This document shows, in pieces, positions 1 to 64,000 of a DNA stretch of 64,000 nucleotides (position 1 is its first letter; each line of letters begins with the position of its first letter). Under the pieces are notes generated by a model. It had not been told where the DNA came from, searched no databases, and saw only the letters and a program-made list of their open reading frames with translations. This DNA comes from a bacterium. GTDB taxonomy: Bacteria > Electryoneota > RPQS01. The position numbers were made by a program, and so were the translations under genes. The stretch is from assembly GCA_036504735.1 (NCBI GenBank), contig DASXUQ010000018.1, positions 62,001 to 126,000 on the forward strand, written 5' to 3'.

Positions 1-255
1 TATGCCGGGGTGTGGGAGCAGTTCGGCAAGACGGTGGGCTTTCCGATGCTGCGGGCTTTTCATCTGAATGACTGCAAATCCGCCTTTGCCAGCCATGTGG
101 ACCGCCATGAGGCCATCGGCGAGGGGACCATCAGCCCCAAGGCTTTCGAACTGCTGGTCAATGACCCGCGCTTTGAAGGGCTTCCCGCCGTGGTGGAACT
201 AAAAGATGAGCACGTGCCGGGCAGCATGGAACTGTTGCTGGGTATGCGCCAATAG
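1..255 (+). CDS. nfo: Endonuclease IV (AP endonuclease), C-terminal part
   Basis: The last 84 codons of a gene that begins left of the window; the frame is open from base 1. The segment FHLNDCKS followed by VDRHEAIGEG and a final VVEL matches the C-terminal part of the Nfo TIM barrel, which carries the zinc ligands Asp and His (in VDRHE) and Glu (in VVEL). The family cleaves abasic sites in base excision repair. The usual LETP motif reads VVEL here, but the Glu is kept. The rest of the fold lies outside the window, so completeness cannot be judged. An 11-bp hairpin follows the stop codon. Confidence 0.9.
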   Translation, partial: YAGVWEQFGKTVGFPMLRAFHLNDCKSAFASHVDRHEAIGEGTISPKAFELLVNDPRFEGLPAVVELKDEHVPGSMELLLGMRQ

Positions 256-258
256 AAA

Positions 259-282
259 CGGGCGGGTCAAGTGACCCGCCCG
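259..282. terminator. Hairpin between convergent genes
   Basis: An 11-bp perfect stem (CGGGCGGGTCA and its complement, 2-nt centre) between the stop of nfo and the stop of the convergent barrel gene. There is no strong U-tract on either side. It probably serves both genes as a terminator; this is inference. Confidence 0.55.
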
Positions 283-306
283 CTGTGCTATCAATAGGCG
301 ACTTAG

Positions 307-891
307 CTATTTCTTGTGGGGGCCGAGCAGGCCGGAGATGCCCATGCCAAACGAGACCACCGTGCCGTGCATATTCACCGTGTGTGCTTGCCCGTTCCAG
401 TAGCCTTCAGGCTCCTCCCGGGTGTCAAAGTTGATTTGAAATTCCGGCGTAAGGGCCAAGGCCGGGCGGACAAACCAGGCCAGGCCCGCGCGAAGCTTGA
501 TGCTGTTGCCGGAGTAGGTAAAGGTGTGACCGCTGTACCTGTGGGATTCGCTTTCCAAGAGCAGAGCCCCGCCGACGTATGGGACGACTTGCGAAGCTGA
601 GGAGAAGTAAACGTTTAGAGATGGGCCGATCAGCACCCGAGTGGTGGTATAGCCATTTCCACTGCTCAAGCCTCCCGCCAATTCTCCACCGAGAGCCACG
701 TTTGGTGTCAGAAAGTAGGAGACATTGGGAGCCAACATCACGTCCGTGTAACTCGAATAGAGGTCGCCGCTGTAATGAGAGAAGGATACGGTACCCGAGA
801 TCATGGTACTACCCTTTTCCGGCTGGGCGAGGGCGGGCAAGGTGGTAATAAGACAGACCAGAAGTGCAAGGATCAGGGCGTTGCGGTGCAT
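307..891 (-). CDS. Small outer-membrane beta-barrel protein
   Basis: 194 residues. The N-terminus has a Sec signal peptide (about residues 1-22, ending LPALAQ). The rest alternates hydrophobic and polar residues with many aromatic and glycine turns, as in OmpX/OmpA-like or porin-family 8-stranded barrels (segments such as VMLAPNVSYFLTPNVALGGELAGG, shown in part: VSYFLTPNVALGG). No peptidoglycan-binding OmpA domain is present. Function is unknown; a structural or adhesion role in the outer membrane is only inferred. It stands alone, convergent with nfo, and is separated from the next upstream gene by a terminator. Confidence 0.7.
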   Translation of the reverse strand: MHRNALILALLVCLITTLPALAQPEKGSTMISGTVSFSHYSGDLYSSYTDVMLAPNVSYFLTPNVALGGELAGGLSSGNGYTTTRVLIGPSLNVYFSSASQVVPYVGGALLLESESHRYSGHTFTYSGNSIKLRAGLAWFVRPALALTPEFQINFDTREEPEGYWNGQAHTVNMHGTVVSFGMGISGLLGPHKK

Positions 892-927
892 GTGCGTTTC
901 TCTGGCTAAGGGGTGAACGTTCAGGCA

Positions 928-957
928 GATAAAGGCCGGCGGCGCACGCCGCCGGCC
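928..957 (-). terminator. Rho-independent terminator after DUF2188 gene
   Basis: An 11-bp GC-only stem (GGCCGGCGGCG and complement, 2-nt centre) followed on the minus strand by TTTATCT. It lies about 75 bases past the stop of the DUF2188 gene. Confidence 0.75.
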
Positions 958-1030
958 AGTGACGGAACAAGGGATGGCTGCTGACTGGGTTCAGGTCAGG
1001 CTGCAAGCCGTGGGAAAATCGAGGAAAGGG

Positions 1031-1240
1031 CTATTCGGCAAAATCCAACTCGGTCTCGACCGTGCCGTCCTCCTTCAGAATTTTGACCGCGCTGGGGAGC
1101 ATGGATTGCGCAAGCTCGCTGGCGGCTTTGACCGCCGCCGCTTTGTTGTCGTGGGTGCTGTAGGCTGACTTGGTACCCTGGAACTTCACCGCCCATCCGT
1201 CGAAAATCGGGACTGCTTCGATAATCATCGGCTCTGACAT
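1031..1240 (-). CDS. DUF2188-like small protein
   Basis: 69 residues with a strong ribosome binding site (GGGAGGACACA before ATG). The pattern GWAVKFQGTKSAYSTHDNK, then a helix KAAAVKAASELAQS, then a strand VKILKEDGTVE matches the compact beta-beta-alpha-beta fold of DUF2188 proteins, which have the order GW.V..G...... T...A...A...A......H..DG.I. The biochemical role of the family is not known. It is monocistronic with its own terminator. Confidence 0.7.
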   Translation of the reverse strand: MSEPMIIEAVPIFDGWAVKFQGTKSAYSTHDNKAAAVKAASELAQSMLPSAVKILKEDGTVETELDFAE

Positions 1241-1512
1241 TGTGTCCTCCCGTGGTTGTAGGACCCGCCTGGGTGCTCTAAGGGCGCGGGCTTACCGCAT
1301 ACTCGGTAAATATATCACGGTGCACCCCGAAAAGCAATAACCCCCTTGCACATTTTCAAAAATTCCCTGCCTGTATAAGAAACCCTGCTTTCGGGCAAAG
1401 GGTTTAGAAGAAAGGATGAAGGCGGAAGGATGAAGGGAGTCCGAATGCCCTTGCGGGTCCGAGTGAAGGGCAGGGGCGCAGCACCCATGGTTTTCAGACA
1501 GAAAGGACAGGC

Positions 1513-2412
1513 ATGTCGGCGGTTAAGGATCTGTTCAAGTTTATCGTCTGTGTGGTGGACGATTTTTCGACCGACAACGCGGCAACGCTGGGGGCGGCTC
1601 TGGCTTTCTATACCGCGCTGTCCCTTGCGCCGCTGCTGATGATCTTTCTGTTTATCGCCGGCCTGATCGGTTCGGATGCGCAGATTCAACTGGTAAATCA
1701 AATTCAGAGCCTGGTCGGGCCGCAGGCCAGTGCCGTAATTGATCTGGTGATCGACAACCTGCGCAAACAGCACCACACCGGCGCGACGTCGGCAGTGATC
1801 GGTGGAATCACCCTGTTGATTTCGGCCACCGGAGTCTTTGCCCAGTTGCAGTTTTCGATGAACACGATCTGGGACGTGCATGCCAAGCCGGGCAACGACG
1901 TCTGGACCTTTATCCGTCAGCGGCTGCTTTCCCTGACCATGATGGCTGTGACGGGCTTTCTGACGCTGGCCTCTCTGGTGATCAGTGCCGCGTTGAACTT
2001 CGTATTCTCCGGAACCGGGATGTGGGAGACCGTTGACTCGACCGCGTCCTTTGCCGTCTATGTTCTGATCTTTGCCCTCATCTACAAAGTGCTGCCCGAC
2101 GTGCGGCTGGCGTGGCGGGATGTGTGGATCGGCGCACTGATTACCGCCATGTTGTTTGTGATCGGCAAGTTTGCCATCGGCAAATACCTCGGCTACAGCA
2201 GCGTCGGCTCGGCGTACGGCGCGGCAGGCTCGCTGGTGGTGCTGCTGCTCTGGTTTTATTACACGTCGCTGATTGTGTTCTTTGGAGCGGAAATCACACA
2301 GGTGCGCGCCCGACGCTATGACCGGGGAATGGTTCCTAAGAACTACGGAGAGATGAACCCGCACATCAAGGGCAGGCGAACCACCACCGCCGCCGCCGAA
2401 GCGCAAGACTGA
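1513..2412 (+). CDS. YihY/virulence factor BrkB family membrane protein
   Basis: 299 residues, about six transmembrane helices. The N-terminal stretch TLGAALAFYTALSLAPLL is the signature of the YihY/BrkB family (once misnamed ribonuclease BN), followed by GAALAFYTALS-type and late SAYGAAGSLVVLLLWFYY segments (shown in part). Length is typical of the family. The Shine-Dalgarno AAAGGA sits about 8 bases before ATG. The polar C-terminal tail after about residue 270 is cytoplasmic by prediction. Transport substrate unknown. A plus-strand intrinsic terminator follows. Confidence 0.9.
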   Translation: MSAVKDLFKFIVCVVDDFSTDNAATLGAALAFYTALSLAPLLMIFLFIAGLIGSDAQIQLVNQIQSLVGPQASAVIDLVIDNLRKQHHTGATSAVIGGITLLISATGVFAQLQFSMNTIWDVHAKPGNDVWTFIRQRLLSLTMMAVTGFLTLASLVISAALNFVFSGTGMWETVDSTASFAVYVLIFALIYKVLPDVRLAWRDVWIGALITAMLFVIGKFAIGKYLGYSSVGSAYGAAGSLVVLLLWFYYTSLIVFFGAEITQVRARRYDRGMVPKNYGEMNPHIKGRRTTTAAAEAQD

Positions 2413-2455
2413 GGACAAAAGCCAAAAAACCGAAATGCCAAAGAGCCAAAAGAAG

Positions 2456-2488
2456 ACCCGGAGCAGAGGCGTCCGGGTTTTCTCTTTT
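2456..2488 (+). terminator. Rho-independent terminator of the YihY gene
   Basis: Stem ACCCGGA / TCCGGGT with a 9-nt loop followed by a T-rich run (TTTTCTCTTTT), about 45 bases after the YihY stop. Confidence 0.85.
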
Positions 2489-2508
2489 CAGCCTTTCAGC
2501 ATTTTCTT

Positions 2509-3675
2509 TCAGACCGGGTATCTGAACAGTGCGGTCAGCGGTGAAGGGTTGGGCATGTCCTCCTTGCGCAGGCCATAGACCACTCCCGATTGCAGCAGGG
2601 TTTGGGTGGCGGCAGCATCCAGCAGATCGACGTCCCCCGGCTGCATATCCTTGTGCAGTTCGACGGTGTTGTTCTCGGCATCGAACCTCCCCCAGAGTTC
2701 CACGTCGACGTCGGCAAACAGAGTATCCACCGCGCCGTTGTAGGCGGCGGGAATGACCTTGAGCGGATCGTTGGAGGCCAGAGGCGAGGCTTTGATGTCA
2801 TCGTACCTTTTCATGGCGTTCATGCGCGCTTTAGAGAACACGGGCTGGACTTTGCCCCATGCCTGTTCCCGCAGTTGCATGTCGCTCAGGGTTTCCGGAT
2901 TGCCATGGAGGCCTTCGGGAATCAGGTGCGGGTAAGTGCAATGGGCATGGAACATGGGATGCAGATATTCGACTGCGGCCAGCATCAGCGGCGCGGTATC
3001 ATTTTGCAGACGCTCGGAGACCGCCTTGGCCAGGATTTCCATATAGCGGGAGACGTCTTCTTTCTTCTCATCGGGCGGCGCGCCCTGAGTGTGAAAGACG
3101 CCGGTGCGCGTCCCCAGAAAGGCCGAAGACGGATTGGCATAGGTGTGAAGCTGGAGCTGCCGCTCCAGCTTTTGATATTGCAGAGCATCGTCCATGTTGG
3201 CGGGGACTTTTTTCAGATCGAGGCGCTGTTCGCTCCGATGCGTCGCCTGAATCAGCCGCACTTCATTCTGGCTCATAGCGAGAATGCAAAACGCGCCGTC
3301 GCCTTGCAGCAGGGGAAGCAGGAGCTTGGTATAGAAGCGGCCGGCCACGACCAGCTTTTCGGGCGGCACCGTGGGCAGACGGAAGCGATAGAAACCATAA
3401 GGGGACAAAAAGGCGGCCAGCCCCGCGCTGCGATGCTGCCAGAAGCCATAGTCCGCGAGGAGTTCGCGGCCCGGCTGCACGACTTTGTTCACGCGTGACG
3501 CCGAGTGCCCCGCGGCGAGCATCGCTTTTTCGGCATCACTCAGCAGTTTTTTGAAGGGCACCGGATTGTGCAAAGCTCCGGGCATATCGAGGTGCAGGGG
3601 AGTGTAGATGGAAACGCACGGCTGCTCCTGCCGTGCGATGAGTTTTCGCAAGTCCTCGCGGGTAAATTCCAGCAT
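2509..3675 (-). CDS. Bacterial archaeo-eukaryotic release-factor-like protein (BaeRF family 3 type)
   Basis: 388 residues. The opening FTREDLRKLIARQEQPCVSIY, the GFWQHRSAGLAAFLSP segment, the RFYTKLLLPLLQ strand and the C-terminal LLDAAATQTLLQSGVVYGL follow the order of bacterial eRF1/Pelota-like proteins, which pair an N-terminal Rnase-like fold with an eL30-like C-terminal domain. This family is linked by comparative genomics to ribosome-associated functions, but few members have been studied. The conserved eukaryotic GGQ release motif is not visible. RBS GGAG lies 9 bases upstream. It lies 12 bases downstream of polX, so the two may share a transcript. Confidence 0.7.
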   Translation of the reverse strand: MLEFTREDLRKLIARQEQPCVSIYTPLHLDMPGALHNPVPFKKLLSDAEKAMLAAGHSASRVNKVVQPGRELLADYGFWQHRSAGLAAFLSPYGFYRFRLPTVPPEKLVVAGRFYTKLLLPLLQGDGAFCILAMSQNEVRLIQATHRSEQRLDLKKVPANMDDALQYQKLERQLQLHTYANPSSAFLGTRTGVFHTQGAPPDEKKEDVSRYMEILAKAVSERLQNDTAPLMLAAVEYLHPMFHAHCTYPHLIPEGLHGNPETLSDMQLREQAWGKVQPVFSKARMNAMKRYDDIKASPLASNDPLKVIPAAYNGAVDTLFADVDVELWGRFDAENNTVELHKDMQPGDVDLLDAAATQTLLQSGVVYGLRKEDMPNPSPLTALFRYPV

Positions 3676-3687
3676 GACGCTGTCTCC

Positions 3688-5427
3688 TCACTTTCGCTTC
3701 AATAGCTTCTTCAATTGGGTCCAGGTGCGGGTATTCAGCACATCGTCGGCGGACAGCCAGCCGCGCCGCGCCTGCCAGACGCCATAGCGCATCAGGTTCA
3801 GGTCCTGCGTCGTGTGCGCGTCGGTGCAGATGGCGATCTTCACCCCCAGATCCTTCGCCATGCGGCAGTGCATGTCATTCAGGTCGAGGCGGTCGGGATG
3901 GGCATTCACTTCCATGAAGCAACCGCGCTCGCGGGCGGCCAGCAGAATTTTCTGCATGTCCACTTCATAGGGTGGACGCTGGTTAATCAGGCGGCCCGTG
4001 GGATGGCCGAGAATGTTGAAATAGGGATTGTCCATGGCGCGGATGATCCGCTCGGTCTGTTTGGCCAGGGGAAGTTTGAACAGCGAGTGCACCGAACAGG
4101 TCACCACGTCCAACCGGGCAAGGATCTCATCGGGCAAATCGAGCGAACCGTCTTCCAGAATATCCACCTCGGAGGATTTGAGAATGACGATGCCTTTCAG
4201 TTTGGCATTCAGCTTGTCAATGGCGGCCATCTGGACTCGCAGCCGTTTGGGATCGAGGCCGCGGGCCATGGCCAGACGCTGGGAATGATCGCTGATGGCC
4301 AGGTATTTGTAGCCGCGCGCCTTGGCAGCCTGTGCCATCTCTTCGAGTGTGCTGCGGCCATCGGACTCGGTGGTGTGCGCATGCAATTCGCCGCGAATGT
4401 CGCCGAGGTCCACAAGATCCGGCAACTCGCCCTGCAGAGCAACCTCGATTTCACCGAGGTTCTCCCGCAGTTCGGGCTCGATGTAGGGCAGGCCGAGAGT
4501 GGCGTACATCTCTTCTTCAGTTCTGCCTGCGATGCTCCTGGCGCCTTTGAAGACGCCGTATTCGTTGATCTTCAGATGCCGTTCGAGGGCCATCTTGCGC
4601 AGGGTGATGTTGTGCGGCTTGGAGCCAGTGAAATAGAGCAGGGCCGCACCGTAACTGGCCTGCGGCACCACGCGCACATCCACCTGAAATCCCGAGGACA
4701 GCACCACCGTGGAGCGGGTGTCGCCATGAGACAGGACGCGGGCCACGCCGCCATAGCGGATGAACCGCTCCATCACATCCGAGTGACGGGTGCAGGTCAC
4801 CAGCATATCCAGGTCGCCAACGGTTTCCTTGCGGCGGCGGTAGCTGCCTGCGGCAATGCATTCCTTGACGCCGTTGGCGCCGCGCAAGTAGTCTACCATA
4901 CGGGTCGCAACGTCATCGGCTACGGAAATCTTGACGCGCTGTTCCCACTGCTGGGTCTGGGTTATCTGTTCACGCAGGCGCTGGATCGTCTTTTCACCGA
5001 AGCCGGAAACGGTGGTGATCTGCTCGCTGTTCAGCGCGGCTTTCAGGGTGTCCAGATCCTTCACACCCAATTCATGATAGAGCAGCTTAATCCGCTTGGG
5101 ACCCAGCCCGGGCATGCGCATCAGCTCGATCAGCGTCTGCGGGGTCTCCTTCTCCAGTTCCTGAAGTTTGGAAAGTGTCCCGGTGTTGACGATCTCCTCG
5201 ATCTTGGCGGCCAGATCCTTGCCGATTCCCGGCAGCGTGGAGAGATCCTCATTCTGTTTGACCAGATCGGACACATTCTGCGCGAGATTGCCTACGGTGT
5301 AAGCGGCAGTACGATAGGCACGGATGCGGAAGGGATTGGCGCCTTCAATATCCAGCAGGCCAGCCATCGTATTGAAAATTTCGGCAATTTCCGCGTTGCC
5401 GACCCGCGATAATCTATCTTTCTTCAT
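3688..5427 (-). CDS. polX: DNA polymerase/3'-5' exonuclease PolX
   Basis: 579 residues, the normal bacterial PolX length. Order: helix-hairpin-helix DNA binding region (PGIGKDLAAKI near residues 66-76 and MPGLGPKRI near 105-113), polymerase-beta-like nucleotidyltransferase core with GSYRRRKETVGDLD (metal-binding D205 and D207, third Asp at D250), then a PHP domain (ELHAHTTESDG from about residue 347, a DHS motif, and a late TDAH). PolX enzymes fill short gaps in base excision repair, and the PHP domain supplies a Mn-dependent 3'-5' exonuclease. All key residues look intact. It starts downstream of a terminator that isolates it from the kinase gene. Confidence 0.95.
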   Translation of the reverse strand: MKKDRLSRVGNAEIAEIFNTMAGLLDIEGANPFRIRAYRTAAYTVGNLAQNVSDLVKQNEDLSTLPGIGKDLAAKIEEIVNTGTLSKLQELEKETPQTLIELMRMPGLGPKRIKLLYHELGVKDLDTLKAALNSEQITTVSGFGEKTIQRLREQITQTQQWEQRVKISVADDVATRMVDYLRGANGVKECIAAGSYRRRKETVGDLDMLVTCTRHSDVMERFIRYGGVARVLSHGDTRSTVVLSSGFQVDVRVVPQASYGAALLYFTGSKPHNITLRKMALERHLKINEYGVFKGARSIAGRTEEEMYATLGLPYIEPELRENLGEIEVALQGELPDLVDLGDIRGELHAHTTESDGRSTLEEMAQAAKARGYKYLAISDHSQRLAMARGLDPKRLRVQMAAIDKLNAKLKGIVILKSSEVDILEDGSLDLPDEILARLDVVTCSVHSLFKLPLAKQTERIIRAMDNPYFNILGHPTGRLINQRPPYEVDMQKILLAARERGCFMEVNAHPDRLDLNDMHCRMAKDLGVKIAICTDAHTTQDLNLMRYGVWQARRGWLSADDVLNTRTWTQLKKLLKRK

Positions 5428-5498
5428 CAGCGGACCTCTGCGTTTCTACTCGTACACGTGTTGAGGCACGTCGAGGTTTCGGGCGATGCCCCCGCGCC

Positions 5499-5534
5499 AA
5501 AACAAAAGCCCTTGCGGTTTCCGGCAAGGGCTTT
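5499..5534 (-). terminator. Rho-independent terminator of the PAS kinase gene
   Basis: Stem AAAGCCCTTG/CAAGGGCTTT with a 10-nt loop, followed on the minus strand by TTTTGTTTT. The stem sequence resembles the terminators near 17.2 and 19.1 kb. Confidence 0.9.
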
Positions 5535-5555
5535 AAGTCAGGATGGCAAGTGATT

Positions 5556-7235
5556 CTATTTCGCCGGGCAAGAGAGCACCAGGGTAAAGGTGGTTCCTTC
5601 GCCGGGCTTGGTCTGGATCTCGATGGCGCCGCCGACACCCTCGACAAGGCTGCGGGAGACCGAGAGGCCTAAGCCCATGCTGCTCTGATCGCCGCGCTTC
5701 ACGCGGGAGTAGAAGGGTTCGAAAATATGGGGCAGCACATCTTCGGGAATTCCTTCGCCGTGGTCGGTGACGGAGATCCGCCCCACATCCCCGTTGTGCT
5801 CGAAACCGATTTCGATATCCTTGCCCGGAGAGGAGACCTGCAGGGCATTGATCACAAGGTTGTAAATGACCTGCCGCAATTCTCCTTCGCCCATCCGCAC
5901 GGCCAGTTCGGGAAGTTCCGTAACAAAGCGGAAGGTAATGCCGTGGGAGCGGCTGTCGCTGGAGAGAATTTGCAGCGTCTCCTTGACCGCGGTCACCGCA
6001 TCGCATTCACAACGTTTTCCGGCGGAAGGGCGGTAGAGCATCGTCATCTGGCGAACGATCTCGGCCATGCGGCGGATCTCGCGTTCGACCAGCCCGACGA
6101 ACATGGCATTGGGATGATCGGGTGGGACGGCTTTCTTCAGCAACAAAAACGCATTCTGGATGCCGCCGAGCGGATTGTTGATCTCGTGCGCCACGGCGGC
6201 GGCAATCTGTCCGAGGGCCGCCTGCTTTTCCAGGAAGGCCTGGCGGCGCTGGGCCTCTTTCGCCTGCTCCTCGGCGCGTTTGCGCTCGGAGATGTCGATC
6301 AGAATGCCGTCCACGCGCACGCTATTGCTCTCTTCGATGCGGCGCAGTGCGCGGCCTTGCAGCCAGATCCAGTCACCGCGCTTGTGGCGGAAGCGGTATT
6401 CCACGTCGGCCGCTTCGCCCTTGGAGAGCATCTGCATAAAGCTGTGAATCACACGCGGCGTATCCTCGGGATGCACCTGCCGTTTCCAGAAGCGCATGTC
6501 GGTGCCGAGCACTTCTTCCGGAGTAAACCCGCAGACCGATTCGATGTTGGGGCTGATGAACACAAATACCCCCTGGCTGTCCCGCGTCCACGTCACCACC
6601 GGAACGTTGTGAATCAGCGTGCGGTATTTCTCTTCGCTTACGCGCAGCGCGCGCTCGGCGTCGGCCAGCGGGGTAATGTCGCTCAGGGTCACGCGCAGCA
6701 TGGGAGCCTTACCCGACGTATCCGGCGCGGAGATGCTGTCGAGGTTGGCCACGAAGGGCACTCCGGTGGCCTTGACCATGGCCGCCACCAGCGTGTGCCG
6801 TGCCCGGGCGGCGAGCGCATTGCGGCGATAGAGATAAAAGGCGTCGAGGCTCTCCGGTGCGATGAAGCGCGTGAAAGGCCTTCCGATCAGTTTGCTTCGA
6901 TCCATTCCCAGCAGTAGCGCGGCGGTGAGATTGGCCTCCAGAATGGTGCCCTTCTGGTCCAGCGTAAAGTAGCCCACCGGCGCAAAATCGAACATGTCCG
7001 CCAGTTTGGCGTAGGCCATTTGCAGTTCCAGTTGGCTCCGCCGCAACTCTTCGTTCTGGGCCTCGAGTTCGACCTGATGAACATGCAATTCATGTGCGAT
7101 CCGTTGCACATCATCGGGCATAAGCGGCGCGCTATCGGCGGAGTCCTTGCCGCGCGTCTTAAGGATATCTTCCGCTACCTGACGCAGCTTGGTGCTTTTT
7201 CCACTATGAGGAGCGGACACGTCTCGCTTAACCAT
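5556..7235 (-). CDS. Cytoplasmic PAS-PAS sensor histidine kinase
   Basis: 559 residues from ATG at 7235; an in-frame start further upstream (7499) would overlap the neighbouring gene and adds an unlikely N-terminus, so the ATG preceded by TTGGAG is preferred. Order: coiled coil (about 40-80), PAS1 (about 80-190), PAS2/PAC (about 200-318), dimerisation domain with phosphoacceptor His350 in AAVAHEINNPLGG, and HATPase with N-box NLVINALQ, G1 DHGEGIP and G2 SMGLGLS. No membrane segment is visible, so it senses a cytoplasmic signal. No response regulator is adjacent; the upstream CheB-CheR-PAS gene is the likely functional neighbour. Confidence 0.9.
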   Translation of the reverse strand: MVKRDVSAPHSGKSTKLRQVAEDILKTRGKDSADSAPLMPDDVQRIAHELHVHQVELEAQNEELRRSQLELQMAYAKLADMFDFAPVGYFTLDQKGTILEANLTAALLLGMDRSKLIGRPFTRFIAPESLDAFYLYRRNALAARARHTLVAAMVKATGVPFVANLDSISAPDTSGKAPMLRVTLSDITPLADAERALRVSEEKYRTLIHNVPVVTWTRDSQGVFVFISPNIESVCGFTPEEVLGTDMRFWKRQVHPEDTPRVIHSFMQMLSKGEAADVEYRFRHKRGDWIWLQGRALRRIEESNSVRVDGILIDISERKRAEEQAKEAQRRQAFLEKQAALGQIAAAVAHEINNPLGGIQNAFLLLKKAVPPDHPNAMFVGLVEREIRRMAEIVRQMTMLYRPSAGKRCECDAVTAVKETLQILSSDSRSHGITFRFVTELPELAVRMGEGELRQVIYNLVINALQVSSPGKDIEIGFEHNGDVGRISVTDHGEGIPEDVLPHIFEPFYSRVKRGDQSSMGLGLSVSRSLVEGVGGAIEIQTKPGEGTTFTLVLSCPAK

Positions 7236-7384
7236 AATGTGGCACTCCAATCTGATTGCATGATTAACGATCCGCCGGAGCGGGATAAGCCCGCGCGGCT
7301 TGCTTGGCGGCAGCGGCCATCCCTCATCCTCCCGGGCCGCCGCGCCTCGACATAGAACTCTATTGTGACGTCTACAACACGGTA

Positions 7385-10300
7385 TCAGGATTTGCGTTGG
7401 TCCCAGGGCTGGGACGCACTCCCGGTGATATTGCGTTCGGTGACGGAGATGCCGAAGGCCTGCCCATTGTCTCCGAGGAGGCGGCTCATCGTACACCACA
7501 CTTCAAACGGCTTGCCGTCGCGCGACCGCCGCATCGAGCGGAACGGTTCGGGCGAGTGGCCCTCCTTCAGGCGGTGTAGTGTTTCCAGCATCTTGCTATG
7601 CAGGCTGCCGGGGATCAGGTCGCGGAGGTTCAATTTCAGCGCTTCTGCTTCCGTCCAGCCGTAGGTATTGGTTGCACCGCGGTTCCAGGCGAGAATCCCG
7701 CCGTCAAAATCGAGGACGCTGATCGCGTCTTCCGAATCATGAATCACCGCCGCCAGCCGGCGCAAGCCCTCCATTTGCTTGAGAGCGGTGACATCCTCGC
7801 CGACCGACACGAACTGCGTCATGGTTCCGCCCGCCAGCCGCAGCGGCGAGATGACCACCGTCTCCCAGAACATATCGCCGTTCTTCTTGCGGTTGTGCAG
7901 TTCGCCGTGCCACTCCTTGCCGGCAAGCAGCGTGTCCCACATCTGCTGGAAGAATTCCGCCGCATACTCGTCCGAGCGCAGGAAACGCGGCGGTTTGCCC
8001 AGGACATCCTCCGGCGTGTAGCCGGTCACTGCGGTGAAGCGGGAGTTAACATATTCGATTTCGCCCTGCAGATTGGTGATCATGACGATGCTGGGCGACT
8101 GCTCGATGGCGCGCGTCAGCACCTGCAGCCGCTCCTGGGTGCGCTTCTGCTCGGTAATGTCGATAAAGGAGATCACTGCGCCCTGCACCACGTTTTCCAC
8201 GGTTCGATAGGGCAGCACACGGACGAGACACCAGCGTCCCTCCGTGGTGCGCAATTCCCGTTCGCACACCTTCAGAGTGTCGATCACCGCGCGGGCATCC
8301 TCGACCAGCGTAGTGTTTTCCAGATTGGCGACCAGATGCGCAATCGGACGGCCCACGTCGCCGGGAATCAGGTTGACGAAGCGCGCCGCGGCAGGGGTGA
8401 AGCGCTCGACACACAGCGCATCGTCGAGGAAGATGGTGCCGATGTCGGTGCTCACCAGCAGGTTGTTCAGGTCGTTGTTGGCCCGCGTCAAGCTTTCGAG
8501 ATTGGTCTCCAGTTCGACGTTGACCGTCATCAGCTCTTCGTTGACCGATTGCAGCTCTTCGGTGGAGGTTTCAAGTTCCTCATTGGTGCTCTGCAACTCT
8601 TCATTGGCGGATTGCAGTTCCTCGTTGACGGACTTCAGCTCCTCGTTGGTCGTTTCCAGTTCCTCGACGGTGGCCCGCAGATACTCGCGGGTGGCGCTGA
8701 GTTCCTGCTCCAGTTCGGTAATCCGGCGCTGGGCGGCCTCGGGAGCGTCGAAGACGCCGCCCGTCTCCGCCGGCTCAGGCGGAGTGTATTCCTCGAAGAC
8801 CACCAGCAGCAATCCCGAAACGGAGTCCGGTTCGGTCAGCGGACGGACGACCAAATTGATATGCTGCGCATCGCCGTTGGTGCGCACACGGAGATGCTCA
8901 TAGCGGACTTCCTCATGCTGGACCAGGGCCTTGCGCAGAGCCGTGCCCAGTTCCAGCCGCAGCCCGTCGCGGGCCATGGCGACGATGTTCATGTTGGCCT
9001 CGCCGGAGGACGGTTCGAGGTATTTGCCGGTGCGGCCATGAATATAGAGCACGTCACCCCGGTCGTTGATGATGACGGCGGCGGGCGCATAGGTGTTCAG
9101 CAGGGAGCGTTCGGCCACATCGCGCAGACTGACCTTGTCACGGGGCCGGAGGTCGCGCTCGGTGGCCGGGGACGGCAGAGAGGGCGCGGGCTCGTGGGCG
9201 TAGGTCGGTCCCGTGGGGAACGGCGTCATATGGCCGCGGCGCTCGTAGATTTTCCACTTGCGGTCGACCGCGGTGAACAGATCGGAAAACTCGCCCACGC
9301 TCTCGGAGCTGCCGAGGAACAGATAGCCGCCCGGCTTCAGCGCATAGTGGAACAGACGCAGCACGCGCCGTTGCAGTTCCGGTCCCATGTAGATCATCAG
9401 GTTGCGGCAGCTCACCAGATCCAGCTTGGAGAACGGCGGATCCTTGACCACGCTCTGCATCGCAAAGACAATCATATCGCGGATCGGCTTGCGCACCTGA
9501 TAGGTATTGCCTTCCTTGCTGAAGAAGCGCAAATAGGAGTCGTTGGGAATGTCCGCGCTGATGCTGTCGGTGTAGGCGCCGGCACGGGCGACTTCAATCG
9601 CTTCCTTGTCGATATCGGTGGCAAAGATCTGCACCTTGTACTCGCGGCGGTGCTCATCCATGTAGTCGCGCAGCAGCATGGCCAGGCTGTAGGCCTCTTC
9701 GCCGGTGGAGCAGCCGGGAACCCAGATGCGCACAGGCGTGTCCAGCGGGCGGTGCGTGATCAGCGCGGGAATGACCTTAACGCGGATCGCGGTGAAGGCG
9801 TCCGGATCGCGGAAAAAATTGGTGACTTCAATCAGCAGCTCTTTGAAGAGCGTTTCCACTTCCACCGGGTTCTGCGGCAGGTAGTGCGCGTAATCGGCCA
9901 GGCTGTCGATGTGGCTGACCGACATCCGCCGCTCAATCCGGCGGATGATCGTGTTTTGCTTATAAAGGGAAAAATCGTGGCCGGTCTGTGCGCGCAACTG
10001 GGTGAGGATGCGGGTCAACTGCTCGCTGGGCGGCTTGGGCGGCGGCGAGGTGGGTTTCACACCTTGCGGCACGGCGGCACGGCGAACGTAGGCGATGAGC
10101 TGCTCGGGCATGCGTTCGGGCGGAAGCACGAAGTCCGCCAGTCCGGTGGAGACCGCGCTGCGCGGCATGCCGTCATATTGGGCGGAATCCGGTGACTGCA
10201 CCATCACCATGCCATCGCGCTCTTTGATCGCCTTCAGGCCCAGCGTGCCTTCGGTCCCCGTTCCCGAGAGCACGATGCAGATGGCCCGCTCCTCCAAGTC

Positions 10301-10810
10301 CGCGGCCATTGAGTGGAAGAAGAGATCTATCGGCAACCGCCGACCACGCACATGGGACTGGTCGAGCAAGTGCAAGTGTCCCTTGGAAATGGTCAAGTCG
10401 CAATTGGGCGGAATGATGTACACGGTATTGGACTGCACCGCCACCTTATCCTCGATCTCCTGCACCGGCATCTGGGTAAACTTACGGACCAGCTCCGTAA
10501 GCAGACTTTTATGGGTCGGATCGAGATGTTGGACGATGACAAAAGCCATTCCGGCATCCGCCGGCATGGCTTTGAAAAAACGTTCAAACGCTTCCAGACC
10601 GCCTGCTGACGCACCGATCCCTACAATCGGGAACGTGGCTGCATGGCGGGTGCTATCGGGCCGCGATTCTGTCCCGGCTTCAGCATGGGTGCTGTCAGAC
10701 CGATCTGCTCCGGCTGCGGCTACATCCGGTGCCGTTTCCTCCGAAGGCTGGGATAGTTCTGCGGGCTGCGATGTATCATCAAACGATGGATTGGTCTTCT
10801 TCTTAGGCAT
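7385..10810 (-). CDS. CheB-CheR fusion with coiled coil and PAS domains
   Basis: 1141 residues from ATG at 10810. A start at 10915 is possible by frame but lies upstream of the predicted transcription start, so it is rejected. Order: CheB methylesterase-like (about 58-245; Ser68 in GIGASAGG, His95 in IVQHLDP), CheR methyltransferase (about 265-540; WVPGCSTGEEAYS SAM loop, FATDID, SCRNLMIYM), a PAS region, a long heptad-rich coiled coil of repeated NEEL units (about 735-800), then PAS domains (FIDITEQKR, a PAS/PAC pair). No kinase domain follows. The position of the CheB catalytic Asp reads Glu187 (GTGTEGTLG). Such fusions are thought to act in signalling outside classical chemotaxis. Confidence 0.93.
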   Translation of the reverse strand: MPKKKTNPSFDDTSQPAELSQPSEETAPDVAAAGADRSDSTHAEAGTESRPDSTRHAATFPIVGIGASAGGLEAFERFFKAMPADAGMAFVIVQHLDPTHKSLLTELVRKFTQMPVQEIEDKVAVQSNTVYIIPPNCDLTISKGHLHLLDQSHVRGRRLPIDLFFHSMAADLEERAICIVLSGTGTEGTLGLKAIKERDGMVMVQSPDSAQYDGMPRSAVSTGLADFVLPPERMPEQLIAYVRRAAVPQGVKPTSPPPKPPSEQLTRILTQLRAQTGHDFSLYKQNTIIRRIERRMSVSHIDSLADYAHYLPQNPVEVETLFKELLIEVTNFFRDPDAFTAIRVKVIPALITHRPLDTPVRIWVPGCSTGEEAYSLAMLLRDYMDEHRREYKVQIFATDIDKEAIEVARAGAYTDSISADIPNDSYLRFFSKEGNTYQVRKPIRDMIVFAMQSVVKDPPFSKLDLVSCRNLMIYMGPELQRRVLRLFHYALKPGGYLFLGSSESVGEFSDLFTAVDRKWKIYERRGHMTPFPTGPTYAHEPAPSLPSPATERDLRPRDKVSLRDVAERSLLNTYAPAAVIINDRGDVLYIHGRTGKYLEPSSGEANMNIVAMARDGLRLELGTALRKALVQHEEVRYEHLRVRTNGDAQHINLVVRPLTEPDSVSGLLLVVFEEYTPPEPAETGGVFDAPEAAQRRITELEQELSATREYLRATVEELETTNEELKSVNEELQSANEELQSTNEELETSTEELQSVNEELMTVNVELETNLESLTRANNDLNNLLVSTDIGTIFLDDALCVERFTPAAARFVNLIPGDVGRPIAHLVANLENTTLVEDARAVIDTLKVCERELRTTEGRWCLVRVLPYRTVENVVQGAVISFIDITEQKRTQERLQVLTRAIEQSPSIVMITNLQGEIEYVNSRFTAVTGYTPEDVLGKPPRFLRSDEYAAEFFQQMWDTLLAGKEWHGELHNRKKNGDMFWETVVISPLRLAGGTMTQFVSVGEDVTALKQMEGLRRLAAVIHDSEDAISVLDFDGGILAWNRGATNTYGWTEAEALKLNLRDLIPGSLHSKMLETLHRLKEGHSPEPFRSMRRSRDGKPFEVWCTMSRLLGDNGQAFGISVTERNITGSASQPWDQRKS

Positions 10811-11172
10811 CGGCGCAATATCCTGAGTAGAAAACAAGAGCGCCACGGTCAAGGCACTCCCAAGAGTTCGCGGAGTAGGAGTAAACCTCTCTACCCCACG
10901 TTGATATAATAACATGCCAAGTCATATTTAGCAATAGCTATGTCATAACCAGTACAAAATTCTATCGAATCAGGACTTATAACACTAAGAGAGGGCGGGA
11001 ACAGTAAGATTAAGTTTCTTTGATCGAACGATCAGGGCAAAGGCGTGAGAAAGAAAACTTTGTAAACCCTTGTGTTTGTCAAAATAATACTCGGCTTTAG
11101 CTGATCAAAGTCTCTGTGGAGAGGCGAACTCTGAAGGAATTCTCTGCTCTTCCCCGAGGTTCCCAAGCGACA
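10811..11172. other. Intergenic region upstream of the CheB-CheR gene
   Basis: 362 bases without a gene. It holds the promoter at 10906-10934 and a GATCGAACGATC palindrome near 11027. The part next to rmuC is AT-richer than the surrounding genes and shows no convincing terminator for rmuC. Confidence 0.6.
10906..10934 (-). promoter_or_regulatory. Sigma70-type promoter for the CheB-CheR gene
   Basis: On the minus strand TTGCTA, 17 bases, TATTAT. Predicted start of transcription is near 10899, leaving a leader of about 89 bases before the ATG at 10810. Confidence 0.6.
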
Positions 11173-12387
11173 TCAAGCGCTGCCGTTACCTCCTGCCTCT
11201 GTTGGTGGAATCAGACGCACGGCTTCATGCTCGGGCAGCGCTTCCACCTGACGCAAGGTGCGCTCGACGGCTCGTGAACGTTTGGCGCTGTCTTCGATCT
11301 TGTTGGATGCTTCCTGCAGCTTGCGGCTGACGGCGCTCAAAGATTCGCCGAACTTGCCGAACTCGGTCTTGACGGCGGCGAGAATCGTCCAGACTTCGCT
11401 GGAGCGCTTTTCGATGGCCAGCGTGCGGAATCCCATCTGCAGGCTACTGAGCACAGCATAGAGGGTAGTCGGGCCGACGAGAATCACATGCTGGTCGGTC
11501 TGCATGGCCTCAGCCACGCCGCCGATGCGCAGGACTTCGGCATAGAGTCCTTCCGTGGGCAGAAACAGCAACGCAAAATCGGTGGTGTGCGGCGGAGAAA
11601 CATACTTGGCGCGGATCGTGGCCGCCTCATTCAGCAGCCGTGTGCGCAGCGCCTTGCGGGCGGCATCCAGTGCAGCCTGATCGCCGGCTTCATAGGCATC
11701 CTGCAGCCGCAGGTAGTCTTCCTGCGGGAATTTGGCGTCAATCGGCAGATGGACAATGCTCGTGTCGTCATCGCGTCCGGGCAGGCGGATAGCAAACTCC
11801 ACGCGTTCGCTGCTGCCGGGAATGGTGGCACAGTTGCAGTCATACTGCGCAGGCGTCAGCACCTGCTCCAGCAGTGCGGCAAGCTGCACTTCGCCGAAGG
11901 TCCCGCGTGAACGCACATTGGTGAGCACCCGTTTGAGGTCCCCCACCCCGCTGGCCAACGATTGCATTTCGCCGAGTCCTTTGTGCACCAGTTCGAGCCG
12001 CTCGCTGACGAGTTTGAAGGATTCGCCCAGACGGTTCTCGAGGGTGGTTTGCAGCTTTTCATCCACCGTGGCGCGGATCTTCTCGAGCTTACTCTCATTG
12101 TCGGCGCGCATGGCATCGAGGCTGAGGCGGATCTGGGCCATCAGCCGTTCGGTAGCATCAAGTTGCACGCGGCCATGAGCCTCGCCCGATTCCCGCAGCG
12201 CGCGCTCGAAGGATTCCCGCAGCCGCAGATTCTCATCGCACAGCCGTTTTTCCATAGCGGCAAGCTGCTCGAGAATCTTCGCGCTGTTGTCTTCCGCGCG
12301 CAGCCGCCGCAGCACCAGCAGCACCGGCACAGACGCGGCCACGAGCGTAATCGCGGCGAAGAGCAGAAAATCGGTAGGGGTGAGCAT
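11173..12387 (-). CDS. rmuC: DNA recombination protein RmuC
   Basis: 404 residues from ATG at 12387, chosen because CCGGAG sits 5 bases upstream. An N-terminal membrane anchor (about 5-27, FLLFAAITLVAASVPVLLVL) is followed by a long coiled coil (about 30-140) and the conserved RmuC nuclease-like core (RSRGTFGEVQLAALLEQ, PIDAKFPQEDYLRL in part, FLPTEGLYAEVLR, VGPTTLYAVL). RmuC limits inversions at short inverted repeats in E. coli and has a PD-(D/E)XK-like core. The size is typical. The window has many inverted repeats, but a link is speculation. Confidence 0.93.
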   Translation of the reverse strand: MLTPTDFLLFAAITLVAASVPVLLVLRRLRAEDNSAKILEQLAAMEKRLCDENLRLRESFERALRESGEAHGRVQLDATERLMAQIRLSLDAMRADNESKLEKIRATVDEKLQTTLENRLGESFKLVSERLELVHKGLGEMQSLASGVGDLKRVLTNVRSRGTFGEVQLAALLEQVLTPAQYDCNCATIPGSSERVEFAIRLPGRDDDTSIVHLPIDAKFPQEDYLRLQDAYEAGDQAALDAARKALRTRLLNEAATIRAKYVSPPHTTDFALLFLPTEGLYAEVLRIGGVAEAMQTDQHVILVGPTTLYAVLSSLQMGFRTLAIEKRSSEVWTILAAVKTEFGKFGESLSAVSRKLQEASNKIEDSAKRSRAVERTLRQVEALPEHEAVRLIPPTEAGGNGSA

Positions 12388-12430
12388 GAGAACTCCGGAA
12401 GTGTAGGAACACAACATGCAACAAAGAGAG

Positions 12431-12458
12431 ATCCTGCATCCTAAGAAGAATGCAGGAT
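12431..12458 (-). terminator. Hairpin after the Fis-type gene
   Basis: 9-bp stem ATCCTGCAT/ATGCAGGAT with a 10-nt loop, between the Fis-type gene and rmuC. The following minus-strand sequence (CTCTCTTTG) is only mildly T-rich. Confidence 0.5.
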
Positions 12459-12491
12459 GACAAGGCCAAGAGCACGGATGCGCGTAAAGCC

Positions 12492-12800
12492 TTAATCTTC
12501 TATCGGCTCGTGGATGGCGGGGCGGAAGGCGTCGATGTCTATGCCGAGCTTCTGAATTTTGAGCTGCAGATTGCGGCGGGACATGCCGATGGCATCAGCG
12601 GTGCGGCTGATGTTGCCCCGGTGCTCCCGCAGAGCCTGATGTATGAACTGGGTTTCGAAAGTGCGTTGGGCGTCGGAGAAATTGGACGATGGGCGGGTGA
12701 CAGGCCGGGCCGGCCAGTCGGGAAAGGACGTGCCCGGCGCGGGAGATGCGGACAGACTTGAAACAAACTGATGTGGGAAGAAATGCGGTTGCGCAGCCAT
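12492..12800 (-). CDS. Small Fis/NtrC-C-terminal-type DNA-binding protein
   Basis: 102 residues with a consensus Shine-Dalgarno AAGGAGGT 5 bases before ATG. Residues about 45-90 (RTFETQFIHQALREHRGN, then ISRTADAIGMSRRNLQLKI) form the Fis-type helix-turn-helix (HTH_8) found at the C-terminus of NtrC-family regulators. The first 40 residues are Pro/Ser-rich and probably disordered. No AAA+ or receiver domain is present, so it is a stand-alone DNA-binding protein rather than an enhancer-binding activator. Targets are unknown. Confidence 0.8.
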   Translation of the reverse strand: MAAQPHFFPHQFVSSLSASPAPGTSFPDWPARPVTRPSSNFSDAQRTFETQFIHQALREHRGNISRTADAIGMSRRNLQLKIQKLGIDIDAFRPAIHEPIED

Positions 12801-12862
12801 CTTGGACCTCCTTGATTGTTACAGGAGGTAATTTACACCGCAGAACGTCAAATCATGACGAG

Positions 12863-13843
12863 CTAAATATAGCGCGAAATAGTTTTCTCGAGGGCCTCCC
12901 GGACTCTACGGCGAAACTCAAGTGGGTCAAGCACTTCCGCATATCTTTCCCATCGCAGGACCCAGGCCAGAAGCTCCGAGGAGAGGCCAACGGTCATGGA
13001 GAGTACCAGATCGCCGCCCTCCAGAAATTCAAAACTCTGGCTGGGATGCCAGATCCGCTCGGCAATGGACGGGGCGACGGTCTTCTCAAACCGGATCTTT
13101 ACCCGTTCGGGAGCCTCGGACCAGATGCCGAAATTGCTGCGGACGCGATCTTTCAGATTAAACGACGCATCGCGCTCGAAGCACTCTTCGGAAGGGATAA
13201 TCTCTTCGATGCGCGGCAAGGCCAGATGAATCCAGCTTTCGTGCTTGGGTTGATACACCACCGCATAGAGCGAACCCGAGTGAAAGAGCAGACTGTACGG
13301 ATGAATCTCAAAGGTTTTGCCCGAGCGGCCATAGGTGACGGTGCAGACACGGCGTTCGAGAATGGCACGGAACAGATCACGCAGCACGCCGCCGCGCGGC
13401 TTCAGATTGACACGGCCCGGCTCATGGACAAGAAAGGTGTCGGAAATATCGCGGAAGGCCGTAGCCATAGCCACCGATCCGGGCGGCACAAGCTGGTCGA
13501 TCTTCTCGAAAACTGTGACGATGTCCTCGCCGATCTGGGTGCCCTGAAAATAGTCGGAAAACTGGCTGAGCAGAATGGCAGCGAGGACTTCATCGGAGGA
13601 CAGCGCCACGGGAATAGACTTGAAGGCGCGCGGCAGACTGTAAAAACACTCGCCATGCGCGCCGCGCTCGGTCACCAGCGGAATGTGCGAGTTTTCGATA
13701 AAGCGCAGCGTCCGCTGAATGGTGCGCACAGACTCCTTGCCATCGAACAGATCGAGATGGAGTTCCTGCGCGGTGACGCGGCCATAGGTCATCATGCGCT
13801 GCAAGATTCGCAGCGCGCGTTCAAGCTGTTTGTATTCGGGCAC
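12863..13843 (-). CDS. HTH-WYL transcriptional regulator
   Basis: 326 residues starting with GTG; a later Met would remove part of the DNA-binding domain. The N-terminal winged helix (about 1-60, YKQLERALRILQRMM and SVRTIQRTLRFIE) is followed by a WYL sensor domain (about 150-230, HPYSLLFHSGSLYAVVYQ) and the WCX C-terminal extension (about 240-320, LLAWVLRWERYAEVLDP). The family binds nucleic acid or nucleotide-like ligands and regulates DNA damage and defence genes in several bacteria; here no defence gene adjoins it. No obvious RBS precedes the GTG. Confidence 0.85.
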   Translation of the reverse strand: MPEYKQLERALRILQRMMTYGRVTAQELHLDLFDGKESVRTIQRTLRFIENSHIPLVTERGAHGECFYSLPRAFKSIPVALSSDEVLAAILLSQFSDYFQGTQIGEDIVTVFEKIDQLVPPGSVAMATAFRDISDTFLVHEPGRVNLKPRGGVLRDLFRAILERRVCTVTYGRSGKTFEIHPYSLLFHSGSLYAVVYQPKHESWIHLALPRIEEIIPSEECFERDASFNLKDRVRSNFGIWSEAPERVKIRFEKTVAPSIAERIWHPSQSFEFLEGGDLVLSMTVGLSSELLAWVLRWERYAEVLDPLEFRRRVREALEKTISRYI

Positions 13844-13870
13844 TGAAAGAAAAGGCTGAAATGAAAACCG

Positions 13871-16800
13871 CTATTTCATCAAGAGCATTTTTTTGGTCTG
13901 CATATGGCTCCCGGCTTCGAGGCGGCAAAAGTAGAGGCCGGTGGCGGCATTGGCTCCGTTCCATATAACCGCATGGGATCCGGCAGATCGCTGCTCATCT
14001 ATCAACGTGGTCACAAGTTGACCGAGGGAATTATAAATCCGCAGCCGCACATGCTCTGCCTTGGGCAAGTCGAAGCGAATCTCTGTCGTCGGATTGAAGG
14101 GATTGGGAAAGTTCTGATAAAGCGTGTACCGCAGCGGCAGGAGAGTGTTCTCCTTCCTTGCGGCCAAAGTTGCGGAGACAATGCGCTGCGCATAAAGCCC
14201 CTGATCTTCGGCTTGGGACTGCCGGTTATCCTGCGTCCATACCACCACCGCTTCACCGCTACCGGACGAAAGCATGAGCGGCGCGCTCCCGGCATCGGCG
14301 TTGGAATCCGAGAGGCAGCCGCCGCGGTTCTGCACCCAATAGGGATCGGGCCCGGACCATCCGTCAGCGTTCAGGTGAGTGGCATAGATGGAACTTGAGT
14401 GGTAATAGTCGGACCAGGCGACAAAGGCGCCGTCCGAACCATCGGAGACAACCGCCGGATAGCATTGGCTGGAGTACTGTCCCTCGGTGGCGAACACGAC
14501 CACGCGACCGCTATCTCCCCACATTCGCGCTCCGTCCGGCGACAATTTCTGCGCAAAGATGTGCCGGCTCTGGAGAACGTGACTGTAGTCCGCCCATGCG
14601 ATGATCAGATTGCCCGCATTGTCGGCGGCGATACTGCACTCCTGCTGGAAATCTTGAGCAGGCTGAAGAGCCACCACCCTCGCCGGCCATGGGACCTGCC
14701 CATCCAGCGTCACGCGCAGGGTCTCCACCTCGTCGTGCATGTCCGATCCCCGCGTACCGGCCAGATAGAATCCGGACTGACCAGCAGCGATGAGAGCTTG
14801 CCCCCACAGGTTTAAGGAATCGCCCACGTCAGCGTTCCAGATCACCGTGCCGTTGGCGCTGATACGAGCCAGACGCCCGGCCGACCACATCACGACACCG
14901 CCCTGCGGATGAGGAAGCAGCGAAATGGGCTGGAACATATCAATCATCGTGTCGAGCAGCACCGGCGTTTGCCAGAGCGGTTGACAATTGGCATCCCAGT
15001 GAGTCAGGTAGAGATTACCCCAGATGTCACTGGGTAAGCTCTCGCCGAGGATCCTCTCGACCGTGACATAGCATCCGCCTTCCCCGTCCGGACAAACCGC
15101 GTCACTGTAAATGCCAAGCTCATCGCCCGGCGGCAAAAGCCGCTGAGCATAACCGTTATTCACAAGATGGCCGTCAGGAGCAATCCGCGCCAGGAAAGCA
15201 TCCTCGCGATTGGTATACCCATCCAAAATCGCGAATACACCGCCTGAACCATCCGCACATACGTGCGTAATTTCCGGAGTCAATTGCGCAACATCACACC
15301 GGATGATGGCCGTGTCGGAATTCAGGGTGCGGCGGCCTTGCTGGTCGAGAATCTGGTAGTGGTTGCCATTGCTATTCCAGAACATTGCCGTGCGGTGATC
15401 CGACATCGGCGCCGCGCAGAGACCGGACGGTGTGTTAACCGAGTAGTTCGTCACTACCATCCCCGAATCGGAAAACTGCCGTGCGCCACTGACGGCATCG
15501 AGTCTCTGAAGGGAGAACCCGGTGATGGCCGAATCGTCGTAGGCGATGCGATCTCCGTTTTGATACAGCACCAGAAACGCGCCATTCTCCGGCACGAGCG
15601 CCGGAAGCAACTGATCTCGCGCGCCGGTGCAAACGGGAACGACGTCGCCATTCCACAGTCGCCGCCCGCTGGCGTTCAGATGCAAGGCCCCAATATCCTG
15701 TCCGCCGGTGGGATTGGTGTAATCTATGCCCCGCAGGTCTTCCCATGCGGCCACGAATCCTCCCGCGCCGTCACTGGTCAACGCCATGTTGCGGTAGGCC
15801 CGCACACTGTCACACAGGACAATTCCGTTGCTGTCCCACAGGGCAACGCCGGACGGGCTCAGTTTCTGCGTGTAGTAGACGTCTGGGCGGCTGGTATTCC
15901 GCGCATCGTTCCACACCACCACACAGCCGTCATTCGCTCCACCTTGATAACTGGCCGCCAGCACCGGATTGTTCTGTGGACCTGTCACGTTGCAGATTAG
16001 GGTGCCATCCGCATTCCACAGCGGTTGTCCGGACGCGTTCACGTGTTGCGCGTAAATGTTGTGATCCCATTGCGGAGATACGTAGCCCTGCCAGGCGGCA
16101 TAGAATCCGCCTTCCCCGTCGGAAGCAAGCGACACCGCGGAGCTGCTCCACCATCCGATTCGGGAATACGCTCCCCACGGAGTGGTGCCGTCAGCGCTCA
16201 CCAGTGTCGCCGCCAGTCCGGAAGTCGAATTGGCCTGCCAAACAATGACGATTCCACCGTTGCCATCGCTAACAACATCCATGAGAAGTGGGCTTGTGCC
16301 GGAAGTCGTGATCGTCATGCACGGCCAGGCGAGCGCCCCAGAGCCTGTCACGCGAGCTACATAAGTGGAATATCCTGATGCCACCGTGGCCCAAGCGATC
16401 ATCGCCCCTCCGCTCCCATCAGAGACGAGGTGCAGAAAACCCCATCTCACCCGGGTATCGAAACTGCTGTCTATACACACTCCCCCCTGTACCCAAAGGG
16501 GATTGCCATCGTAATCCAGCTTCTGCGCATAGAGGTAGCCGCCCTCTTCGCGATGCGTATGACCGGATGGGACATTGCGATAGTCAATCCAGGCTACAAT
16601 CCACCCGTCGCTGGTCGCGATTACTTGCGGCTGACTTTGCTCGTGCGGATCATCGGTAAGCTGTACGCCACTGCCCCACAGCGCCTGGCCCACCGGATTG
16701 ATAAGCTGCGCATAGATTTCGCGGCTGCCCGTGTGCAGGTCGGACCATGTGGTCACGGTCATGCCGTTGGCGTCGCGGGCAACGCTTGCGGACCACTCGA

Positions 16801-16909
16801 CACGCCCATTCTGGAACACGGTGGCTCCGTGAGTATCCCACAGCCGCGGATCGGCCTTCGCGGCAACGGCAAATGCCGTCAAAAAGAGTAACAGTGAATG
16901 CAGTTTCAC
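13871..16909 (-). CDS. Secreted repeat protein with T9SS type A sorting domain
   Basis: 1012 residues. Two in-frame GTG codons lie at 16915 and 16909; the second is preferred because AAGGAGG is 7 bases upstream of it and only 1 base from the first. A signal peptide (KLHSLLLFLTAFAVAAKA) is followed by many units of about 45-60 residues built around DG.GG.....W (for example SDGNGGIVIVWQ), suggesting a beta-propeller-like repeat. The end carries a sorting domain (YQNFPNPFNPTTEI to the terminal KKMLLMK). Likely exported to the cell surface by T9SS; ligand or activity unknown. Confidence 0.85.
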   Translation of the reverse strand: MKLHSLLLFLTAFAVAAKADPRLWDTHGATVFQNGRVEWSASVARDANGMTVTTWSDLHTGSREIYAQLINPVGQALWGSGVQLTDDPHEQSQPQVIATSDGWIVAWIDYRNVPSGHTHREEGGYLYAQKLDYDGNPLWVQGGVCIDSSFDTRVRWGFLHLVSDGSGGAMIAWATVASGYSTYVARVTGSGALAWPCMTITTSGTSPLLMDVVSDGNGGIVIVWQANSTSGLAATLVSADGTTPWGAYSRIGWWSSSAVSLASDGEGGFYAAWQGYVSPQWDHNIYAQHVNASGQPLWNADGTLICNVTGPQNNPVLAASYQGGANDGCVVVWNDARNTSRPDVYYTQKLSPSGVALWDSNGIVLCDSVRAYRNMALTSDGAGGFVAAWEDLRGIDYTNPTGGQDIGALHLNASGRRLWNGDVVPVCTGARDQLLPALVPENGAFLVLYQNGDRIAYDDSAITGFSLQRLDAVSGARQFSDSGMVVTNYSVNTPSGLCAAPMSDHRTAMFWNSNGNHYQILDQQGRRTLNSDTAIIRCDVAQLTPEITHVCADGSGGVFAILDGYTNREDAFLARIAPDGHLVNNGYAQRLLPPGDELGIYSDAVCPDGEGGCYVTVERILGESLPSDIWGNLYLTHWDANCQPLWQTPVLLDTMIDMFQPISLLPHPQGGVVMWSAGRLARISANGTVIWNADVGDSLNLWGQALIAAGQSGFYLAGTRGSDMHDEVETLRVTLDGQVPWPARVVALQPAQDFQQECSIAADNAGNLIIAWADYSHVLQSRHIFAQKLSPDGARMWGDSGRVVVFATEGQYSSQCYPAVVSDGSDGAFVAWSDYYHSSSIYATHLNADGWSGPDPYWVQNRGGCLSDSNADAGSAPLMLSSGSGEAVVVWTQDNRQSQAEDQGLYAQRIVSATLAARKENTLLPLRYTLYQNFPNPFNPTTEIRFDLPKAEHVRLRIYNSLGQLVTTLIDEQRSAGSHAVIWNGANAATGLYFCRLEAGSHMQTKKMLLMK

Positions 16910-17178
16910 CTTCACGCCTCCTTAAGTTGCAGTGCAAACGGACTTGGATCAGCTTGCTTTTCGTGCAGAAATCATTAAAAATTGCAGGAATTGCAGAGTC
17001 TGAGCGAGCCGCAAATCTCGAAACGGCGCACGAACAGATTGTAAATTTTACAATTTCATCTCCGTGGAGCCCTCTCAATTAAAAGCAATGCTGCACGACC
17101 TATGCCAGCATGTGATGTGATGGAGAACCCTCTTATGTAGTCGCTCACGTGCGGGTCTTTACAGCGCCTCATTTTGCG
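16910..17178. other. Intergenic region with a TTGTAAA inverted repeat
   Basis: A gene-free stretch upstream of the secreted repeat protein. It contains a 15-bp palindrome at 17039-17053 (TTGTAAA T TTTACAA), a possible operator, but no promoter pair I would defend. Confidence 0.35.
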
Positions 17179-17211
17179 AAAAGCCCTTGTTAACGGTGAC
17201 GTCAGCAAGGG
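17179..17211 (-). terminator. Rho-independent terminator of the PiT gene
   Basis: Stem GCCCTTG/CAAGGGC with a 15-nt loop followed on the minus strand by TTTT, about 30 bases past the PiT stop. Confidence 0.75.
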
Positions 17212-17243
17212 CCTTCAAATGGAACGAGTTTCTTGCTCCGTCG

Positions 17244-18233
17244 CTACTTTTCCATCCAGCCCACGGCATAGTAGCAAACGGCTCCGACGATAGCGGAGGC
17301 GGGAATGGTCAGAATCCAGGCGATGACGATATTGCCGGCGACGCCCCAGCGCACGGCAGACGCGCGGCGGGTGGCGCCAACACCCATGATCGCGCCGCTG
17401 ATGGTATGCGTGGTGCTGACGGCGATGCCGCTGAAGGCGGTGACCAGCAGGGTAATCGCTCCGGCGGTTTCGGCGGAAAAGCCGCCCGCAGGCTTCAGCT
17501 TGGTAATCTTCTGGCCGACCGTCTTGACGATGCGCCAGCCGCCGAAGAGCGTGCCCATGGCAATCGCAGCGTGAGACATGAGGATCACCCAGTACGGCAC
17601 GTCGAACGTCTTGAGAATTCCGGTGGTGACCAGTAAGCCCGTAATGATGCCCATCGTCTTCTGGGCGTCATTGGTACCATGGCCAAGGCTGTAAGCAGCA
17701 GCGGACACCAACTGCAATTTGCGGAAGATGCCGTTGACGTCGCCTTCGCGCTTCTTATGGAAGATCCATGTCACAGCGGTCATGAGGATAAAGCCCATCA
17801 CCATACCCATGAGGGGCGCAATGCCGATAAAGAGCACGGTTTTGGTCCAGCCGCTCCAGAGGATGCTTCCGAAGCCGTGATGGGCGATGGCTGCGCCGGC
17901 ATAACCGCCCATCAGTGCATGGGAGGAGCTGGAAGGGATGCCATAAAACCAAGTGATCAGGTTCCAGACTATCGCGCCGATCAGCCCGGACATGATGACA
18001 TATTCGTTGACCGCGGCCAGATCCACCAGACCCTTGCCGATGGTCTTGGCCACATGGACATCGAACATGAACGCGGCGATCAGATTGAAAAACGCCGCCC
18101 ACATGACCGCCTTACGCGGCGTCAGAACGCGCGTGGAGACAATGGTCGCGATGGAGTTGGCCGAATCGTGAAAGCCGTTCAGGAAGTCGAAACCGAGCGC
18201 GATCAGGATGATCACGGCAACAAGTATCGTCAT
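17244..18233 (-). CDS. PiT-family inorganic phosphate transporter
   Basis: 329 residues and about ten hydrophobic segments. The duplicated PiT signature is visible: GFDFLNGFHDSANSIATIV near the N-terminus and SLGHGTNDAQKTMG in the middle, each with the conserved Asn-Asp/Asp-Ser phosphate-site residues. The size is that of the shorter bacterial PiT type. The start is 10 bases after the stop of a DUF47 gene, the usual PiT partner, so they form a two-gene operon. It imports phosphate by symport with cations, low affinity in characterised members. Confidence 0.93.
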   Translation of the reverse strand: MTILVAVIILIALGFDFLNGFHDSANSIATIVSTRVLTPRKAVMWAAFFNLIAAFMFDVHVAKTIGKGLVDLAAVNEYVIMSGLIGAIVWNLITWFYGIPSSSSHALMGGYAGAAIAHHGFGSILWSGWTKTVLFIGIAPLMGMVMGFILMTAVTWIFHKKREGDVNGIFRKLQLVSAAAYSLGHGTNDAQKTMGIITGLLVTTGILKTFDVPYWVILMSHAAIAMGTLFGGWRIVKTVGQKITKLKPAGGFSAETAGAITLLVTAFSGIAVSTTHTISGAIMGVGATRRASAVRWGVAGNIVIAWILTIPASAIVGAVCYYAVGWMEK

Positions 18234-18243
18234 AGCGGAAGTT

Positions 18244-18894
18244 TCAGGCGTGTTTAATCAGGATGGTCTCGAGCACATTGGCGGCGTCTTCGCATTTGTC
18301 CGTCGCCGTTTCGAGCGCAACGTACACTTCCTTGAGCTTGATAATCTGCACAGGGTCGTTGGCGAAGTTGTCGAACAGATCCGCGACGGCATGCGCAAAA
18401 ATATCATCGGCCTCGCCTTCGTAGTCATTGATGCGGCGGATGATCTCTTTCATCTCGGTGGTCTTTTCCATCTTGCGCAGGAAGTGCAGACCGCGCTGCA
18501 CCTCGGTCACCGAGCGTTGCAGGGACTGAACGAGAAAGAACATATCCTGCGGGCAGCCGGCCAGCCGGTAGAGCAGATAGCGGCGCGCACTGCCGTCGAT
18601 GTTGTCGAGAATGTCGTCCATCACGGACGCCAGCAGATGAATGTCTTCCGGATCGAAAGGCGTAACGAAGGTGCCGCTGAGTTCGTTGAAAATCTTATGG
18701 GTGATGGCGTCGCCCTGATGCTCGTATTCCTGGATCTCGCGTACGACGGCACGCCGCTCGTCGTCATTGGCAGCAGAGAGCAGCCGGCTTAAGGCTTCCG
18801 AGGCAAGGGCAATATTCTGCGCCGACTCTTCGAACATGTCGAAGAAGTGCTGATCATGGGGCAGAAGTTTTTGAAGAATTCGGTCGAGTCGCAT
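18244..18894 (-). CDS. DUF47/PhoU-like PiT accessory protein
   Basis: 216 residues, all helical. The sequence MRLDRILQKLLPHDQHFFDMFEES (in part LLPHDQHFFDMFEE) and EYEHQGDAITHKIF are hallmarks of the DUF47 (TIGR00153) family, related to PhoU and thought to bind metal through the acidic/His clusters and to modulate the adjacent transporter. First gene of the pair with PiT. Confidence 0.92.
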   Translation of the reverse strand: MRLDRILQKLLPHDQHFFDMFEESAQNIALASEALSRLLSAANDDERRAVVREIQEYEHQGDAITHKIFNELSGTFVTPFDPEDIHLLASVMDDILDNIDGSARRYLLYRLAGCPQDMFFLVQSLQRSVTEVQRGLHFLRKMEKTTEMKEIIRRINDYEGEADDIFAHAVADLFDNFANDPVQIIKLKEVYVALETATDKCEDAANVLETILIKHA

Positions 18895-19056
18895 GGTCCT
18901 AACCGTTTTGTAACATGGGCCGTTGCAGCCTCATAAGATGGCGAAAATTTCGGACAAAAACAAGACGAGTAAGGCTGAACCACCTCTGGTGTGAGGGGAT
19001 TACCATGTTAGAGGATCTGAAGACCCGTAGCGTTGTACCGTTCGCGCTCCACATGG

Positions 19057-19089
19057 AAAGCCCTTGTCAAGTTCTAACTTAACAAGGGC
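19057..19089 (-). terminator. Rho-independent terminator after the flavodiiron gene
   Basis: Nearly continuous stem GCCCTTGT..AAGTT / AACTT..ACAAGGGC with a tiny loop, followed by TTTCC on the minus strand. It lies about 73 bases past the FprA stop. Confidence 0.7.
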
Positions 19090-19161
19090 ATAACAAATGG
19101 GACAGGTGGCAGCAGATTGATCGCCTGCGGCGAGATCTCGGCTGCGCAGGACCGTCCGGCA

Positions 19162-20331
19162 CTACACCGGCTGGTGCTTGTCGGCGATAGTTTGGGCAAG
19201 GGCGGCAAGGGCGGTGCGAGCCTCGGGGCCGGGGACTCCCTTGACCAGAACCGGCGAGAGCATTTCGACATTCAGATTCGGCAGCATGGCGGCAAGCTGT
19301 TCGACAACCTTCCCACCCCAGCCTAAGGAACCGATGACCGACAGATATTTGGTTTTAGGCTTCAGCAGGTTGACCAGGAACGCGGCATAGGCCACATTGG
19401 GATGGGCGCCGTTCAACACGGTGGGCGTGGCCATGACCACGGTGGACGCATCCACCAGCGCGGCGGCCAGGCGGCCAATGTCGGTGACCGTCATCTCGAA
19501 CGGCTGCACCGGGATGTTGCGCTGCGCCAGTTCGGCGACCAGCATGTCCACCATCTGCTTGGTGCTGTGGTGCATGGACACATAGGGAATGACGACCTGC
19601 TTTTTCGGTTCGCCGATGACCCAGTCGCGGTAGGCATCCATGATGAACGCGGCATCATCGAAGACCGGGCCGTGGCTGGGACAGATCACACGCGCCTTCA
19701 GTGGCGCAAGCCGCTCCAGATGTTTAGTGATATGGCTGCGGAAGGGCATCATGATCTGCGCATAATAGCGCCTGGCAGCATCGTAGACTCGCGGCCTGTC
19801 GTGTGCGAACAGATCCGACGTGGCCAGATGGGAGCCGAAGAAGTCACAGGTAAAGAGTACGCCGTCTTCGCGCAGGTAACTGACCATGGTCTCCGGCCAG
19901 TGGACCCAAGGGGTGAAGATGAATTCGAGGGTGCGCCCGCCCAGATCCAGTGTGTCTCCATCCTTGACCAGCACGCAGCGCGCAGGGTCTACCGGATAAA
20001 GATCCCGCAGCAGTGGCAGGCACTTGGCCGATGTCACCACTTTGGCATCCGGATATTTTTCGAGAATGACCGGCAGTGAACCGGAATGATCCTGCTCGGC
20101 ATGATGCACCACCACGTAATCGATGCGCTCGACATCGCGCAGTTGGTTCAGCAGCACGTCCACCATATCCGGTTCCACCGTATCGAGCAGCGCGGTTTTG
20201 GTGTTACCGCGCACAAGGTAAGCATTGTAGCTGGTGCCTTCGGGCAGCGGCACCAGAGCGTCAAACAGTTGCCGCTCCCAATCAATGGCACCCAGCCAGA
20301 AGACGTCATCGCAAATCGTTCGCATGTCCAT
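19162..20331 (-). CDS. fprA: Flavodiiron protein (A-type flavoprotein, FprA family)
   Basis: 389 residues, the size of a two-domain class A flavodiiron protein. The N-terminal metallo-beta-lactamase-like domain has the diiron motif HHAEQDH (ligands His77, Glu79, Asp81, with His82 and later WVHWPE, CDFFGSH and CPSHGPVF). The C-terminal flavodoxin domain (from about residue 245, VVIPYVSMHHSTKQM) binds FMN. Such enzymes reduce O2 or NO to protect anaerobes or microaerophiles, so the host probably meets low or fluctuating oxygen. No rubredoxin gene is adjacent. Confidence 0.94.
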   Translation of the reverse strand: MDMRTICDDVFWLGAIDWERQLFDALVPLPEGTSYNAYLVRGNTKTALLDTVEPDMVDVLLNQLRDVERIDYVVVHHAEQDHSGSLPVILEKYPDAKVVTSAKCLPLLRDLYPVDPARCVLVKDGDTLDLGGRTLEFIFTPWVHWPETMVSYLREDGVLFTCDFFGSHLATSDLFAHDRPRVYDAARRYYAQIMMPFRSHITKHLERLAPLKARVICPSHGPVFDDAAFIMDAYRDWVIGEPKKQVVIPYVSMHHSTKQMVDMLVAELAQRNIPVQPFEMTVTDIGRLAAALVDASTVVMATPTVLNGAHPNVAYAAFLVNLLKPKTKYLSVIGSLGWGGKVVEQLAAMLPNLNVEMLSPVLVKGVPGPEARTALAALAQTIADKHQPV

Positions 20332-20430
20332 AATCAGGATCTCTATTTACTCTAAGAACTGAGGAGAAGGAGTGCGCAAGATAGGAAGAGTGGGCTTGAG
20401 AAGCAAGTAGGGACATAGGGACCATCGTGG

Positions 20431-20470
20431 CCCAAAAGAAAGCCTGCAAGGATTTGTCCTTGCAGGCTTT
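20431..20470 (-). terminator. Rho-independent terminator
   Basis: A perfect 14-bp stem AAAGCCTGCAAGGA and complement with loop of 4, followed on the minus strand by CTTTTGGG. It ends the gene for the Ser/Thr/Gly-rich membrane protein. Confidence 0.92.
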
Positions 20471-20498
20471 GAGTATGATCTATTGGCGGGAAGCGCCG

Positions 20499-21698
20499 TT
20501 ACGGCATGTTGCGCGCCGCAGGAATATTCTTGGGAGCACTCAGACCTGCGCCAAGCGCCGATGCCGCAAGGGACAGGAGCAGCATGACAAAGGTCCAGCC
20601 GGCTGCTGTAGCCGCCGTGTGCGCCGCCTGCGTAGCAATCTGACGGGCCTGAGCATTCTGGTAGTTCTGATAATCCGGATTGCCCATGCCGCTGCCGCCG
20701 TACATGTTGGTGCCGCCATAGCGGTTCGAGCCATAGCCGCTACCGGCAGTGCCGCTCATGTTGCTGTTGCCGGTGTTATCCGTGCCAGTGCCGCCGGTGC
20801 CATAGGTGCTGCTGGTCCCGGTGGTGGTGCGGTTACGGCTGCTGGTGCGGCCCTGGCGCATGGTGCTGCTGGACGTGCCAGCCTTGTCACTGCTGCCACT
20901 GGTGCCATATTGGCTGGTGGTTCCGGTCCGCTCGCTGCTGGAGCCGGACATGTCACTGCTTGTGCCGGTGCCATAGGTCGAACGGCTGTAGCTGCCGGTA
21001 TCGGTGCTGCTGGTGCCCGACGGATAGCTGCTGCCACTGGTGCTGCCGGTCTGGTTAGATTCCGACGCGCCGCCATAGTTGTTGCTCGTGCCGCTGGTGC
21101 CGTAATTGCTGGAACCCGTGCTGGTCTGGCCACCCATTCCTTGCCCGTTGTAGTTTGTGCCATAACCGCCATAGCCATACCCAGAGCCGACCGGAGCACC
21201 CCAACCCTGATTATTCCCCATGGGAGCGCCAAAAAGGGTGCTGGAAATCATGCTGCCCGGACCGTTATAGCGCACGGTATTGCTGACCACGCCGAGTGCG
21301 CCACCCATGATCAGACCGGCCGCCGAAGTAGCCATGACAATCATGGCCACGGCCGCTACTGCCCAGGAGGCCACACCATGCAAGACATTCTCTGTCTGGT
21401 AGAGCGGAGTAATCAGACGGCTGGCCGCCCAGCCACCCACGAAGAATGCAATAATAGAGATAATCAACCACCAGATGCCTGTTCCGGCGGTAATGCCGGA
21501 GAGGGGATTTACATACCGGTCGGGATTGAATGCACCCAGACCCACTGCAAGACCGAGCAGGGCCAGTGTGGCCAGGACCGCGAGGGAGACGAACGCTCCC
21601 ACGAAAATCGCGCCCCAAGACACCTTCTTAATAACAGGAGGAGCTACTACCTCGGTACGGCCAGATGGCTGGGAGACGAATTCGGGAGTGCCATCCAT
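20499..21698 (-). CDS. Four-TM membrane protein with long Ser/Thr/Gly/Tyr-rich disordered insert
   Basis: 399 residues. Three transmembrane helices in the first third (about 28-57, 73-97 and 108-138), then about 200 residues (about 145-360) of low complexity made almost only of Ser, Thr, Gly, Tyr and Asn (units such as GTSGTSNNYGG and TYGTGTSSD), then one final helix (about 365-388). The N-terminal part resembles membrane proteins annotated as hypothetical or YrzE/TIGR04086-like. A clear Shine-Dalgarno AAAGGG precedes ATG. The insert looks like an intrinsically disordered, possibly surface-exposed or condensate-forming segment. Function unknown. Confidence 0.75.
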   Translation of the reverse strand: MDGTPEFVSQPSGRTEVVAPPVIKKVSWGAIFVGAFVSLAVLATLALLGLAVGLGAFNPDRYVNPLSGITAGTGIWWLIISIIAFFVGGWAASRLITPLYQTENVLHGVASWAVAAVAMIVMATSAAGLIMGGALGVVSNTVRYNGPGSMISSTLFGAPMGNNQGWGAPVGSGYGYGGYGTNYNGQGMGGQTSTGSSNYGTSGTSNNYGGASESNQTGSTSGSSYPSGTSSTDTGSYSRSTYGTGTSSDMSGSSSERTGTTSQYGTSGSSDKAGTSSSTMRQGRTSSRNRTTTGTSSTYGTGGTGTDNTGNSNMSGTAGSGYGSNRYGGTNMYGGSGMGNPDYQNYQNAQARQIATQAAHTAATAAGWTFVMLLLSLAASALGAGLSAPKNIPAARNMP

Positions 21699-22011
21699 AG
21701 TTCTATTCCCTTTCTTTAATCACTAAGATCAAACAATAAACACATTGAGAAATCTGCACATCAGACAGGCCGCCTACAGCGCTATTTGCGCCCGAAGCGA
21801 TCCTTCCTGATCCGTCCATATCACACTATATAGCATAGCAATTGCGTTGTCAGACGTAACACTCCACTTTTACGAACAAGTTCCATATGCTTAATATTTA
21901 GAAGTGCTTAGATGAACATTCAGGCGGCTCTAAGCGATCCATAACCCACACATTCGACAGGCTCTGTCGGCTTTCTTAGCCACCGCTTCAGCAAGAACTC
22001 CGGCCCATAAG
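21699..22011. other. Intergenic region, AT-rich, with candidate promoter
   Basis: About 310 bases without a gene between the low-complexity membrane protein gene and the terminator of the barrel gene. Besides the promoter candidate at 21827-21853 nothing else was recognised. Confidence 0.4.
21827..21853 (-). promoter_or_regulatory. Candidate extended -10 promoter
   Basis: On the minus strand CTGACA, 15 bases, TATATA, with TGC directly before the -10 hexamer (extended -10). Would drive the membrane protein gene starting at 21698. The short spacer lowers confidence. Confidence 0.35.
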
Positions 22012-22041
22012 AAAAGAGCCAACCAGAAGGTCGGCTCTTTT
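22012..22041 (-). terminator. Rho-independent terminator of the amt operon
   Basis: 9-bp stem AAAAGAGCC/GGCTCTTTT with a 12-nt loop; flanked by T-runs on both strands, so it may work in both directions. It lies 26 bases past the stop of the small envelope gene. Confidence 0.88.
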
Positions 22042-22067
22042 GATCGCGGTTCAGGCGGAGTCGAGAT

Positions 22068-22835
22068 CTATTTTTTGCCACACAGATTCAGATCAATATC
22101 GGCCTGCAAGGTAAAGGTGTTGGGCAGGTTCAGCTTGCTCTCGGAGTAAATATCATAGCCCGCAAGCAGCGCCACATTGTCGGCAAACTTCCAAGACGCG
22201 CCCACGTTGAAAGTGCCATAGGCGCTGTTCGATCCCATATATTCAACACACAGCCAAAGCTTGTCGGACAGCTCGGGCATGGTGCGCTCCCAGGCCAGAA
22301 GCAGGCCGCTGTTGTCCTTCTCGCCATTGGCATTCTTCAGCAGGTCTTTGTTACCCGAGAAGTAGCCGACGGAGACTCTGCCCACAGGGCCGATAGTCTT
22401 GGCGGCTTTGGCATAGGCGACGTCGTAGTTGGTGACCTTGTTCTTATGGCCGTGATCGAACATCCCAACGGCCAGTGCCGGAAAGAGCTTGCCGAATGCG
22501 CCTTCGGGAATGCCCGCCTTGGCATTGACGTAGACCGGGTAGCGGTCGGCGGCCCCGAGACCGGATTTGTGATCGATGCCGAGTTCCAGATTGAATTTCT
22601 GGAAAGGCAGTACGCCGACGGTAAGGCCAACGTTCGTCACGGTGGGCACCGCGTGGCCGCTGGGATCGGTCTCCACCGGAAGATACATGTCGCTGGTGAT
22701 GTGCCAGAGATTGAAGCTCTGGACATCGGTGGATGGCGCCCAGATGTGAGTCGTGGCGGTAGCGCCCGCGAGGTGCGGAAGAGCCAGCAGAGCGACGCCG
22801 ATGATCACCAGCAGCAGGGAAGAATGCTTGCTCAT
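22068..22835 (-). CDS. Secreted or outer-membrane protein in the amt operon
   Basis: 255 residues. A signal peptide (about 1-25, LLLVIIGVALLALPHLAGA) is followed by a chain of amphipathic strands with aromatic girdles (FNLELGIDHKSG, VGRVSVGYFSG, LLAWERTMPEL, LWLCVEYMGSNSAYGTFNVG, shown in part), as in small outer-membrane barrels. It begins 13 bases after the upstream amt stop, so it is co-transcribed. A role as an outer-membrane pore or sensor for ammonium or amines is inference from position only. No homologous named family was recognised. Confidence 0.7.
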   Translation of the reverse strand: MSKHSSLLLVIIGVALLALPHLAGATATTHIWAPSTDVQSFNLWHITSDMYLPVETDPSGHAVPTVTNVGLTVGVLPFQKFNLELGIDHKSGLGAADRYPVYVNAKAGIPEGAFGKLFPALAVGMFDHGHKNKVTNYDVAYAKAAKTIGPVGRVSVGYFSGNKDLLKNANGEKDNSGLLLAWERTMPELSDKLWLCVEYMGSNSAYGTFNVGASWKFADNVALLAGYDIYSESKLNLPNTFTLQADIDLNLCGKK

Positions 22836-22848
22836 GAAGGTTCCCGGG

Positions 22849-24105
22849 TTAGAAGGAACTCTGGCGTTCGCGGATGGCTACCATCACCTGAGCTTCATCG
22901 TAGGCGGTTTCACCGTGGAGGGATGCATCGAGACCGCGCTCTTCTTCATCCGCCGTGGTGCGTACGCGGGTAAAGATGTTGATGACCTTGAGCATGACAT
23001 AGGTGAAGCCGAAGGCGTAGATGGACGACGCCACCACGGTAAAGACCTGCATGGTAAAGAAACCGGAATTGCCCATCAGCAACCCATCCGCACCCGCGGC
23101 ATTCACACTCTTGTCGGCAAGAATGCCCAACAGAATAATACCGAAGGCGCCGCCGACACCGTGCACGCCCCAGACATCGAGGGCATCGTCCCATTTCAGC
23201 CGGTTCTTCAGATTCACCGCCATGTAGCAGACGACACCGGAAAGAATGCCAATGATCACGGCGCTGGTAGGCGTCACATAACCTGCACAGGGAGTGATGG
23301 TCGCAAGTCCCGCGACCGCGCCCGTCAGCAGACCAAGGAACTTGGGTTTCTTTTCGAAGATCCACGCCAGCAGCAGCCAAGTTGGGCCGGCAAAGGAAGC
23401 GGCAATGTCCGTGTTCAGGAACGCCAGACCGGTGACTGCATCTACGCGCAGCTCGCTGCCCGCATTGAAGCCGTACCAGCCAAACCACAGAAGTCCGGTG
23501 CCGAGCGCAACCAGCGGAATGCTGTGCGGAATGGAGTCCCCTGACTTGCGCCGCCCGACATAAAGTACAGACGCCAGCGCCGCCATACCGGCAATGTTAT
23601 GCACCACGATGCCGCCGGCAAAGTCCAATACGCCCAGCTTGGCGAGCAGGCCGTTGCCCCACACCATGTGCACGAAGGGGAAGTACACGAAGGTCAACCA
23701 GGCCACGAGGAAGGCGAGGTAAGCTCCGAAGCGAACGCGATTGGCAAACGCGCCGGTGATGAGGGCGGGTGTGATAATGGCGAACATCATCTGGTAGGCC
23801 ATGAACACAAATTCGGGAATGTTGCCACTGCCGAAGGGGCACATCGTGGTCAGGGTTACGCCATTCAAGAAGACCTTGTCGAGGTTGCCGATGATGCCAC
23901 CTTCACCGCCGGAGAAACAGAGAGAATAGCCATAAGCCCACCAGATGATGGTGGTGACACCCATCGAAACAAAACTCTGGATCATGATGGTCAGCACATT
24001 CTTGCGTCCCACCAAGCCGCCATAGAAAAAGGCCAAGCCCGGCGTCATGAGCATGACGAGGCTTGAAGCCACCAGCATAAACGCAGTATTTCCAGTATCG
24101 AACAT
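22849..24105 (-). CDS. amt: Ammonium transporter Amt (first copy)
   Basis: 418 residues, 11 predicted transmembrane helices. Amt signatures: FYGGLVGRKNVL, the pore-lining His pair in DFAGGIVVHNIAG and DVWGVHGVGG, and the FFYGGLVG start. It lacks a clear cleavable signal peptide. Good RBS (CAGGAGA, 5 bases before ATG). It is about 900 bases from the second amt, on the same strand. No glnK/glnB lies beside either copy. It moves ammonium/ammonia across the inner membrane. Confidence 0.96.
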   Translation of the reverse strand: MFDTGNTAFMLVASSLVMLMTPGLAFFYGGLVGRKNVLTIMIQSFVSMGVTTIIWWAYGYSLCFSGGEGGIIGNLDKVFLNGVTLTTMCPFGSGNIPEFVFMAYQMMFAIITPALITGAFANRVRFGAYLAFLVAWLTFVYFPFVHMVWGNGLLAKLGVLDFAGGIVVHNIAGMAALASVLYVGRRKSGDSIPHSIPLVALGTGLLWFGWYGFNAGSELRVDAVTGLAFLNTDIAASFAGPTWLLLAWIFEKKPKFLGLLTGAVAGLATITPCAGYVTPTSAVIIGILSGVVCYMAVNLKNRLKWDDALDVWGVHGVGGAFGIILLGILADKSVNAAGADGLLMGNSGFFTMQVFTVVASSIYAFGFTYVMLKVINIFTRVRTTADEEERGLDASLHGETAYDEAQVMVAIRERQSSF

Positions 24106-24481
24106 GAGGTCTCCTGCACAGAATGGGGATCATGGATTGTGAAGAAGATAACGAGATCCTAACATTGGTGGTATCAGGGAATGCCCGATTTTGGGTGGGG
24201 AAAAGGCTGAAGGGCGGCACAAATCCGAAATCGCCGCTGAATTATGGAGCACTGTATTCTGAAAATGGGCCGTGAACGACCCATTTTCTCATTTACGAGC
24301 TTGGCAGTACAGGTCGCCCCCCTTGAATGAGTCCACCTAATTGCCGTCCATCACCAGCAAACATAGCCATCACATACTATTACAGACTTGGTACAAATCC
24401 GAAACACTGCTCAATTTATAGGGTACTTAGTAATTGAAAGCAAGACAGAACATTTCATTACCCTTTTCTGAGGACACAAAA
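24106..24481. other. Region upstream of the first amt with long hairpin
   Basis: A long inverted repeat at 24261-24288: outer arms GAAAATGGG/CCCATTTTC plus inner CGT/ACG. It lies about 155 bases upstream of the amt start and may be a leader or operator. No sigma54-type promoter (GG-N10-GC) was found near the amt start. Confidence 0.35.
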
Positions 24482-24715
24482 ATGCACCGCCCAGTTATCA
24501 TGTTGCTCATCATTTGGATGCTGATCAAAGGGGTGTCGTATGTCACTGAGACATGCGATTCCAGCCCGGAAGTGGACGGCATCGTCGCCGTAACCGTCTA
24601 CTTGCCGATCCACACGGTTAGCCCTCAATGCTTGCGGGAAATCCTCTTCCTTTGTTTTGTGCTGATCCGCAGCAAGAGCAATGGTTCCATGAGCCATGCT
24701 CCTCGAAGACGATGA
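24482..24715 (+). CDS. Possible small membrane-anchored ORF
   Basis: 77 residues if ATG at 24482 is used; TGAGGA sits 7 bases upstream. The first 20 residues are hydrophobic (PVIMLLIIWMLIKG), the rest has no recognised domain. It is followed 13 bases later by a plus-strand intrinsic-terminator-like hairpin. It is oriented against the flanking amt genes. Codon use looks unlike the neighbours and no homologue was recognised, so it may be spurious; the RBS and terminator are the only support. Confidence 0.25.
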   Translation: MHRPVIMLLIIWMLIKGVSYVTETCDSSPEVDGIVAVTVYLPIHTVSPQCLREILFLCFVLIRSKSNGSMSHAPRRR

Positions 24716-24727
24716 TTGATCGGAAGC

Positions 24728-24763
24728 GGCCCCGCGCAACTGTGCGCGGGGCCGTATTTCTTT
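24728..24763 (+). terminator. GC-rich hairpin followed by T-rich run
   Basis: 11-bp stem GGCCCCGCGCA and complement with a 4-nt loop, followed on the plus strand by GTATTTCTTT. On the minus strand the following bases are not T-rich. Confidence 0.55.
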
Positions 24764-24847
24764 GTCTGATGGCGTAACTCGTTTCACCGATGTGCCGCCG
24801 ATATGCATTAAGTCACGAGCGGACTGCCGTCGGTCGCCGCAATAGAA

Positions 24848-24871
24848 CAGGCCGCCCTTGCGGACGGCCTG
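24848..24871 (-). terminator. Hairpin downstream of the second amt
   Basis: Stem CAGGCCG/CGGCCTG with a 10-nt loop, followed on the minus strand by TTCTATT. It lies about 160 bases past the amt stop. The stretch 24872-25034 between them shows nothing else. Confidence 0.45.
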
Positions 24872-25034
24872 CATGTTGTGAATACATCGTAGGGACAGGT
24901 TAAGCCAACGGAGGCCACACCTAAGAGATCGCACAGGCGCAACCTGCCCGCTTCGATCCCAGCATAGTGGTTCATGTTCAGCGGGAGGGTTGCGGAAGAC
25001 CTTAACCTTCCCGTACGCGCTCGCCTCGCACAGT

Positions 25035-26288
25035 TTACGCGGCTTCGATGCGGCGCTTGGGCTTGAATTCGGTTTCCTCCGGTTCATAAGCAAACTCGCC
25101 GTGGATCGAGGCGTCGAGGGTGGCTTCTTCCTCCGCCGTGGTGCGGACGCGGGTGACGGTTTGGATGCCGCGCAGAATGAACCAGGAGATACCGAAGGCG
25201 CAGACCGACGAGATCACAATGGCCAAGGCTTGCGTGCCGAGGAAGGCGGGGTTGCCCTTCAACAGGCCATCGGCTCCGGCAGGGTTGACGGCTTTGTCGG
25301 CCAGCACACCGAGCAGCAGAATGCCGAGGAAGCCGCCGACGCCGTGGACGCCCCAGACATCGAGCGCATCATCCCACTTCATACGGTTCTTCAGATTTAC
25401 CGCTCCGTAGCAGACAACGCCGGCAAGCAGGCCAACGATGACGGCACTGGTGGGAGTGACGTAGCCGCAGCAGGGAGTAATGACGACCAATCCGGCGAGA
25501 CCGCCGGTCAGGAAGCCGAGAAACTTGGGTTTCTTTTCGAAGATCCAGGCCATCAGCATCCACGCTACGGCGGCAAAGGCACCGGAGAGCTGGGTGTTGA
25601 GGAAGATAAGGAAGGTCACGCCGTCGGCTGCAAGTTCACCGCCGGCATTGAAGCCGAACCAGCCGAACCAGAGCAGGCCCATACCGATGGCCATCAGCGG
25701 CAGGCTGTGAGGAACTTCATTGGTGAACTTCCGCTTGCCGATAAAGAAGACCGCCGCCAGAGCAGCCATGCCGGCGATGTTGTGGACGACAATACCGCCG
25801 CCAAAATCCAGCACGCCCATTTTGGCGAGCAGGCCATTGCCCCATACCATGTGGGCGAACGGGAAATAGACGAACGTCAGCCAAGCGACGAGAAAAGTCA
25901 GATAGGCTCCGAAGCGCATGCGATTGGAAAAGGCTCCGGTGATGAGGGCCGGGGTAATGATGGCGGTCATCATCTGAAAGGCGATGAAGGCAAACTCGGG
26001 AATCCGTCCTTCGCCGTAAGGAGAAAGGGAGTTCAGTGTGACGCCTTGCAGAAAGCACTTGTCCAGATTGCCGATAATGCTGCCCTCGCCGCCACTGAAG
26101 CAGAGCGAGTAGCCATATGCCCACCAGATGACCGCCGTCACGCCCATCGAGACGAAACTTTGCATCATGATCGTCAACACATTTTTGCGGCCTACCAGTC
26201 CACCGTAGAAGAACGCGAGGCCCGGCGTCATCAGCAGCACGAGGCTGCTCGCCATCACCATAAACGCAGTGTTCCCAGTGTCAAACAT
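25035..26288 (-). CDS. amt: Ammonium transporter Amt (second copy)
   Basis: 417 residues, same architecture as the first copy, with long identical stretches around FYGGLVGRKNVL, GNGLLAKMGVLDFGGG and DDALDVWGVHGVGG. The twin pore His residues are conserved. RBS AGGAGG is 5 bases before ATG. The C-terminal tail differs (ends KRRIEAA). The pair therefore comes from an old duplication. The gene lies downstream of a NarX/NarL-like two-component operon, separated by a 120-bp repeat element. Confidence 0.96.
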   Translation of the reverse strand: MFDTGNTAFMVMASSLVLLMTPGLAFFYGGLVGRKNVLTIMMQSFVSMGVTAVIWWAYGYSLCFSGGEGSIIGNLDKCFLQGVTLNSLSPYGEGRIPEFAFIAFQMMTAIITPALITGAFSNRMRFGAYLTFLVAWLTFVYFPFAHMVWGNGLLAKMGVLDFGGGIVVHNIAGMAALAAVFFIGKRKFTNEVPHSLPLMAIGMGLLWFGWFGFNAGGELAADGVTFLIFLNTQLSGAFAAVAWMLMAWIFEKKPKFLGFLTGGLAGLVVITPCCGYVTPTSAVIVGLLAGVVCYGAVNLKNRMKWDDALDVWGVHGVGGFLGILLLGVLADKAVNPAGADGLLKGNPAFLGTQALAIVISSVCAFGISWFILRGIQTVTRVRTTAEEEATLDASIHGEFAYEPEETEFKPKRRIEAA

Positions 26289-26369
26289 GGTTTCCTCCTA
26301 AATGAAATATATAAGAATAACGTGCCTTGAGGGATTATCAAAGCAGTGAAGGTTAGAAAAAAGCGAAGC

Positions 26370-26489
26370 ACCCCCTTCTGATTCCCCCTTTTTCAAAGGG
26401 GGAAGGGCAGTCGGGCTTTCCCCCGTTTACGGGGGATCAAGGGGGCTCGGGCCTCCCCCCTTAGAATAAGGGGGGATCAAGGGGGGGTC
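26370..26489. repeat. Triple-hairpin dispersed repeat, copy A
   Basis: 120 bp holding three perfect or near-perfect hairpins: CCCCCTTTTTCAAAGGGGG, CCCCCGTTTACGGGGG and CCCCCCTT..AAGGGGGG, with outer ends that are also complementary. A second copy with few differences is at 57259-57379. It resembles a MITE-like or intergenic palindromic element with no coding capacity. Confidence 0.85.
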
Positions 26490-26517
26490 GTTGGTCATGT
26501 GGCCGGATGAAACCGGC

Positions 26518-27171
26518 CTATTCCAGCGGTGTCAGGCCTTCACGGATGGCGTATTTGGTGAGTTCGGCAACGGTGTGCATGTTCAGTTTGTCCATGATGT
26601 GCTGGCGGTGGGTTTCCACAGTCTTGACGCTGACGTTGAGCTTGTCGGCGATCTCACGGGTGGATTTACCCTCAGCCAGCAGTTGCAGAACTTCACGTTC
26701 GCGGGCACTCAGCAGACGGAAAGGCGTCGGCTGGTCGGATTCGGTCAGACGGATGAAATCGGCGATGACCTGTTCGTTGATCAGCACCGAGAGATAGAAC
26801 TGATTGCGCATGACCTTCTGGATGGCGCGCATAACTTCTTCCGGCGCGGCATCCTTGAGCAGATAACCCTTGGCTCCGGCGCGCAGGGCCTCTTGAATGT
26901 AGCGGCGGTCGGAGTGCATGGAAAGGATAATCACGCGTACGGCGGGATCTTCATCCACGATGCGGCGCGTGGCTTCGATGCCGTTGAGTTCCGGCATGGA
27001 AATGTCCATCAGCACGATGTCCGGCTTGAGGTCACGAGCCAGCGTGGCCGCTTCGAAGCCTGTGGCGGCCTCCCCCACGACCTGTACCAGAGGCTGGCGG
27101 GACAAAAGCTGACGCAGCCCGAGGCGGAACAGCTTATGGTCATCGGCGAGCAGCAGTTTGACGTCGGGCAT
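26518..27171 (-). CDS. NarL/FixJ-family response regulator
   Basis: 217 residues. Receiver domain (1-120) with acidic pocket ADDHK, phosphoacceptor Asp56 in LMDISMP, the conserved Ser of ILSMHS and Lys of YLLKD. C-terminal LuxR-type helix-turn-helix (about 150-210, LSAREREVLQLLAEGKSTREIA, in part). It starts 2 bases after the stop of its partner kinase, with RBS AAGGAT. Targets are unknown; proximity to amt suggests, but does not show, a nitrogen link. Confidence 0.94.
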   Translation of the reverse strand: MPDVKLLLADDHKLFRLGLRQLLSRQPLVQVVGEAATGFEAATLARDLKPDIVLMDISMPELNGIEATRRIVDEDPAVRVIILSMHSDRRYIQEALRAGAKGYLLKDAAPEEVMRAIQKVMRNQFYLSVLINEQVIADFIRLTESDQPTPFRLLSAREREVLQLLAEGKSTREIADKLNVSVKTVETHRQHIMDKLNMHTVAELTKYAIREGLTPLE

Positions 27172-27173
27172 AT

Positions 27174-28364
27174 CTATCCTTCGAGGCGGACGGAAATCCG
27201 CGCGGTTGTTCCATTGCCGATGGCCGAATGCACCACAAGATCGCCGCCGAAAGATTTCAGCCGTTCCCGAATGCTGAACAGCCCGAAGCCGCGATGGGGA
27301 TCGCCGGTGTTTTCCACCTTGGCAAAATCGAAGCCCTTGCCGTTGTCGGCGACTTCGATCCAGAGCTGTTTGAATTCACATTTCATGGTGATGGTGGCCT
27401 GCGAAGTGTGAGCATACTTCACTACGTTGGTCAGCAGTTCCTGCACGCACTTGAAGAGCATGACGCGAATGGCTTCGGCAAGCTGGCGGGGCTCATCCTG
27501 CACCTTAACTTTGATCTTCAGCTTGTGGCGCGTTTCATATTGCTCGGCAAGCCATTCAAGGGCGGCGGACAGGCCCAGCTCATAGAGAATCGGTGTGCTG
27601 ATTTCGAAGGTGAGCTGCCGCGTGTGATGGATCGCTCCTTCGAGCAATCCGATGATCTCTTCGAGGTTGCGCTCGAAGCCGCAGAAGACGGCGTCACCGC
27701 GAAACTGCACTATCCGCAGCTTGATAAAGGCGAATTCCTGAATGATGTGGTCATGCAGGTCCACGGCAATTTCGCGGCGCTCGCGGGCTTCGGCTAAAGT
27801 AAGTTCGGTGGTGAGCTGGCGCAGGCGGTTCTGATAGTCTTCGATCTGCAGCCGCGCTGCGCGGTGCTCATTGACCTCCCGCGCCAGTTTGGCGTTGGTC
27901 GTCCGCAGTTCTTCGGTACGCGCAGCGACAAGCTGTTCGAGGTTGTCCTGCGCGGCCTGGATGGCGCGGTCTGCCAGCAGACGGCGGAAGTAGGAACTGA
28001 GCATGTCGGCCAGCGACTCAATCAGCTCGCGCTCTTCAGCCAGGAACGGTCCTTCCGTTTCGGGCGGACGCTCTTCCAGATACGCGACTTCAATCAGGCC
28101 TTCATCCGCGGTTTTGGCGGTGAAGCGCGCGGTTTGCATCCACGGAGTCTCACGAAAATCCGGCGTGGCTTCGGAGATCTCCTGAAAGCGGATGCGGGCG
28201 ACGGTAATCTCCGGATATTGCCATGCTGCGGGGAGCAGACCGACAATTTCCCGCACTACATCCGCGCTGGGGCGAGTTTCTTCCTGAAGGACGCGCGCGG
28301 TGCGATGCAGAGCAGACAGCTCCTTGACGCGTTCCTGCAGCTTATGGAGTGTAGGGTTCTGCAT
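27174..28364 (-). CDS. Soluble NarX-type (HisKA_3) sensor histidine kinase
   Basis: 396 residues with no transmembrane helix. An N-terminal GAF-like sensing region (about 20-130), a coiled coil (about 130-190), a HisKA_3 dimerisation domain with phosphoacceptor His204 in EIAVDLHDHIIQ, and a HATPase domain (N-box ELLTNVVKYAH, G1 VADNGKGFD, HRGFGLFSIRERL). This subclass pairs with NarL/FixJ regulators, and its gene is directly upstream of one. It senses a cytoplasmic cue. Confidence 0.92.
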   Translation of the reverse strand: MQNPTLHKLQERVKELSALHRTARVLQEETRPSADVVREIVGLLPAAWQYPEITVARIRFQEISEATPDFRETPWMQTARFTAKTADEGLIEVAYLEERPPETEGPFLAEERELIESLADMLSSYFRRLLADRAIQAAQDNLEQLVAARTEELRTTNAKLAREVNEHRAARLQIEDYQNRLRQLTTELTLAEARERREIAVDLHDHIIQEFAFIKLRIVQFRGDAVFCGFERNLEEIIGLLEGAIHHTRQLTFEISTPILYELGLSAALEWLAEQYETRHKLKIKVKVQDEPRQLAEAIRVMLFKCVQELLTNVVKYAHTSQATITMKCEFKQLWIEVADNGKGFDFAKVENTGDPHRGFGLFSIRERLKSFGGDLVVHSAIGNGTTARISVRLEG

Positions 28365-28395
28365 GACTCTCTATCGGGGATTTCCTGACCCCCCT

Positions 28396-28423
28396 AATGT
28401 AACATATCCGGACTGATTCGCAA
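28396..28423 (-). promoter_or_regulatory. Candidate sigma70-type promoter of the kinase-regulator operon
   Basis: On the minus strand TTGCGA, 16 bases, TACATT. The spacer end and -10 (CGGATATGTTACATTAG) closely match the promoter candidate at 31513-31541. Confidence 0.45.
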
Positions 28424-28544
28424 GGCTGAGATTATGGATTTACAGACCGCATATAGCCTATCTACGGGCCTACAGGGGACGGCTTAAGTTGCGGATATCG
28501 AAGAGTTCAGCGGTTTAGGGGGTGCCGTTTACCGCAGATGCGGG

Positions 28545-31397
28545 TCAATGCACGGCTTCAGCAGCAGTGGCCGGGAAGGTAATCAGAGGTTCACGCTGCT
28601 GCTGACCGAAGGCGGCGGCAGTCGTGGAATCGAAAGGGCCATGCGGCTGAAGGGAATAGCGGAACTCAACAATACCTTCCTGATCGGCTTTGAAGTTGGT
28701 ATGCCAGTAGTTGTTCAGCACATAGGAGTAGACCGCGGTGCCGGGAGCGACGTGCTCGCGCCAAGGCTGTTCGGCAGTGATTTCTCCGAATTCAGCGAGG
28801 GGAATATCGGGCGTGGCCAGCGTGATACCGTAGTCGTGGTTGGAGACGTCTATCCAACTATTGACCGAGAAGAAATTCTTGTTGGAGCCGGGGAGTTGAT
28901 CTAATTCAGGGCGCACGATAGCATTGGCGACATCGTAGCGGATCTGTCCGTCCGGGACGTTGAAGGGGAAGGCGATGTGGAGGGATTCTTTGGTGCGGAT
29001 GGGGCGCTTCGTAATGCGGTGGGTGATGTCCACGCGGTTGACACTGGAAATCAGGCGGATTTCACAACGGTCTTCATCCCCGACAGGGCTTTCACCGACT
29101 AATCTGCAACGAACGACATAACCTTTTCTTGCCGTCTGTCCAATTTTCTTGTATACAAAGTGCTGCGCCGAATCCGGATTGCTTCCCGGCAGGTAGAGGA
29201 GGTGATTCAACCAGTTGACACTGTCGGCAAAATCGTGGTGGAGAGTCTTAGAGAATAGATGTCTGATAGCGCCTGTCGCCGTATCCACTTCCACCGTGAG
29301 GAATTCATTGGAGAGCACATTGCCATTGACTTGCGCAGCAGACTTAGGATGGCCGTTCGTGACGAGGGGATCGCGCAACCCGGGGATATTCAAATTCCGC
29401 GATTGCCGGAATCCTTCCACGGCAAACTGCTGCTTATGCTTCCACTGCGCGACAACCCCGGAATCATCCGGTTGGTCTATGCTATTGGCCGCACCCCATG
29501 TGTGCTCATCAAAGAGAATCACATCACGCCATGCCGAACTGAATATGCTATCGGGACAAGAGGGGTACCGTCTCTTCGCCTGAGTCAGACGATCCGCTGA
29601 ATGTCGGTTCATAATCACTTCTGATGCCGTGCTCATCGCACCGTCTTCCCAATAGGGCGTGAGATCCCCGGCAAAGGACGGCAGTTGCTTGCCGTAGTCC
29701 TTCTCGAAGGCCTCGAACATTTGCTGATGGGTAGCAATGATCAGATGCGGGGAAGAGTATTTCTCATTCCAGTTCTTGACGAAATCCGGCAGCAATGTGT
29801 CCACACCCGCATTGTCGCCGAGAGTGTAGGGCAATTGGACGATGCGGTAGGGGTAGTGGCGCTCATCGAGCTGGTGGAGGAGCATAAAGAGCTTATCACC
29901 GCCCACTTGCGGCAGGCTGCCTTTGTGGAAGAGGGCATAGCTGACGGCGGGCATCCACATCAGGACACTGTCGGTGCCGGATTGGGATCTCCACCAGAAG
30001 GGTTTATCGCCCCACACTTCGAGCATGTGGCCGATGCGGTCAAAGGGATTGGTGGCGCTGGCAAAGTAACACACTCCGCTCTGCGCCAGAGCATTGACCG
30101 TGCCCCACGTGAAACCGGGAATATCGGAAATCACGGCGGTGTTGATGGGATGCTGATACAGCGTTGCCAGCGTGTGCGAGTAGTCGAGCGAATGGCGGAG
30201 TTCTGCGGCGCTCATCAGACCGGTCAGGACATTGGCGTAGAAGGCATTGAGTCCGATGGTCCCGTCCTTGACGGCTTGCGTCAATGCCTGCTTCTGTGCA
30301 TCGCTGGCTTGAAGCAGATAGGATTCCAATGGCCAGAGGACTTCGATGTTCCATTTGAAGCGCGCGTCCGCGGGATAATCTTTTGTTTTCTGGATGAAAC
30401 GCAGCGCGTCGTCGATGTTTTTCCAGTGCTTGCGTTCCACGACGAGTTGTAGATCGGTGTAGCCGATGTCGGTATGGGCATAGGGCAGAAGATAGATGTC
30501 GCGGGGAGTAAGCGGCGGAAGCGAGAGGGCCTCGTGGCCGGTTTCCACCCCGTTGTGCCGATAGAGAATTCGCAGAGCCGTGCCGCGAGAATCGCTTACA
30601 GGAACATCTACGGAGTTAGCGCCGCGCTGCAGAGTCTTGCGAAGTGCCGTCTGTCCGGGCGCGCTGATTTCCAGTTCTGCCGCCGAGAGCAAATTGTCGG
30701 CGCTGACGCGCAGCAGGCGATTGGCGCTGTCCGACTTCAACCGCACGGGCAGCAGGCGAACATTGGGACGGGAATTCAAGCGGTACTGGAACGTCATATA
30801 CCAATCGGCGCTGGCGGCGTCCTCTCCAAGGACTTCAAGCCTCAGCGGTTTCCCGCGTTCGACGGCGCTGGGCGGAAGGTCCAGAAACATCAGTCCGAAG
30901 AGATCACCGTAGACATCGGACATCTGAGATTCAAAGCGCAGTTGGGACTTGTCCGGGCCGGGGACGGTCCAGTTGCCGGCCGTGTCGTCCTTGTGATTGA
31001 CAAAGCGGAAATACGGTTTGCCGTTGATGAGCAGCATAAAGGTGTGCGGTTGCAGTTTGTCGAGACCGCCACGTTCCAGGCCTGTCAGCCAGATCAGATG
31101 ATAAAGTCCATCCTTGCCGAGAGTCGTCAGGGTGTCAGTTTCCCAGACGGCGCTCTGGTCTTTTTGCGCGCGCACCAGCAGGGCGCTGCAGGCATCGGGA
31201 TGGGAAGAACTGTACTCCAGCGTCTGACCGGAGACGGTGCGCAGGTAGCCGCTCATGTAAACGACGCTGCCCTTTTGCTGATCTGGCCGGTCTTTCAGGC
31301 TAATGGTCAGTGTCTGCTCTGCGGCCAACGCGGACGCCACCAGCAGGCAGCATGCCGCTATCATCACGCTTGAAAGATAATTCTTGCCACGGGTCAT
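28545..31397 (-). CDS. Secreted glycoside hydrolase family 38-like enzyme
   Basis: 950 residues from ATG at 31397 (GGAG 9 bases upstream); a longer frame upstream has no signal peptide and crosses a terminator. The signal peptide ends near ASALAAEQ. A region of beta-rich sequence (about 30-290) precedes the GH38 catalytic barrel: HTDIGYTD with zinc-binding His308 and Asp310, and SDIPGFTWG with the probable nucleophile Asp425. The C-terminal beta-rich region (about 640-940) matches GH38 C-terminal domains. The family cleaves alpha-mannosides; substrate here is not determined. Confidence 0.85.
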   Translation of the reverse strand: MTRGKNYLSSVMIAACCLLVASALAAEQTLTISLKDRPDQQKGSVVYMSGYLRTVSGQTLEYSSSHPDACSALLVRAQKDQSAVWETDTLTTLGKDGLYHLIWLTGLERGGLDKLQPHTFMLLINGKPYFRFVNHKDDTAGNWTVPGPDKSQLRFESQMSDVYGDLFGLMFLDLPPSAVERGKPLRLEVLGEDAASADWYMTFQYRLNSRPNVRLLPVRLKSDSANRLLRVSADNLLSAAELEISAPGQTALRKTLQRGANSVDVPVSDSRGTALRILYRHNGVETGHEALSLPPLTPRDIYLLPYAHTDIGYTDLQLVVERKHWKNIDDALRFIQKTKDYPADARFKWNIEVLWPLESYLLQASDAQKQALTQAVKDGTIGLNAFYANVLTGLMSAAELRHSLDYSHTLATLYQHPINTAVISDIPGFTWGTVNALAQSGVCYFASATNPFDRIGHMLEVWGDKPFWWRSQSGTDSVLMWMPAVSYALFHKGSLPQVGGDKLFMLLHQLDERHYPYRIVQLPYTLGDNAGVDTLLPDFVKNWNEKYSSPHLIIATHQQMFEAFEKDYGKQLPSFAGDLTPYWEDGAMSTASEVIMNRHSADRLTQAKRRYPSCPDSIFSSAWRDVILFDEHTWGAANSIDQPDDSGVVAQWKHKQQFAVEGFRQSRNLNIPGLRDPLVTNGHPKSAAQVNGNVLSNEFLTVEVDTATGAIRHLFSKTLHHDFADSVNWLNHLLYLPGSNPDSAQHFVYKKIGQTARKGYVVRCRLVGESPVGDEDRCEIRLISSVNRVDITHRITKRPIRTKESLHIAFPFNVPDGQIRYDVANAIVRPELDQLPGSNKNFFSVNSWIDVSNHDYGITLATPDIPLAEFGEITAEQPWREHVAPGTAVYSYVLNNYWHTNFKADQEGIVEFRYSLQPHGPFDSTTAAAFGQQQREPLITFPATAAEAVH

Positions 31398-31421
31398 TCG
31401 CGGGATCTCCTGCCCAGTTAC

Positions 31422-31451
31422 AAAAAAGGAGCCGGCCCAAAAGCCGGCTCC
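31422..31451 (-). terminator. Rho-independent terminator between the Cys-rich gene and GH38
   Basis: 9-bp stem GGAGCCGGC/GCCGGCTCC with a 6-nt loop followed by TTTTTT on the minus strand. It lies just upstream of the GH38 start and downstream of the promoter candidate at 31513, so it could also act as an attenuator. Confidence 0.92.
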
Positions 31452-31512
31452 CTCGGTAAGGTCTTGCGTGCCGCAGACGTTGCCGGGATCGTCCGTCGCC
31501 AACTCTGCTGCT

Positions 31513-31541
31513 AATCTAACATATCCGCCTGCACAATGCAA
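31513..31541 (-). promoter_or_regulatory. Candidate sigma70-type promoter upstream of GH38
   Basis: On the minus strand TTGCAT, 17 bases, TAGATT, with CGGATATGTTAGATTAG shared (one mismatch) with the kinase promoter at 28396. It sits in the last bases between the Cys-rich gene and the terminator. Confidence 0.45.
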
Positions 31542-31552
31542 GCGCCAACGGC

Positions 31553-34500
31553 TTAGGGGCAGATGCGGACCACCGCATAGTATTGACTGTCCAGAGTTTG
31601 CGCGGCTCCGGTGTGGATGTAGCGATCCCGGGTGGCCGCCGTGGGGGCGACATTCTGCGCCAGAACCTCCCAGTTGCCGCTGGGCCACTGGGCATAGGTG
31701 CTGGAATGGTAGACGGTATAGGTTCCGGCAAAGTCCCGGTCGGCGCTCCAGCGCAGGATGACGTCATCTCCCGAGCGGGTTGCGGTCAAATTGGTCACCT
31801 GACGGGGGATGCAGGGATCGCACGTCACCCAGGCGCGGTACTCCTGACCGCAGACGATCCCGCGATAGGCTGTAGGAGAGACATACAGCCAGTAGGTGCC
31901 TGCGGGCAGCTCGGCATTGGCCGACACGCAGACGGTATCACAGGCGTTGCCCGTGCCGATGTCACTATACATCAGGACCTGATCACAGCCGTTGTGGCCA
32001 CCGGGGCCGGGGCCAATAATCGCGCTCATGACGGGGAAATGGGCCTTTACGCAGAAGCGTGGCGTTTCGGGATAGGTGAGCGTAAACGGCATCCAGTCGG
32101 TATCGCGCATCGGGCCGTTATTGCTGTAATAGGTTCCGCTCTGGCAGGAAATACTCTGCCCGCAGCGCAGTTCGGGACCGAAGGCGGGCGGAACGGAGTT
32201 GCAACCGCCGTTAAAATGATCCGCCGGGGAATTCCACGTGGAACAGGGCGGTTCGCTTTCGAGCAGATCGCCCACCGTGTTCAGATCCGTACAAGGGGCG
32301 CACGGACGACATGTGATCCACGTCCGGTAGGCCGTGCCGCAGGGCAGGTTCGACCAATCCTCGGGTAGGATGGCAAAGATGTAAGTGCCCGGATCCATGC
32401 ATTGTGTGGAGCCGCTGACCAGGTCTCCCGCATATCCCCATGTCTCCACTAAACCGCCGTCACAACCCGGGCAATAATTGGAGAGAATCAGATAGGGATT
32501 GAATTCCGCGATGGCCGACATGCTGAGGATACAAGGCTCGGTCGTGGTAAAGCGGTACCAGTCAATGTCCCGATAGGTGTATGTGCCAAGACGGAACACT
32601 CCGGACGTGCCGTAGATGGTATCGCCACAGGCGATTTCCTCGAAGTTCGGCGGATTTCCGTCACAGCCGCCGTTATAGATGTCGTGATAATCATCCTGAC
32701 AGATGGGTTCGCCCTCGGGGCGATCTCCCGGCTGCTGAGTGATGACCACCGGCCAAGCGCACGGCGTTTCCGTGATCGTAGCCCGGTAGTGCATGGTATC
32801 CAGCGGCGCAAGGTAGTAGGAAGGCTCAATCCGCAGAACGTAGGTGTTCGGCCGCAACGCGTGAGTGGTCAATGTCAGTGTGGAGCACGGCAGCAGAGTA
32901 TAGTCCGAAGCATAACAGGCCTGATAGCTGCAACTGCGATCATAAATTCCCACATAAAAGGGGAACTCGGCTTGCATGGTTACGGTCACGGTGCCCGTGT
33001 CGCTCAGCGTGAACTCAAAGTTGTCCTCGTCGCCCCGCCGGTAATTATATTGAGCATCGCGCCACGTGAAACTGCGCCCATACACCGTTTGACCAAGATT
33101 AATCTGCTGGAAGGCAGAAGGGGTGGCGCAGCCATGGTCACAATCCACTCCGCTGCGGGACAGTTCGGGACTGTCGAAGCACTCGATGACGTCGCCCGGC
33201 TGGCTTTCGATGCGGCAGGTGGGCGCTGCGGTGACATGCAGGGTATAAGCGCCTTCGGTGCCATAGATGCTGTCGCGCAGAACCGGATAGTAGTACGTTC
33301 CGGGCTGCAGATTGCGGAAAATCAGTCCACCGCTCGGCCCCTGCTCGCACAGGCCGTAAGCACTCTCTGTGGAACGAATCATGGGGTGGCCTTCGCAGGG
33401 GCAGCCCTGAGCCAGCAAACTGTACATGGACAGCCAGTAGTCGGGGCTGCCGCAGATATTGATGATGACGTCAGAGGCCGTTTCTACCGTGAAGGCGTGC
33501 CACGTCTCACCGTCACCGTAGGTCAGAGAATCACAATCACGGCTGGCGCAACTGGTGTTTCCGGTAAAGGTGGCCGGCAAGGACTGCGGAGGGCCGGCAT
33601 TCTCGCAATTGTCGTTAGGCGGACGAGTGGTGCAGACGGGTTGTTCTTCGACGGTCAGCGTCCATGCGCCACATTCCCCTTCATAGTAGCCTTCGATGTC
33701 CACGTAATAGACCCCGGCGCGGAGAAAGCGCGAGGCGATGAACGGGCGGCTGAAGTAATAGTAGGGATCGTAGGGACAGCCGTAGTCGCTGGTGGCAAGA
33801 ATGGAGTCGGTGGCGCAGCAGCTTGAACTGAGATACAGACGCGCGTCCCACGGCTGGCTGTCACAAAGTCCGAAGGTGTAGCGGCCGTCATGGGAAATGG
33901 TCACGCGCACCATCTGATCGTCACCCGCTGCCAGCGGACAGTCATCGTGGGCGAAGCAGGTGTTGCCGGAGATTGATCCCGGTGCGGTCAGGTCGGCGTC
34001 GGGGTTGCATTCCGTGGCAACATTCACGGACAGGGAATAGTTTCCATGGCCATCGGTCGTATCGCCATCTACGATAACGTAGTACACGTTTCCGGCGGTA
34101 AGCGTCTGTGCGAGATGGAGGTAAGACCCCGAAGCGCAGGCAATTTCCGTGGCGCCGGGGCAGGCTCCGCCCGTACGGAGGCTGAAGGCTATGTAATAAT
34201 CGGCGGGATCGCAGTCGAAGGCATGCAGTGCCGTGCGGGTCGGCGTGAACTGATAAATGACATCGGGCTGACCGGAATAAGCGGCACAGCTAATATCATA
34301 ATCATTGTGCTTGCCGCGCAGCGAGCCTTCATCACGGAAGGGCAGCGCGGAAATCACGGTTGCCGGGCAGGCATCGCTGCCCTGATCCAGAGCGGAGTTT
34401 CCGTTGCGCGGATGGTTCTGCGGCGGTGGTGTACGGCGGTTGGGAACAACGCGCAATACATCACCCTCGCGGACCAACTGGGGCGTATTGTCTACTCCAC

Positions 34501-34777
34501 CCTGAGGCGGCGGATTGACCGGTGGGGCATCTCCGGCGCGGGCGGTCAAGCAGCGATTGATGGGGCTGCGGTCGGGGTGCGGGCTGGCCGAGGGACCGCG
34601 GCTATCGGTGGCAGAGGACCCGGAATGGGGTTCGGTTGCGGAGAAGGCTCCGGCAGGAGCGGCAATGGGGCCACGGTTCGGATGAGACGGTGCGGGCTTG
34701 GACAGGGTGCTCGAGACGTAGGATCCCAAGAGAGCAAACAGCAAGGCGACAGCAAGACTGATACGCAAAGCTTTCAT
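31553..34777 (-). CDS. Large secreted Cys-rich protein with PPC-like domains
   Basis: 1074 residues. A signal peptide (about 1-25) leads a Pro/Ser-rich linker and a series of 100-130-residue beta-sandwich units each with four or more Cys and motifs such as PPNDNCENA, YTLSVNV-type ends, GTYYYPVLRDS and FEFTLSDTGTVTV, which match bacterial pre-peptidase C-terminal (PPC) and related extracellular modules. The last 85 residues look like a fibronectin-type-III domain (VTNLTATRSGDDVILRWSAD, in part). No protease site and no T9SS sorting motif were found, so anchoring and function are unknown. RBS GGGAG is present. Confidence 0.75.
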   Translation of the reverse strand: MKALRISLAVALLFALLGSYVSSTLSKPAPSHPNRGPIAAPAGAFSATEPHSGSSATDSRGPSASPHPDRSPINRCLTARAGDAPPVNPPPQGGVDNTPQLVREGDVLRVVPNRRTPPPQNHPRNGNSALDQGSDACPATVISALPFRDEGSLRGKHNDYDISCAAYSGQPDVIYQFTPTRTALHAFDCDPADYYIAFSLRTGGACPGATEIACASGSYLHLAQTLTAGNVYYVIVDGDTTDGHGNYSLSVNVATECNPDADLTAPGSISGNTCFAHDDCPLAAGDDQMVRVTISHDGRYTFGLCDSQPWDARLYLSSSCCATDSILATSDYGCPYDPYYYFSRPFIASRFLRAGVYYVDIEGYYEGECGAWTLTVEEQPVCTTRPPNDNCENAGPPQSLPATFTGNTSCASRDCDSLTYGDGETWHAFTVETASDVIINICGSPDYWLSMYSLLAQGCPCEGHPMIRSTESAYGLCEQGPSGGLIFRNLQPGTYYYPVLRDSIYGTEGAYTLHVTAAPTCRIESQPGDVIECFDSPELSRSGVDCDHGCATPSAFQQINLGQTVYGRSFTWRDAQYNYRRGDEDNFEFTLSDTGTVTVTMQAEFPFYVGIYDRSCSYQACYASDYTLLPCSTLTLTTHALRPNTYVLRIEPSYYLAPLDTMHYRATITETPCAWPVVITQQPGDRPEGEPICQDDYHDIYNGGCDGNPPNFEEIACGDTIYGTSGVFRLGTYTYRDIDWYRFTTTEPCILSMSAIAEFNPYLILSNYCPGCDGGLVETWGYAGDLVSGSTQCMDPGTYIFAILPEDWSNLPCGTAYRTWITCRPCAPCTDLNTVGDLLESEPPCSTWNSPADHFNGGCNSVPPAFGPELRCGQSISCQSGTYYSNNGPMRDTDWMPFTLTYPETPRFCVKAHFPVMSAIIGPGPGGHNGCDQVLMYSDIGTGNACDTVCVSANAELPAGTYWLYVSPTAYRGIVCGQEYRAWVTCDPCIPRQVTNLTATRSGDDVILRWSADRDFAGTYTVYHSSTYAQWPSGNWEVLAQNVAPTAATRDRYIHTGAAQTLDSQYYAVVRICP

Positions 34778-35042
34778 GACGGCTCCCTGATTGAAGGTGC
34801 GAACTTAAACTTATGGCGTAGATTGTACTACGCAATCCATATGCCGAAATCTAAGGCGTTTAGAAGTTATCAGAAACCGGTTGCTGCTCTAATCCTACTG
34901 TTTCCTTTGCAAGGCCTTAGCAACACACGCGACCCGAGATGGATTGTAGATCGGGAAATCATGTTTATGACGATCTGTGCAAAGGGATTCAAAGTGTGCA
35001 ATTTTTGCGGATTCGTGCGTTGGATTACCGCCATAACACGCC
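34778..35042. other. Intergenic region, AT-rich, nothing recognised
   Basis: About 265 bases between two secreted-protein genes; AT-rich by comparison. No promoter or RNA was identified. Confidence 0.4.
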
Positions 35043-35066
35043 AAGGGCGGCACTGTGGCCGCCCTT
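35043..35066 (-). terminator. Hairpin after the M36 gene
   Basis: Stem AAGGGCGGC/GCCGCCCTT around a short loop, 26 bases past the stop of the M36 gene. No U-tract follows. Confidence 0.5.
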
Positions 35067-35091
35067 AGAGAGTGAGATGCAGAGGAGTTCG

Positions 35092-38000
35092 TTACGGCGT
35101 CGTGGAGGTCAGGACGCGGTAGAATTTCCGGGCGTCGGCAGCACCGGCGTCGATGAAGCTATTGGTTGTGGTGGTGCCGACCAGCGTGGTGAAGGGGCCA
35201 TCCTCGTACAGGGCGCTGTAGATGTGATAGAACGGCGCACCGACGTTGGTCCAATCCAGATGCAGATCATTGCCGACGGGCAGAATGACCACGTCGCCGG
35301 GCGGAATCAGGCCGTAGCCGGACACGCGGATCATGCGGTTGCCACGGAAGGTGATGCTGTCGGTGACATTTTCCAGATGCCAACTGCTGTCACACGGGCT
35401 GTAAACATAACTGCGTCCGGCCAGAGCGCCGGTGGTGTCGGAGAGGAAGGATTCGAAGCCCGCGGCGGAATCGGGATTGGAGACGGCGACATAAAACGCG
35501 CCGCTCAATACAAAGGGCTGACCGTTATCGCGGAAGAAGACCGTGGTCCAGTTGTCGGGATTTTGCGGAACGCCGCCGATAACATTGCCGATGCTTCCGG
35601 CCACGCGGGTGACCACCGGAGTGCCCGGTAATCCGCCCGGACCGTCCGCATGGAGGATGCTGACCTGAACCTGCGAGTGAGCCGCATCAGGGTTGGCGGC
35701 GCTGATACCGACACGAACATTACAGAGCGCGAAAGGCAGCGCGGGAGCATCGAACTTGACCGCCCATTTGAAGGCCGTGTTGGAACTCCAGTTGCTGCGC
35801 TCGGCATTGCCGTCATCGTAACCCAGTTCGTTGCCACAGCTTTGCGCCACATAGAAGACATAGTGCGCCGTGGTGGAGGTCAGCAGACCTGCATCCGTGG
35901 CACTGAGGTAGTATTCATACGATCCCTCAACCAGTGAAGGAATCGTGGCGGCAAACTCATTGGCATTGCCGGTGGAAGGCATGGCCAGCGTGTTGAAGGA
36001 TGGCGCGCCAACCAGACGATAGGAGATGGACGCGCTGACGCCCGGCGCATCATCGGTTACCAGCGTGGTTACCGTAAAGGGCGCGGGATTTTGATCATGC
36101 AGCGGATCGTGGACGATGACCGGCGGCTGATTGGGGGCGAAGATGCTGAAGTTCGCATCGGAGACATCGGATACGGTGGCGAAGCTTTCACTGGTGAGAC
36201 GCACGCGGGCCACGCTGGTGACGGGTCCGGTGACGGTCCACGGATAGCTGCCGTTATTCAAGGCTCCTGTGGCGATGTTCTCCCACGCTCCGGCGGGATA
36301 GCTGCGGTTCAGATCCAGCGACACAGTGCCGGTGAGGCTCTGCGAGGTCCACGTGATGTTGTGGAGCGATCCGGTAGTCCAGCTTTCGGACCCGTTGGGT
36401 GACGTAACGGTCAGTGCGCGCGCGGCAATGGTGAAGTTGGCCGCAGACGTATCGGCGATGGAGGTGTGCGTCACGTGGTAAATCCGGATGCGCGCCGTGC
36501 CGGTAAGAGGAGCGGTTACTGTCCAGACGTAGACACCGGTATTGTTGGTGCTGGCAACGATGGTCTCCCACGTGGCTCCGGGATAGGTGCGATTGAGTTC
36601 GATTCTTACATCTTCGAGCAGCCCTGACGCCGTCCAGGTGATGGCATTGGCATCTCCGGTCAGCCATGTTTCGCCGCCATTGGGTGCGGTGAGAACGATG
36701 ACGCGGACGCCAATGGTAAAGTTGGCATTGGAGGTGTCGGCCACGGTGGTCTGTGTAACGCCGCTAACGCGCACGCGAGCCGTGGTAGACGCCGCGCCGG
36801 TCAGTGTCCAACTGTAGGAGCCGGTGTTGGCCGTGCTGGCGACAATGGTCTCCCATGTGGCGCCGGGATAGGCGCGGTTCAGTTCGATCTTGACATTTTC
36901 GGCAAGACCCGAAGAGGTCCACGTGATGGTGTTGGCATCACCCACGTACCAGGATTCGCCGCCGTTGGGTGCGGTGAGGGTGATCTGCGGCCCCGAAGAG
37001 ACGATGGTGAAGTTGGCGTTGGAGATGTCATTGACGGCGGTGTTGTTGTCCGCGCTGATACGAATACGCGCGGTGGCAGTAGCCGCGCCGCTGACCGTCC
37101 ACGTGTAGCTGCCGGTGGAGAGGGCTGTGGTGTTGTTTACCAGTTCCCACGCGCCCGCCGGATAGCTGCGGTTGATTTCGATGCGGGCATTGCCCGTAAG
37201 ATTGTAATAGGACCAGGAGATGGTGTGGGTCGTGCCCGTATTCCAAGATTCGCCGCCATTGGGCGCCAGACAGGAGATGGCGCCGGTCGAGGACAGCAGG
37301 CCGCGCGGCACGAAGCCCGCGTAGATATCCGGATAATGCACGCCACCGTAAAGACTGTTGTCGGCCGTCAAAATGGCGGCGGCGGCGGTGGGCATGGTCG
37401 CGGTTGTGCCCAGCGAAAAATGATGCTGCAGCACCACCTTGTCCATCACCGTGCGGCCCACGTTGGCGCGGTTGCGGGTGTCATAGCAGGCCTGCGACCA
37501 GATCTCGCCGTCGTCATGCACTTCGCCGTCGAGATTGGTGGGATAGACCTTGTTCTGTGTAAAGGTGCGGCCCGCCCAAAAGGTGTTGTGACCGTCCCAG
37601 TTGAAGATCCAGGAGTTGTTGAAGGACGAGATGGATTGGGAATAGGATCCGGCCCAGTAGTCGCCGAAGCCTTCGCCCATCGCACCTTCATCGCCGCCTG
37701 CACCGTAGTTGGGTACCTGACTGTTCTGAATGCCGTGACCGTATTCATGCCAGATCACATCGGCGTCTTCCGCGTCATCCACCCCGCCCTCACCGAAAGC
37801 AATCCGGTTCGTAGAAGGAACGTAGTGCGAGTTGTCCGCGCCGGACAAACCGTGCGGATCGCAGCCGATGGGAGCGTGCTGAATGTTGCTGAAACCGAGA
37901 CTCTGGATCCAGCGCTGGGAAAGGTCAATGTGATAGTAGCACATCACATCTTCGAAGCCTTGAGCGTCACGCGTGAAGCTGAAACCGTTGGAATCGGTGG

Positions 38001-38919
38001 AGGTGACCGGATTGCCTGCCGGGCTCTCGAAGTTGAGCAGATTCACCCACGGTCCGGAAAGGCTGTAGACCCCGCCGGAGAAGGTAATGTCCGGCAACGT
38101 CACGGCCACGCGCTGTGCTTGAAGCTGGGTTGAGTTGGCATCGCTGTTGTCGGTGTAACCCGTCTGGCCATAGGTGGCTTGCGCCGTGGTCAGAGGATCG
38201 GGGACGAAGGCCATGCCGTGGCCGTTGAAGTCTTTTTCATTGTTGCGGACGCGGAAGACCTGCCCCGAGTTGCCGTCCACAAAGATCTGCCAGTCGCCGC
38301 GCGGCTGCTCGGCGGGCATGGAAACAATCCACGCCGGGCGGACGGTTGTATCTCCAGTCCACAGGACGGCGCGGGCCGAAGGTGCGCCTTGATCACGGCC
38401 AGAGGGCTTCAGATAGCTGCGGGCGATTTGAATGGCGGCATCTGCTGAGATGCCCATGCCGGTTTTCGCCGTGCGGTCCACGGGGAGCAGACCGTTGTAC
38501 AGGAAGACGACGCGCATCCGGGAGTCGAACGTCACCACGGTTTCGCCGGGATAAACCGGCAGGCCGCCGACCTTGGCTTCAAAGGTGACGAAGCGGCTGC
38601 CTTGCGATTCGATGCTGCGCACAAGGGAGAGTTCTTCCGCCGCGTATCCGGTGACGGCGGTTTGCGTGGAGAGGTACCGGCGAGCAGCCTCCGCGGGAGA
38701 GCCCGAGAAGGGACCGACGGCCATTCCGAACAACGATTCAACCCGGCCTGTGGCTTTGTTGAGCACCTGTGTGCCCTGCCACTCGCCCGTGCCTGCCTGT
38801 TCGAAGGCGGCGTTAGGTGTAAGCAATGCCGAACGTGTGGCTTCACCCAGACCGAAACTGACCGTTGCCACAGCGAGAATGATCGCTGCGCTGATCCAAA
38901 CTCTTGAATACAAGCCCAT
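35092..38919 (-). CDS. Secreted M36 (fungalysin)-type metalloprotease with Ser/Thr-rich repeats
   Basis: 1275 residues from ATG at 38919 (AAGGAAGGACACAGG immediately before it). Signal peptide, then a propeptide with FTP/PepSY-like regions (about 60-225, ISADAAIQIARSYL), then the M36 catalytic domain with WHEYGHG (zinc His391, His395, catalytic Glu392) and downstream EGFGDYWA (zinc Glu416). After it come four tandem units of about 95 residues opening with APNGGESW/SPNGSESW and ITWTS, the Kre9/KNH-type stalk domain, then a Ser/Thr-rich and FnIII-like tail. There is no T9SS motif at the end, unlike neighbouring secreted proteins. It probably degrades extracellular protein. Confidence 0.88.
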   Translation of the reverse strand: MGLYSRVWISAAIILAVATVSFGLGEATRSALLTPNAAFEQAGTGEWQGTQVLNKATGRVESLFGMAVGPFSGSPAEAARRYLSTQTAVTGYAAEELSLVRSIESQGSRFVTFEAKVGGLPVYPGETVVTFDSRMRVVFLYNGLLPVDRTAKTGMGISADAAIQIARSYLKPSGRDQGAPSARAVLWTGDTTVRPAWIVSMPAEQPRGDWQIFVDGNSGQVFRVRNNEKDFNGHGMAFVPDPLTTAQATYGQTGYTDNSDANSTQLQAQRVAVTLPDITFSGGVYSLSGPWVNLLNFESPAGNPVTSTDSNGFSFTRDAQGFEDVMCYYHIDLSQRWIQSLGFSNIQHAPIGCDPHGLSGADNSHYVPSTNRIAFGEGGVDDAEDADVIWHEYGHGIQNSQVPNYGAGGDEGAMGEGFGDYWAGSYSQSISSFNNSWIFNWDGHNTFWAGRTFTQNKVYPTNLDGEVHDDGEIWSQACYDTRNRANVGRTVMDKVVLQHHFSLGTTATMPTAAAAILTADNSLYGGVHYPDIYAGFVPRGLLSSTGAISCLAPNGGESWNTGTTHTISWSYYNLTGNARIEINRSYPAGAWELVNNTTALSTGSYTWTVSGAATATARIRISADNNTAVNDISNANFTIVSSGPQITLTAPNGGESWYVGDANTITWTSSGLAENVKIELNRAYPGATWETIVASTANTGSYSWTLTGAASTTARVRVSGVTQTTVADTSNANFTIGVRVIVLTAPNGGETWLTGDANAITWTASGLLEDVRIELNRTYPGATWETIVASTNNTGVYVWTVTAPLTGTARIRIYHVTHTSIADTSAANFTIAARALTVTSPNGSESWTTGSLHNITWTSQSLTGTVSLDLNRSYPAGAWENIATGALNNGSYPWTVTGPVTSVARVRLTSESFATVSDVSDANFSIFAPNQPPVIVHDPLHDQNPAPFTVTTLVTDDAPGVSASISYRLVGAPSFNTLAMPSTGNANEFAATIPSLVEGSYEYYLSATDAGLLTSTTAHYVFYVAQSCGNELGYDDGNAERSNWSSNTAFKWAVKFDAPALPFALCNVRVGISAANPDAAHSQVQVSILHADGPGGLPGTPVVTRVAGSIGNVIGGVPQNPDNWTTVFFRDNGQPFVLSGAFYVAVSNPDSAAGFESFLSDTTGALAGRSYVYSPCDSSWHLENVTDSITFRGNRMIRVSGYGLIPPGDVVILPVGNDLHLDWTNVGAPFYHIYSALYEDGPFTTLVGTTTTNSFIDAGAADARKFYRVLTSTTP
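36130..37280 (-). repeat. Four tandem repeat units coding for stalk domains
   Basis: Four units of about 285 bp inside the M36 gene, each coding for NGG.SW..G....ITW and a shared GATWETIVAS or GAWE.. core. Repeats 2 and 3 are the most alike, suggesting recent duplication. Confidence 0.75.
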
Positions 38920-39045
38920 CCTGTGTCCTTCCTTGCGCAAATAATCCTGCTGACCCAATAACTTCGTATTTCGACGGCCTTTAATGTGCGTGCATCGATA
39001 GCTCTCCTGATACACAAGGTAAGGGCAACCGTGAGGAAAGTCAAT

Positions 39046-39082
39046 AAGAAAGCGGCTGCCGGAATCTTTGTCCGGCAGCCGC
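39046..39082 (-). terminator. Rho-independent terminator after the lamin-tail gene
   Basis: 11-bp stem GCGGCTGCCGG and complement with a 9-nt loop followed on the minus strand by TTTCTTATT. Confidence 0.88.
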
Positions 39083-39144
39083 AAGCGTTTTCAAATCTGG
39101 AGGTTAGCGCCCTAAGGCGACCTGCTCCGGGAATCCTGACCGAC

Positions 39145-40692
39145 TTACCTCAAATAGAGCAGTTTGGCGGTCTGAGTCTGGGAAGCTCCAGTCAGACGCA
39201 GCAGGTACAAGCCGGAGGCCGCGGTCGGCGTCCAGGAGTAAGAATGCTCGCCGGGGGTTACGCCGGACAGCCGCTCGTGCAGCACTTCACGTCCCAGCAC
39301 ATCGTAGATTGTCAAGGTCAGGTCGCGCGCCGAACCAACGGTGTAGTGAATGAGTGCCGTGCCGTTGAAGGGATTGGGATACGGCATATCGAGGCGGAAT
39401 TCGCCAACGGTGGCCATGCCGTGCGGATCATCGGCGCCGAGGGTGATGATGTCGTCGGTCGAACGGGGAATGATCTCGTAGTAGCCATCATACGGTGTGG
39501 CGACGTCATACTGGCTGATGATGCCGACCACACTGAAGGCTCCGGTGGGCTGGGGCGAGCCGTCGACGTTGGTCCACTTATTGATGGACAGTTCGATGGT
39601 GCCCTGATCATCGCTGATGATGAGGTTGTTGCTGTACTGACCTTCGGACGGCCAGGTGCCGCTGACGATGTGCACGTTGTTGATGCGGACCACCATGCCT
39701 TCATACTGCTCGAAGGGCGAGGCGCAGGTGATCAGGCTCGGAGTGGGCGGATTGACATGATTGGTGCGGTCGATGCGGTAGACGCAACTGCCGCTGCCGC
39801 CGGAGATGATTTCGGTGAGGCCACGGTAGAAGCCCACCCAGCCGGACACGGTCAGGCAGTCGCCGGCCACGATGTTCTCGGGAACGCCGCCACGGAAGAT
39901 CTGCACGCCGGCATCATCATCCTGAATGAAGAACTTGGTCAGCGACGTGCTGTCGATGAGGTAGTTGTCGATGTTGACGATGCCGCGGAAAACCACAAAG
40001 GAGCTGTCCAATGTGGGAATGCCTTCGGCGTCATTGGCGCGGACCTGCGAGAGCGTTACATACTGCGGCACGCAGGGCACGCCCGCATTGGGAGCGCCGG
40101 GGGTCAGCGTCTCGTTGACGGTCCAGTCGGCGGCGTTGTCGCCGGTGTCCTGATGATCCGGCATGCGGGCCAGCGACTTGTTGGGGCCGGTGGAAGGCGG
40201 ATTGTAATCGGGAGCATTGTGGCTGCCTTCACCCGTGCAACTGCCGGCGACACGGCATTCGCCGTAACAGAGGTGGTCCACGGTGGCGCCGTCAGCGTCC
40301 CGCAGATCGATGCCGTCGCAATCTATCTGGCTGGTGGAGCCGGCGTTCTGCCAGTCCACACCCGCGCCTCCCGCACCGCCGCAGACGTAATCCACGTTGG
40401 AAACGCTGGAAGTATTGCCGATGACAAAGTAGCCGTCGGCGGGAATGGTGGTGCCGTCGGGAATGGTGATGGTGACGTATTCCGCACCGCCGTTGCCATT
40501 GATGCCGACCAGCGTCCAGCCGCCGATGTCGGTTCCGGGCGTGCCCCACAGCTCCGTGAACATCAGATTGACGTCGTCGGTGCCCTGAGTGTCATACAGA
40601 ATTTCGTTGAGCATCACGGCGTTGGCCGTGGACAGCAGGCCCAGACCGAGGACGGCCAGAGCCGCAAACAACATTAGCGTTTTGCGCAGCAT
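39145..40692 (-). CDS. Secreted lamin-tail domain protein with T9SS sorting domain
   Basis: 515 residues from ATG at 40692 (AGGAG 8 bases before). Signal peptide (MLRKTLMLFAALAVLGL, in part), then a lamin-tail (LTD) domain (about 25-180, VMLNEILYDTQG, TDIGGWTLVG, EYVTITIPDG), a domain like bacterial OB-folds (about 200-400, FFIQDDDAGVQIFRG), and a C-terminal T9SS sorting domain (YPNPFNGTALIHY, then YSWTPTAASGLYLLRLTG). Function unknown; LTD domains occur in secreted nucleases and adhesins. It lies 60 bases downstream of a secreted 5'-nucleotidase gene and may be part of the same operon, fitting a role in extracellular nucleotide or DNA use. Confidence 0.85.
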   Translation of the reverse strand: MLRKTLMLFAALAVLGLGLLSTANAVMLNEILYDTQGTDDVNLMFTELWGTPGTDIGGWTLVGINGNGGAEYVTITIPDGTTIPADGYFVIGNTSSVSNVDYVCGGAGGAGVDWQNAGSTSQIDCDGIDLRDADGATVDHLCYGECRVAGSCTGEGSHNAPDYNPPSTGPNKSLARMPDHQDTGDNAADWTVNETLTPGAPNAGVPCVPQYVTLSQVRANDAEGIPTLDSSFVVFRGIVNIDNYLIDSTSLTKFFIQDDDAGVQIFRGGVPENIVAGDCLTVSGWVGFYRGLTEIISGGSGSCVYRIDRTNHVNPPTPSLITCASPFEQYEGMVVRINNVHIVSGTWPSEGQYSNNLIISDDQGTIELSINKWTNVDGSPQPTGAFSVVGIISQYDVATPYDGYYEIIPRSTDDIITLGADDPHGMATVGEFRLDMPYPNPFNGTALIHYTVGSARDLTLTIYDVLGREVLHERLSGVTPGEHSYSWTPTAASGLYLLRLTGASQTQTAKLLYLR

Positions 40693-40752
40693 GGGAGTTC
40701 TCCTAAAGATATGAAAGAGTGTAATGGACAAAGAGAAAATAGTGGAGGGATC

Positions 40753-42372
40753 TTACGGCTTGTCGCCGGTCGTCTGCCAGCGCCCGTCGAGTTTAGGATC
40801 GATGGGCGAATGTTCTTTGATGTATTCGAGCACCGCATCCCGCATAAAGACGCCGCTCTCGATGGCGGCCTGCGAGCGCAACGCCGCGAGTTTTTCCATG
40901 CCGCTGTTGCCTTCGAGCAGATAGTCGGTGGTGACGAGGCGGTAGGTGCTGTCCGGCTGATACGGTTTGCCGCCGATTTCCAGCGAGACCACGCGATCTC
41001 CTGCGGGACGCGCGCGGTCCACCTTGACCTTCATGCCGCTGACATACAGGCCGCTGCCGCCGTAAATCACCTTAGCCTCCAGAAGATCCTTCATGAACTT
41101 GCCGCTGACCATCACCGTGCCGAGAGTGTTGTCGAAGGGCAGCACATCGAACACATCATGCGGGGTAATTATGCCCGCAGGAATATCGGTACGCACGCCG
41201 CCCTTGTTGGTGATGGCGATATCGCCCTTCATCTTCCACTGCATGGCATCGCAGATCAGATTGCCGAGCAGCGATTCCCCTTCGCCGGTGCGCGTGATGG
41301 GCGCAATCGCTTCGCCGATGCGGTCATTGAAGCCCTTTTCCACGCGTTCGGCCACGGTGTCGATACTGGTGGCAACCTGCCGGTTACGCGGAAAGCGGTC
41401 CGACATCAGCGTGATCAGCGAGCCCTCATCCTGAAAGTTCTTCCAGCCGACGAGTTTTTTGGTGGTCAGATCGAACTCGAATTCGACGGCGAGCAGATTG
41501 GTGCCGCGGCCATAGCCCTGAAAGCAGGGCGTGTGATTGACCGGATCCACCCACGGTTCCTGATAGCCGACGTGGATATCGCCGGCGAACAGAATATCGA
41601 TGCCCGGCACGCGCCGCACCAGCTCCATGGCGTTCTTCGCATAGTCGGATTTCCAGCCTTCTTTCTCGCGCTTCTCGACGTCGTCATAGGCTTCCCAGCG
41701 GTCAAAGGGCAGACCGAAGTGGCAGGCGGCAATCACAATGTCGCAGCCCTTGGCGCGCAGCGTATCGCGGTAGGCGGCCAGCGTGGGGACTTCCGGCGCG
41801 AAGAACAGGTTGTGGATATTTTCCTTGAAGGCTTCGCGCACGGTGCCGGCGGTGGTGATGCCCACAATGCCGATTTTGAGCTTGCCGAAATCGCGGATCA
41901 GATACGGCTTGGCAAAGTGCGTATACACACCGTTGGTGGTATCGTAGACATTGGCCGAGAGCACGGTGAATTCGGCTTCGGTCATCAGCTTTTCCGGAAC
42001 CACGCGGCTGAGATCGAATTCATGATTGCCGAGCACCCAGGCGTCGTAGCCGACTTCGTTCATGTAGCGCACGACGGCATCGCCCTTGGTCTTGGTACCG
42101 ACCAGCGTGCCCTGAAAGATGTCGCCGGTATCCAGCAGCAGAAAGCCGTCCCCCTTGGTGTGGCAGTACTGGCGCATGTAGGAAATCAAGGTCGAGGCGG
42201 ACGCGCCACCGCCAAGCTGCGGCGGAAATTCGGGATTCATGAACGTGGCCAGCGACGAGTCCACGCCGCCGTGCACGTCATTGGAATGGCACACCACCAG
42301 CGACCACGTCTCGCCCGCACAGGCCACCGCAGCCCACAGCAGAACGGAAAAAATAAGCAGAAAATGTTTCAT
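40753..42372 (-). CDS. Secreted 5'-nucleotidase/metallophosphatase (UshA-like)
   Basis: 539 residues with a signal peptide (MKHFLLIFSVLLWAAVACAG). The N-terminal calcineurin-type phosphatase domain has CHSNDVHGG, LLDTGDIFQGT, LGNHEFDLS and ACHFGLPFD; the C-terminal 5'-nucleotidase domain begins about residue 340 (TNKGGVRTDIPAG, FDNTLGTVMVSGKF). These remove phosphate from extracellular nucleotides or sugar nucleotides. Metal-ligand residues are all present. A REP-like sequence sits about 20 bases upstream of the start. Confidence 0.92.
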   Translation of the reverse strand: MKHFLLIFSVLLWAAVACAGETWSLVVCHSNDVHGGVDSSLATFMNPEFPPQLGGGASASTLISYMRQYCHTKGDGFLLLDTGDIFQGTLVGTKTKGDAVVRYMNEVGYDAWVLGNHEFDLSRVVPEKLMTEAEFTVLSANVYDTTNGVYTHFAKPYLIRDFGKLKIGIVGITTAGTVREAFKENIHNLFFAPEVPTLAAYRDTLRAKGCDIVIAACHFGLPFDRWEAYDDVEKREKEGWKSDYAKNAMELVRRVPGIDILFAGDIHVGYQEPWVDPVNHTPCFQGYGRGTNLLAVEFEFDLTTKKLVGWKNFQDEGSLITLMSDRFPRNRQVATSIDTVAERVEKGFNDRIGEAIAPITRTGEGESLLGNLICDAMQWKMKGDIAITNKGGVRTDIPAGIITPHDVFDVLPFDNTLGTVMVSGKFMKDLLEAKVIYGGSGLYVSGMKVKVDRARPAGDRVVSLEIGGKPYQPDSTYRLVTTDYLLEGNSGMEKLAALRSQAAIESGVFMRDAVLEYIKEHSPIDPKLDGRWQTTGDKP

Positions 42373-42390
42373 TTGTGTGTGAAAGAAGTT

Positions 42391-42425
42391 TACTACTCCG
42401 CACCCTCCGGGTGCGGGTGAAAAAC
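42391..42425 (+). repeat. REP-like inverted repeat, left copy of RAYT 1
   Basis: A 35-bp element with hairpin CCGCACCC-TCC-GGGTGCGG and a GTGAAAAAC tail. Its reverse complement recurs at 42993-43027 with two changes. A partial third copy (CCCGGGTGCGGGTGAAGGACC region) lies at about 42452-42472. Confidence 0.85.
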
Positions 42426-42521
42426 GGAAGATCGCGCCTTCGATCTATCATCCCGGGTGCGGGTGAAGGACCGAGCGCTCAGAAATCTCCATCTACAATT
42501 ACAAATTCCGCGCTGTGCATT

Positions 42522-42980
42522 TCAGAGGTCTACCCGCCAAGGTCCAGCTTCATTGGCATAATCCCGTGCGCTCGACCAATAATACAACTCAGGCTTGGCA
42601 ACTAATCCTGCTCTTACAGGATTGAGATGAATGTAATGCAGTTTCTGCCGTAGGAATTTCTCGTTGACGACCACCTCGGACCAGTAACTGCGAGTCCACA
42701 TTGGCCCACAGTTGATTTTGTGAGCCACGTAACTCTTGAATCGGTTCATCCATGCGTCAAGCGTTAAGGGGCTGAGCACCTGGACAATAAGATGAATGTG
42801 ATCCTGCATGACCACGAAGCCATAAAGCTCTATCTCGCTTCTCGCGCGGTAGAAATCCCACGTATCCAGAATACATTGTGCGTTTTGGGCATCCGCGAAC
42901 AGGGGCCGGGAAATGCTCAGGGTACTCGTTACGAAGAATGTGCGATCGCTTTCGAAACGATTTGCTGGGACGTTGCGCAT
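42522..42980 (-). CDS. REP-associated tyrosine transposase (RAYT) 1
   Basis: 152 residues from ATG at 42980 (AGGA upstream). A start at 43031 is possible but would begin inside the REP. HUH motif as HIH (His61, His63) in MQDHIHLIVQ, and catalytic Tyr116 in KLHYIHLNPVRAG, the conserved YIHLNPV region of TnpA_REP. The family makes single-strand cleavages at REP hairpins. Length is typical. Related to RAYT 2 at 55 kb (for example VPANRFESDR against VPADRLEANR). Confidence 0.93.
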   Translation of the reverse strand: MRNVPANRFESDRTFFVTSTLSISRPLFADAQNAQCILDTWDFYRARSEIELYGFVVMQDHIHLIVQVLSPLTLDAWMNRFKSYVAHKINCGPMWTRSYWSEVVVNEKFLRQKLHYIHLNPVRAGLVAKPELYYWSSARDYANEAGPWRVDL

Positions 42981-42992
42981 GCCGGGCGTCCT

Positions 42993-43027
42993 GTTTTTCA
43001 CCCACACCCGGAGGGTGTGGAGTAGTA
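42993..43027 (-). repeat. REP-like inverted repeat, right copy of RAYT 1
   Basis: 35 bp with hairpin CCACACCC-GGA-GGGTGTGG. It differs from the left copy by two bases that pair with each other, so the hairpin is kept. Confidence 0.85.
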
Positions 43028-43037
43028 TCACAGGGGT

Positions 43038-44321
43038 TTACAGGTCATACTTCAGGGTCAGCATGCCGCGGAAGACGTCGGTTTCCACGTGGTCCTTGTC
43101 GGTGCGGTTCACGCCGCCATAAAGGGTCTGGGGGAACATGTCGGTGGAGACATAATTGACGGTGCCCATTTCCACGCCGAAATCGACGCTGACTTTGTGC
43201 ACGGCAAACCCGATACCCGCCGTGAACAGGGAACTGGCATGCTCCTTGTCCGAGGGTGACGTGGTGTAGACATAGCCGAAGCGCACGGGCGCACCGGGCA
43301 CCACCTGATGCTCGACACCGGCGCGGATTTCGAAGCTGTTGTTCAGAGTGGGATCGGTATCATGATAGGTGAAGATCTCGCCTTCGAGCAGCAGCAGCGG
43401 ACGGAATTCGCTTTTGGGGCGGAATTGCAGTCCGGCGGAGAAGCGCTTGGGGTACTTGATGATCACATTGCCGCCGGCGCTGAGCGTGGTATCGATGCCC
43501 ACCTGATGGACGTCATGTTCATGGGCATAGGTGCCGTTCTGCTTGAACTTGTACTCTCCCGTGGGCATGAGGGCACGCGCACCGAACTTCAGACGCTCGC
43601 CCAGCGCATAGGCCGCGCCGAAGTTGAGTTCGCCGGGGGCGCCGACGTTGGAATACTTCACACGATCCGCATAGTTCGCTGAATCGGAGCTGACATAATG
43701 CACACCGCGCGTGTAGGTCCAGGTGCCGGCCAGAGTGTTGAAGGCAAAGCCCAGCGAGAGCGGGCCGTGCATCTTCGCGGCGGCGGCGAGGGAAATGGTG
43801 CGCAGATCCCCGGAGACGTCCAGATCGTTCTCTCCGAGTTTCAGATCCATGATGCCGCCAGAAGCGTAACGGTCGCGGACTTCTTCATGGTAAGTGTAAT
43901 CGAAGCTGTAGGCGGAGAAACTGGCCAGCGACAGCACAAGGGACTGGACCGCATCGGTCGGCAGCTTGTAGGCAATGCCGCCGTCCATCTTGGAATAGAG
44001 GTGATCGTTCAGCGCGTAGTTGTTGTACATCAACACGGCGTTGAAGGCGTCGAAGACGGGGTATTTGCGGGTTTCCTTGATCCGGGCGATATTGCCCGAG
44101 AACAGGAAGCGCCAGCGCGTGGTTTGCTCGGCGAGGCCGGCGGGATTCCCCATGACGGCAGGCGGCCCCTCTTCATCGGTCAGATAGGCATGTCCAAGGC
44201 TCAACGACCGCGAAGAGAAGGCTCCGGGGCGGGTGCCCACGGTGGGATTGGGAAACTCCGACTGCGCGTAGCAGACGGCGGCGAACAGACACAGGGCGAA
44301 AAGCAGAATCAGGTGTCGCAT
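43038..44321 (-). CDS. PorV/FadL-like outer-membrane beta-barrel protein
   Basis: 427 residues from ATG at 44321; a longer frame to 44480 lacks a signal peptide. Signal peptide ends AVCYAQS. The N-terminal LSLGHAYLTDEEGPPAVMGNPAGLAEQ carries the NPAGLA signature of the OMPP1/FadL/PorV-PorQ superfamily (in part GNPAGLA), and the rest alternates barrel strands. PorV shuttles T9SS cargo to the sortase complex; the T9SS cargo in this window fits that role, though a PorQ-like or fatty-acid channel identity cannot be excluded. It is the last gene of a minus-strand cluster with a lipoprotein and a two-TM protein. Confidence 0.7.
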   Translation of the reverse strand: MRHLILLFALCLFAAVCYAQSEFPNPTVGTRPGAFSSRSLSLGHAYLTDEEGPPAVMGNPAGLAEQTTRWRFLFSGNIARIKETRKYPVFDAFNAVLMYNNYALNDHLYSKMDGGIAYKLPTDAVQSLVLSLASFSAYSFDYTYHEEVRDRYASGGIMDLKLGENDLDVSGDLRTISLAAAAKMHGPLSLGFAFNTLAGTWTYTRGVHYVSSDSANYADRVKYSNVGAPGELNFGAAYALGERLKFGARALMPTGEYKFKQNGTYAHEHDVHQVGIDTTLSAGGNVIIKYPKRFSAGLQFRPKSEFRPLLLLEGEIFTYHDTDPTLNNSFEIRAGVEHQVVPGAPVRFGYVYTTSPSDKEHASSLFTAGIGFAVHKVSVDFGVEMGTVNYVSTDMFPQTLYGGVNRTDKDHVETDVFRGMLTLKYDL

Positions 44322-44358
44322 GAACGAGTTCCGGTATGGAAATGGGACGTCAGATAGC

Positions 44359-44919
44359 TTAGCGAAGCGTGGATGGCGAGGCGGCCGCCTCGATGCGGAT
44401 AATGTGCGGGCTTCCGATGATGGAGCCGATAACAGCGCCGGTGCAGGACCCACCGACGAGTTCGAGCGCCCACTGGGCAATCAGCGGTTCGATGAAGTGC
44501 TCCGCCGGCAGATAGTTGGCGCCGGTGAGTTGGACCAGTCCCCCCAAAGCCGCGCCGGACAGAAGGCCGAACAGCAGACCGTCACGCATGCCGCGGTTGC
44601 CGTCGGTGATGCGGACTTCCCTCACGTCCCACAGGGCCAGTGCCTGCCGGGGCTGGGGAGTCACATGGATACCGGAAGCACGCAGATCCTCCATCAGGTC
44701 CGGTTCGTGGAGTTTCCAGCGGATGGAGTCTGAGGCGAGAGTGACCGCATAGCCGTGATGTACCGAGCCGGCGGCACTGCTGACCTCTACCGGATACTGC
44801 CTGGCTGCCGTGTTGATGGCGGCATAGTGCTGTGCCGGGCTCTGCGGCGTAATGACCGAGTGCAGGGAGCAGCCGGACAGGAACACGCCCAGCGCAAGCG
44901 CGAGGAGCAGGGGCTTCAT
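44359..44919 (-). CDS. Glycine-zipper lipoprotein (copy 1)
   Basis: 186 residues from ATG at 44919 (AAGGG upstream). Lipobox LSGC with acylated Cys17. A beta-rich region with VTLASDSIRWKL is followed by WDVREVRITDGNRGMRDGL and then hydrophobic Gly-rich helices (LLFGLLSGAALGGL and GGSCTGAVIGSIIG), a glycine-zipper-like pattern. A paralogue at 52722-53294 has ILAADSATWLL then WEIARIDNINHRRGARSG in the same order. Function unknown; an envelope-anchored protein that inserts in a membrane is inferred. Confidence 0.75.
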   Translation of the reverse strand: MKPLLLALALGVFLSGCSLHSVITPQSPAQHYAAINTAARQYPVEVSSAAGSVHHGYAVTLASDSIRWKLHEPDLMEDLRASGIHVTPQPRQALALWDVREVRITDGNRGMRDGLLFGLLSGAALGGLVQLTGANYLPAEHFIEPLIAQWALELVGGSCTGAVIGSIIGSPHIIRIEAAASPSTLR

Positions 44920-44954
44920 AGTATCCCTTGGAGTGGACAAACGGAAGGGAGAGC

Positions 44955-45539
44955 TTAGTCTTCCGATGCGAGTCTGCGGAGCCAGCGGTGAAAGGCGTAG
45001 ACGACGGCCATCAAGATCACTTCCGCAACGGCGAAGAGCCACGGGAACCACGCCTTGCGCAGGCGGTCGGCCACCGCCTGCTGGGCGTAAGGGAGATAAT
45101 ACTCTTCGCGCAGCGGGCCGGAGGCAACCACGTAATGGATGCGCGTGGTATCCAGCCCCGGCGTGGTGCCCAGAAGCGAGTCCTTCAGGTAGACCCGCAG
45201 TCCCGGATAGTTGGGATTGTCCACCGCCACGACGGTGCGCAGATAGTCTGTAGCGGGGGTCGGTTTCCAGTTCAGAGCTTGATGCGCGAATGCCGAAAGG
45301 CGATCCGTGTTTGCGGCCAGCGAATCTTTCGGCGCGTTCTGCGCAGTCCACTCAGCAACCGCGCGGTGAAAGCCATCACTGGCAGCGCGCAGCGGCCAGA
45401 GGGCCATAAAGTCGGCAGCCACGCGCAGGTTGACGGCAAAGAGCGCGGTAAGCACAAACAGCATCACCAGCAGCGTCTCCGTCACGCGGAAGAGCGCACG
45501 CTCTTTTTCGAGAATCGCAGTTCTGGTGGCGCTGTCCAT
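44955..45539 (-). CDS. Two-TM envelope protein, family member D
   Basis: 194 residues: TM1 (about 22-46), a short extracytoplasmic domain, and TM2 (about 165-185). Contains YLKDSLLGTTPGLDTT (about 117-132), shared with the three proteins at 47745-50604. No known domain recognised. It has no RBS of its own; its ATG lies 2 bases after the stop of the YCF48 gene, so it is translationally coupled. Role unknown. Confidence 0.75.
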   Translation of the reverse strand: MDSATRTAILEKERALFRVTETLLVMLFVLTALFAVNLRVAADFMALWPLRAASDGFHRAVAEWTAQNAPKDSLAANTDRLSAFAHQALNWKPTPATDYLRTVVAVDNPNYPGLRVYLKDSLLGTTPGLDTTRIHYVVASGPLREEYYLPYAQQAVADRLRKAWFPWLFAVAEVILMAVVYAFHRWLRRLASED

Positions 45540-45541
45540 GG

Positions 45542-47614
45542 CTATTTCAATAAGATAAGTTTCTGCGACGTCGAACCCTTTGCCGCGCTCAGGCGGGCGA
45601 AGTAGATGCCGCTGGAAAGATCCTGGCCGTCAAAACGATACGTGTGGATTCCGGCACTGAGGAAACCATTCTGCAGCGTTGTGACGAGGCGGCCCGTCAC
45701 ATCGTAAACGGAAAGGGATGCCGCTCCGGAAACCGGGACCGCCATGCGGAGCATGGTACTCGCGTTGAAGGGATTGGGGTATGCACTCAGCGCGTAATCC
45801 CGCGTGACTGCCGGAACCGGAAGATGCGGAGTTGCCGCGGCTTCGCCGCCATAGTGAAGGATGATGCCGATTTGTCCAACTGCCCAGCCCTGCCCAGCGG
45901 TGGGGAAGGTGATGGCGGCCAGATCCCAGGGGATGCCGGAATCCCATCCGGTCCATGTGTTGCCGCCATCGGTAGTGCGCAGCATGACGCCGCTTCGTGC
46001 GGCGGCCCAGCCGTTCAGATGATCGGAAAAGGTGACGCTTTGCGGCGAGGCCTGCACGTTCATGCACGTCCACGTGGTGCCGGCATCGGTCGTGCGGGCG
46101 ATGATGCCGTCGCCCACCGCCCAGGCGGAGTCCGTACCGATGGCCGCTACGCCGCCAAAGGAACTCAAGACCGGAAGGGTTTGCAAGTCCCAGGTTGCTC
46201 CGTCATCCGTGCTGTGCAGCACATCGCCGTAATCGCCCACCACGTAAACGGTTTGACCGCTGACGGCGATTCCATAAAGGAAGTGATCTGTGCCGCTGGT
46301 CTGTGCGGTCCAGCGAGCGCCGGAGTCGGTGGTGTAAAGAATTGTGCCCTGTGAGCCCACCGTCCAGCCGGTGTGCCCATCCTGCATGGCAATGGCCCAC
46401 AGGTAGTAGCCGGTGCCGTAGTTTTGCGGCTGCCACGTCGCGCCGCCATCGGTGGTGCGGAGAATGGTCGCGCCATCGCCGACCACCCAGGCCGTATCGC
46501 GATCTGTCGCCCAAGTGCCGTACAAGTCTATCGTCGTTCCGGAACCGGACCGAACCCATGACCGGCCCCCGTCGGTGGTGCGATGGATCGAACCATTATC
46601 TCCCGCGGTCCAGCCGGTGCGTGGGTCGCAGAAATACACGCTCTGCACATTGTCCTGCAGATAGTAGCCGGTCAGCGAGGCCCACGTGGTGCCACCATCT
46701 TCGGTCTGAAGCACGCGCCCCATCTCGCCCACACTCCAGCCGTGCAGGCTGTCGCTGAACAATACCTTGCGGCAGCGGTTCAGTGGAATTGCCGTCTCAT
46801 GCCAGGTGATTCCACCGTCAGCCGTGCGTAGCAGCGTGCCGTTGTCGGCGGCGATCCAGCCATGCAGCGGATCGGCAAAGTTTACACTGACAAAACCATT
46901 GCCGTCATATCCCAAATGCGGATCATTCCAGCTTGTGCCCCCATTGGTCGTATGCAGGATTTTGCTTCTATCGCCCGCCGCCCACCCGCTGCTGTCATCC
47001 ACAAACTGCACACTCCACAAAATGCCGGTCTGCCAGGTGCCCATCTGGTCAATCCACGTCGTGCCTCCGTCCGAGGTGTAAAAGCGCGATCCAACGCTGC
47101 CGACGATCCAGCCGCGGCTGTCGTTCAGAAATTGGATGTCGTGGAGATCACTACCGGTATTCAGGATGGACACCGTCAGCCACGTCTCGCCACCATCGGT
47201 GGTGTGCAGGGCGAAGCCTCTGTAGCCTACAACCCAACCATTTTGCGCGTTGGTGAACGTCACGGCAACCAGCCGGAAATCCGTGGCCCGGTGCATCTCC
47301 CAGCTTTGACCGCTATTGGTCGTATGCAGCATCGTCCCCGAATCACCGACCGCCCAGGCCGTACTGCTGTTCAGCGCGAAAATGTCGCTAAGGTTTGCCT
47401 GAGTTCCGGAGGCCTGCGCGGCCCAGGTTACTCCGGCATCATCGGTGCGGATGACGGTTCCTTTTTGACCCACGGCCCATAGTACCGTGGGACTGACGCG
47501 CGCGATACTGTTCAGATCATTCAGCGTTGGATGGCAAGGCTGCACCTCCCATCCCTGTGCACAGACCAACGACACCACGGCGAGGCAACAGATGCAAAAC
47601 AAAGAGCGTCTCAT
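45542..47614 (-). CDS. YCF48/BNR-repeat secreted protein with T9SS sorting domain
   Basis: 690 residues, signal peptide (about 1-20, LVCAQG). Thirteen or so repeats of about 45 residues each built on H/RTTDGG.TW (for example TTDGGETWLTV, TADGGITWHE, TTDSGARWTA), the YCF48/BNR beta-propeller repeat. The C-terminus is a T9SS sorting domain (YPNPFNASTMLRM, then LSSGIYFARLSA, SQKLILLK). Such propellers act as surface-exposed binding or assembly proteins. RBS GGAGGT precedes ATG. Starts the downstream half of the envelope cluster. Confidence 0.9.
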   Translation of the reverse strand: MRRSLFCICCLAVVSLVCAQGWEVQPCHPTLNDLNSIARVSPTVLWAVGQKGTVIRTDDAGVTWAAQASGTQANLSDIFALNSSTAWAVGDSGTMLHTTNSGQSWEMHRATDFRLVAVTFTNAQNGWVVGYRGFALHTTDGGETWLTVSILNTGSDLHDIQFLNDSRGWIVGSVGSRFYTSDGGTTWIDQMGTWQTGILWSVQFVDDSSGWAAGDRSKILHTTNGGTSWNDPHLGYDGNGFVSVNFADPLHGWIAADNGTLLRTADGGITWHETAIPLNRCRKVLFSDSLHGWSVGEMGRVLQTEDGGTTWASLTGYYLQDNVQSVYFCDPRTGWTAGDNGSIHRTTDGGRSWVRSGSGTTIDLYGTWATDRDTAWVVGDGATILRTTDGGATWQPQNYGTGYYLWAIAMQDGHTGWTVGSQGTILYTTDSGARWTAQTSGTDHFLYGIAVSGQTVYVVGDYGDVLHSTDDGATWDLQTLPVLSSFGGVAAIGTDSAWAVGDGIIARTTDAGTTWTCMNVQASPQSVTFSDHLNGWAAARSGVMLRTTDGGNTWTGWDSGIPWDLAAITFPTAGQGWAVGQIGIILHYGGEAAATPHLPVPAVTRDYALSAYPNPFNASTMLRMAVPVSGAASLSVYDVTGRLVTTLQNGFLSAGIHTYRFDGQDLSSGIYFARLSAAKGSTSQKLILLK

Positions 47615-47729
47615 GACCTACCTCCGGCATTGTGTGTTTCAACGAAGCAACCCGGTGTCACCAAAGAAAAGGCCAAAAAGCTAAAAAGCCAAAATACCAA
47701 AAATGCCAAGGATGTGGAGCAGTCTTTCC

Positions 47730-47757
47730 TTCATCCTTCATCCTTCATCCTTCATCC
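47730..47757. repeat. Four tandem TTCATCC units
   Basis: Four perfect 7-bp copies. The stop codon of the upstream two-TM gene lies inside the array, so its last residues (DEG) are encoded by it. A-rich GCCAAAA-like bases lie just before it. Confidence 0.85.
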
Positions 47758-48698
47758 GTGAGTCGCCGCACGGTGCGGTACCAGAAGGTCAAGGGGATGA
47801 TCAGGATCAGCGGCAACAGAATCAGGGGCAGAAACGCTACGAGCAAGATCCGCATCTTGGCATAGCTGAAGTCGCGCGATCCGGTGAAGAACTCCATGCG
47901 CGGCCCGGCGGGATAGGTCCATTGCAGCGAGTCGCGGGACATATCCAGCGCGGGTGAAGCAAACAGCAGACTATCATTCAGATAGGCGCGCATGCCGGTG
48001 AGGAACTGGGGGTTGCCCGAAGTGGGCAGGGCAAAGGAGCCGTTGAGTTCCCAGGCCGGACCACCGTAAGCGAGCGGCGTCCCCTTGGGCGTGTCCAAGT
48101 CTTTAAAAAATGAAATCCAGTCGGCGTCAGCCTTGTAGACCGCGCCCCATTTGAGGCCGTTTTTGGATTCGGCAACCAGCCACATGCGGTAGTCGGCGTC
48201 CTGATGGTCGAAGTCCCGCAGCCAGAGACCGGCGGACCCGAAAGACTTGAGCGGCTGGGGTACACGGGTCGCGGTATCGAGGGCCGCAAGCACGGTTTCC
48301 ACCTGCCGACGCGAAAGGGAATCGGGGAGTGTCTGCGGCCAGGTCAGCGCGGAACCGCTCTTGACAAACACCGCCGCCCCATGATCGAAATGCGAGACAA
48401 GCTGTTCGGCCCATAGTTGCTGAGCGGAGGCAACCGCTGGAGGCGGCGAGGCCGCGACGCCGATGCCCTGATCCACCTCATAACGCAGATACTCATAGTA
48501 GAGACGCAGCGAGTTGCTTCTGAGCTGTGTCTGCCGCTCGATGCGGGGAATGAAATGCAGTCCATATAAGACGAACCCACCCGCCAGCGAGATCATCACC
48601 AGCAGAATCACCGTCACACGAAAACGATTTTTGGCTTTCTTGCGGATCTGCGCTTTGGCGGCGTCCTGCGGTCCCGCCGGATTCTGCGGATTGATCAA
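47745..48698 (-). CDS. Two-TM envelope protein, family member A
   Basis: 317 residues. Start is TTG at 48698, overlapping the stop of the upstream paralogue; no upstream ATG gives the N-terminal transmembrane segment, so TTG coupling is inferred. TM1 about 28-48, extracytoplasmic domain about 50-280, TM2 about 283-303. Shared motifs: WGAVYKADADWISFFKDL, PAWELNGSFALP and YLNDSLLFASPALD (239-252). These match member B closely. No catalytic motif seen. The extracytoplasmic domain with two flanking helices resembles an extracellular sensor domain without its output kinase, but this is conjecture. Confidence 0.78.
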   Translation of the reverse strand: MINPQNPAGPQDAAKAQIRKKAKNRFRVTVILLVMISLAGGFVLYGLHFIPRIERQTQLRSNSLRLYYEYLRYEVDQGIGVAASPPPAVASAQQLWAEQLVSHFDHGAAVFVKSGSALTWPQTLPDSLSRRQVETVLAALDTATRVPQPLKSFGSAGLWLRDFDHQDADYRMWLVAESKNGLKWGAVYKADADWISFFKDLDTPKGTPLAYGGPAWELNGSFALPTSGNPQFLTGMRAYLNDSLLFASPALDMSRDSLQWTYPAGPRMEFFTGSRDFSYAKMRILLVAFLPLILLPLILIIPLTFWYRTVRRLTDEG

Positions 48699-49630
48699 GA
48701 GGACCCCGCATCGTTGGCCGTCAGGTGGTGGATCTGACGGTAGTCATGGAAGAAGGGGACAATCAGCACCAGCGGCAGAAACAGAATCGGCCAGAAGGCC
48801 AGCCGCATGATTCTCCAGTGCGTGGAAATTTCCTGCCAGCTTGAGAGATAGCACTGCGCCTTGCGGCCATTGAAGTCATAGGTACAGGAGGGACGCGTGG
48901 TGTCAAGATCGCTGCTGGAAAAGATCAGACTGTCGTTCAGGAAGGCGCGCACGCCCATGTTCCAGCGGTTGGTGTTGGACCTCGGGAGGGCGAACATATC
49001 CTGCAGCGCCCACGCCGGAGAGCCGACCGCGGGGTCCACCGCCGCCGACAATTGAAGATTGCGGAAGAAGGCGATCCACGCGTCATTGGAACTCAGCAAC
49101 ACTCCCCAGCTCAGGCTGTCCTCGCCGCGGCTGAACAGCCACAGGCTGTGGATGTCATCCCCGGACTGAAAGCGCGCATGCAGCATCCGCGAATTTCCGA
49201 ACCGTTCAGCCGTCAGTGTTTTGGGAGCATCCTGCTGCGCGGTCAGCCATCCGGTGACCGAATCAGCCGTCGTTTCGAAGCCGTAGGGTTTGCGGAGCCA
49301 CGTCACGACTCCGTGTTCCACCAGACAGAGGGCGGACGGTTGATCGAACTCGTCGCCGAGTTGTACCGCCCAAATCTCCCGCCGGCTGGTGTCTGCGGGT
49401 GGCGGAAAAAGTCCCAGGTTTTGACCGCGCGCTGCTTCAAAGCGCGTGTACTCGCGGGTCAGCGCGGCGGACTCCCGCGCCAGCGTGGCGCGGCCATAGT
49501 TATCGGCAATGCGGTGCTGGGCATAGCGGGCAGCCACCGCCAGCCCGGAGATCAAAATCAGCATCACCACCATCCAGCGGAAGCGGCGTATGGAGGTCAG
49601 GCGGATCTGGGCGGCGGTTTGCTCAGGCAT
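48695..49630 (-). CDS. Two-TM envelope protein, family member B
   Basis: 311 residues from ATG at 49630. TM1 about 20-36, TM2 about 265-290. Motifs VTWLRKP (about 109-115), WGVLLSSNDAWIAFFRNL, PAWALQDMFALP, and FLNDSLIFSSSDLDTT (about 230-245). It shares the extracytoplasmic core with members A and C. Located 8 bases after member C's stop, and followed by member A with overlap, so the three form one operon. Confidence 0.78.
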   Translation of the reverse strand: MPEQTAAQIRLTSIRRFRWMVVMLILISGLAVAARYAQHRIADNYGRATLARESAALTREYTRFEAARGQNLGLFPPPADTSRREIWAVQLGDEFDQPSALCLVEHGVVTWLRKPYGFETTADSVTGWLTAQQDAPKTLTAERFGNSRMLHARFQSGDDIHSLWLFSRGEDSLSWGVLLSSNDAWIAFFRNLQLSAAVDPAVGSPAWALQDMFALPRSNTNRWNMGVRAFLNDSLIFSSSDLDTTRPSCTYDFNGRKAQCYLSSWQEISTHWRIMRLAFWPILFLPLVLIVPFFHDYRQIHHLTANDAGSS

Positions 49631-49638
49631 CTTGCGGG

Positions 49639-50604
49639 TCAATCCTTCACCGGAATCGCAGGCGCGGAAAGCGGTTTGCCAACTTGGCGCAGCCAGCGGT
49701 AGCAAAGTTCATTGGCCACCAGCAGCAGCAGCCACAAGGCAAATCCGCCCCACGGCCAGCCATGACCGCCTAACCTTTCAGCAAAGATATTGTCCATGGC
49801 AGAGACATAAAACTCCACCTTTGCCCCGTCCACCCAGTCCACTTTCGACACCATGGTCGTATCCAGACCGGGTGATGTAAACAGCAGATCGTTGTCGAGT
49901 GACACGCGAATGGTCGGGCGCGTCGACCAGCTCTTCTCGCGGACCTTCAGGTCTCCAACTTGTACCGAACAATTCAGCCGCTCGGCGAGGGGATCGATGG
50001 GGCCGCCGCCAGGGCTATGTTCGGTAAACTGGCTGACATGAGCCCAAAGTGGCCGCCACAGCTCCACACGCCGGTGCAGGATGCCCCAGCGCAGCGGCTG
50101 CTCCGGCGCGCCGATGATTTCCGCCACGCGCGCTTTTTCATACTTCGGGTCATCCTTGACGACCATCATTCGCCCTTCGGTTGAGCCGCAGGGGAAACGC
50201 GCGCCTTTATGCGTGGTGTCCGCAAGGCGCGTTTCAAAGGCGGCGGCGTCATCAACCAGTGCCGACGGTTTGCGCACCCAAGTTACAGCGTTGTTCTTCA
50301 GAAGAAAAACTCCCGCGTCCTTCCCGGTGCGAACCTGCACGCTGTCCGCCCACACCCCAAGCAGTGCGGCATCGGATGGCGGCGGCATCAGCGCCAACTC
50401 GCGCGGCACGTTATCCGCATAATCGGTGAATACGCGAATCAGCGGATAACGGGCCTGGTCCAGTGTCCAGTTGCGGTATACTTTTCCTTCCGTGCGTGTG
50501 AACCACAACCGCACTCCCGAGCCCACCACATAAAACAGCAGAATCCACTGCGCGATTCGCAAGACGACGCGAACGCGTTTCAGAAGTTTAGCGGTGTCTT
50601 CCAT
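49639..50604 (-). CDS. Two-TM envelope protein, family member C
   Basis: 321 residues. TM1 about 18-35, TM2 about 285-305. Contains VTWVRKP (108-114), LRWGILHRR and VSLDNDLLFTSPGLDTT (about 235-250), the same order as in members A and B but with more divergence. First gene of the paralogue trio, 34 bases after phzF. No recognised family. Confidence 0.75.
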   Translation of the reverse strand: MEDTAKLLKRVRVVLRIAQWILLFYVVGSGVRLWFTRTEGKVYRNWTLDQARYPLIRVFTDYADNVPRELALMPPPSDAALLGVWADSVQVRTGKDAGVFLLKNNAVTWVRKPSALVDDAAAFETRLADTTHKGARFPCGSTEGRMMVVKDDPKYEKARVAEIIGAPEQPLRWGILHRRVELWRPLWAHVSQFTEHSPGGGPIDPLAERLNCSVQVGDLKVREKSWSTRPTIRVSLDNDLLFTSPGLDTTMVSKVDWVDGAKVEFYVSAMDNIFAERLGGHGWPWGGFALWLLLLVANELCYRWLRQVGKPLSAPAIPVKD

Positions 50605-50638
50605 GGCGGGCTTTCCCTTGTTAGACTTCGCAGGCGAA

Positions 50639-51433
50639 CTACGCGAGCAGGCTGCCTTTCCACACAGTCACGGCATGGCCGCCGAGCAGCACGCGGTCTC
50701 CGGCCAAGGTGACGCGCAGCACGCCGCCGCGCGCGGAAAGCTGATGGGCGATGAACTCGGTCTTGTGCAGACGCTGATTCCAGTAGACGGCGAGGCAGCA
50801 GTGCGCCGAGCCGGTGACGGGATCTTCATCAATCCCCGCGCCGGGAGCGAAGAAGCGGGAGACGAAATCCACGCCGCTTTGATTGTCGGAGGCGGTAACG
50901 ATGACTCCGCGCACATCAAAGCGCTTAAGTTGGGCGAAATCCGGCGACAGGGCCTTCACCATCTCCGCCGACGAGACACAGACAAGGTAATCGTCATCAT
51001 TCTGTCCCACAAACAGCGGCTCCACGCCGCCCAAGGCTTCGAGCAGGTGCGGCGGAGGTGCGATTTCCTGTGCGGGCTGAGTGGGAAAATCGAGCACAAT
51101 CATGTCACCTTCCCGGCGCGCTTTCAGTTCACCGCTACGGGTAAAGAAGCGGATCGGCTCGCCCGGTTTGACGCGCCCTTCCTGAAAAAGGATGTGCGCG
51201 CTGGCCAGTGTGGCATGTCCGCAGAGGTTGACCTCCACGGCCGGCGTGAACCAGCGCAGATCATACCCTTCCGCCCGCGACACCAAGAACGCAGTCTCGG
51301 CGTGTTTCATCTCCGCCGCGACATTCTGCATCCACGCCGCGTCTTTGGCTTCGGACAACAGACACACCCCCGCCGGGTTGCCCTTGAACGGCACCTCGGT
51401 GAAGGAGTCTACGGTGAAAAGGGGAAGGGACAT
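50639..51433 (-). CDS. PhzF-family isomerase
   Basis: 264 residues. The N-terminal TVDSFTEVPFKGNPAGVCLL with catalytic Glu in KHAETAFLV, and FTPAVEVNLCGHATLASAHIL (in part NLCGHATLASA) and the C-terminal GIDEDPVTGSAHCCLA are PhzF signatures. PhzF folds like a diaminopimelate epimerase dimer within one chain; most members are isomerases with unknown substrate. No phenazine genes adjoin. The start is 6 bases after sucC's stop. Confidence 0.92.
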   Translation of the reverse strand: MSLPLFTVDSFTEVPFKGNPAGVCLLSEAKDAAWMQNVAAEMKHAETAFLVSRAEGYDLRWFTPAVEVNLCGHATLASAHILFQEGRVKPGEPIRFFTRSGELKARREGDMIVLDFPTQPAQEIAPPPHLLEALGGVEPLFVGQNDDDYLVCVSSAEMVKALSPDFAQLKRFDVRGVIVTASDNQSGVDFVSRFFAPGAGIDEDPVTGSAHCCLAVYWNQRLHKTEFIAHQLSARGGVLRVTLAGDRVLLGGHAVTVWKGSLLA

Positions 51434-51439
51434 AAGAAC

Positions 51440-52630
51440 CTACTTTGCCGTCTTCGCCAGTTCCACGGCTCTCTTCGAAATTTCTTCGATGGGGGTTTCG
51501 ATGCCGTGGAATTCGAGCTGGGAGAATAATTGGGGAGAACTGTTGCGGGCTTCGGCGAAAATCTTCAGGCCCTCTTCCCACTTGTTGCCGGTCATGCGCA
51601 CCACCATCGGCTTGGAGAGGCCGTGCTCGCGCAGGAACTGCACTACGCCCTTGGCAAAATCATCGCAGCGGGAAATGCCGCCGAAGCGTGCACCGAAAAT
51701 CGCCTTCACCTTGGGGTTCTCATCGAGCAGCACCAGCATCTTGGCAATGCGCTCGGGAGCCGGGCCGCCGCCGCTGTCCATGAAGTTGGCCGGCTTGCCG
51801 CCGAAATGGTGAATGAAATCGTTGCCCACAATGCCAAAGCCTGCGCCGCCGGGGAACATGCCGATGTCACCTTCGAGATCCACGTAGGGGATGCCCCACT
51901 CCTGCGCCTGCTTTTCGCGTGGCGTCAGTTCGCCGATTTCGTGGCGGGCCACAATCCCCATCTCGGCCAGTTCCGGATGGCGGAACATAGCATCGTCATC
52001 CAAGGCCACACGCGCGTCGGCGGCAATCCACTTGCCTTCGGCGGTGCGCACCAGCGGATTGATCTCCACCACCTTGCCGTCGAGCTTCTTGAACAGATTG
52101 AAGAGCCGCACGGTGATCGCACCGACTTCCTTCAGATCGTTGCCCGAAAGTCCGAGGGCCTTGGCCATTTCGATGCCGTGATAGGTGTAGATGGGATCGT
52201 CGATCTCGAAGGGAATCTTGACGATCTTTTCGGGCGCAGTGCGGGCGGTTTCTTCGATCTCGACGCCGCCGTCGGCGCAGCCGATGAGCACGATCTTGTA
52301 GTTGGCGCGATCAATCGTCACGCCGAGGTACATTTCGCGCTCGATCTTCAGCGCGGGCTCGATCAGCAGCCGTTCAACGGGATAGCCCTTGATGGTCAGG
52401 GCCAGAATTTGCGCCGCGAGGGTACGGGCTTCGGCTTCATCTTTGGCGATTTTCACGCCGCCGGCCTTGCCGCGCCCACCGATCAATACCTGAGCCTTGA
52501 TCACAACGGGGAAGCCGAGTTCGACAGCCGCCTTGGCGGCATCATCGGCAGTGGTGACTACTTTGCCTGCCGAAACAGGAATCTTGCTTTTGGCAAAGAA
52601 GACTTTGCCTTCATGTTCGTAAAGTCGCAT
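51440..52630 (-). CDS. sucC: Succinate-CoA ligase, beta subunit
   Basis: 396 residues, close to the usual 388. ATP-grasp elements near the N-terminus (GRGKAGGVKIAK), VEINPLV, and the C-terminal Rossmann-like half with FMDSGGGPAPERI and FGARFGGISRCDDFAKGV. Makes succinate, CoA and ATP interconvert in the TCA cycle. The alpha subunit gene sucD is not next to it, unlike in many bacteria. A fold of 90 bases separates it from the upstream lipoprotein gene. Confidence 0.95.
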   Translation of the reverse strand: MRLYEHEGKVFFAKSKIPVSAGKVVTTADDAAKAAVELGFPVVIKAQVLIGGRGKAGGVKIAKDEAEARTLAAQILALTIKGYPVERLLIEPALKIEREMYLGVTIDRANYKIVLIGCADGGVEIEETARTAPEKIVKIPFEIDDPIYTYHGIEMAKALGLSGNDLKEVGAITVRLFNLFKKLDGKVVEINPLVRTAEGKWIAADARVALDDDAMFRHPELAEMGIVARHEIGELTPREKQAQEWGIPYVDLEGDIGMFPGGAGFGIVGNDFIHHFGGKPANFMDSGGGPAPERIAKMLVLLDENPKVKAIFGARFGGISRCDDFAKGVVQFLREHGLSKPMVVRMTGNKWEEGLKIFAEARNSSPQLFSQLEFHGIETPIEEISKRAVELAKTAK

Positions 52631-52721
52631 AGGAAGAAAATCCTGAAATACTGAAGTGCTGAAAATCTGAAATCAAGCGCCAGACCGACAGGCCCGGGAC
52701 TCGACGGAATGGTGTAGGGAC

Positions 52722-53294
52722 TTATCGTTTCTGCGTGCTGTCGGATGCTCCGGGCATGGCCCAGCCGGCACTGCTGCGCGCAGGCGAGCGCAGGGTATCG
52801 GCAAGAATCCTGCGGGTGGAATCGAATTTTATGACTGTGCGGTAGCCGATGGCGCTGCCAACGGTGGCGCCGAGAAAGCCGCCGATGGCGGACGTCGCGC
52901 CACTGAGCGCTCCGACCGCGATTTTGCCCAGGGTGTTGTGGGTGTGGATCTGCGAGGAGACGGCGATGCCGCCGCCCAGCCCGGCCACCAGCCCCACAAA
53001 CGCGCCGCTGCGCGCGCCGCGCCGGTGGTTGATATTATCGATCCGCGCAATCTCCCACAGGCGGATCCGCTGACGCCGGCCATCCGGCAAGAGCCACGTG
53101 GCGCTGTCGGCGGCAAGAATGAGCTGCTGGGTATCGATAACGGCCCCGCTGCGCAGCCGCACATGATTGGTGGTGCCCATGCATTGCAGGTTGGCCTCTT
53201 CGAAGTCGGAATAATACGAGCCGCGCGTGATGGTAAAGGTCTCGGCACAGCCGGTCACGAGCAAAAGAACACCGAGCAGGCAGACATATTTCAT
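52722..53294 (-). CDS. Glycine-zipper lipoprotein (copy 2)
   Basis: 190 residues. Lipobox VTGC with Cys16. Middle contains ILAADSATWLLPDGRRQRI, WEIARIDNINHRRGARSG and Gly-rich hydrophobic segments (FVGLVAGLGGGIAV, GALSGATSAIGGFLGATVGSAIGY), parallel to the lipoprotein at 44359-44919. Its ATG overlaps the stop of the upstream thiamine-binding gene (ATGA), showing coupling. Function unknown. Confidence 0.75.
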   Translation of the reverse strand: MKYVCLLGVLLLVTGCAETFTITRGSYYSDFEEANLQCMGTTNHVRLRSGAVIDTQQLILAADSATWLLPDGRRQRIRLWEIARIDNINHRRGARSGAFVGLVAGLGGGIAVSSQIHTHNTLGKIAVGALSGATSAIGGFLGATVGSAIGYRTVIKFDSTRRILADTLRSPARSSAGWAMPGASDSTQKR

Positions 53295-53593
53295 TTCAAC
53301 TTCTCTTCTACGGAGCGCACCTTGTCCTCCATCTGGACGGCCTTATCGCGGCGGTCGTCGATCTTGATGACGCTGCCCACGCGTTTACAACCCATCGCGA
53401 ACAGAGCTTCGTGCATCTTCTCGATAATCTCGAAGCAGACGCTAAGTTCGCCCTGCATGGTGGTGAACATCGGATCGAGGCGGTAGGTGACGCGCCCGTC
53501 TTCGCGGATCACGCGCTCGGCGGCGGCGACATATTGGGAAAGGCTGGTGCCTCCCACATCGGAGGGTGCGATGGAAACGGCGACGATGGCCAT
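53291..53593 (-). CDS. MTH1187-family thiamine-binding protein
   Basis: 100 residues from ATG at 53593 (GAGG upstream). The core MAIVAVSIAPSDVGGTSLSQYVA, YRLDPMFTTMQGEL and CKRVGSVIKIDDR fits the small ferredoxin-like MTH1187/YkoF-type proteins (DUF77), which bind thiamine. An in-frame start at 53659 adds an unlikely tail. Four-base overlap with the next gene. Confidence 0.85.
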   Translation of the reverse strand: MAIVAVSIAPSDVGGTSLSQYVAAAERVIREDGRVTYRLDPMFTTMQGELSVCFEIIEKMHEALFAMGCKRVGSVIKIDDRRDKAVQMEDKVRSVEEKLK

Positions 53594-53601
53594 GGGGAGC
53601 C

Positions 53602-54045
53602 TCAGAGACCGAATTGGATGAGATGGTGATTCAAGTGCCGGAAGTTCAGCCGCGACCACTGCTCAGGCGTCAGATCGCCGAAGCCGGGACTCCGGCCCCA
53701 TTGCTGGCCACGCCCTTTGGCAAAGCGGTCCACGTACGCCAGCACCCGTTGCTTGTCGCGTACGAACTCTCCCGGCTTGCTTTCCAGATATTCCGGCGCG
53801 GTGGGCGACCCCTTGGGCCACGGCATAGGAGAGTCAATCACCATCCATCGGCCCAGCGCCGAATTCAGAAAACCCTTTTTGACGGTGACGGGCCGCTCGG
53901 CAAAGGCCACTTCAAAGGTATCAATCAGGTGCGTCAGCATCGTCGCGGGCACGAACTTGCCCCACTGCGCCTTGTGCTGCGGTGTCAGTTTTTCGAGGCG
54001 CTCGCGAATCTGAGCGCGGACGGTATCGTCAAAAAGGGAATTCAT
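53602..54045 (-). CDS. DUF1569/DinB-like protein
   Basis: 147 residues, helical. LTPQHKAQWGKFVPATMLTHLIDTF and the C-terminal FRHLNHHLIQFGL contain the metal-binding-like His pattern of DinB-fold DUF1569 proteins. Activity unknown; DinB-fold proteins often bind metal for thiol-dependent transfers. It is 8 bases from the next gene. Confidence 0.75.
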   Translation of the reverse strand: MNSLFDDTVRAQIRERLEKLTPQHKAQWGKFVPATMLTHLIDTFEVAFAERPVTVKKGFLNSALGRWMVIDSPMPWPKGSPTAPEYLESKPGEFVRDKQRVLAYVDRFAKGRGQQWGRSPGFGDLTPEQWSRLNFRHLNHHLIQFGL

Positions 54046-54069
54046 AAGCCGGAGTTGAAAAATGGAAGG

Positions 54070-54546
54070 TCAATCGTCTTCATCGAGAAACGGCGGCGCA
54101 ACAAATCCGGAGCGCAATTCGGGATGGCTAATGAGGCCGCCGAGCTGGGCCGTGCGGATAAAGGTGGCGGCGGTCAGAAGCGACAGAATCATCACCGTAA
54201 CCGGCAGCCATTTCGGCGGCTTCTTCTGCCGGTGGGCAAAGGTCAACCCGAACAGTGCGGCCACGCCGAGCGCGCCGACCAGGATGAACGCCCACACCGC
54301 CGCGTCTTCGTGCTCCTCGACCATCCCTTTCACGAATGTGGGGTGCTCGCGGATATCGCTCGCCGCATAGTCACCGGTCAGGTACACCGGAACAGTGAAC
54401 ACCGCCGCGAGGACCAGCATCCATAATCCCACGATCATATTGTCCCGGTTGTCGCGCAGCTTCGCAAACAACAGAATCAGAATTCCAAAAATCACGCCGA
54501 TCATCGGAACGTGATTGAGCATCAAGTGAATGTGGGGGAGAGACAT
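54070..54546 (-). CDS. Small multi-pass membrane protein
   Basis: 158 residues from ATG at 54546. Four or five hydrophobic segments (HIHLMLNHVPMIGVIFGILIL in part, FTVPVYLTGDYA, WAFILVGALGVAALFGL, VTVMILSLLTAATF). The motif HIHLMLNHVP near the start and HPEL near the end carry conserved His that may bind heme or metal, resembling DUF2231-like or cytochrome-associated membrane proteins; family identity not certain. Its longer upstream frame is REP-like repeat and is rejected. First gene of the operon that ends in sucC, phzF and the paralogue trio. Confidence 0.65.
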   Translation of the reverse strand: MSLPHIHLMLNHVPMIGVIFGILILLFAKLRDNRDNMIVGLWMLVLAAVFTVPVYLTGDYAASDIREHPTFVKGMVEEHEDAAVWAFILVGALGVAALFGLTFAHRQKKPPKWLPVTVMILSLLTAATFIRTAQLGGLISHPELRSGFVAPPFLDEDD

Positions 54547-54614
54547 GAGGTGGTTTTCTCTTGTAGATTGGGCGGCGGGTGCCATCCAGACACTATCAGA
54601 TAGTGCGCACCCGA

Positions 54615-54797
54615 TGAGGTGGCGGTCTCCGTGCCGCGACACGAGAGACTCATGTTCCGACGGTCTCCGTGCACCACAGGAAATCTGTGTTCCGGGGCAG
54701 TTTGCACCGCGACGGATCGTCTTAATTCCCGGCGGCATGGAAGCCGCTGGCTAATCGGCAATCCTCTTTTTTCAGAGTGGCGGGCTGGAACCCGCCG
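54615..54797. repeat. REP-like repeat block left of RAYT 2
   Basis: Contains one dimer of the 33/36-bp units, then a module with GGCGGC-ATGGAA-GCCGCT and GGCGGG-CTGGAA-CCCGCC hairpins (54779-54796). The last 130 or so bases match 55697-55829 at about 95% by eye. Confidence 0.85.
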
Positions 54798-55305
54798 CAC
54801 CAGACGTGCCGTCATGTGTGTCAGCCGAACCGTCTAAGGCGATTTTCCAGTAAGGGGTCACGATTCGGAAGGATTCGTTGTAGTATTCCGCCGCGCTCGA
54901 CCAAGGATACGTGTGCGGACTCTCGGCAAGACCGACCCTGACCGGGTTATCGTGAACATACACAAGTTTTTGTTGAAGAAACCGATCGTGCAGCACGATC
55001 TCAGACCAGCACCCTTCCTGCCAGAAGGTCCCGATGCCGATTCGGTGCGTCGAATAACTCTTGACCTGTCCCACCCACCGCGAAATCGTCAGCGGTGATC
55101 TCGGATAGACCAACACATGCAAGTGATCCGGCATGACAACATAGGCGATCAAGGGAGCCTGGCCACGCTGGGCATAAAAGGCCATCGTTTCCACAACGGC
55201 AAGAGCAACTGCCGAATTCGTGAACACTGGTTTACGGTGCGCAGTGGACACGGTAACGAAGAACAACCGGTTTGCCTCGAGACGGTCAGCAGGCACACGG
55301 TCCAT
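54772..55305 (-). CDS. REP-associated tyrosine transposase (RAYT) 2
   Basis: 177 residues. HUH motif HLH (His61, His63) in MPDHLHVLVYP, catalytic Tyr116 in KLVYVHDNPVRVG. RBS GGGGAAG upstream. Related to RAYT 1. Its last 15 or so residues (DGTSGAAGSSPPL in part) are encoded by the REP-like block, which supplies the stop codon, so the normal C-terminus has been changed or extended. Likely active on the adjacent hairpins; activity not proven. Confidence 0.93.
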   Translation of the reverse strand: MDRVPADRLEANRLFFVTVSTAHRKPVFTNSAVALAVVETMAFYAQRGQAPLIAYVVMPDHLHVLVYPRSPLTISRWVGQVKSYSTHRIGIGTFWQEGCWSEIVLHDRFLQQKLVYVHDNPVRVGLAESPHTYPWSSAAEYYNESFRIVTPYWKIALDGSADTHDGTSGAAGSSPPL

Positions 55306-55331
55306 GAACAGCTTCCCCTTTCATGTCCGGT

Positions 55332-55829
55332 GGCGGGTTCCATCCCGCCTTACCAAAATGGCATACCCGATTAGCCGGCGGCCTCCGTGCCGCCGCAGAA
55401 GATTCTTGTTCAGGCGGTCTCCGTGCCGCCACGGGACATCTGTTCCAACGGCCTCTGTGCCGACACCAGAGACTCATGTTCCGACGGCCTCGGTGCACCA
55501 CGGGGAATCTGTTCCAACGGCCTCCGCGCCGCGACACGAGAGACTCATGTTCCGACGGTCTCTGTGCACCACGGGGAATCTGTTCCAACGGCCTCTGTGC
55601 CGACACCAGAGACTCATGTTCCGACGGTCTCCGTGCACCACAGGAAATCTGTTCCAACGGCCACTGTGCCGACACCAGAGACTCATGTTCCAACGGCCTC
55701 TGTGCACCACGGGAAATCTGTGCTCCGGGGCAGTTTGCGCCGCAACGGATCGTCTTAATTCCCGGCGGCATGGAAGCCGCCGGCTAATCGGCAATCCTCT
55801 TTTTTCAGAGTGGCGGGCTGGAACCCGCC
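55332..55829. repeat. Expanded array of alternating 33/36-bp REP-like units
   Basis: Begins with GGCGGG-TTCCAT-CCCGCC (55332-55349), then at least ten consecutive units from 55377 to 55719. From 55442 they alternate: 36 bp type (GTTCCAACGG then CTCTGTGCCGACACCAG, ending ACTCAT) and 33 bp type (GTTCCGACGG then TCTCYGTGCACCACGGG, ending AATCT), giving four dimers of 69, 71, 69 and 69 bp. It ends with GGCGGC-ATGGAA-GCCGCC and GGCGGG-CTGGAA-CCCGCC hairpins (last at 55812-55829). Confidence 0.9.
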
Positions 55830-55836
55830 GCCTCAA

Positions 55837-57195
55837 TCAAATCCCGTCCGCCGCCTCTTCAAATCCTTTCCTACCCATCAAACCATACGTCAGGACTTTG
55901 CCTAATTCCACGCCGGGTTGGTCGAAGGGGTTGATGCGGTAGAGGGAGCCGGCAAGGGCAGTGGTGACTTCGAGCAGCATGAAGAACTCGCCGACGCTGC
56001 GGGCATCGAGGCGCGGGAAGCGGATGGTAAGGGAAGGCCGCTGCTGACGGGCAAGGGCCTCACGCGTGGCGGCGAATTCGGCGGCCATCAGCTTGTTCAT
56101 CGACTGCCCGCCCAGATAGTTCAGCGAGGAGACTTCGGGATAGATGGCGGGCAACGGCAGCGCGGTGCGGAACTTCTCCACTTCGAGGAACAGGAACACC
56201 TTGTCGTGCGGGCCTTCGATGTAAAGCTGCACCTGCGAGTGCTGATCGGTCGTGCCCAGCGCCTTGATTGGCGTCGGTCCCACATTGACTGTCTTGCCGT
56301 CGATATCCTTGGCCTTGCCCAGCGATTCGGCCCAGATCTGGCGGAACCAGTCGGCCAGCAGATAGGCGGAGTTGGCGTAGGACATCATCACGTGCATCGG
56401 CTTTTTGTGCGCGGTATCGAACAGATAGAGCAGCGCGGCCATCTGCGCGGCGGGATTTTCGGCAAGGTTATCATTCAGGCAGCGGTCAGCCATTTCCGCC
56501 GCGCCATCCAGCATTTGCAACACGTCGAAGCCCAGGCAGAAGGCGGGAAACAGACCAACGGGACTCAGCACGGAGAACCGCCCACCCACCGCCGTCGGCA
56601 GATCCAGCGTCGGCAATCCTTCTTCCTGACAAAGCTTGCGCAGATCACCCGAGCGCGGATCGGTAGTGCAGACCACGTGTTCTTTCCACTGCGGACCGAG
56701 AGCTTTTTTGAGGCGGTCGAAAATCAGCAGCGTGGCCGCGGCGGTTTCGGCGGTGGCGCCGCTTTTGGAGATAATGTTGTACACCGTATCGCGCGGCTCG
56801 CAGAAATCCAGCAGGCTCCAGGCCTGGTCCGGATCCACATTGTCCAGCACAAAGAACCGGCTGCGGCCACCGCGCTCTTCCCATGAGAGCAGATTGTGCA
56901 GCGGGTGGGCCAGCGCATTGAAGATCGCCGCCGGTCCGAGGGCCGAGCCGCCGATTCCGGCCAGCACAAAATTATCGATACCGTGGAAATGCTCCGCCGC
57001 CTGCTGGCTGGAAAGATACGCGCCCATGTCATAAGGCAGATCGAGAAACTCGAGGGTGCCCATGTCATGGTGGCGGTTCAGATCGGCAATCGCCTCGTGC
57101 ATTCGCGGCGCAAGCTGATCCATCTGCTCCGTCGACACGCCGTGCGCGCCCACTCTGGCGCTGTAGGCATTGGTGGTATTCAGAGATAGGGACAT
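55837..57195 (-). CDS. pgi: Glucose-6-phosphate isomerase
   Basis: 452 residues, the size of the shorter bacterial Pgi type. Motifs GIGGSALGPAAIF, ISKSGATAETAA, GGRFSVLSPVGL and a late FDQPGVELGK (the isomerase signature). Interconverts glucose-6-phosphate and fructose-6-phosphate. Its stop is 8 bases from the REP-like array, and a triple-hairpin repeat lies about 60 bases upstream of its start. Confidence 0.95.
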   Translation of the reverse strand: MSLSLNTTNAYSARVGAHGVSTEQMDQLAPRMHEAIADLNRHHDMGTLEFLDLPYDMGAYLSSQQAAEHFHGIDNFVLAGIGGSALGPAAIFNALAHPLHNLLSWEERGGRSRFFVLDNVDPDQAWSLLDFCEPRDTVYNIISKSGATAETAAATLLIFDRLKKALGPQWKEHVVCTTDPRSGDLRKLCQEEGLPTLDLPTAVGGRFSVLSPVGLFPAFCLGFDVLQMLDGAAEMADRCLNDNLAENPAAQMAALLYLFDTAHKKPMHVMMSYANSAYLLADWFRQIWAESLGKAKDIDGKTVNVGPTPIKALGTTDQHSQVQLYIEGPHDKVFLFLEVEKFRTALPLPAIYPEVSSLNYLGGQSMNKLMAAEFAATREALARQQRPSLTIRFPRLDARSVGEFFMLLEVTTALAGSLYRINPFDQPGVELGKVLTYGLMGRKGFEEAADGI

Positions 57196-57258
57196 GATTA
57201 TTTCCGGTTGAAGAAAAGTTTCATGAAGGGTGATGTTGGAAGGTGCTTTGCTTCAAGA

Positions 57259-57379
57259 ACCCCCTTCTGATTCCCCCTTTTTCAAAGGGGGAAGGGCCAT
57301 CGGGTCTCCCCCCGTTTACGGGGGGACTAAGGGGGGGGCAGGTCTCCCCCCTTAGAATAAGGGGGGACCAAGGGGGGTC
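57259..57379. repeat. Triple-hairpin dispersed repeat, copy B
   Basis: 121 bp, same orientation as copy A at 26370 and differing mainly in the linkers between hairpins. It sits between the stop of the acetate transporter gene and the start of pgi, the same context as copy A. Confidence 0.85.
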
Positions 57380-57395
57380 TCTTCGCCTGTTATGC

Positions 57396-57965
57396 TTACT
57401 TTGCTCCCAGCGGCCACACCGTCTTTTTGTAGACTTCGTTCAGCACCTGCGCGAGGCCGGTGTAGATGGCGGACAGGCCGCAGAACAGGCCTTCCCAGCC
57501 GGCGACGTGGATAATGCTTTCATTTTCCGCGATGGTGCCCCAGGCCAACAGGAAGAATAGAATGGTCAGTGAACTGAAGACGACCTGCAGCGCGCGGTTC
57601 AGGCGCAGCGTGCCGACAAACATCACCAACGTGAAGACTCCCCACATGAACAGATACGCGGCGCGCGAGGTGGCATCCGGCGCATCGGCCACGCCCAGCT
57701 TGGGCATCACAAACATGGCGACCAGTGAAATCCAAAACAGTCCGTACGACGTGAAGGCGACGGTGCCGAAGGTGTTGCCCTTTTTCCATTCCATGGCGCC
57801 GGCGATAATCTGCGCCACGCCGCCGTACCAGATTCCCATGCCTAAAATCATGGAACTGAGACCGTAAAAACCGGCATTGTGAAAATTGAGCAGGACGGTG
57901 GTCATGCCGAATCCTAAGAGACCGAGCGGTGCGGGATTGGCGGTGGTGTCTTGTGTCTGGGACAT
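57396..57965 (-). CDS. satP: Acetate uptake transporter (GPR1/FUN34/SatP family)
   Basis: 189 residues with six hydrophobic segments. The family signature [14 protein letters not shown] is at residues about 10-23, with FHNAGFYG next and GTNTF-like constriction residues as GNTFGTVAF. Start ATG at 57965 is preferred by alignment to SatP, although no RBS is clear. Moves acetate/succinate with protons. Confidence 0.93.
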
Positions 57966-58338
57966 GGGAAGGTGGGGGTTGAGGTGTGGCCGACGGCGCA
58001 TGCGGTGCGGCCGGCAGAGAGGCATGTGGTTTTCGACAATGCCGTCCGGGACGATCCTGCTGTTTTCACACGATCAAGCTCGGGCAGAGGCCTACCGAAT
58101 CGGCAATGCACTGTAACTTTGCAATATAACAAACCTTGTGGACTGAGGCAACCGATCCTCTTGGAGCCGTAGCATTTTGAGAGACAGAAATGCACAGAAT
58201 GTACCCGTTGGATAGAGCGGTCCACTGCACGTGAATTTCCCCAACCTGTGACTTGGAGCAAGAATTGCTAATTAATCCATTATTCAGGGTCATGTTTACT
58301 GTTGGCGGAAAACCAAGCACTTGCGGAGTTGAAGAGGC
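57966..58338. other. Intergenic region upstream of satP and the C25 gene
   Basis: A divergent intergenic region without genes. Nothing could be supported on the minus strand beyond a T-rich stretch near 58125; the plus strand holds the promoter and RNA described separately. Confidence 0.4.
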
Positions 58339-58367
58339 TTGACAAACTGGAAAGTTTTTCCTATTTT
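58339..58367 (+). promoter_or_regulatory. Sigma70-type promoter of the RNA/C25 transcript
   Basis: TTGACA, 17 bases, TATTTT. Predicted start near 58374, about 25 bases before the nested RNA stem. Confidence 0.75.
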
Positions 58368-58398
58368 GAAACGAATCTCAGGGAGTCGGCTTTATAGC

Positions 58399-58519
58399 AA
58401 GTTCGCTAAGCTGTTTGTACCGTCAGTAGAAACTCCAATGCTTGTCGCCGGACGCTGCCTTTGGGCAGGGTTCCGGTGGAGTGCTCTCTGACGGCATGCG
58501 TAGCTTAGCGAACTTTTTT
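58399..58519 (+). ncRNA. Nested five-helix structured RNA with terminal U-tract
   Basis: P1: AAGTTCGCTAAGCT (58399-58412) pairs with 58502-58515, 14 bp perfect. P2: CCGTCAG (58420-58426) with CTGACGG (58488-58494). P3: ACTCCA (58432-58437) with TGGAGT (58477-58482). P4: CCGGA (58448-58452) with TCCGG (58472-58476). P5: CTGCC (58455-58459) with GGCAG (58464-58468). P1 is followed by TTTTTT (58514-58519), so the 3' side of P1 can act as an intrinsic terminator. No known class was recognised. Confidence 0.55.
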
Positions 58520-58537
58520 GTCGGGGACCGAAACTCT

Positions 58538-61500
58538 ATGGCATTTCCCACCCGTAAGATCCTATTTACATTTCTCTTGCTCCTGCTAATTGGTGGGAGC
58601 ATCTCGGTGCTCAGCGCCCTGCCCTCCGCCCGCAAGACTCCCCCAGCTCCCCCTGCTGCCAAAACCGTCAACGCCGAAAAGTCCACCGCCGCTACCCGCG
58701 CTGCGTTGCAGCTTTTGCGGCAGGAAGACGGCGAATTGACGCTGGAATGGAAATGTCCGGAGATTCAGCTCGAACGTGACCCGGTGACGCACCGGATTGC
58801 CGCCGTCATGATGAACGGCGCGGATCCCTGCCAAAAAACCGGTGTCCCGACCCTGCCGCAATTTACCCAGCTTCTGGACTGTCTGCCCGGCAAAGTCACG
58901 GCACAAGTCGTCGATATGGAGGCCGACACGCGGCTGCTTGGCGAGATGATCGCCACTCCCGAGGACATTATGGTAGATGCGCCTCCGGCTTCGGACAGCA
59001 CGCGCGGCGGACAGGCCCTCGACTCGCCCGCAGAACGACTGTCCTGGAGCGAGCGCGCCTCCCGCACGCCGCTGATTTCCGGCATGTGGCCGCCGCAGGT
59101 GGTCAGTGTACAGGAGGCCGGCGTTTACCGCGGCCACCGGCTGATGTCTCTGAATATTTTTCCCGTACAGGTGGACGCCCAGCGCGGCGTAGCGCACGTG
59201 GTCAAACGCATTAAGGTACGGGTGACCATGCCGCGTAATGCCACGGCCGTCAGCCGCATTCCCGATCAGGCGTCCGAAACCGACATGCTGCGCAAGATGC
59301 TCGGCCAGCTCGCGCCCACAGCACTGGCGACGCGCATGCCTGAAGCCCTTGAAGGACGCGGCGCGTCGGGGCGGAACCGCCTCGATGATTTCGACCCCTT
59401 GCATCCCCGCTGGAAGATCATCGTCAGCCAGCGCGGGATTGTGCGCGTGACCGCCACGGATCTGCGCTTTGCCGGATGTCCCGTCGAACAGATCACCGCG
59501 CGGGAAGTGCATCTCAAGAATCGCGGGCACGAAGTCCCCATCTACTTTTCCGGTGAAGAAGACAACCGGTTCGATGACGGCGATTATTTCGATTTCTACG
59601 GCATCCCCAATCAACAGACCTACCAGTCGTTCTCGCCGTCCTTTTATCAGGACCCGTGGACCAATGAGAATGTCTACTGGCTGTCGTGGGGAGACGGTCA
59701 GCCCGGTTTGCGGCTGGCCAATGAGGATGGAACCTATCATCCCGACTGGTCGCCGCAGCAGGTGCATCAGATCTCCAATGTCCAGACGTCCTTGCACTTC
59801 GAAGCCGACTGGAAGTTCGACCGCCTGCAGGCCAGCACCTCTCAGTTCGCTCAAACGTTGCTGGCAAACGGTCCTTTGGGAATCCACCAGGACCATTGGT
59901 TCTGGGGTACGCCGATTGAAGGCCTGAGTTCACGCAGTTTCCTGGCCTATCTTCCCTTTCCGGCCACGTCGGGCCCCGAGGCTCTGTACAATGTGACCGT
60001 GCGGGCCTGCCTGCAAGGGTATACCTTCTCGGACGCCGAGCCGATGGGCAACCACCGGGCCATTGTGTATGTCAATGGGCGGACGGCTCCCGGACTGCAG
60101 GGCGGTAAGATTACCGAGAGGGATAACTTTCCGGTATGGAAGAACCAGACGCCGATTATTTTGCAGACGCGTCCCACGGATACGGCGGGCGTCGGCATCA
60201 CCGCCGGAACGCTGGAGCAGGGGAATAATGTCATTTCCGTGTCTCTTCCCGGCGATGGTCTGGCGGGCGCAAACGACAAGGTCATGGTCAACTGGTTCGA
60301 GATCGACTATGCCCGCGCGCCCCGTGCCTCTTACGACGGATCCATCTATTTCCCGTTCGATACAACTCGCGGCGACACCTATTCCTTTGAAATCCGCGGC
60401 TTTGCCACCCGCAACATTTCCGTCTGGAAGCTGGACCATGCGCGGCTTACCAATGTGCTGGTGCGGCGTGTCAATCCGGCGGATGAAAGCCCAAGCTGGG
60501 CGGCGCGCTTCCAACTGATCAGCGACGGCGCCTATCAGATGGCGCTGTTCGATGACCGGTATCCGCAACATCCCGCGGCGATTGTGCCCGAGACCTCCAA
60601 CCGTGATCTGCGGACGCTGAACGGCGCGCGCTACCTGATCATTTATCACGACAGTTTCGCCAATGACCCGGCGGCTTCCCCCTGGCTGCAGCGGCTGGAC
60701 AGTCTGCGCCGCGTGACCTTCGACGGCTCGGTGGATACGATTCGAGTCTCACAGATTTATGAGCAGTTCAATGACGGCATCGTCAACCCGGAAGCGATCC
60801 GCAATTTCCTGAAGTACGCCTATGAACACTGGGCGGTGCGTCCCACGCATTGCTGCCTCGTGGGAGACGGCGTGATGGAAAACAAGTACAGCGGCGCGCG
60901 GCAGGGCGATCTGATTTCCAGCCTCTATACTTTGACTACCCAGTACGGAGCCACCGCGGCGGATATGCTGTTCGGCTGCGTCTCCGGTCCTCCGTGGGAC
61001 ATTTTGCCGGACATCGCCGTCGGCCGCATTTCCTGCCGCTCGGCCACGGAACTCGAATCGTATGTCCGAAAGCTGATCGCCTACGAAGATCCGTCCCGCA
61101 CGGCCTACAACTCGCTGTATCACTGCACCATGCTGGCGGTGGCCGACAAGAAAGACGCGCAGTTCGATTTCCCCGGCGGCTACTCGGAACCGACCATTCA
61201 GACGATGCCGGACGAGATCAACGTGTCGCGCGTCTACCTCGACAGTCTGCCCTCCGGACAGGGTCCCAACGTGCTGCGCGACGGCTTCCGCAACGGCGCG
61301 GTGCTGATCAACTATAACGGGCACGGTGGTGGTGGTGTGTGGAGCGGCACCAACTTGATGGATGTGGCCGGCGTACGCCAGCTCAACAACCGCCGCGCCT
61401 ATCCGTTTATTACGAATTTTACCTGTTACGTGGGCGCGTTCGATGCCATCAATCAGGCCGACGTGCTCGGGGAGGCTTTCGAATTCGCCCAGAACAACCG

Positions 61501-64000
61501 GCTGGATCCGGTGGGCGGCATCGGAGTTTACAGTTCCACGGGCGTCGGTTGGGCAAATGCCGGACGCACCATGCAGCAGTATCTGTATGACTTCTGCGCC
61601 ACCGTCCCGGGGCTGACACTCGGCGAAATCGTACAGATAAACAAGACGCGGTTCTGGGGACGGCGAGTTTACAATTGGGCGATGGGCGACTATCTCGCCA
61701 TCGGCGATTCCGAGTATTCGATGATGATGATGATGACGCTGCTGGGCGATCCCGGAGTCAAACTCGCGCTGCCGCAGCAGACGTGGCATGATGTGCATGC
61801 CAACACCGGCCTCGTGCATCTGGGAGATACGTTGCGGGTCAGCGGCACGTTGCCGTGGGACCCTGCCGGGCAACCCACCGACGTCTATCTGCTACCCTAC
61901 AATGGCGCCGGATTGTCCTATTATCTGCAGCATTACCGTCTGCCCAATGGAGAAGACACGGCGATTGTGATTCCGGTCCAGACCTCCCATGTACCCGCCC
62001 TCAATCTTGACCTCGCCTTTCCCCAGCAGGTGACAACGCGCGAGTTTTCCAACCTGCCTGTACCGATTTCCGCGGGATTGCACACCTTGCAGGGCCATGT
62101 GGTGGTGTACGCGGTCAATCAGGGAAGCGCCGGAGTTCAGCCGCAGGACGCCATCGGCACGCTGCCGCTCTTTCTGGCCGACAGCCTGACCGGTTTGCAG
62201 GTCTTTTCGATTCAGTTGCTGCCTCTGCGCAATGTGCAATTGGGGAACATCGAAGGTTTCATCCCCAATGATTCCACATTTCAGGTGCAGGTCAATCTCA
62301 TGAACCCGGGAGGGATTGCCCGGGTCAAGGCGCGCGGTGTTTTCCGTCCGGCGCAGGGCCCGGTGACATTGGATACTCTGGACCTTGTCGAACAGGAGCC
62401 GGGATTGTGGCGCACACCGGACCTTGGACCCTATTCGGTTTACGGCGGCTCGTACCGCATGCAGTTCTTTGTGCAGCCAGCGACCGGGGGCGAATTTGTG
62501 TCCACCGATGATTACAATTTGACGCTGGAAGCCCGCAACGATTATCTGCTCAACAGCAGCGCGGGTGTGGCGCCCAAGCCCGTCGCGGGAAAGGAGCCGG
62601 CCTATTACGTTCCGCTGGGATCGACCAACAGCGCGTTCACGCGCAACGTCGATGACCTTCCGGTGCGAATGACCGCGGTGCATGACTGCACTTACACCGA
62701 CGCGACTCACCACACCGTTCACGTGGTGCTCGATTCGATTGCGACGACCATCCATATCAACAATATTTCGGCGCATGCGGCCTTGTTCGACACGCTGATT
62801 CCGACCTATTTCTGGCCACAGTTTTACCGGATTACCCTCATGGTGGACCCGGATAACATCGTGCCCGAAATCAATGAGTCCAACAATACGTACACCACCA
62901 CGCTGGTCATGCCGAATCTGTTTCCGGCGACCAACGCGCTGGGCACGTACATGCCGCGGACCACGCAAAGCACCGCCTTCCACTATTTCTATAAACCGGG
63001 ACTTGCGGACACCATCTGGTTGAAGGTGATGCCGGGGTCGCTGCCGGTGGATTCCACGACGTTGATTTACACGGCGCCGCGCGCCTTGAGTGCCGGCGAA
63101 CTGGCGCAACTGTCTTACTCCGGTCTGAGCCAGACCGGCTCCGGGTTGCCGGATACCCTGCGTGATTCCGTGTATGTATTCCGCGTGACGCTGGCCGATT
63201 CCAGCGATGCACTGGTCCCCGGAGGCGTGGCGAACGTCTCATTGAACTTCTCTTTTGTGCGCGACTCACTGGAACTGTCCGAACTGGCGTTGTTTGAAAG
63301 GCGGGATGTCGCCACCGCCTGGCGCAAGCTCGACAATCTCTTTTTAGAAGGCGTTCACCGCGACACGACCTTCTCACGCGGTGTGCGAATTATCAGCTTT
63401 GCGGGCAAAGTGTCCGGCACGGCATCAGACCTCGGGAATTTCGCCTTGTTCCGGTATCATGACGAACAGGGGCCGCAGATTCAGATTTCGGTCGACGGCA
63501 TGCACTTTACACCGCATTCGATCCTGCCGCGCCATCCGCAGATCTTTGCTAATCTGACCGACCCTTCCGGCATCGACCGCAGCGCGGGCAAGTTCGGCAT
63601 TATCCTTGACGGCGACACGCTGCCCGATGGCCAGATTGTCTGGTCAGACAGCCTCGTGTCGAATGCGGCCATGAGCGCGCTGATCCGTCCCAATCTCGAC
63701 CCCGGCCATCATGTACTGCGGGTGTTCGCCACCGATAATACGGGCATGGCGGACAGCACGTCGGTGGAGTTCGAGGTCAGCGGCGCGTTCGGCATCGAGT
63801 GGGCGATCAACTATCCGAATCCCTTCCCCAAGACCACCACCATCGCCTACCTGCTCACGGATGTGGCCGACAATTTCGTGGAATGCAAGATCTTTACGGT
63901 GTCGGGCCGCTACATCCGCACGGTGCGGGAAGTAGAACGCGCCGTGGCCAATTACCGGGAGATTACCTGGGATGGCCGTGATGATCGCGGCAATGAGGTT
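58538..64000 (+). CDS. Giant peptidase C25 (gingipain/PorU-like) protein, 3' end outside the window
   Basis: At least 1821 codons open to the window edge. A hydrophobic signal segment (about 8-27, ILFTFLLLLLIGGSISVL), a Pro/Ala-rich linker, an N-terminal beta-rich region, then a caspase-fold C25 domain (about 690-1070) with His929 in NYNGHGGGGVW and nucleophile Cys963 in TNFTCYVGAFD. Next come Ig-like/CARDB-type repeats (VDPDNIVPEINESNNTY) and a FlgD-like end (NYPNPFPKTTTIAYL, IFTVSGRYIRTV, WDGRDDRGNEV) that ends at the window. This order resembles PorU, the T9SS sortase, but the protein is far longer than typical PorU; a gingipain-type secreted protease is the other possibility. ATG at 58538, 19 bases past the U-tract, with a weak GGGG upstream. 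Confidence 0.85.
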   Translation, partial: MAFPTRKILFTFLLLLLIGGSISVLSALPSARKTPPAPPAAKTVNAEKSTAATRAALQLLRQEDGELTLEWKCPEIQLERDPVTHRIAAVMMNGADPCQKTGVPTLPQFTQLLDCLPGKVTAQVVDMEADTRLLGEMIATPEDIMVDAPPASDSTRGGQALDSPAERLSWSERASRTPLISGMWPPQVVSVQEAGVYRGHRLMSLNIFPVQVDAQRGVAHVVKRIKVRVTMPRNATAVSRIPDQASETDMLRKMLGQLAPTALATRMPEALEGRGASGRNRLDDFDPLHPRWKIIVSQRGIVRVTATDLRFAGCPVEQITAREVHLKNRGHEVPIYFSGEEDNRFDDGDYFDFYGIPNQQTYQSFSPSFYQDPWTNENVYWLSWGDGQPGLRLANEDGTYHPDWSPQQVHQISNVQTSLHFEADWKFDRLQASTSQFAQTLLANGPLGIHQDHWFWGTPIEGLSSRSFLAYLPFPATSGPEALYNVTVRACLQGYTFSDAEPMGNHRAIVYVNGRTAPGLQGGKITERDNFPVWKNQTPIILQTRPTDTAGVGITAGTLEQGNNVISVSLPGDGLAGANDKVMVNWFEIDYARAPRASYDGSIYFPFDTTRGDTYSFEIRGFATRNISVWKLDHARLTNVLVRRVNPADESPSWAARFQLISDGAYQMALFDDRYPQHPAAIVPETSNRDLRTLNGARYLIIYHDSFANDPAASPWLQRLDSLRRVTFDGSVDTIRVSQIYEQFNDGIVNPEAIRNFLKYAYEHWAVRPTHCCLVGDGVMENKYSGARQGDLISSLYTLTTQYGATAADMLFGCVSGPPWDILPDIAVGRISCRSATELESYVRKLIAYEDPSRTAYNSLYHCTMLAVADKKDAQFDFPGGYSEPTIQTMPDEINVSRVYLDSLPSGQGPNVLRDGFRNGAVLINYNGHGGGGVWSGTNLMDVAGVRQLNNRRAYPFITNFTCYVGAFDAINQADVLGEAFEFAQNNRLDPVGGIGVYSSTGVGWANAGRTMQQYLYDFCATVPGLTLGEIVQINKTRFWGRRVYNWAMGDYLAIGDSEYSMMMMMTLLGDPGVKLALPQQTWHDVHANTGLVHLGDTLRVSGTLPWDPAGQPTDVYLLPYNGAGLSYYLQHYRLPNGEDTAIVIPVQTSHVPALNLDLAFPQQVTTREFSNLPVPISAGLHTLQGHVVVYAVNQGSAGVQPQDAIGTLPLFLADSLTGLQVFSIQLLPLRNVQLGNIEGFIPNDSTFQVQVNLMNPGGIARVKARGVFRPAQGPVTLDTLDLVEQEPGLWRTPDLGPYSVYGGSYRMQFFVQPATGGEFVSTDDYNLTLEARNDYLLNSSAGVAPKPVAGKEPAYYVPLGSTNSAFTRNVDDLPVRMTAVHDCTYTDATHHTVHVVLDSIATTIHINNISAHAALFDTLIPTYFWPQFYRITLMVDPDNIVPEINESNNTYTTTLVMPNLFPATNALGTYMPRTTQSTAFHYFYKPGLADTIWLKVMPGSLPVDSTTLIYTAPRALSAGELAQLSYSGLSQTGSGLPDTLRDSVYVFRVTLADSSDALVPGGVANVSLNFSFVRDSLELSELALFERRDVATAWRKLDNLFLEGVHRDTTFSRGVRIISFAGKVSGTASDLGNFALFRYHDEQGPQIQISVDGMHFTPHSILPRHPQIFANLTDPSGIDRSAGKFGIILDGDTLPDGQIVWSDSLVSNAAMSALIRPNLDPGHHVLRVFATDNTGMADSTSVEFEVSGAFGIEWAINYPNPFPKTTTIAYLLTDVADNFVECKIFTVSGRYIRTVREVERAVANYREITWDGRDDRGNEV

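Follow-up and report, generated by a model that had tools for sequence, protein, structure and literature searches.

A conserved promoter and long hairpin precede a porU-like sortase gene and probably form a transcription attenuator

The region analyzed here (hereafter, the window) is a stretch of 64,000 nucleotides of contig DASXUQ010000018.1, from a bacterium of the GTDB lineage Electryoneota, RPQS01, whose genome is designated G000. Close to its end, a gene encoding a C25 peptidase domain starts on the + strand (58538..64000) and extends past the window end, its product comprising about 1850 aa. Profile matches assigned this product to Peptidase_C25 (223 bits) and, with 253 bits, to the PorU model NF033707, whose curated cut-off of 420 was not reached, whereas the gene that follows scored 109.5 bits against PorV_fam (cut-off 90). 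The gene is named PorU-like since, in spite of the sub-threshold NF033707 score, both the C25 domain and a PorV-family neighbor are present. C25 peptidase genes are abundant in this group, the 4.2-Mb G000 containing 20 and its relatives in the order 8-15 each. Elsewhere in the window, two neighboring genes reading like ammonium transporters (22849-24105 and 25035-26288, - strand) adjoin a LuxR/NarL-type response regulator and a sensor kinase (26518-28364), and a small transposase-like ORF (54772-55305, - strand), which reads like a REP-associated tyrosine transposase, lies beside an array of short repeats in which several frames are open (about 55290-55840; CSDGLCAPRGICSNG...). A promoter and a long rod-shaped hairpin immediately precede the porU-like gene and are the subject of this study.

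Orthologous leaders were collected by blastn against related genomes, which matched the region before a porU-like gene in the same family and in a sister family, and then by protein search and orientation of the loci. The comparison comprises nine leaders, namely those of G000 (the window itself), G004, G005, G006, G007, G009, G010, G011, and G012, spanning two families (G011 and G012 represent the sister family) and one order. Six of the nine can be matched to the public records RPQS01000024.1 (candidate division KSB1 bacterium), JAHIZR010000256.1, JAPKYT010000076.1, JAUXGA010000007.1, DYHQ01000139.1, and JADLDM010000146.1. The remaining genomes of the order, namely G002, whose gene is cut by a contig end, and G001, G003, and G008, which gave no N-terminal match, were left out. 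The PorU N-termini of the relatives show 38-52% identity to the G000 protein, and the same order of promoter, rod, U tract, and ATG was found in all nine leaders, confirming that the promoter and hairpin before the porU-like gene are real and conserved.

The sigma70-type promoter TTGACA-17-TATTTT, already recognized in an earlier note on this DNA, is indeed present in G000 (58339..58367, + strand) and is kept in all nine leaders. It consists of a -35 hexamer TTGACA at 58339-58344, a spacer of 17 nt, and a -10 hexamer TATTTT at 58362-58367. Identity over the nine leaders reached 1.00 in the -35 hexamer, 0.77 in the spacer, and 0.76 in the -10 hexamer, falling to 36% in the 40 nt before the promoter and to 30% in the 25 nt after it. 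The promoter appears to be dedicated to this gene: a pattern search across the order retrieved the nine porU leaders with 0-1 mismatch (G006 being the one-mismatch case), and sites with 0 mismatches were found only at porU. The spacer (58345-58361) carries the motif TGGAAA-N3/4-TnCC, which is kept in both families; in five genomes, including G000, it forms the perfect inverted repeat GGAAA-N3-TTTCC. That the spacer is conserved on a par with the -10 hexamer suggests that a protein binds there, and this inverted repeat is probably an operator for a regulator of porU, a candidate proposed from sequence conservation.

About 25 nt downstream of the promoter's predicted start, the transcript would enter the hairpin. 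The earlier note described a nested set of five helices closed by a 14-bp perfect stem immediately followed by TTTTTT. The nesting holds, although the "helices" turned out to be stacked segments of one rod: the minimum free energy (MFE) fold of G000 is a single nested hairpin of 46 pairs without any multiloop. The rod, read along the + strand, comprises the 5' arm of the closing helix (AAGTTCGCTAAGCT, 58399..58412), whose core TTCGnTA is invariant in the nine genomes; the 5' side of the inner stacked helices (58416..58453), in which pairing is kept across families and sequence is not; an apical hairpin CTGCC-TTTG-GGCAG (58455..58468, loop TTTG at 58460-58463), with a loop that differs in every genome; the 3' side of the inner helices (58469..58501); and the 3' arm of the closing helix (AGCTTAGCGAACTT, 58502..58515). 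The two arms of the closing helix do pair perfectly over 14 bp, but the first two T of the U tract (58514..58519) lie inside the stem, so that four unpaired U, and not six, follow it.

The 121-nt element folds with -65.0 kcal/mol, compared with a mean of -36.8 for 500 dinucleotide shuffles (z about -8, no shuffle as low), and the 152-nt leader with -69.3 kcal/mol (z -5.4). When 121-nt stretches were scanned along the window, the element was among the three most over-stable for their composition, and two G/C-rich repeat hairpins, at 26369 and 57257, folded even more strongly. The latter (26369-26489 and 57257-57377) are very stable hairpins of short G-run/C-run repeats, that at 26369 being of the CCCCCTTTTTCAAAGGGGGA kind, and are unrelated to the leader. 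Since these two repeats are stronger still, folding strength alone would not prove function, and it is the comparison between genomes that provides the proof.

A single rod of 116-127 nt was predicted in all nine leaders, with 37-49 pairs and z between -3.1 and -9.1 relative to shuffles. Invariant bases lie almost exclusively in the promoter and in the closing helix and its flanks, and no conserved sequence block was found inside the rod across the nine leaders. In the closing helix, which aligns by sequence, 88.9% of the cells are paired (23-46% when the arms are slid against each other), changes on both sides occur at three pairs, and the covariation score is 0.257, compared with at most 0.095 for slid arms. 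Counts of both-side pairs in nine related sequences were not extreme in a shuffle control (104/500), and for this reason more weight is given to an alignment-free test in which the arms of different genomes were exchanged. The same test served for the rod interior because MAFFT aligned only the promoter and closing helix, RNAalifold consequently returning just 10 pairs. Own arms folded with a mean of -55.9 kcal/mol and arms from different genomes with -37.8, a loss of about 18 kcal/mol, and a similar picture emerged for the interior only, after removal of the outer 22 bases of each end (-29.5 and -19.7 kcal/mol, respectively). The strongest exceptions were relatives, such as G007 with G010. 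Furthermore, the + strand folded better than its reverse complement in all nine leaders, with margins of 1.4 to 22 kcal/mol, an asymmetry to be expected of a structure that relies on G-U pairs. Thus, the nine leaders keep the rod with compensating changes, the evidence that the earlier note had proposed to look for, and the coupling of the arms together with the strand asymmetry shows that selection acts on the + strand RNA.

The element is tied to porU. In each of the nine genomes on which it was trained, a covariance model identified a single strong site (E at most 7e-15), which was invariably the one before porU; its other matches were antisense self-matches and weak ones at chance level. 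No paralogous copy was detected in the order by blastn, promoter pattern or covariance model, the element being single-copy in G000, where the weak blastn matches that were inspected proved to be coding sequence. As read from the translations, the divergent gene upstream is pgi in G005, G006, G007, G010, and G011. In G000 it resembles an acetate transporter, in G009 it is another transporter, and in G004 it encodes a GNAT protein; in these last three genomes, the element remains beside porU despite the change of neighbor. The rod was absent from PorU homologs of sister families outside the nine, and no comparable rod was found within about 300 nt upstream of 18 other C25 genes of G000, whose starts are approximate. 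One strongly folding stretch (z -9.5) does lie about 280 nt before a C25 ORF in another locus of this genome (L169, G000:C15:22991-29500), and it forms three hairpins instead of a single rod.

The rod ends like an intrinsic terminator. Within the 8 nt after the stem base, 7/8 are T in eight of the nine leaders and 5/8 in G007, in which the U tract is broken (TTTCTCGT), and T content further towards the ATG is 12-54%. In the sister family (G011 and G012), the 5' arm of the rod begins with CCG and cannot pair with the T's, so the U tract is not kept there for pairing. The conserved stem of the closing helix, with its covariation, stands directly before a U tract, and the leader as a whole runs from a promoter present in nine of nine genomes, with predicted start sites, through the rod to an ATG only 21-31 nt past it, which leaves little room for another promoter before porU. 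On the other hand, a simple scan of two 20-kb blocks of the window found terminator-like sites at about the rate of shuffled sequence, so the scan lends no independent support to intrinsic termination in this organism.

On this evidence, the element is best read as a cis-acting premature intrinsic terminator, that is, an attenuator, of the porU-porV transcription unit, a reading to which we assign a probability of roughly 60%. The hairpin would then probably limit how often porU is read. Termination, read-through, and regulation are inferred in the following scheme. The dedicated promoter, probably governed by the spacer operator, would start the transcript about 25 nt before the rod; folding of the nascent RNA would begin at the inner helices and proceed outward to give a rod of about 45 bp, and its G/C-containing closing helix would zip shut exactly at the U tract, both the shape and the U tract being observed. 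The product of intrinsic termination would be a short RNA (about 145-150 nt), porU being transcribed only by polymerases that read through, so that the rod would set, and perhaps regulate, the supply of the PorU-like sortase. Some features sit less easily with attenuation, among them the broken U tract of G007. The rod is far longer than usual 5'-leader terminators, and indeed the published average of 7.0 bp and -16.5 kcal/mol (PMC2965389) makes its size unusual. In addition, the U-rich stretch, located 20-30 nt before the start codon, could serve ribosome binding instead.

Read-through might be raised by a local 5' hairpin sequestering the 5' arm of the rod, or by a protein recognizing the TTCGnTA closing helix. 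In all nine leaders, the segment before the rod, which in G000 is the predicted 5' segment of the transcript (GGGAGTCGGCTTTATAGC, 58374..58398, + strand, from a predicted start), can pair with the 5' arm of the rod, for instance through AGCGA-UCGCU in G007 and G010 or UAGC-GCUA in G000. When the segment was shuffled, Fisher p values of 0.046 (dinucleotide) and 0.016 (mononucleotide) were obtained, related leaders being treated as independent, and swapping 5' segments between genomes revealed neither a clear loss nor compensation. Because the pairing is barely above chance and the swap shows no coupling, a competing antiterminator hairpin is retained as a weak lead, and the conserved closing helix could equally be a protein site. 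A leader peptide was also considered and rejected, since the short TTG/ATG frames seen by eye in G011, G012, G005, and G000 are not common to the others.

The main rival to attenuation is that the rod is a 5' UTR element of a full-length porU mRNA, setting its stability or translation without termination, for example as an RNase III substrate. With 37-49 pairs broken up by small loops, the leaders do provide the minimum of about 20 bp of duplex that such a substrate calls for; length and pairing are kept (116-127 nt, 37-49 bp) while sequence is not, as would be the case for a reader of duplex length; a rod much longer than a terminator needs, and one member lacking a good U tract, point the same way. 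Nevertheless, this explanation accounts neither for the 7/8 T past the stem base in eight of nine leaders nor for the sequence conservation of the closing helix, and we consider it unlikely. The two ideas could also be combined: a duplex-binding protein or RNase III might recognize a long duplex selected for shape alone and open or trim the terminator, so that the amount of sortase would follow the state of the secretion system. With only the length of the duplex and its closing helix being read, the interior could drift freely, and this would constitute a new type of attenuator, although we regard the proposal as quite unlikely.

The earlier note had alternatively suggested a separate small RNA with its own terminator. 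A stand-alone, trans-acting small RNA gene merely located before porU would fit the dedicated conserved promoter, the terminator-like end, and the strong fold, and the UpsM leader of Rhodobacter sphaeroides illustrates that a terminated leader can act as a small RNA (PMC5089854). However, the element lies directly upstream of porU even where the upstream neighbor changes, little room is left for another porU promoter, nearly all bases are paired, and the loops differ in each genome, so that neither an independent location nor a conserved unpaired seed was found in the nine genomes. This alternative is thus very unlikely, and a terminated RNA of 145-150 nt is, in any case, the expected by-product of attenuation.

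As for the riboswitch-like attenuator that was first envisaged, only its second half has gained support, from the U tract in eight of nine leaders, the scarce room for a promoter, and the constant association with porU. A structured leader with a terminator-like end between promoter and gene could accommodate a ligand-binding riboswitch, possibly with its aptamer inside the terminator, as the HMP-PP (thiS) class proves feasible (PMC6478431). Nonetheless, neither the interior nor the apical loop has conserved nucleotides across the nine leaders, and a search of Rfam identified no family at gathering score in the window, and when E values of up to 10 were admitted, the leader gave only chance matches, to precursors of plant microRNAs and to an HCV element. 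Known riboswitch classes, SRP RNA, and 6S RNA were thus not matched, as the earlier note had stated for the consensus and signatures it considered. The lack of inner conservation and of Rfam matches, together with the permanence beside porU, argues against both an aptamer and a trans-acting small RNA, and a riboswitch is highly improbable. Finally, a chance inverted repeat or the remnant of a mobile repeat, which the dispersed G/C repeats forming the other strong hairpins of the window might bring to mind, is ruled out by the single copy, the orthology in nine genomes, and the compensating changes.

A literature search retrieved no leader RNA or attenuator control of a PorU-type sortase, and in the sources searched this regulatory leader of a porU-like gene is previously undescribed. 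Through such a conserved leader, an entire secretion pathway would be open to control in little-known uncultivated bacteria, each of which has about 8-20 C25 protease genes. Moreover, a regulatory RNA kept by shape, with a nearly free inner sequence, is of the kind that sequence-based RNA discovery tends to miss, and the arm-swap and strand-asymmetry tests recover it without an alignment of the interior.

Several known systems resemble the porU leader in part. The pnp and rnc leaders of Escherichia coli are likewise long imperfect duplexes, controlled by RNase III. They are not known to have a terminator U tract at the end of their hairpins, and the genes under their control encode RNases, in which they differ from the porU rod. 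The rimP-leader, a protein-gated attenuator for which a termination or antitermination protein was proposed, also has a terminator stem whose sequence is conserved, and lacks an evident antiterminator (PMC2965389), although sequence and gene are unrelated and published 5'-leader terminators are, as noted above, short on average. In the HMP-PP (thiS) riboswitch, regulatory element and terminator stem are the same hairpin (PMC6478431), but this one has conserved loop and aptamer nucleotides, whereas the interior and loop of the porU rod, which is about twice as long, are unconserved. The nearest published architecture appears to be that of UpsM, the leader of the dcw cluster in Rhodobacteraceae, where termination yields a 206-nt RNA and the mRNA arises from about 1% of read-through (PMC5089854). 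UpsM has a single promoter and, ahead of the first gene, a long 5' leader that contains an intrinsic terminator; it lacks a second promoter and is conserved in one family, and the porU leader would have a similar layout. UpsM nevertheless comprises four distinct structured regions and has its terminator 84 nt upstream of mraZ (PMC5089854), and belongs to a different gene and a different phylum, whereas the whole porU leader is one rod whose base is the putative terminator, with the ATG 21-31 nt away.
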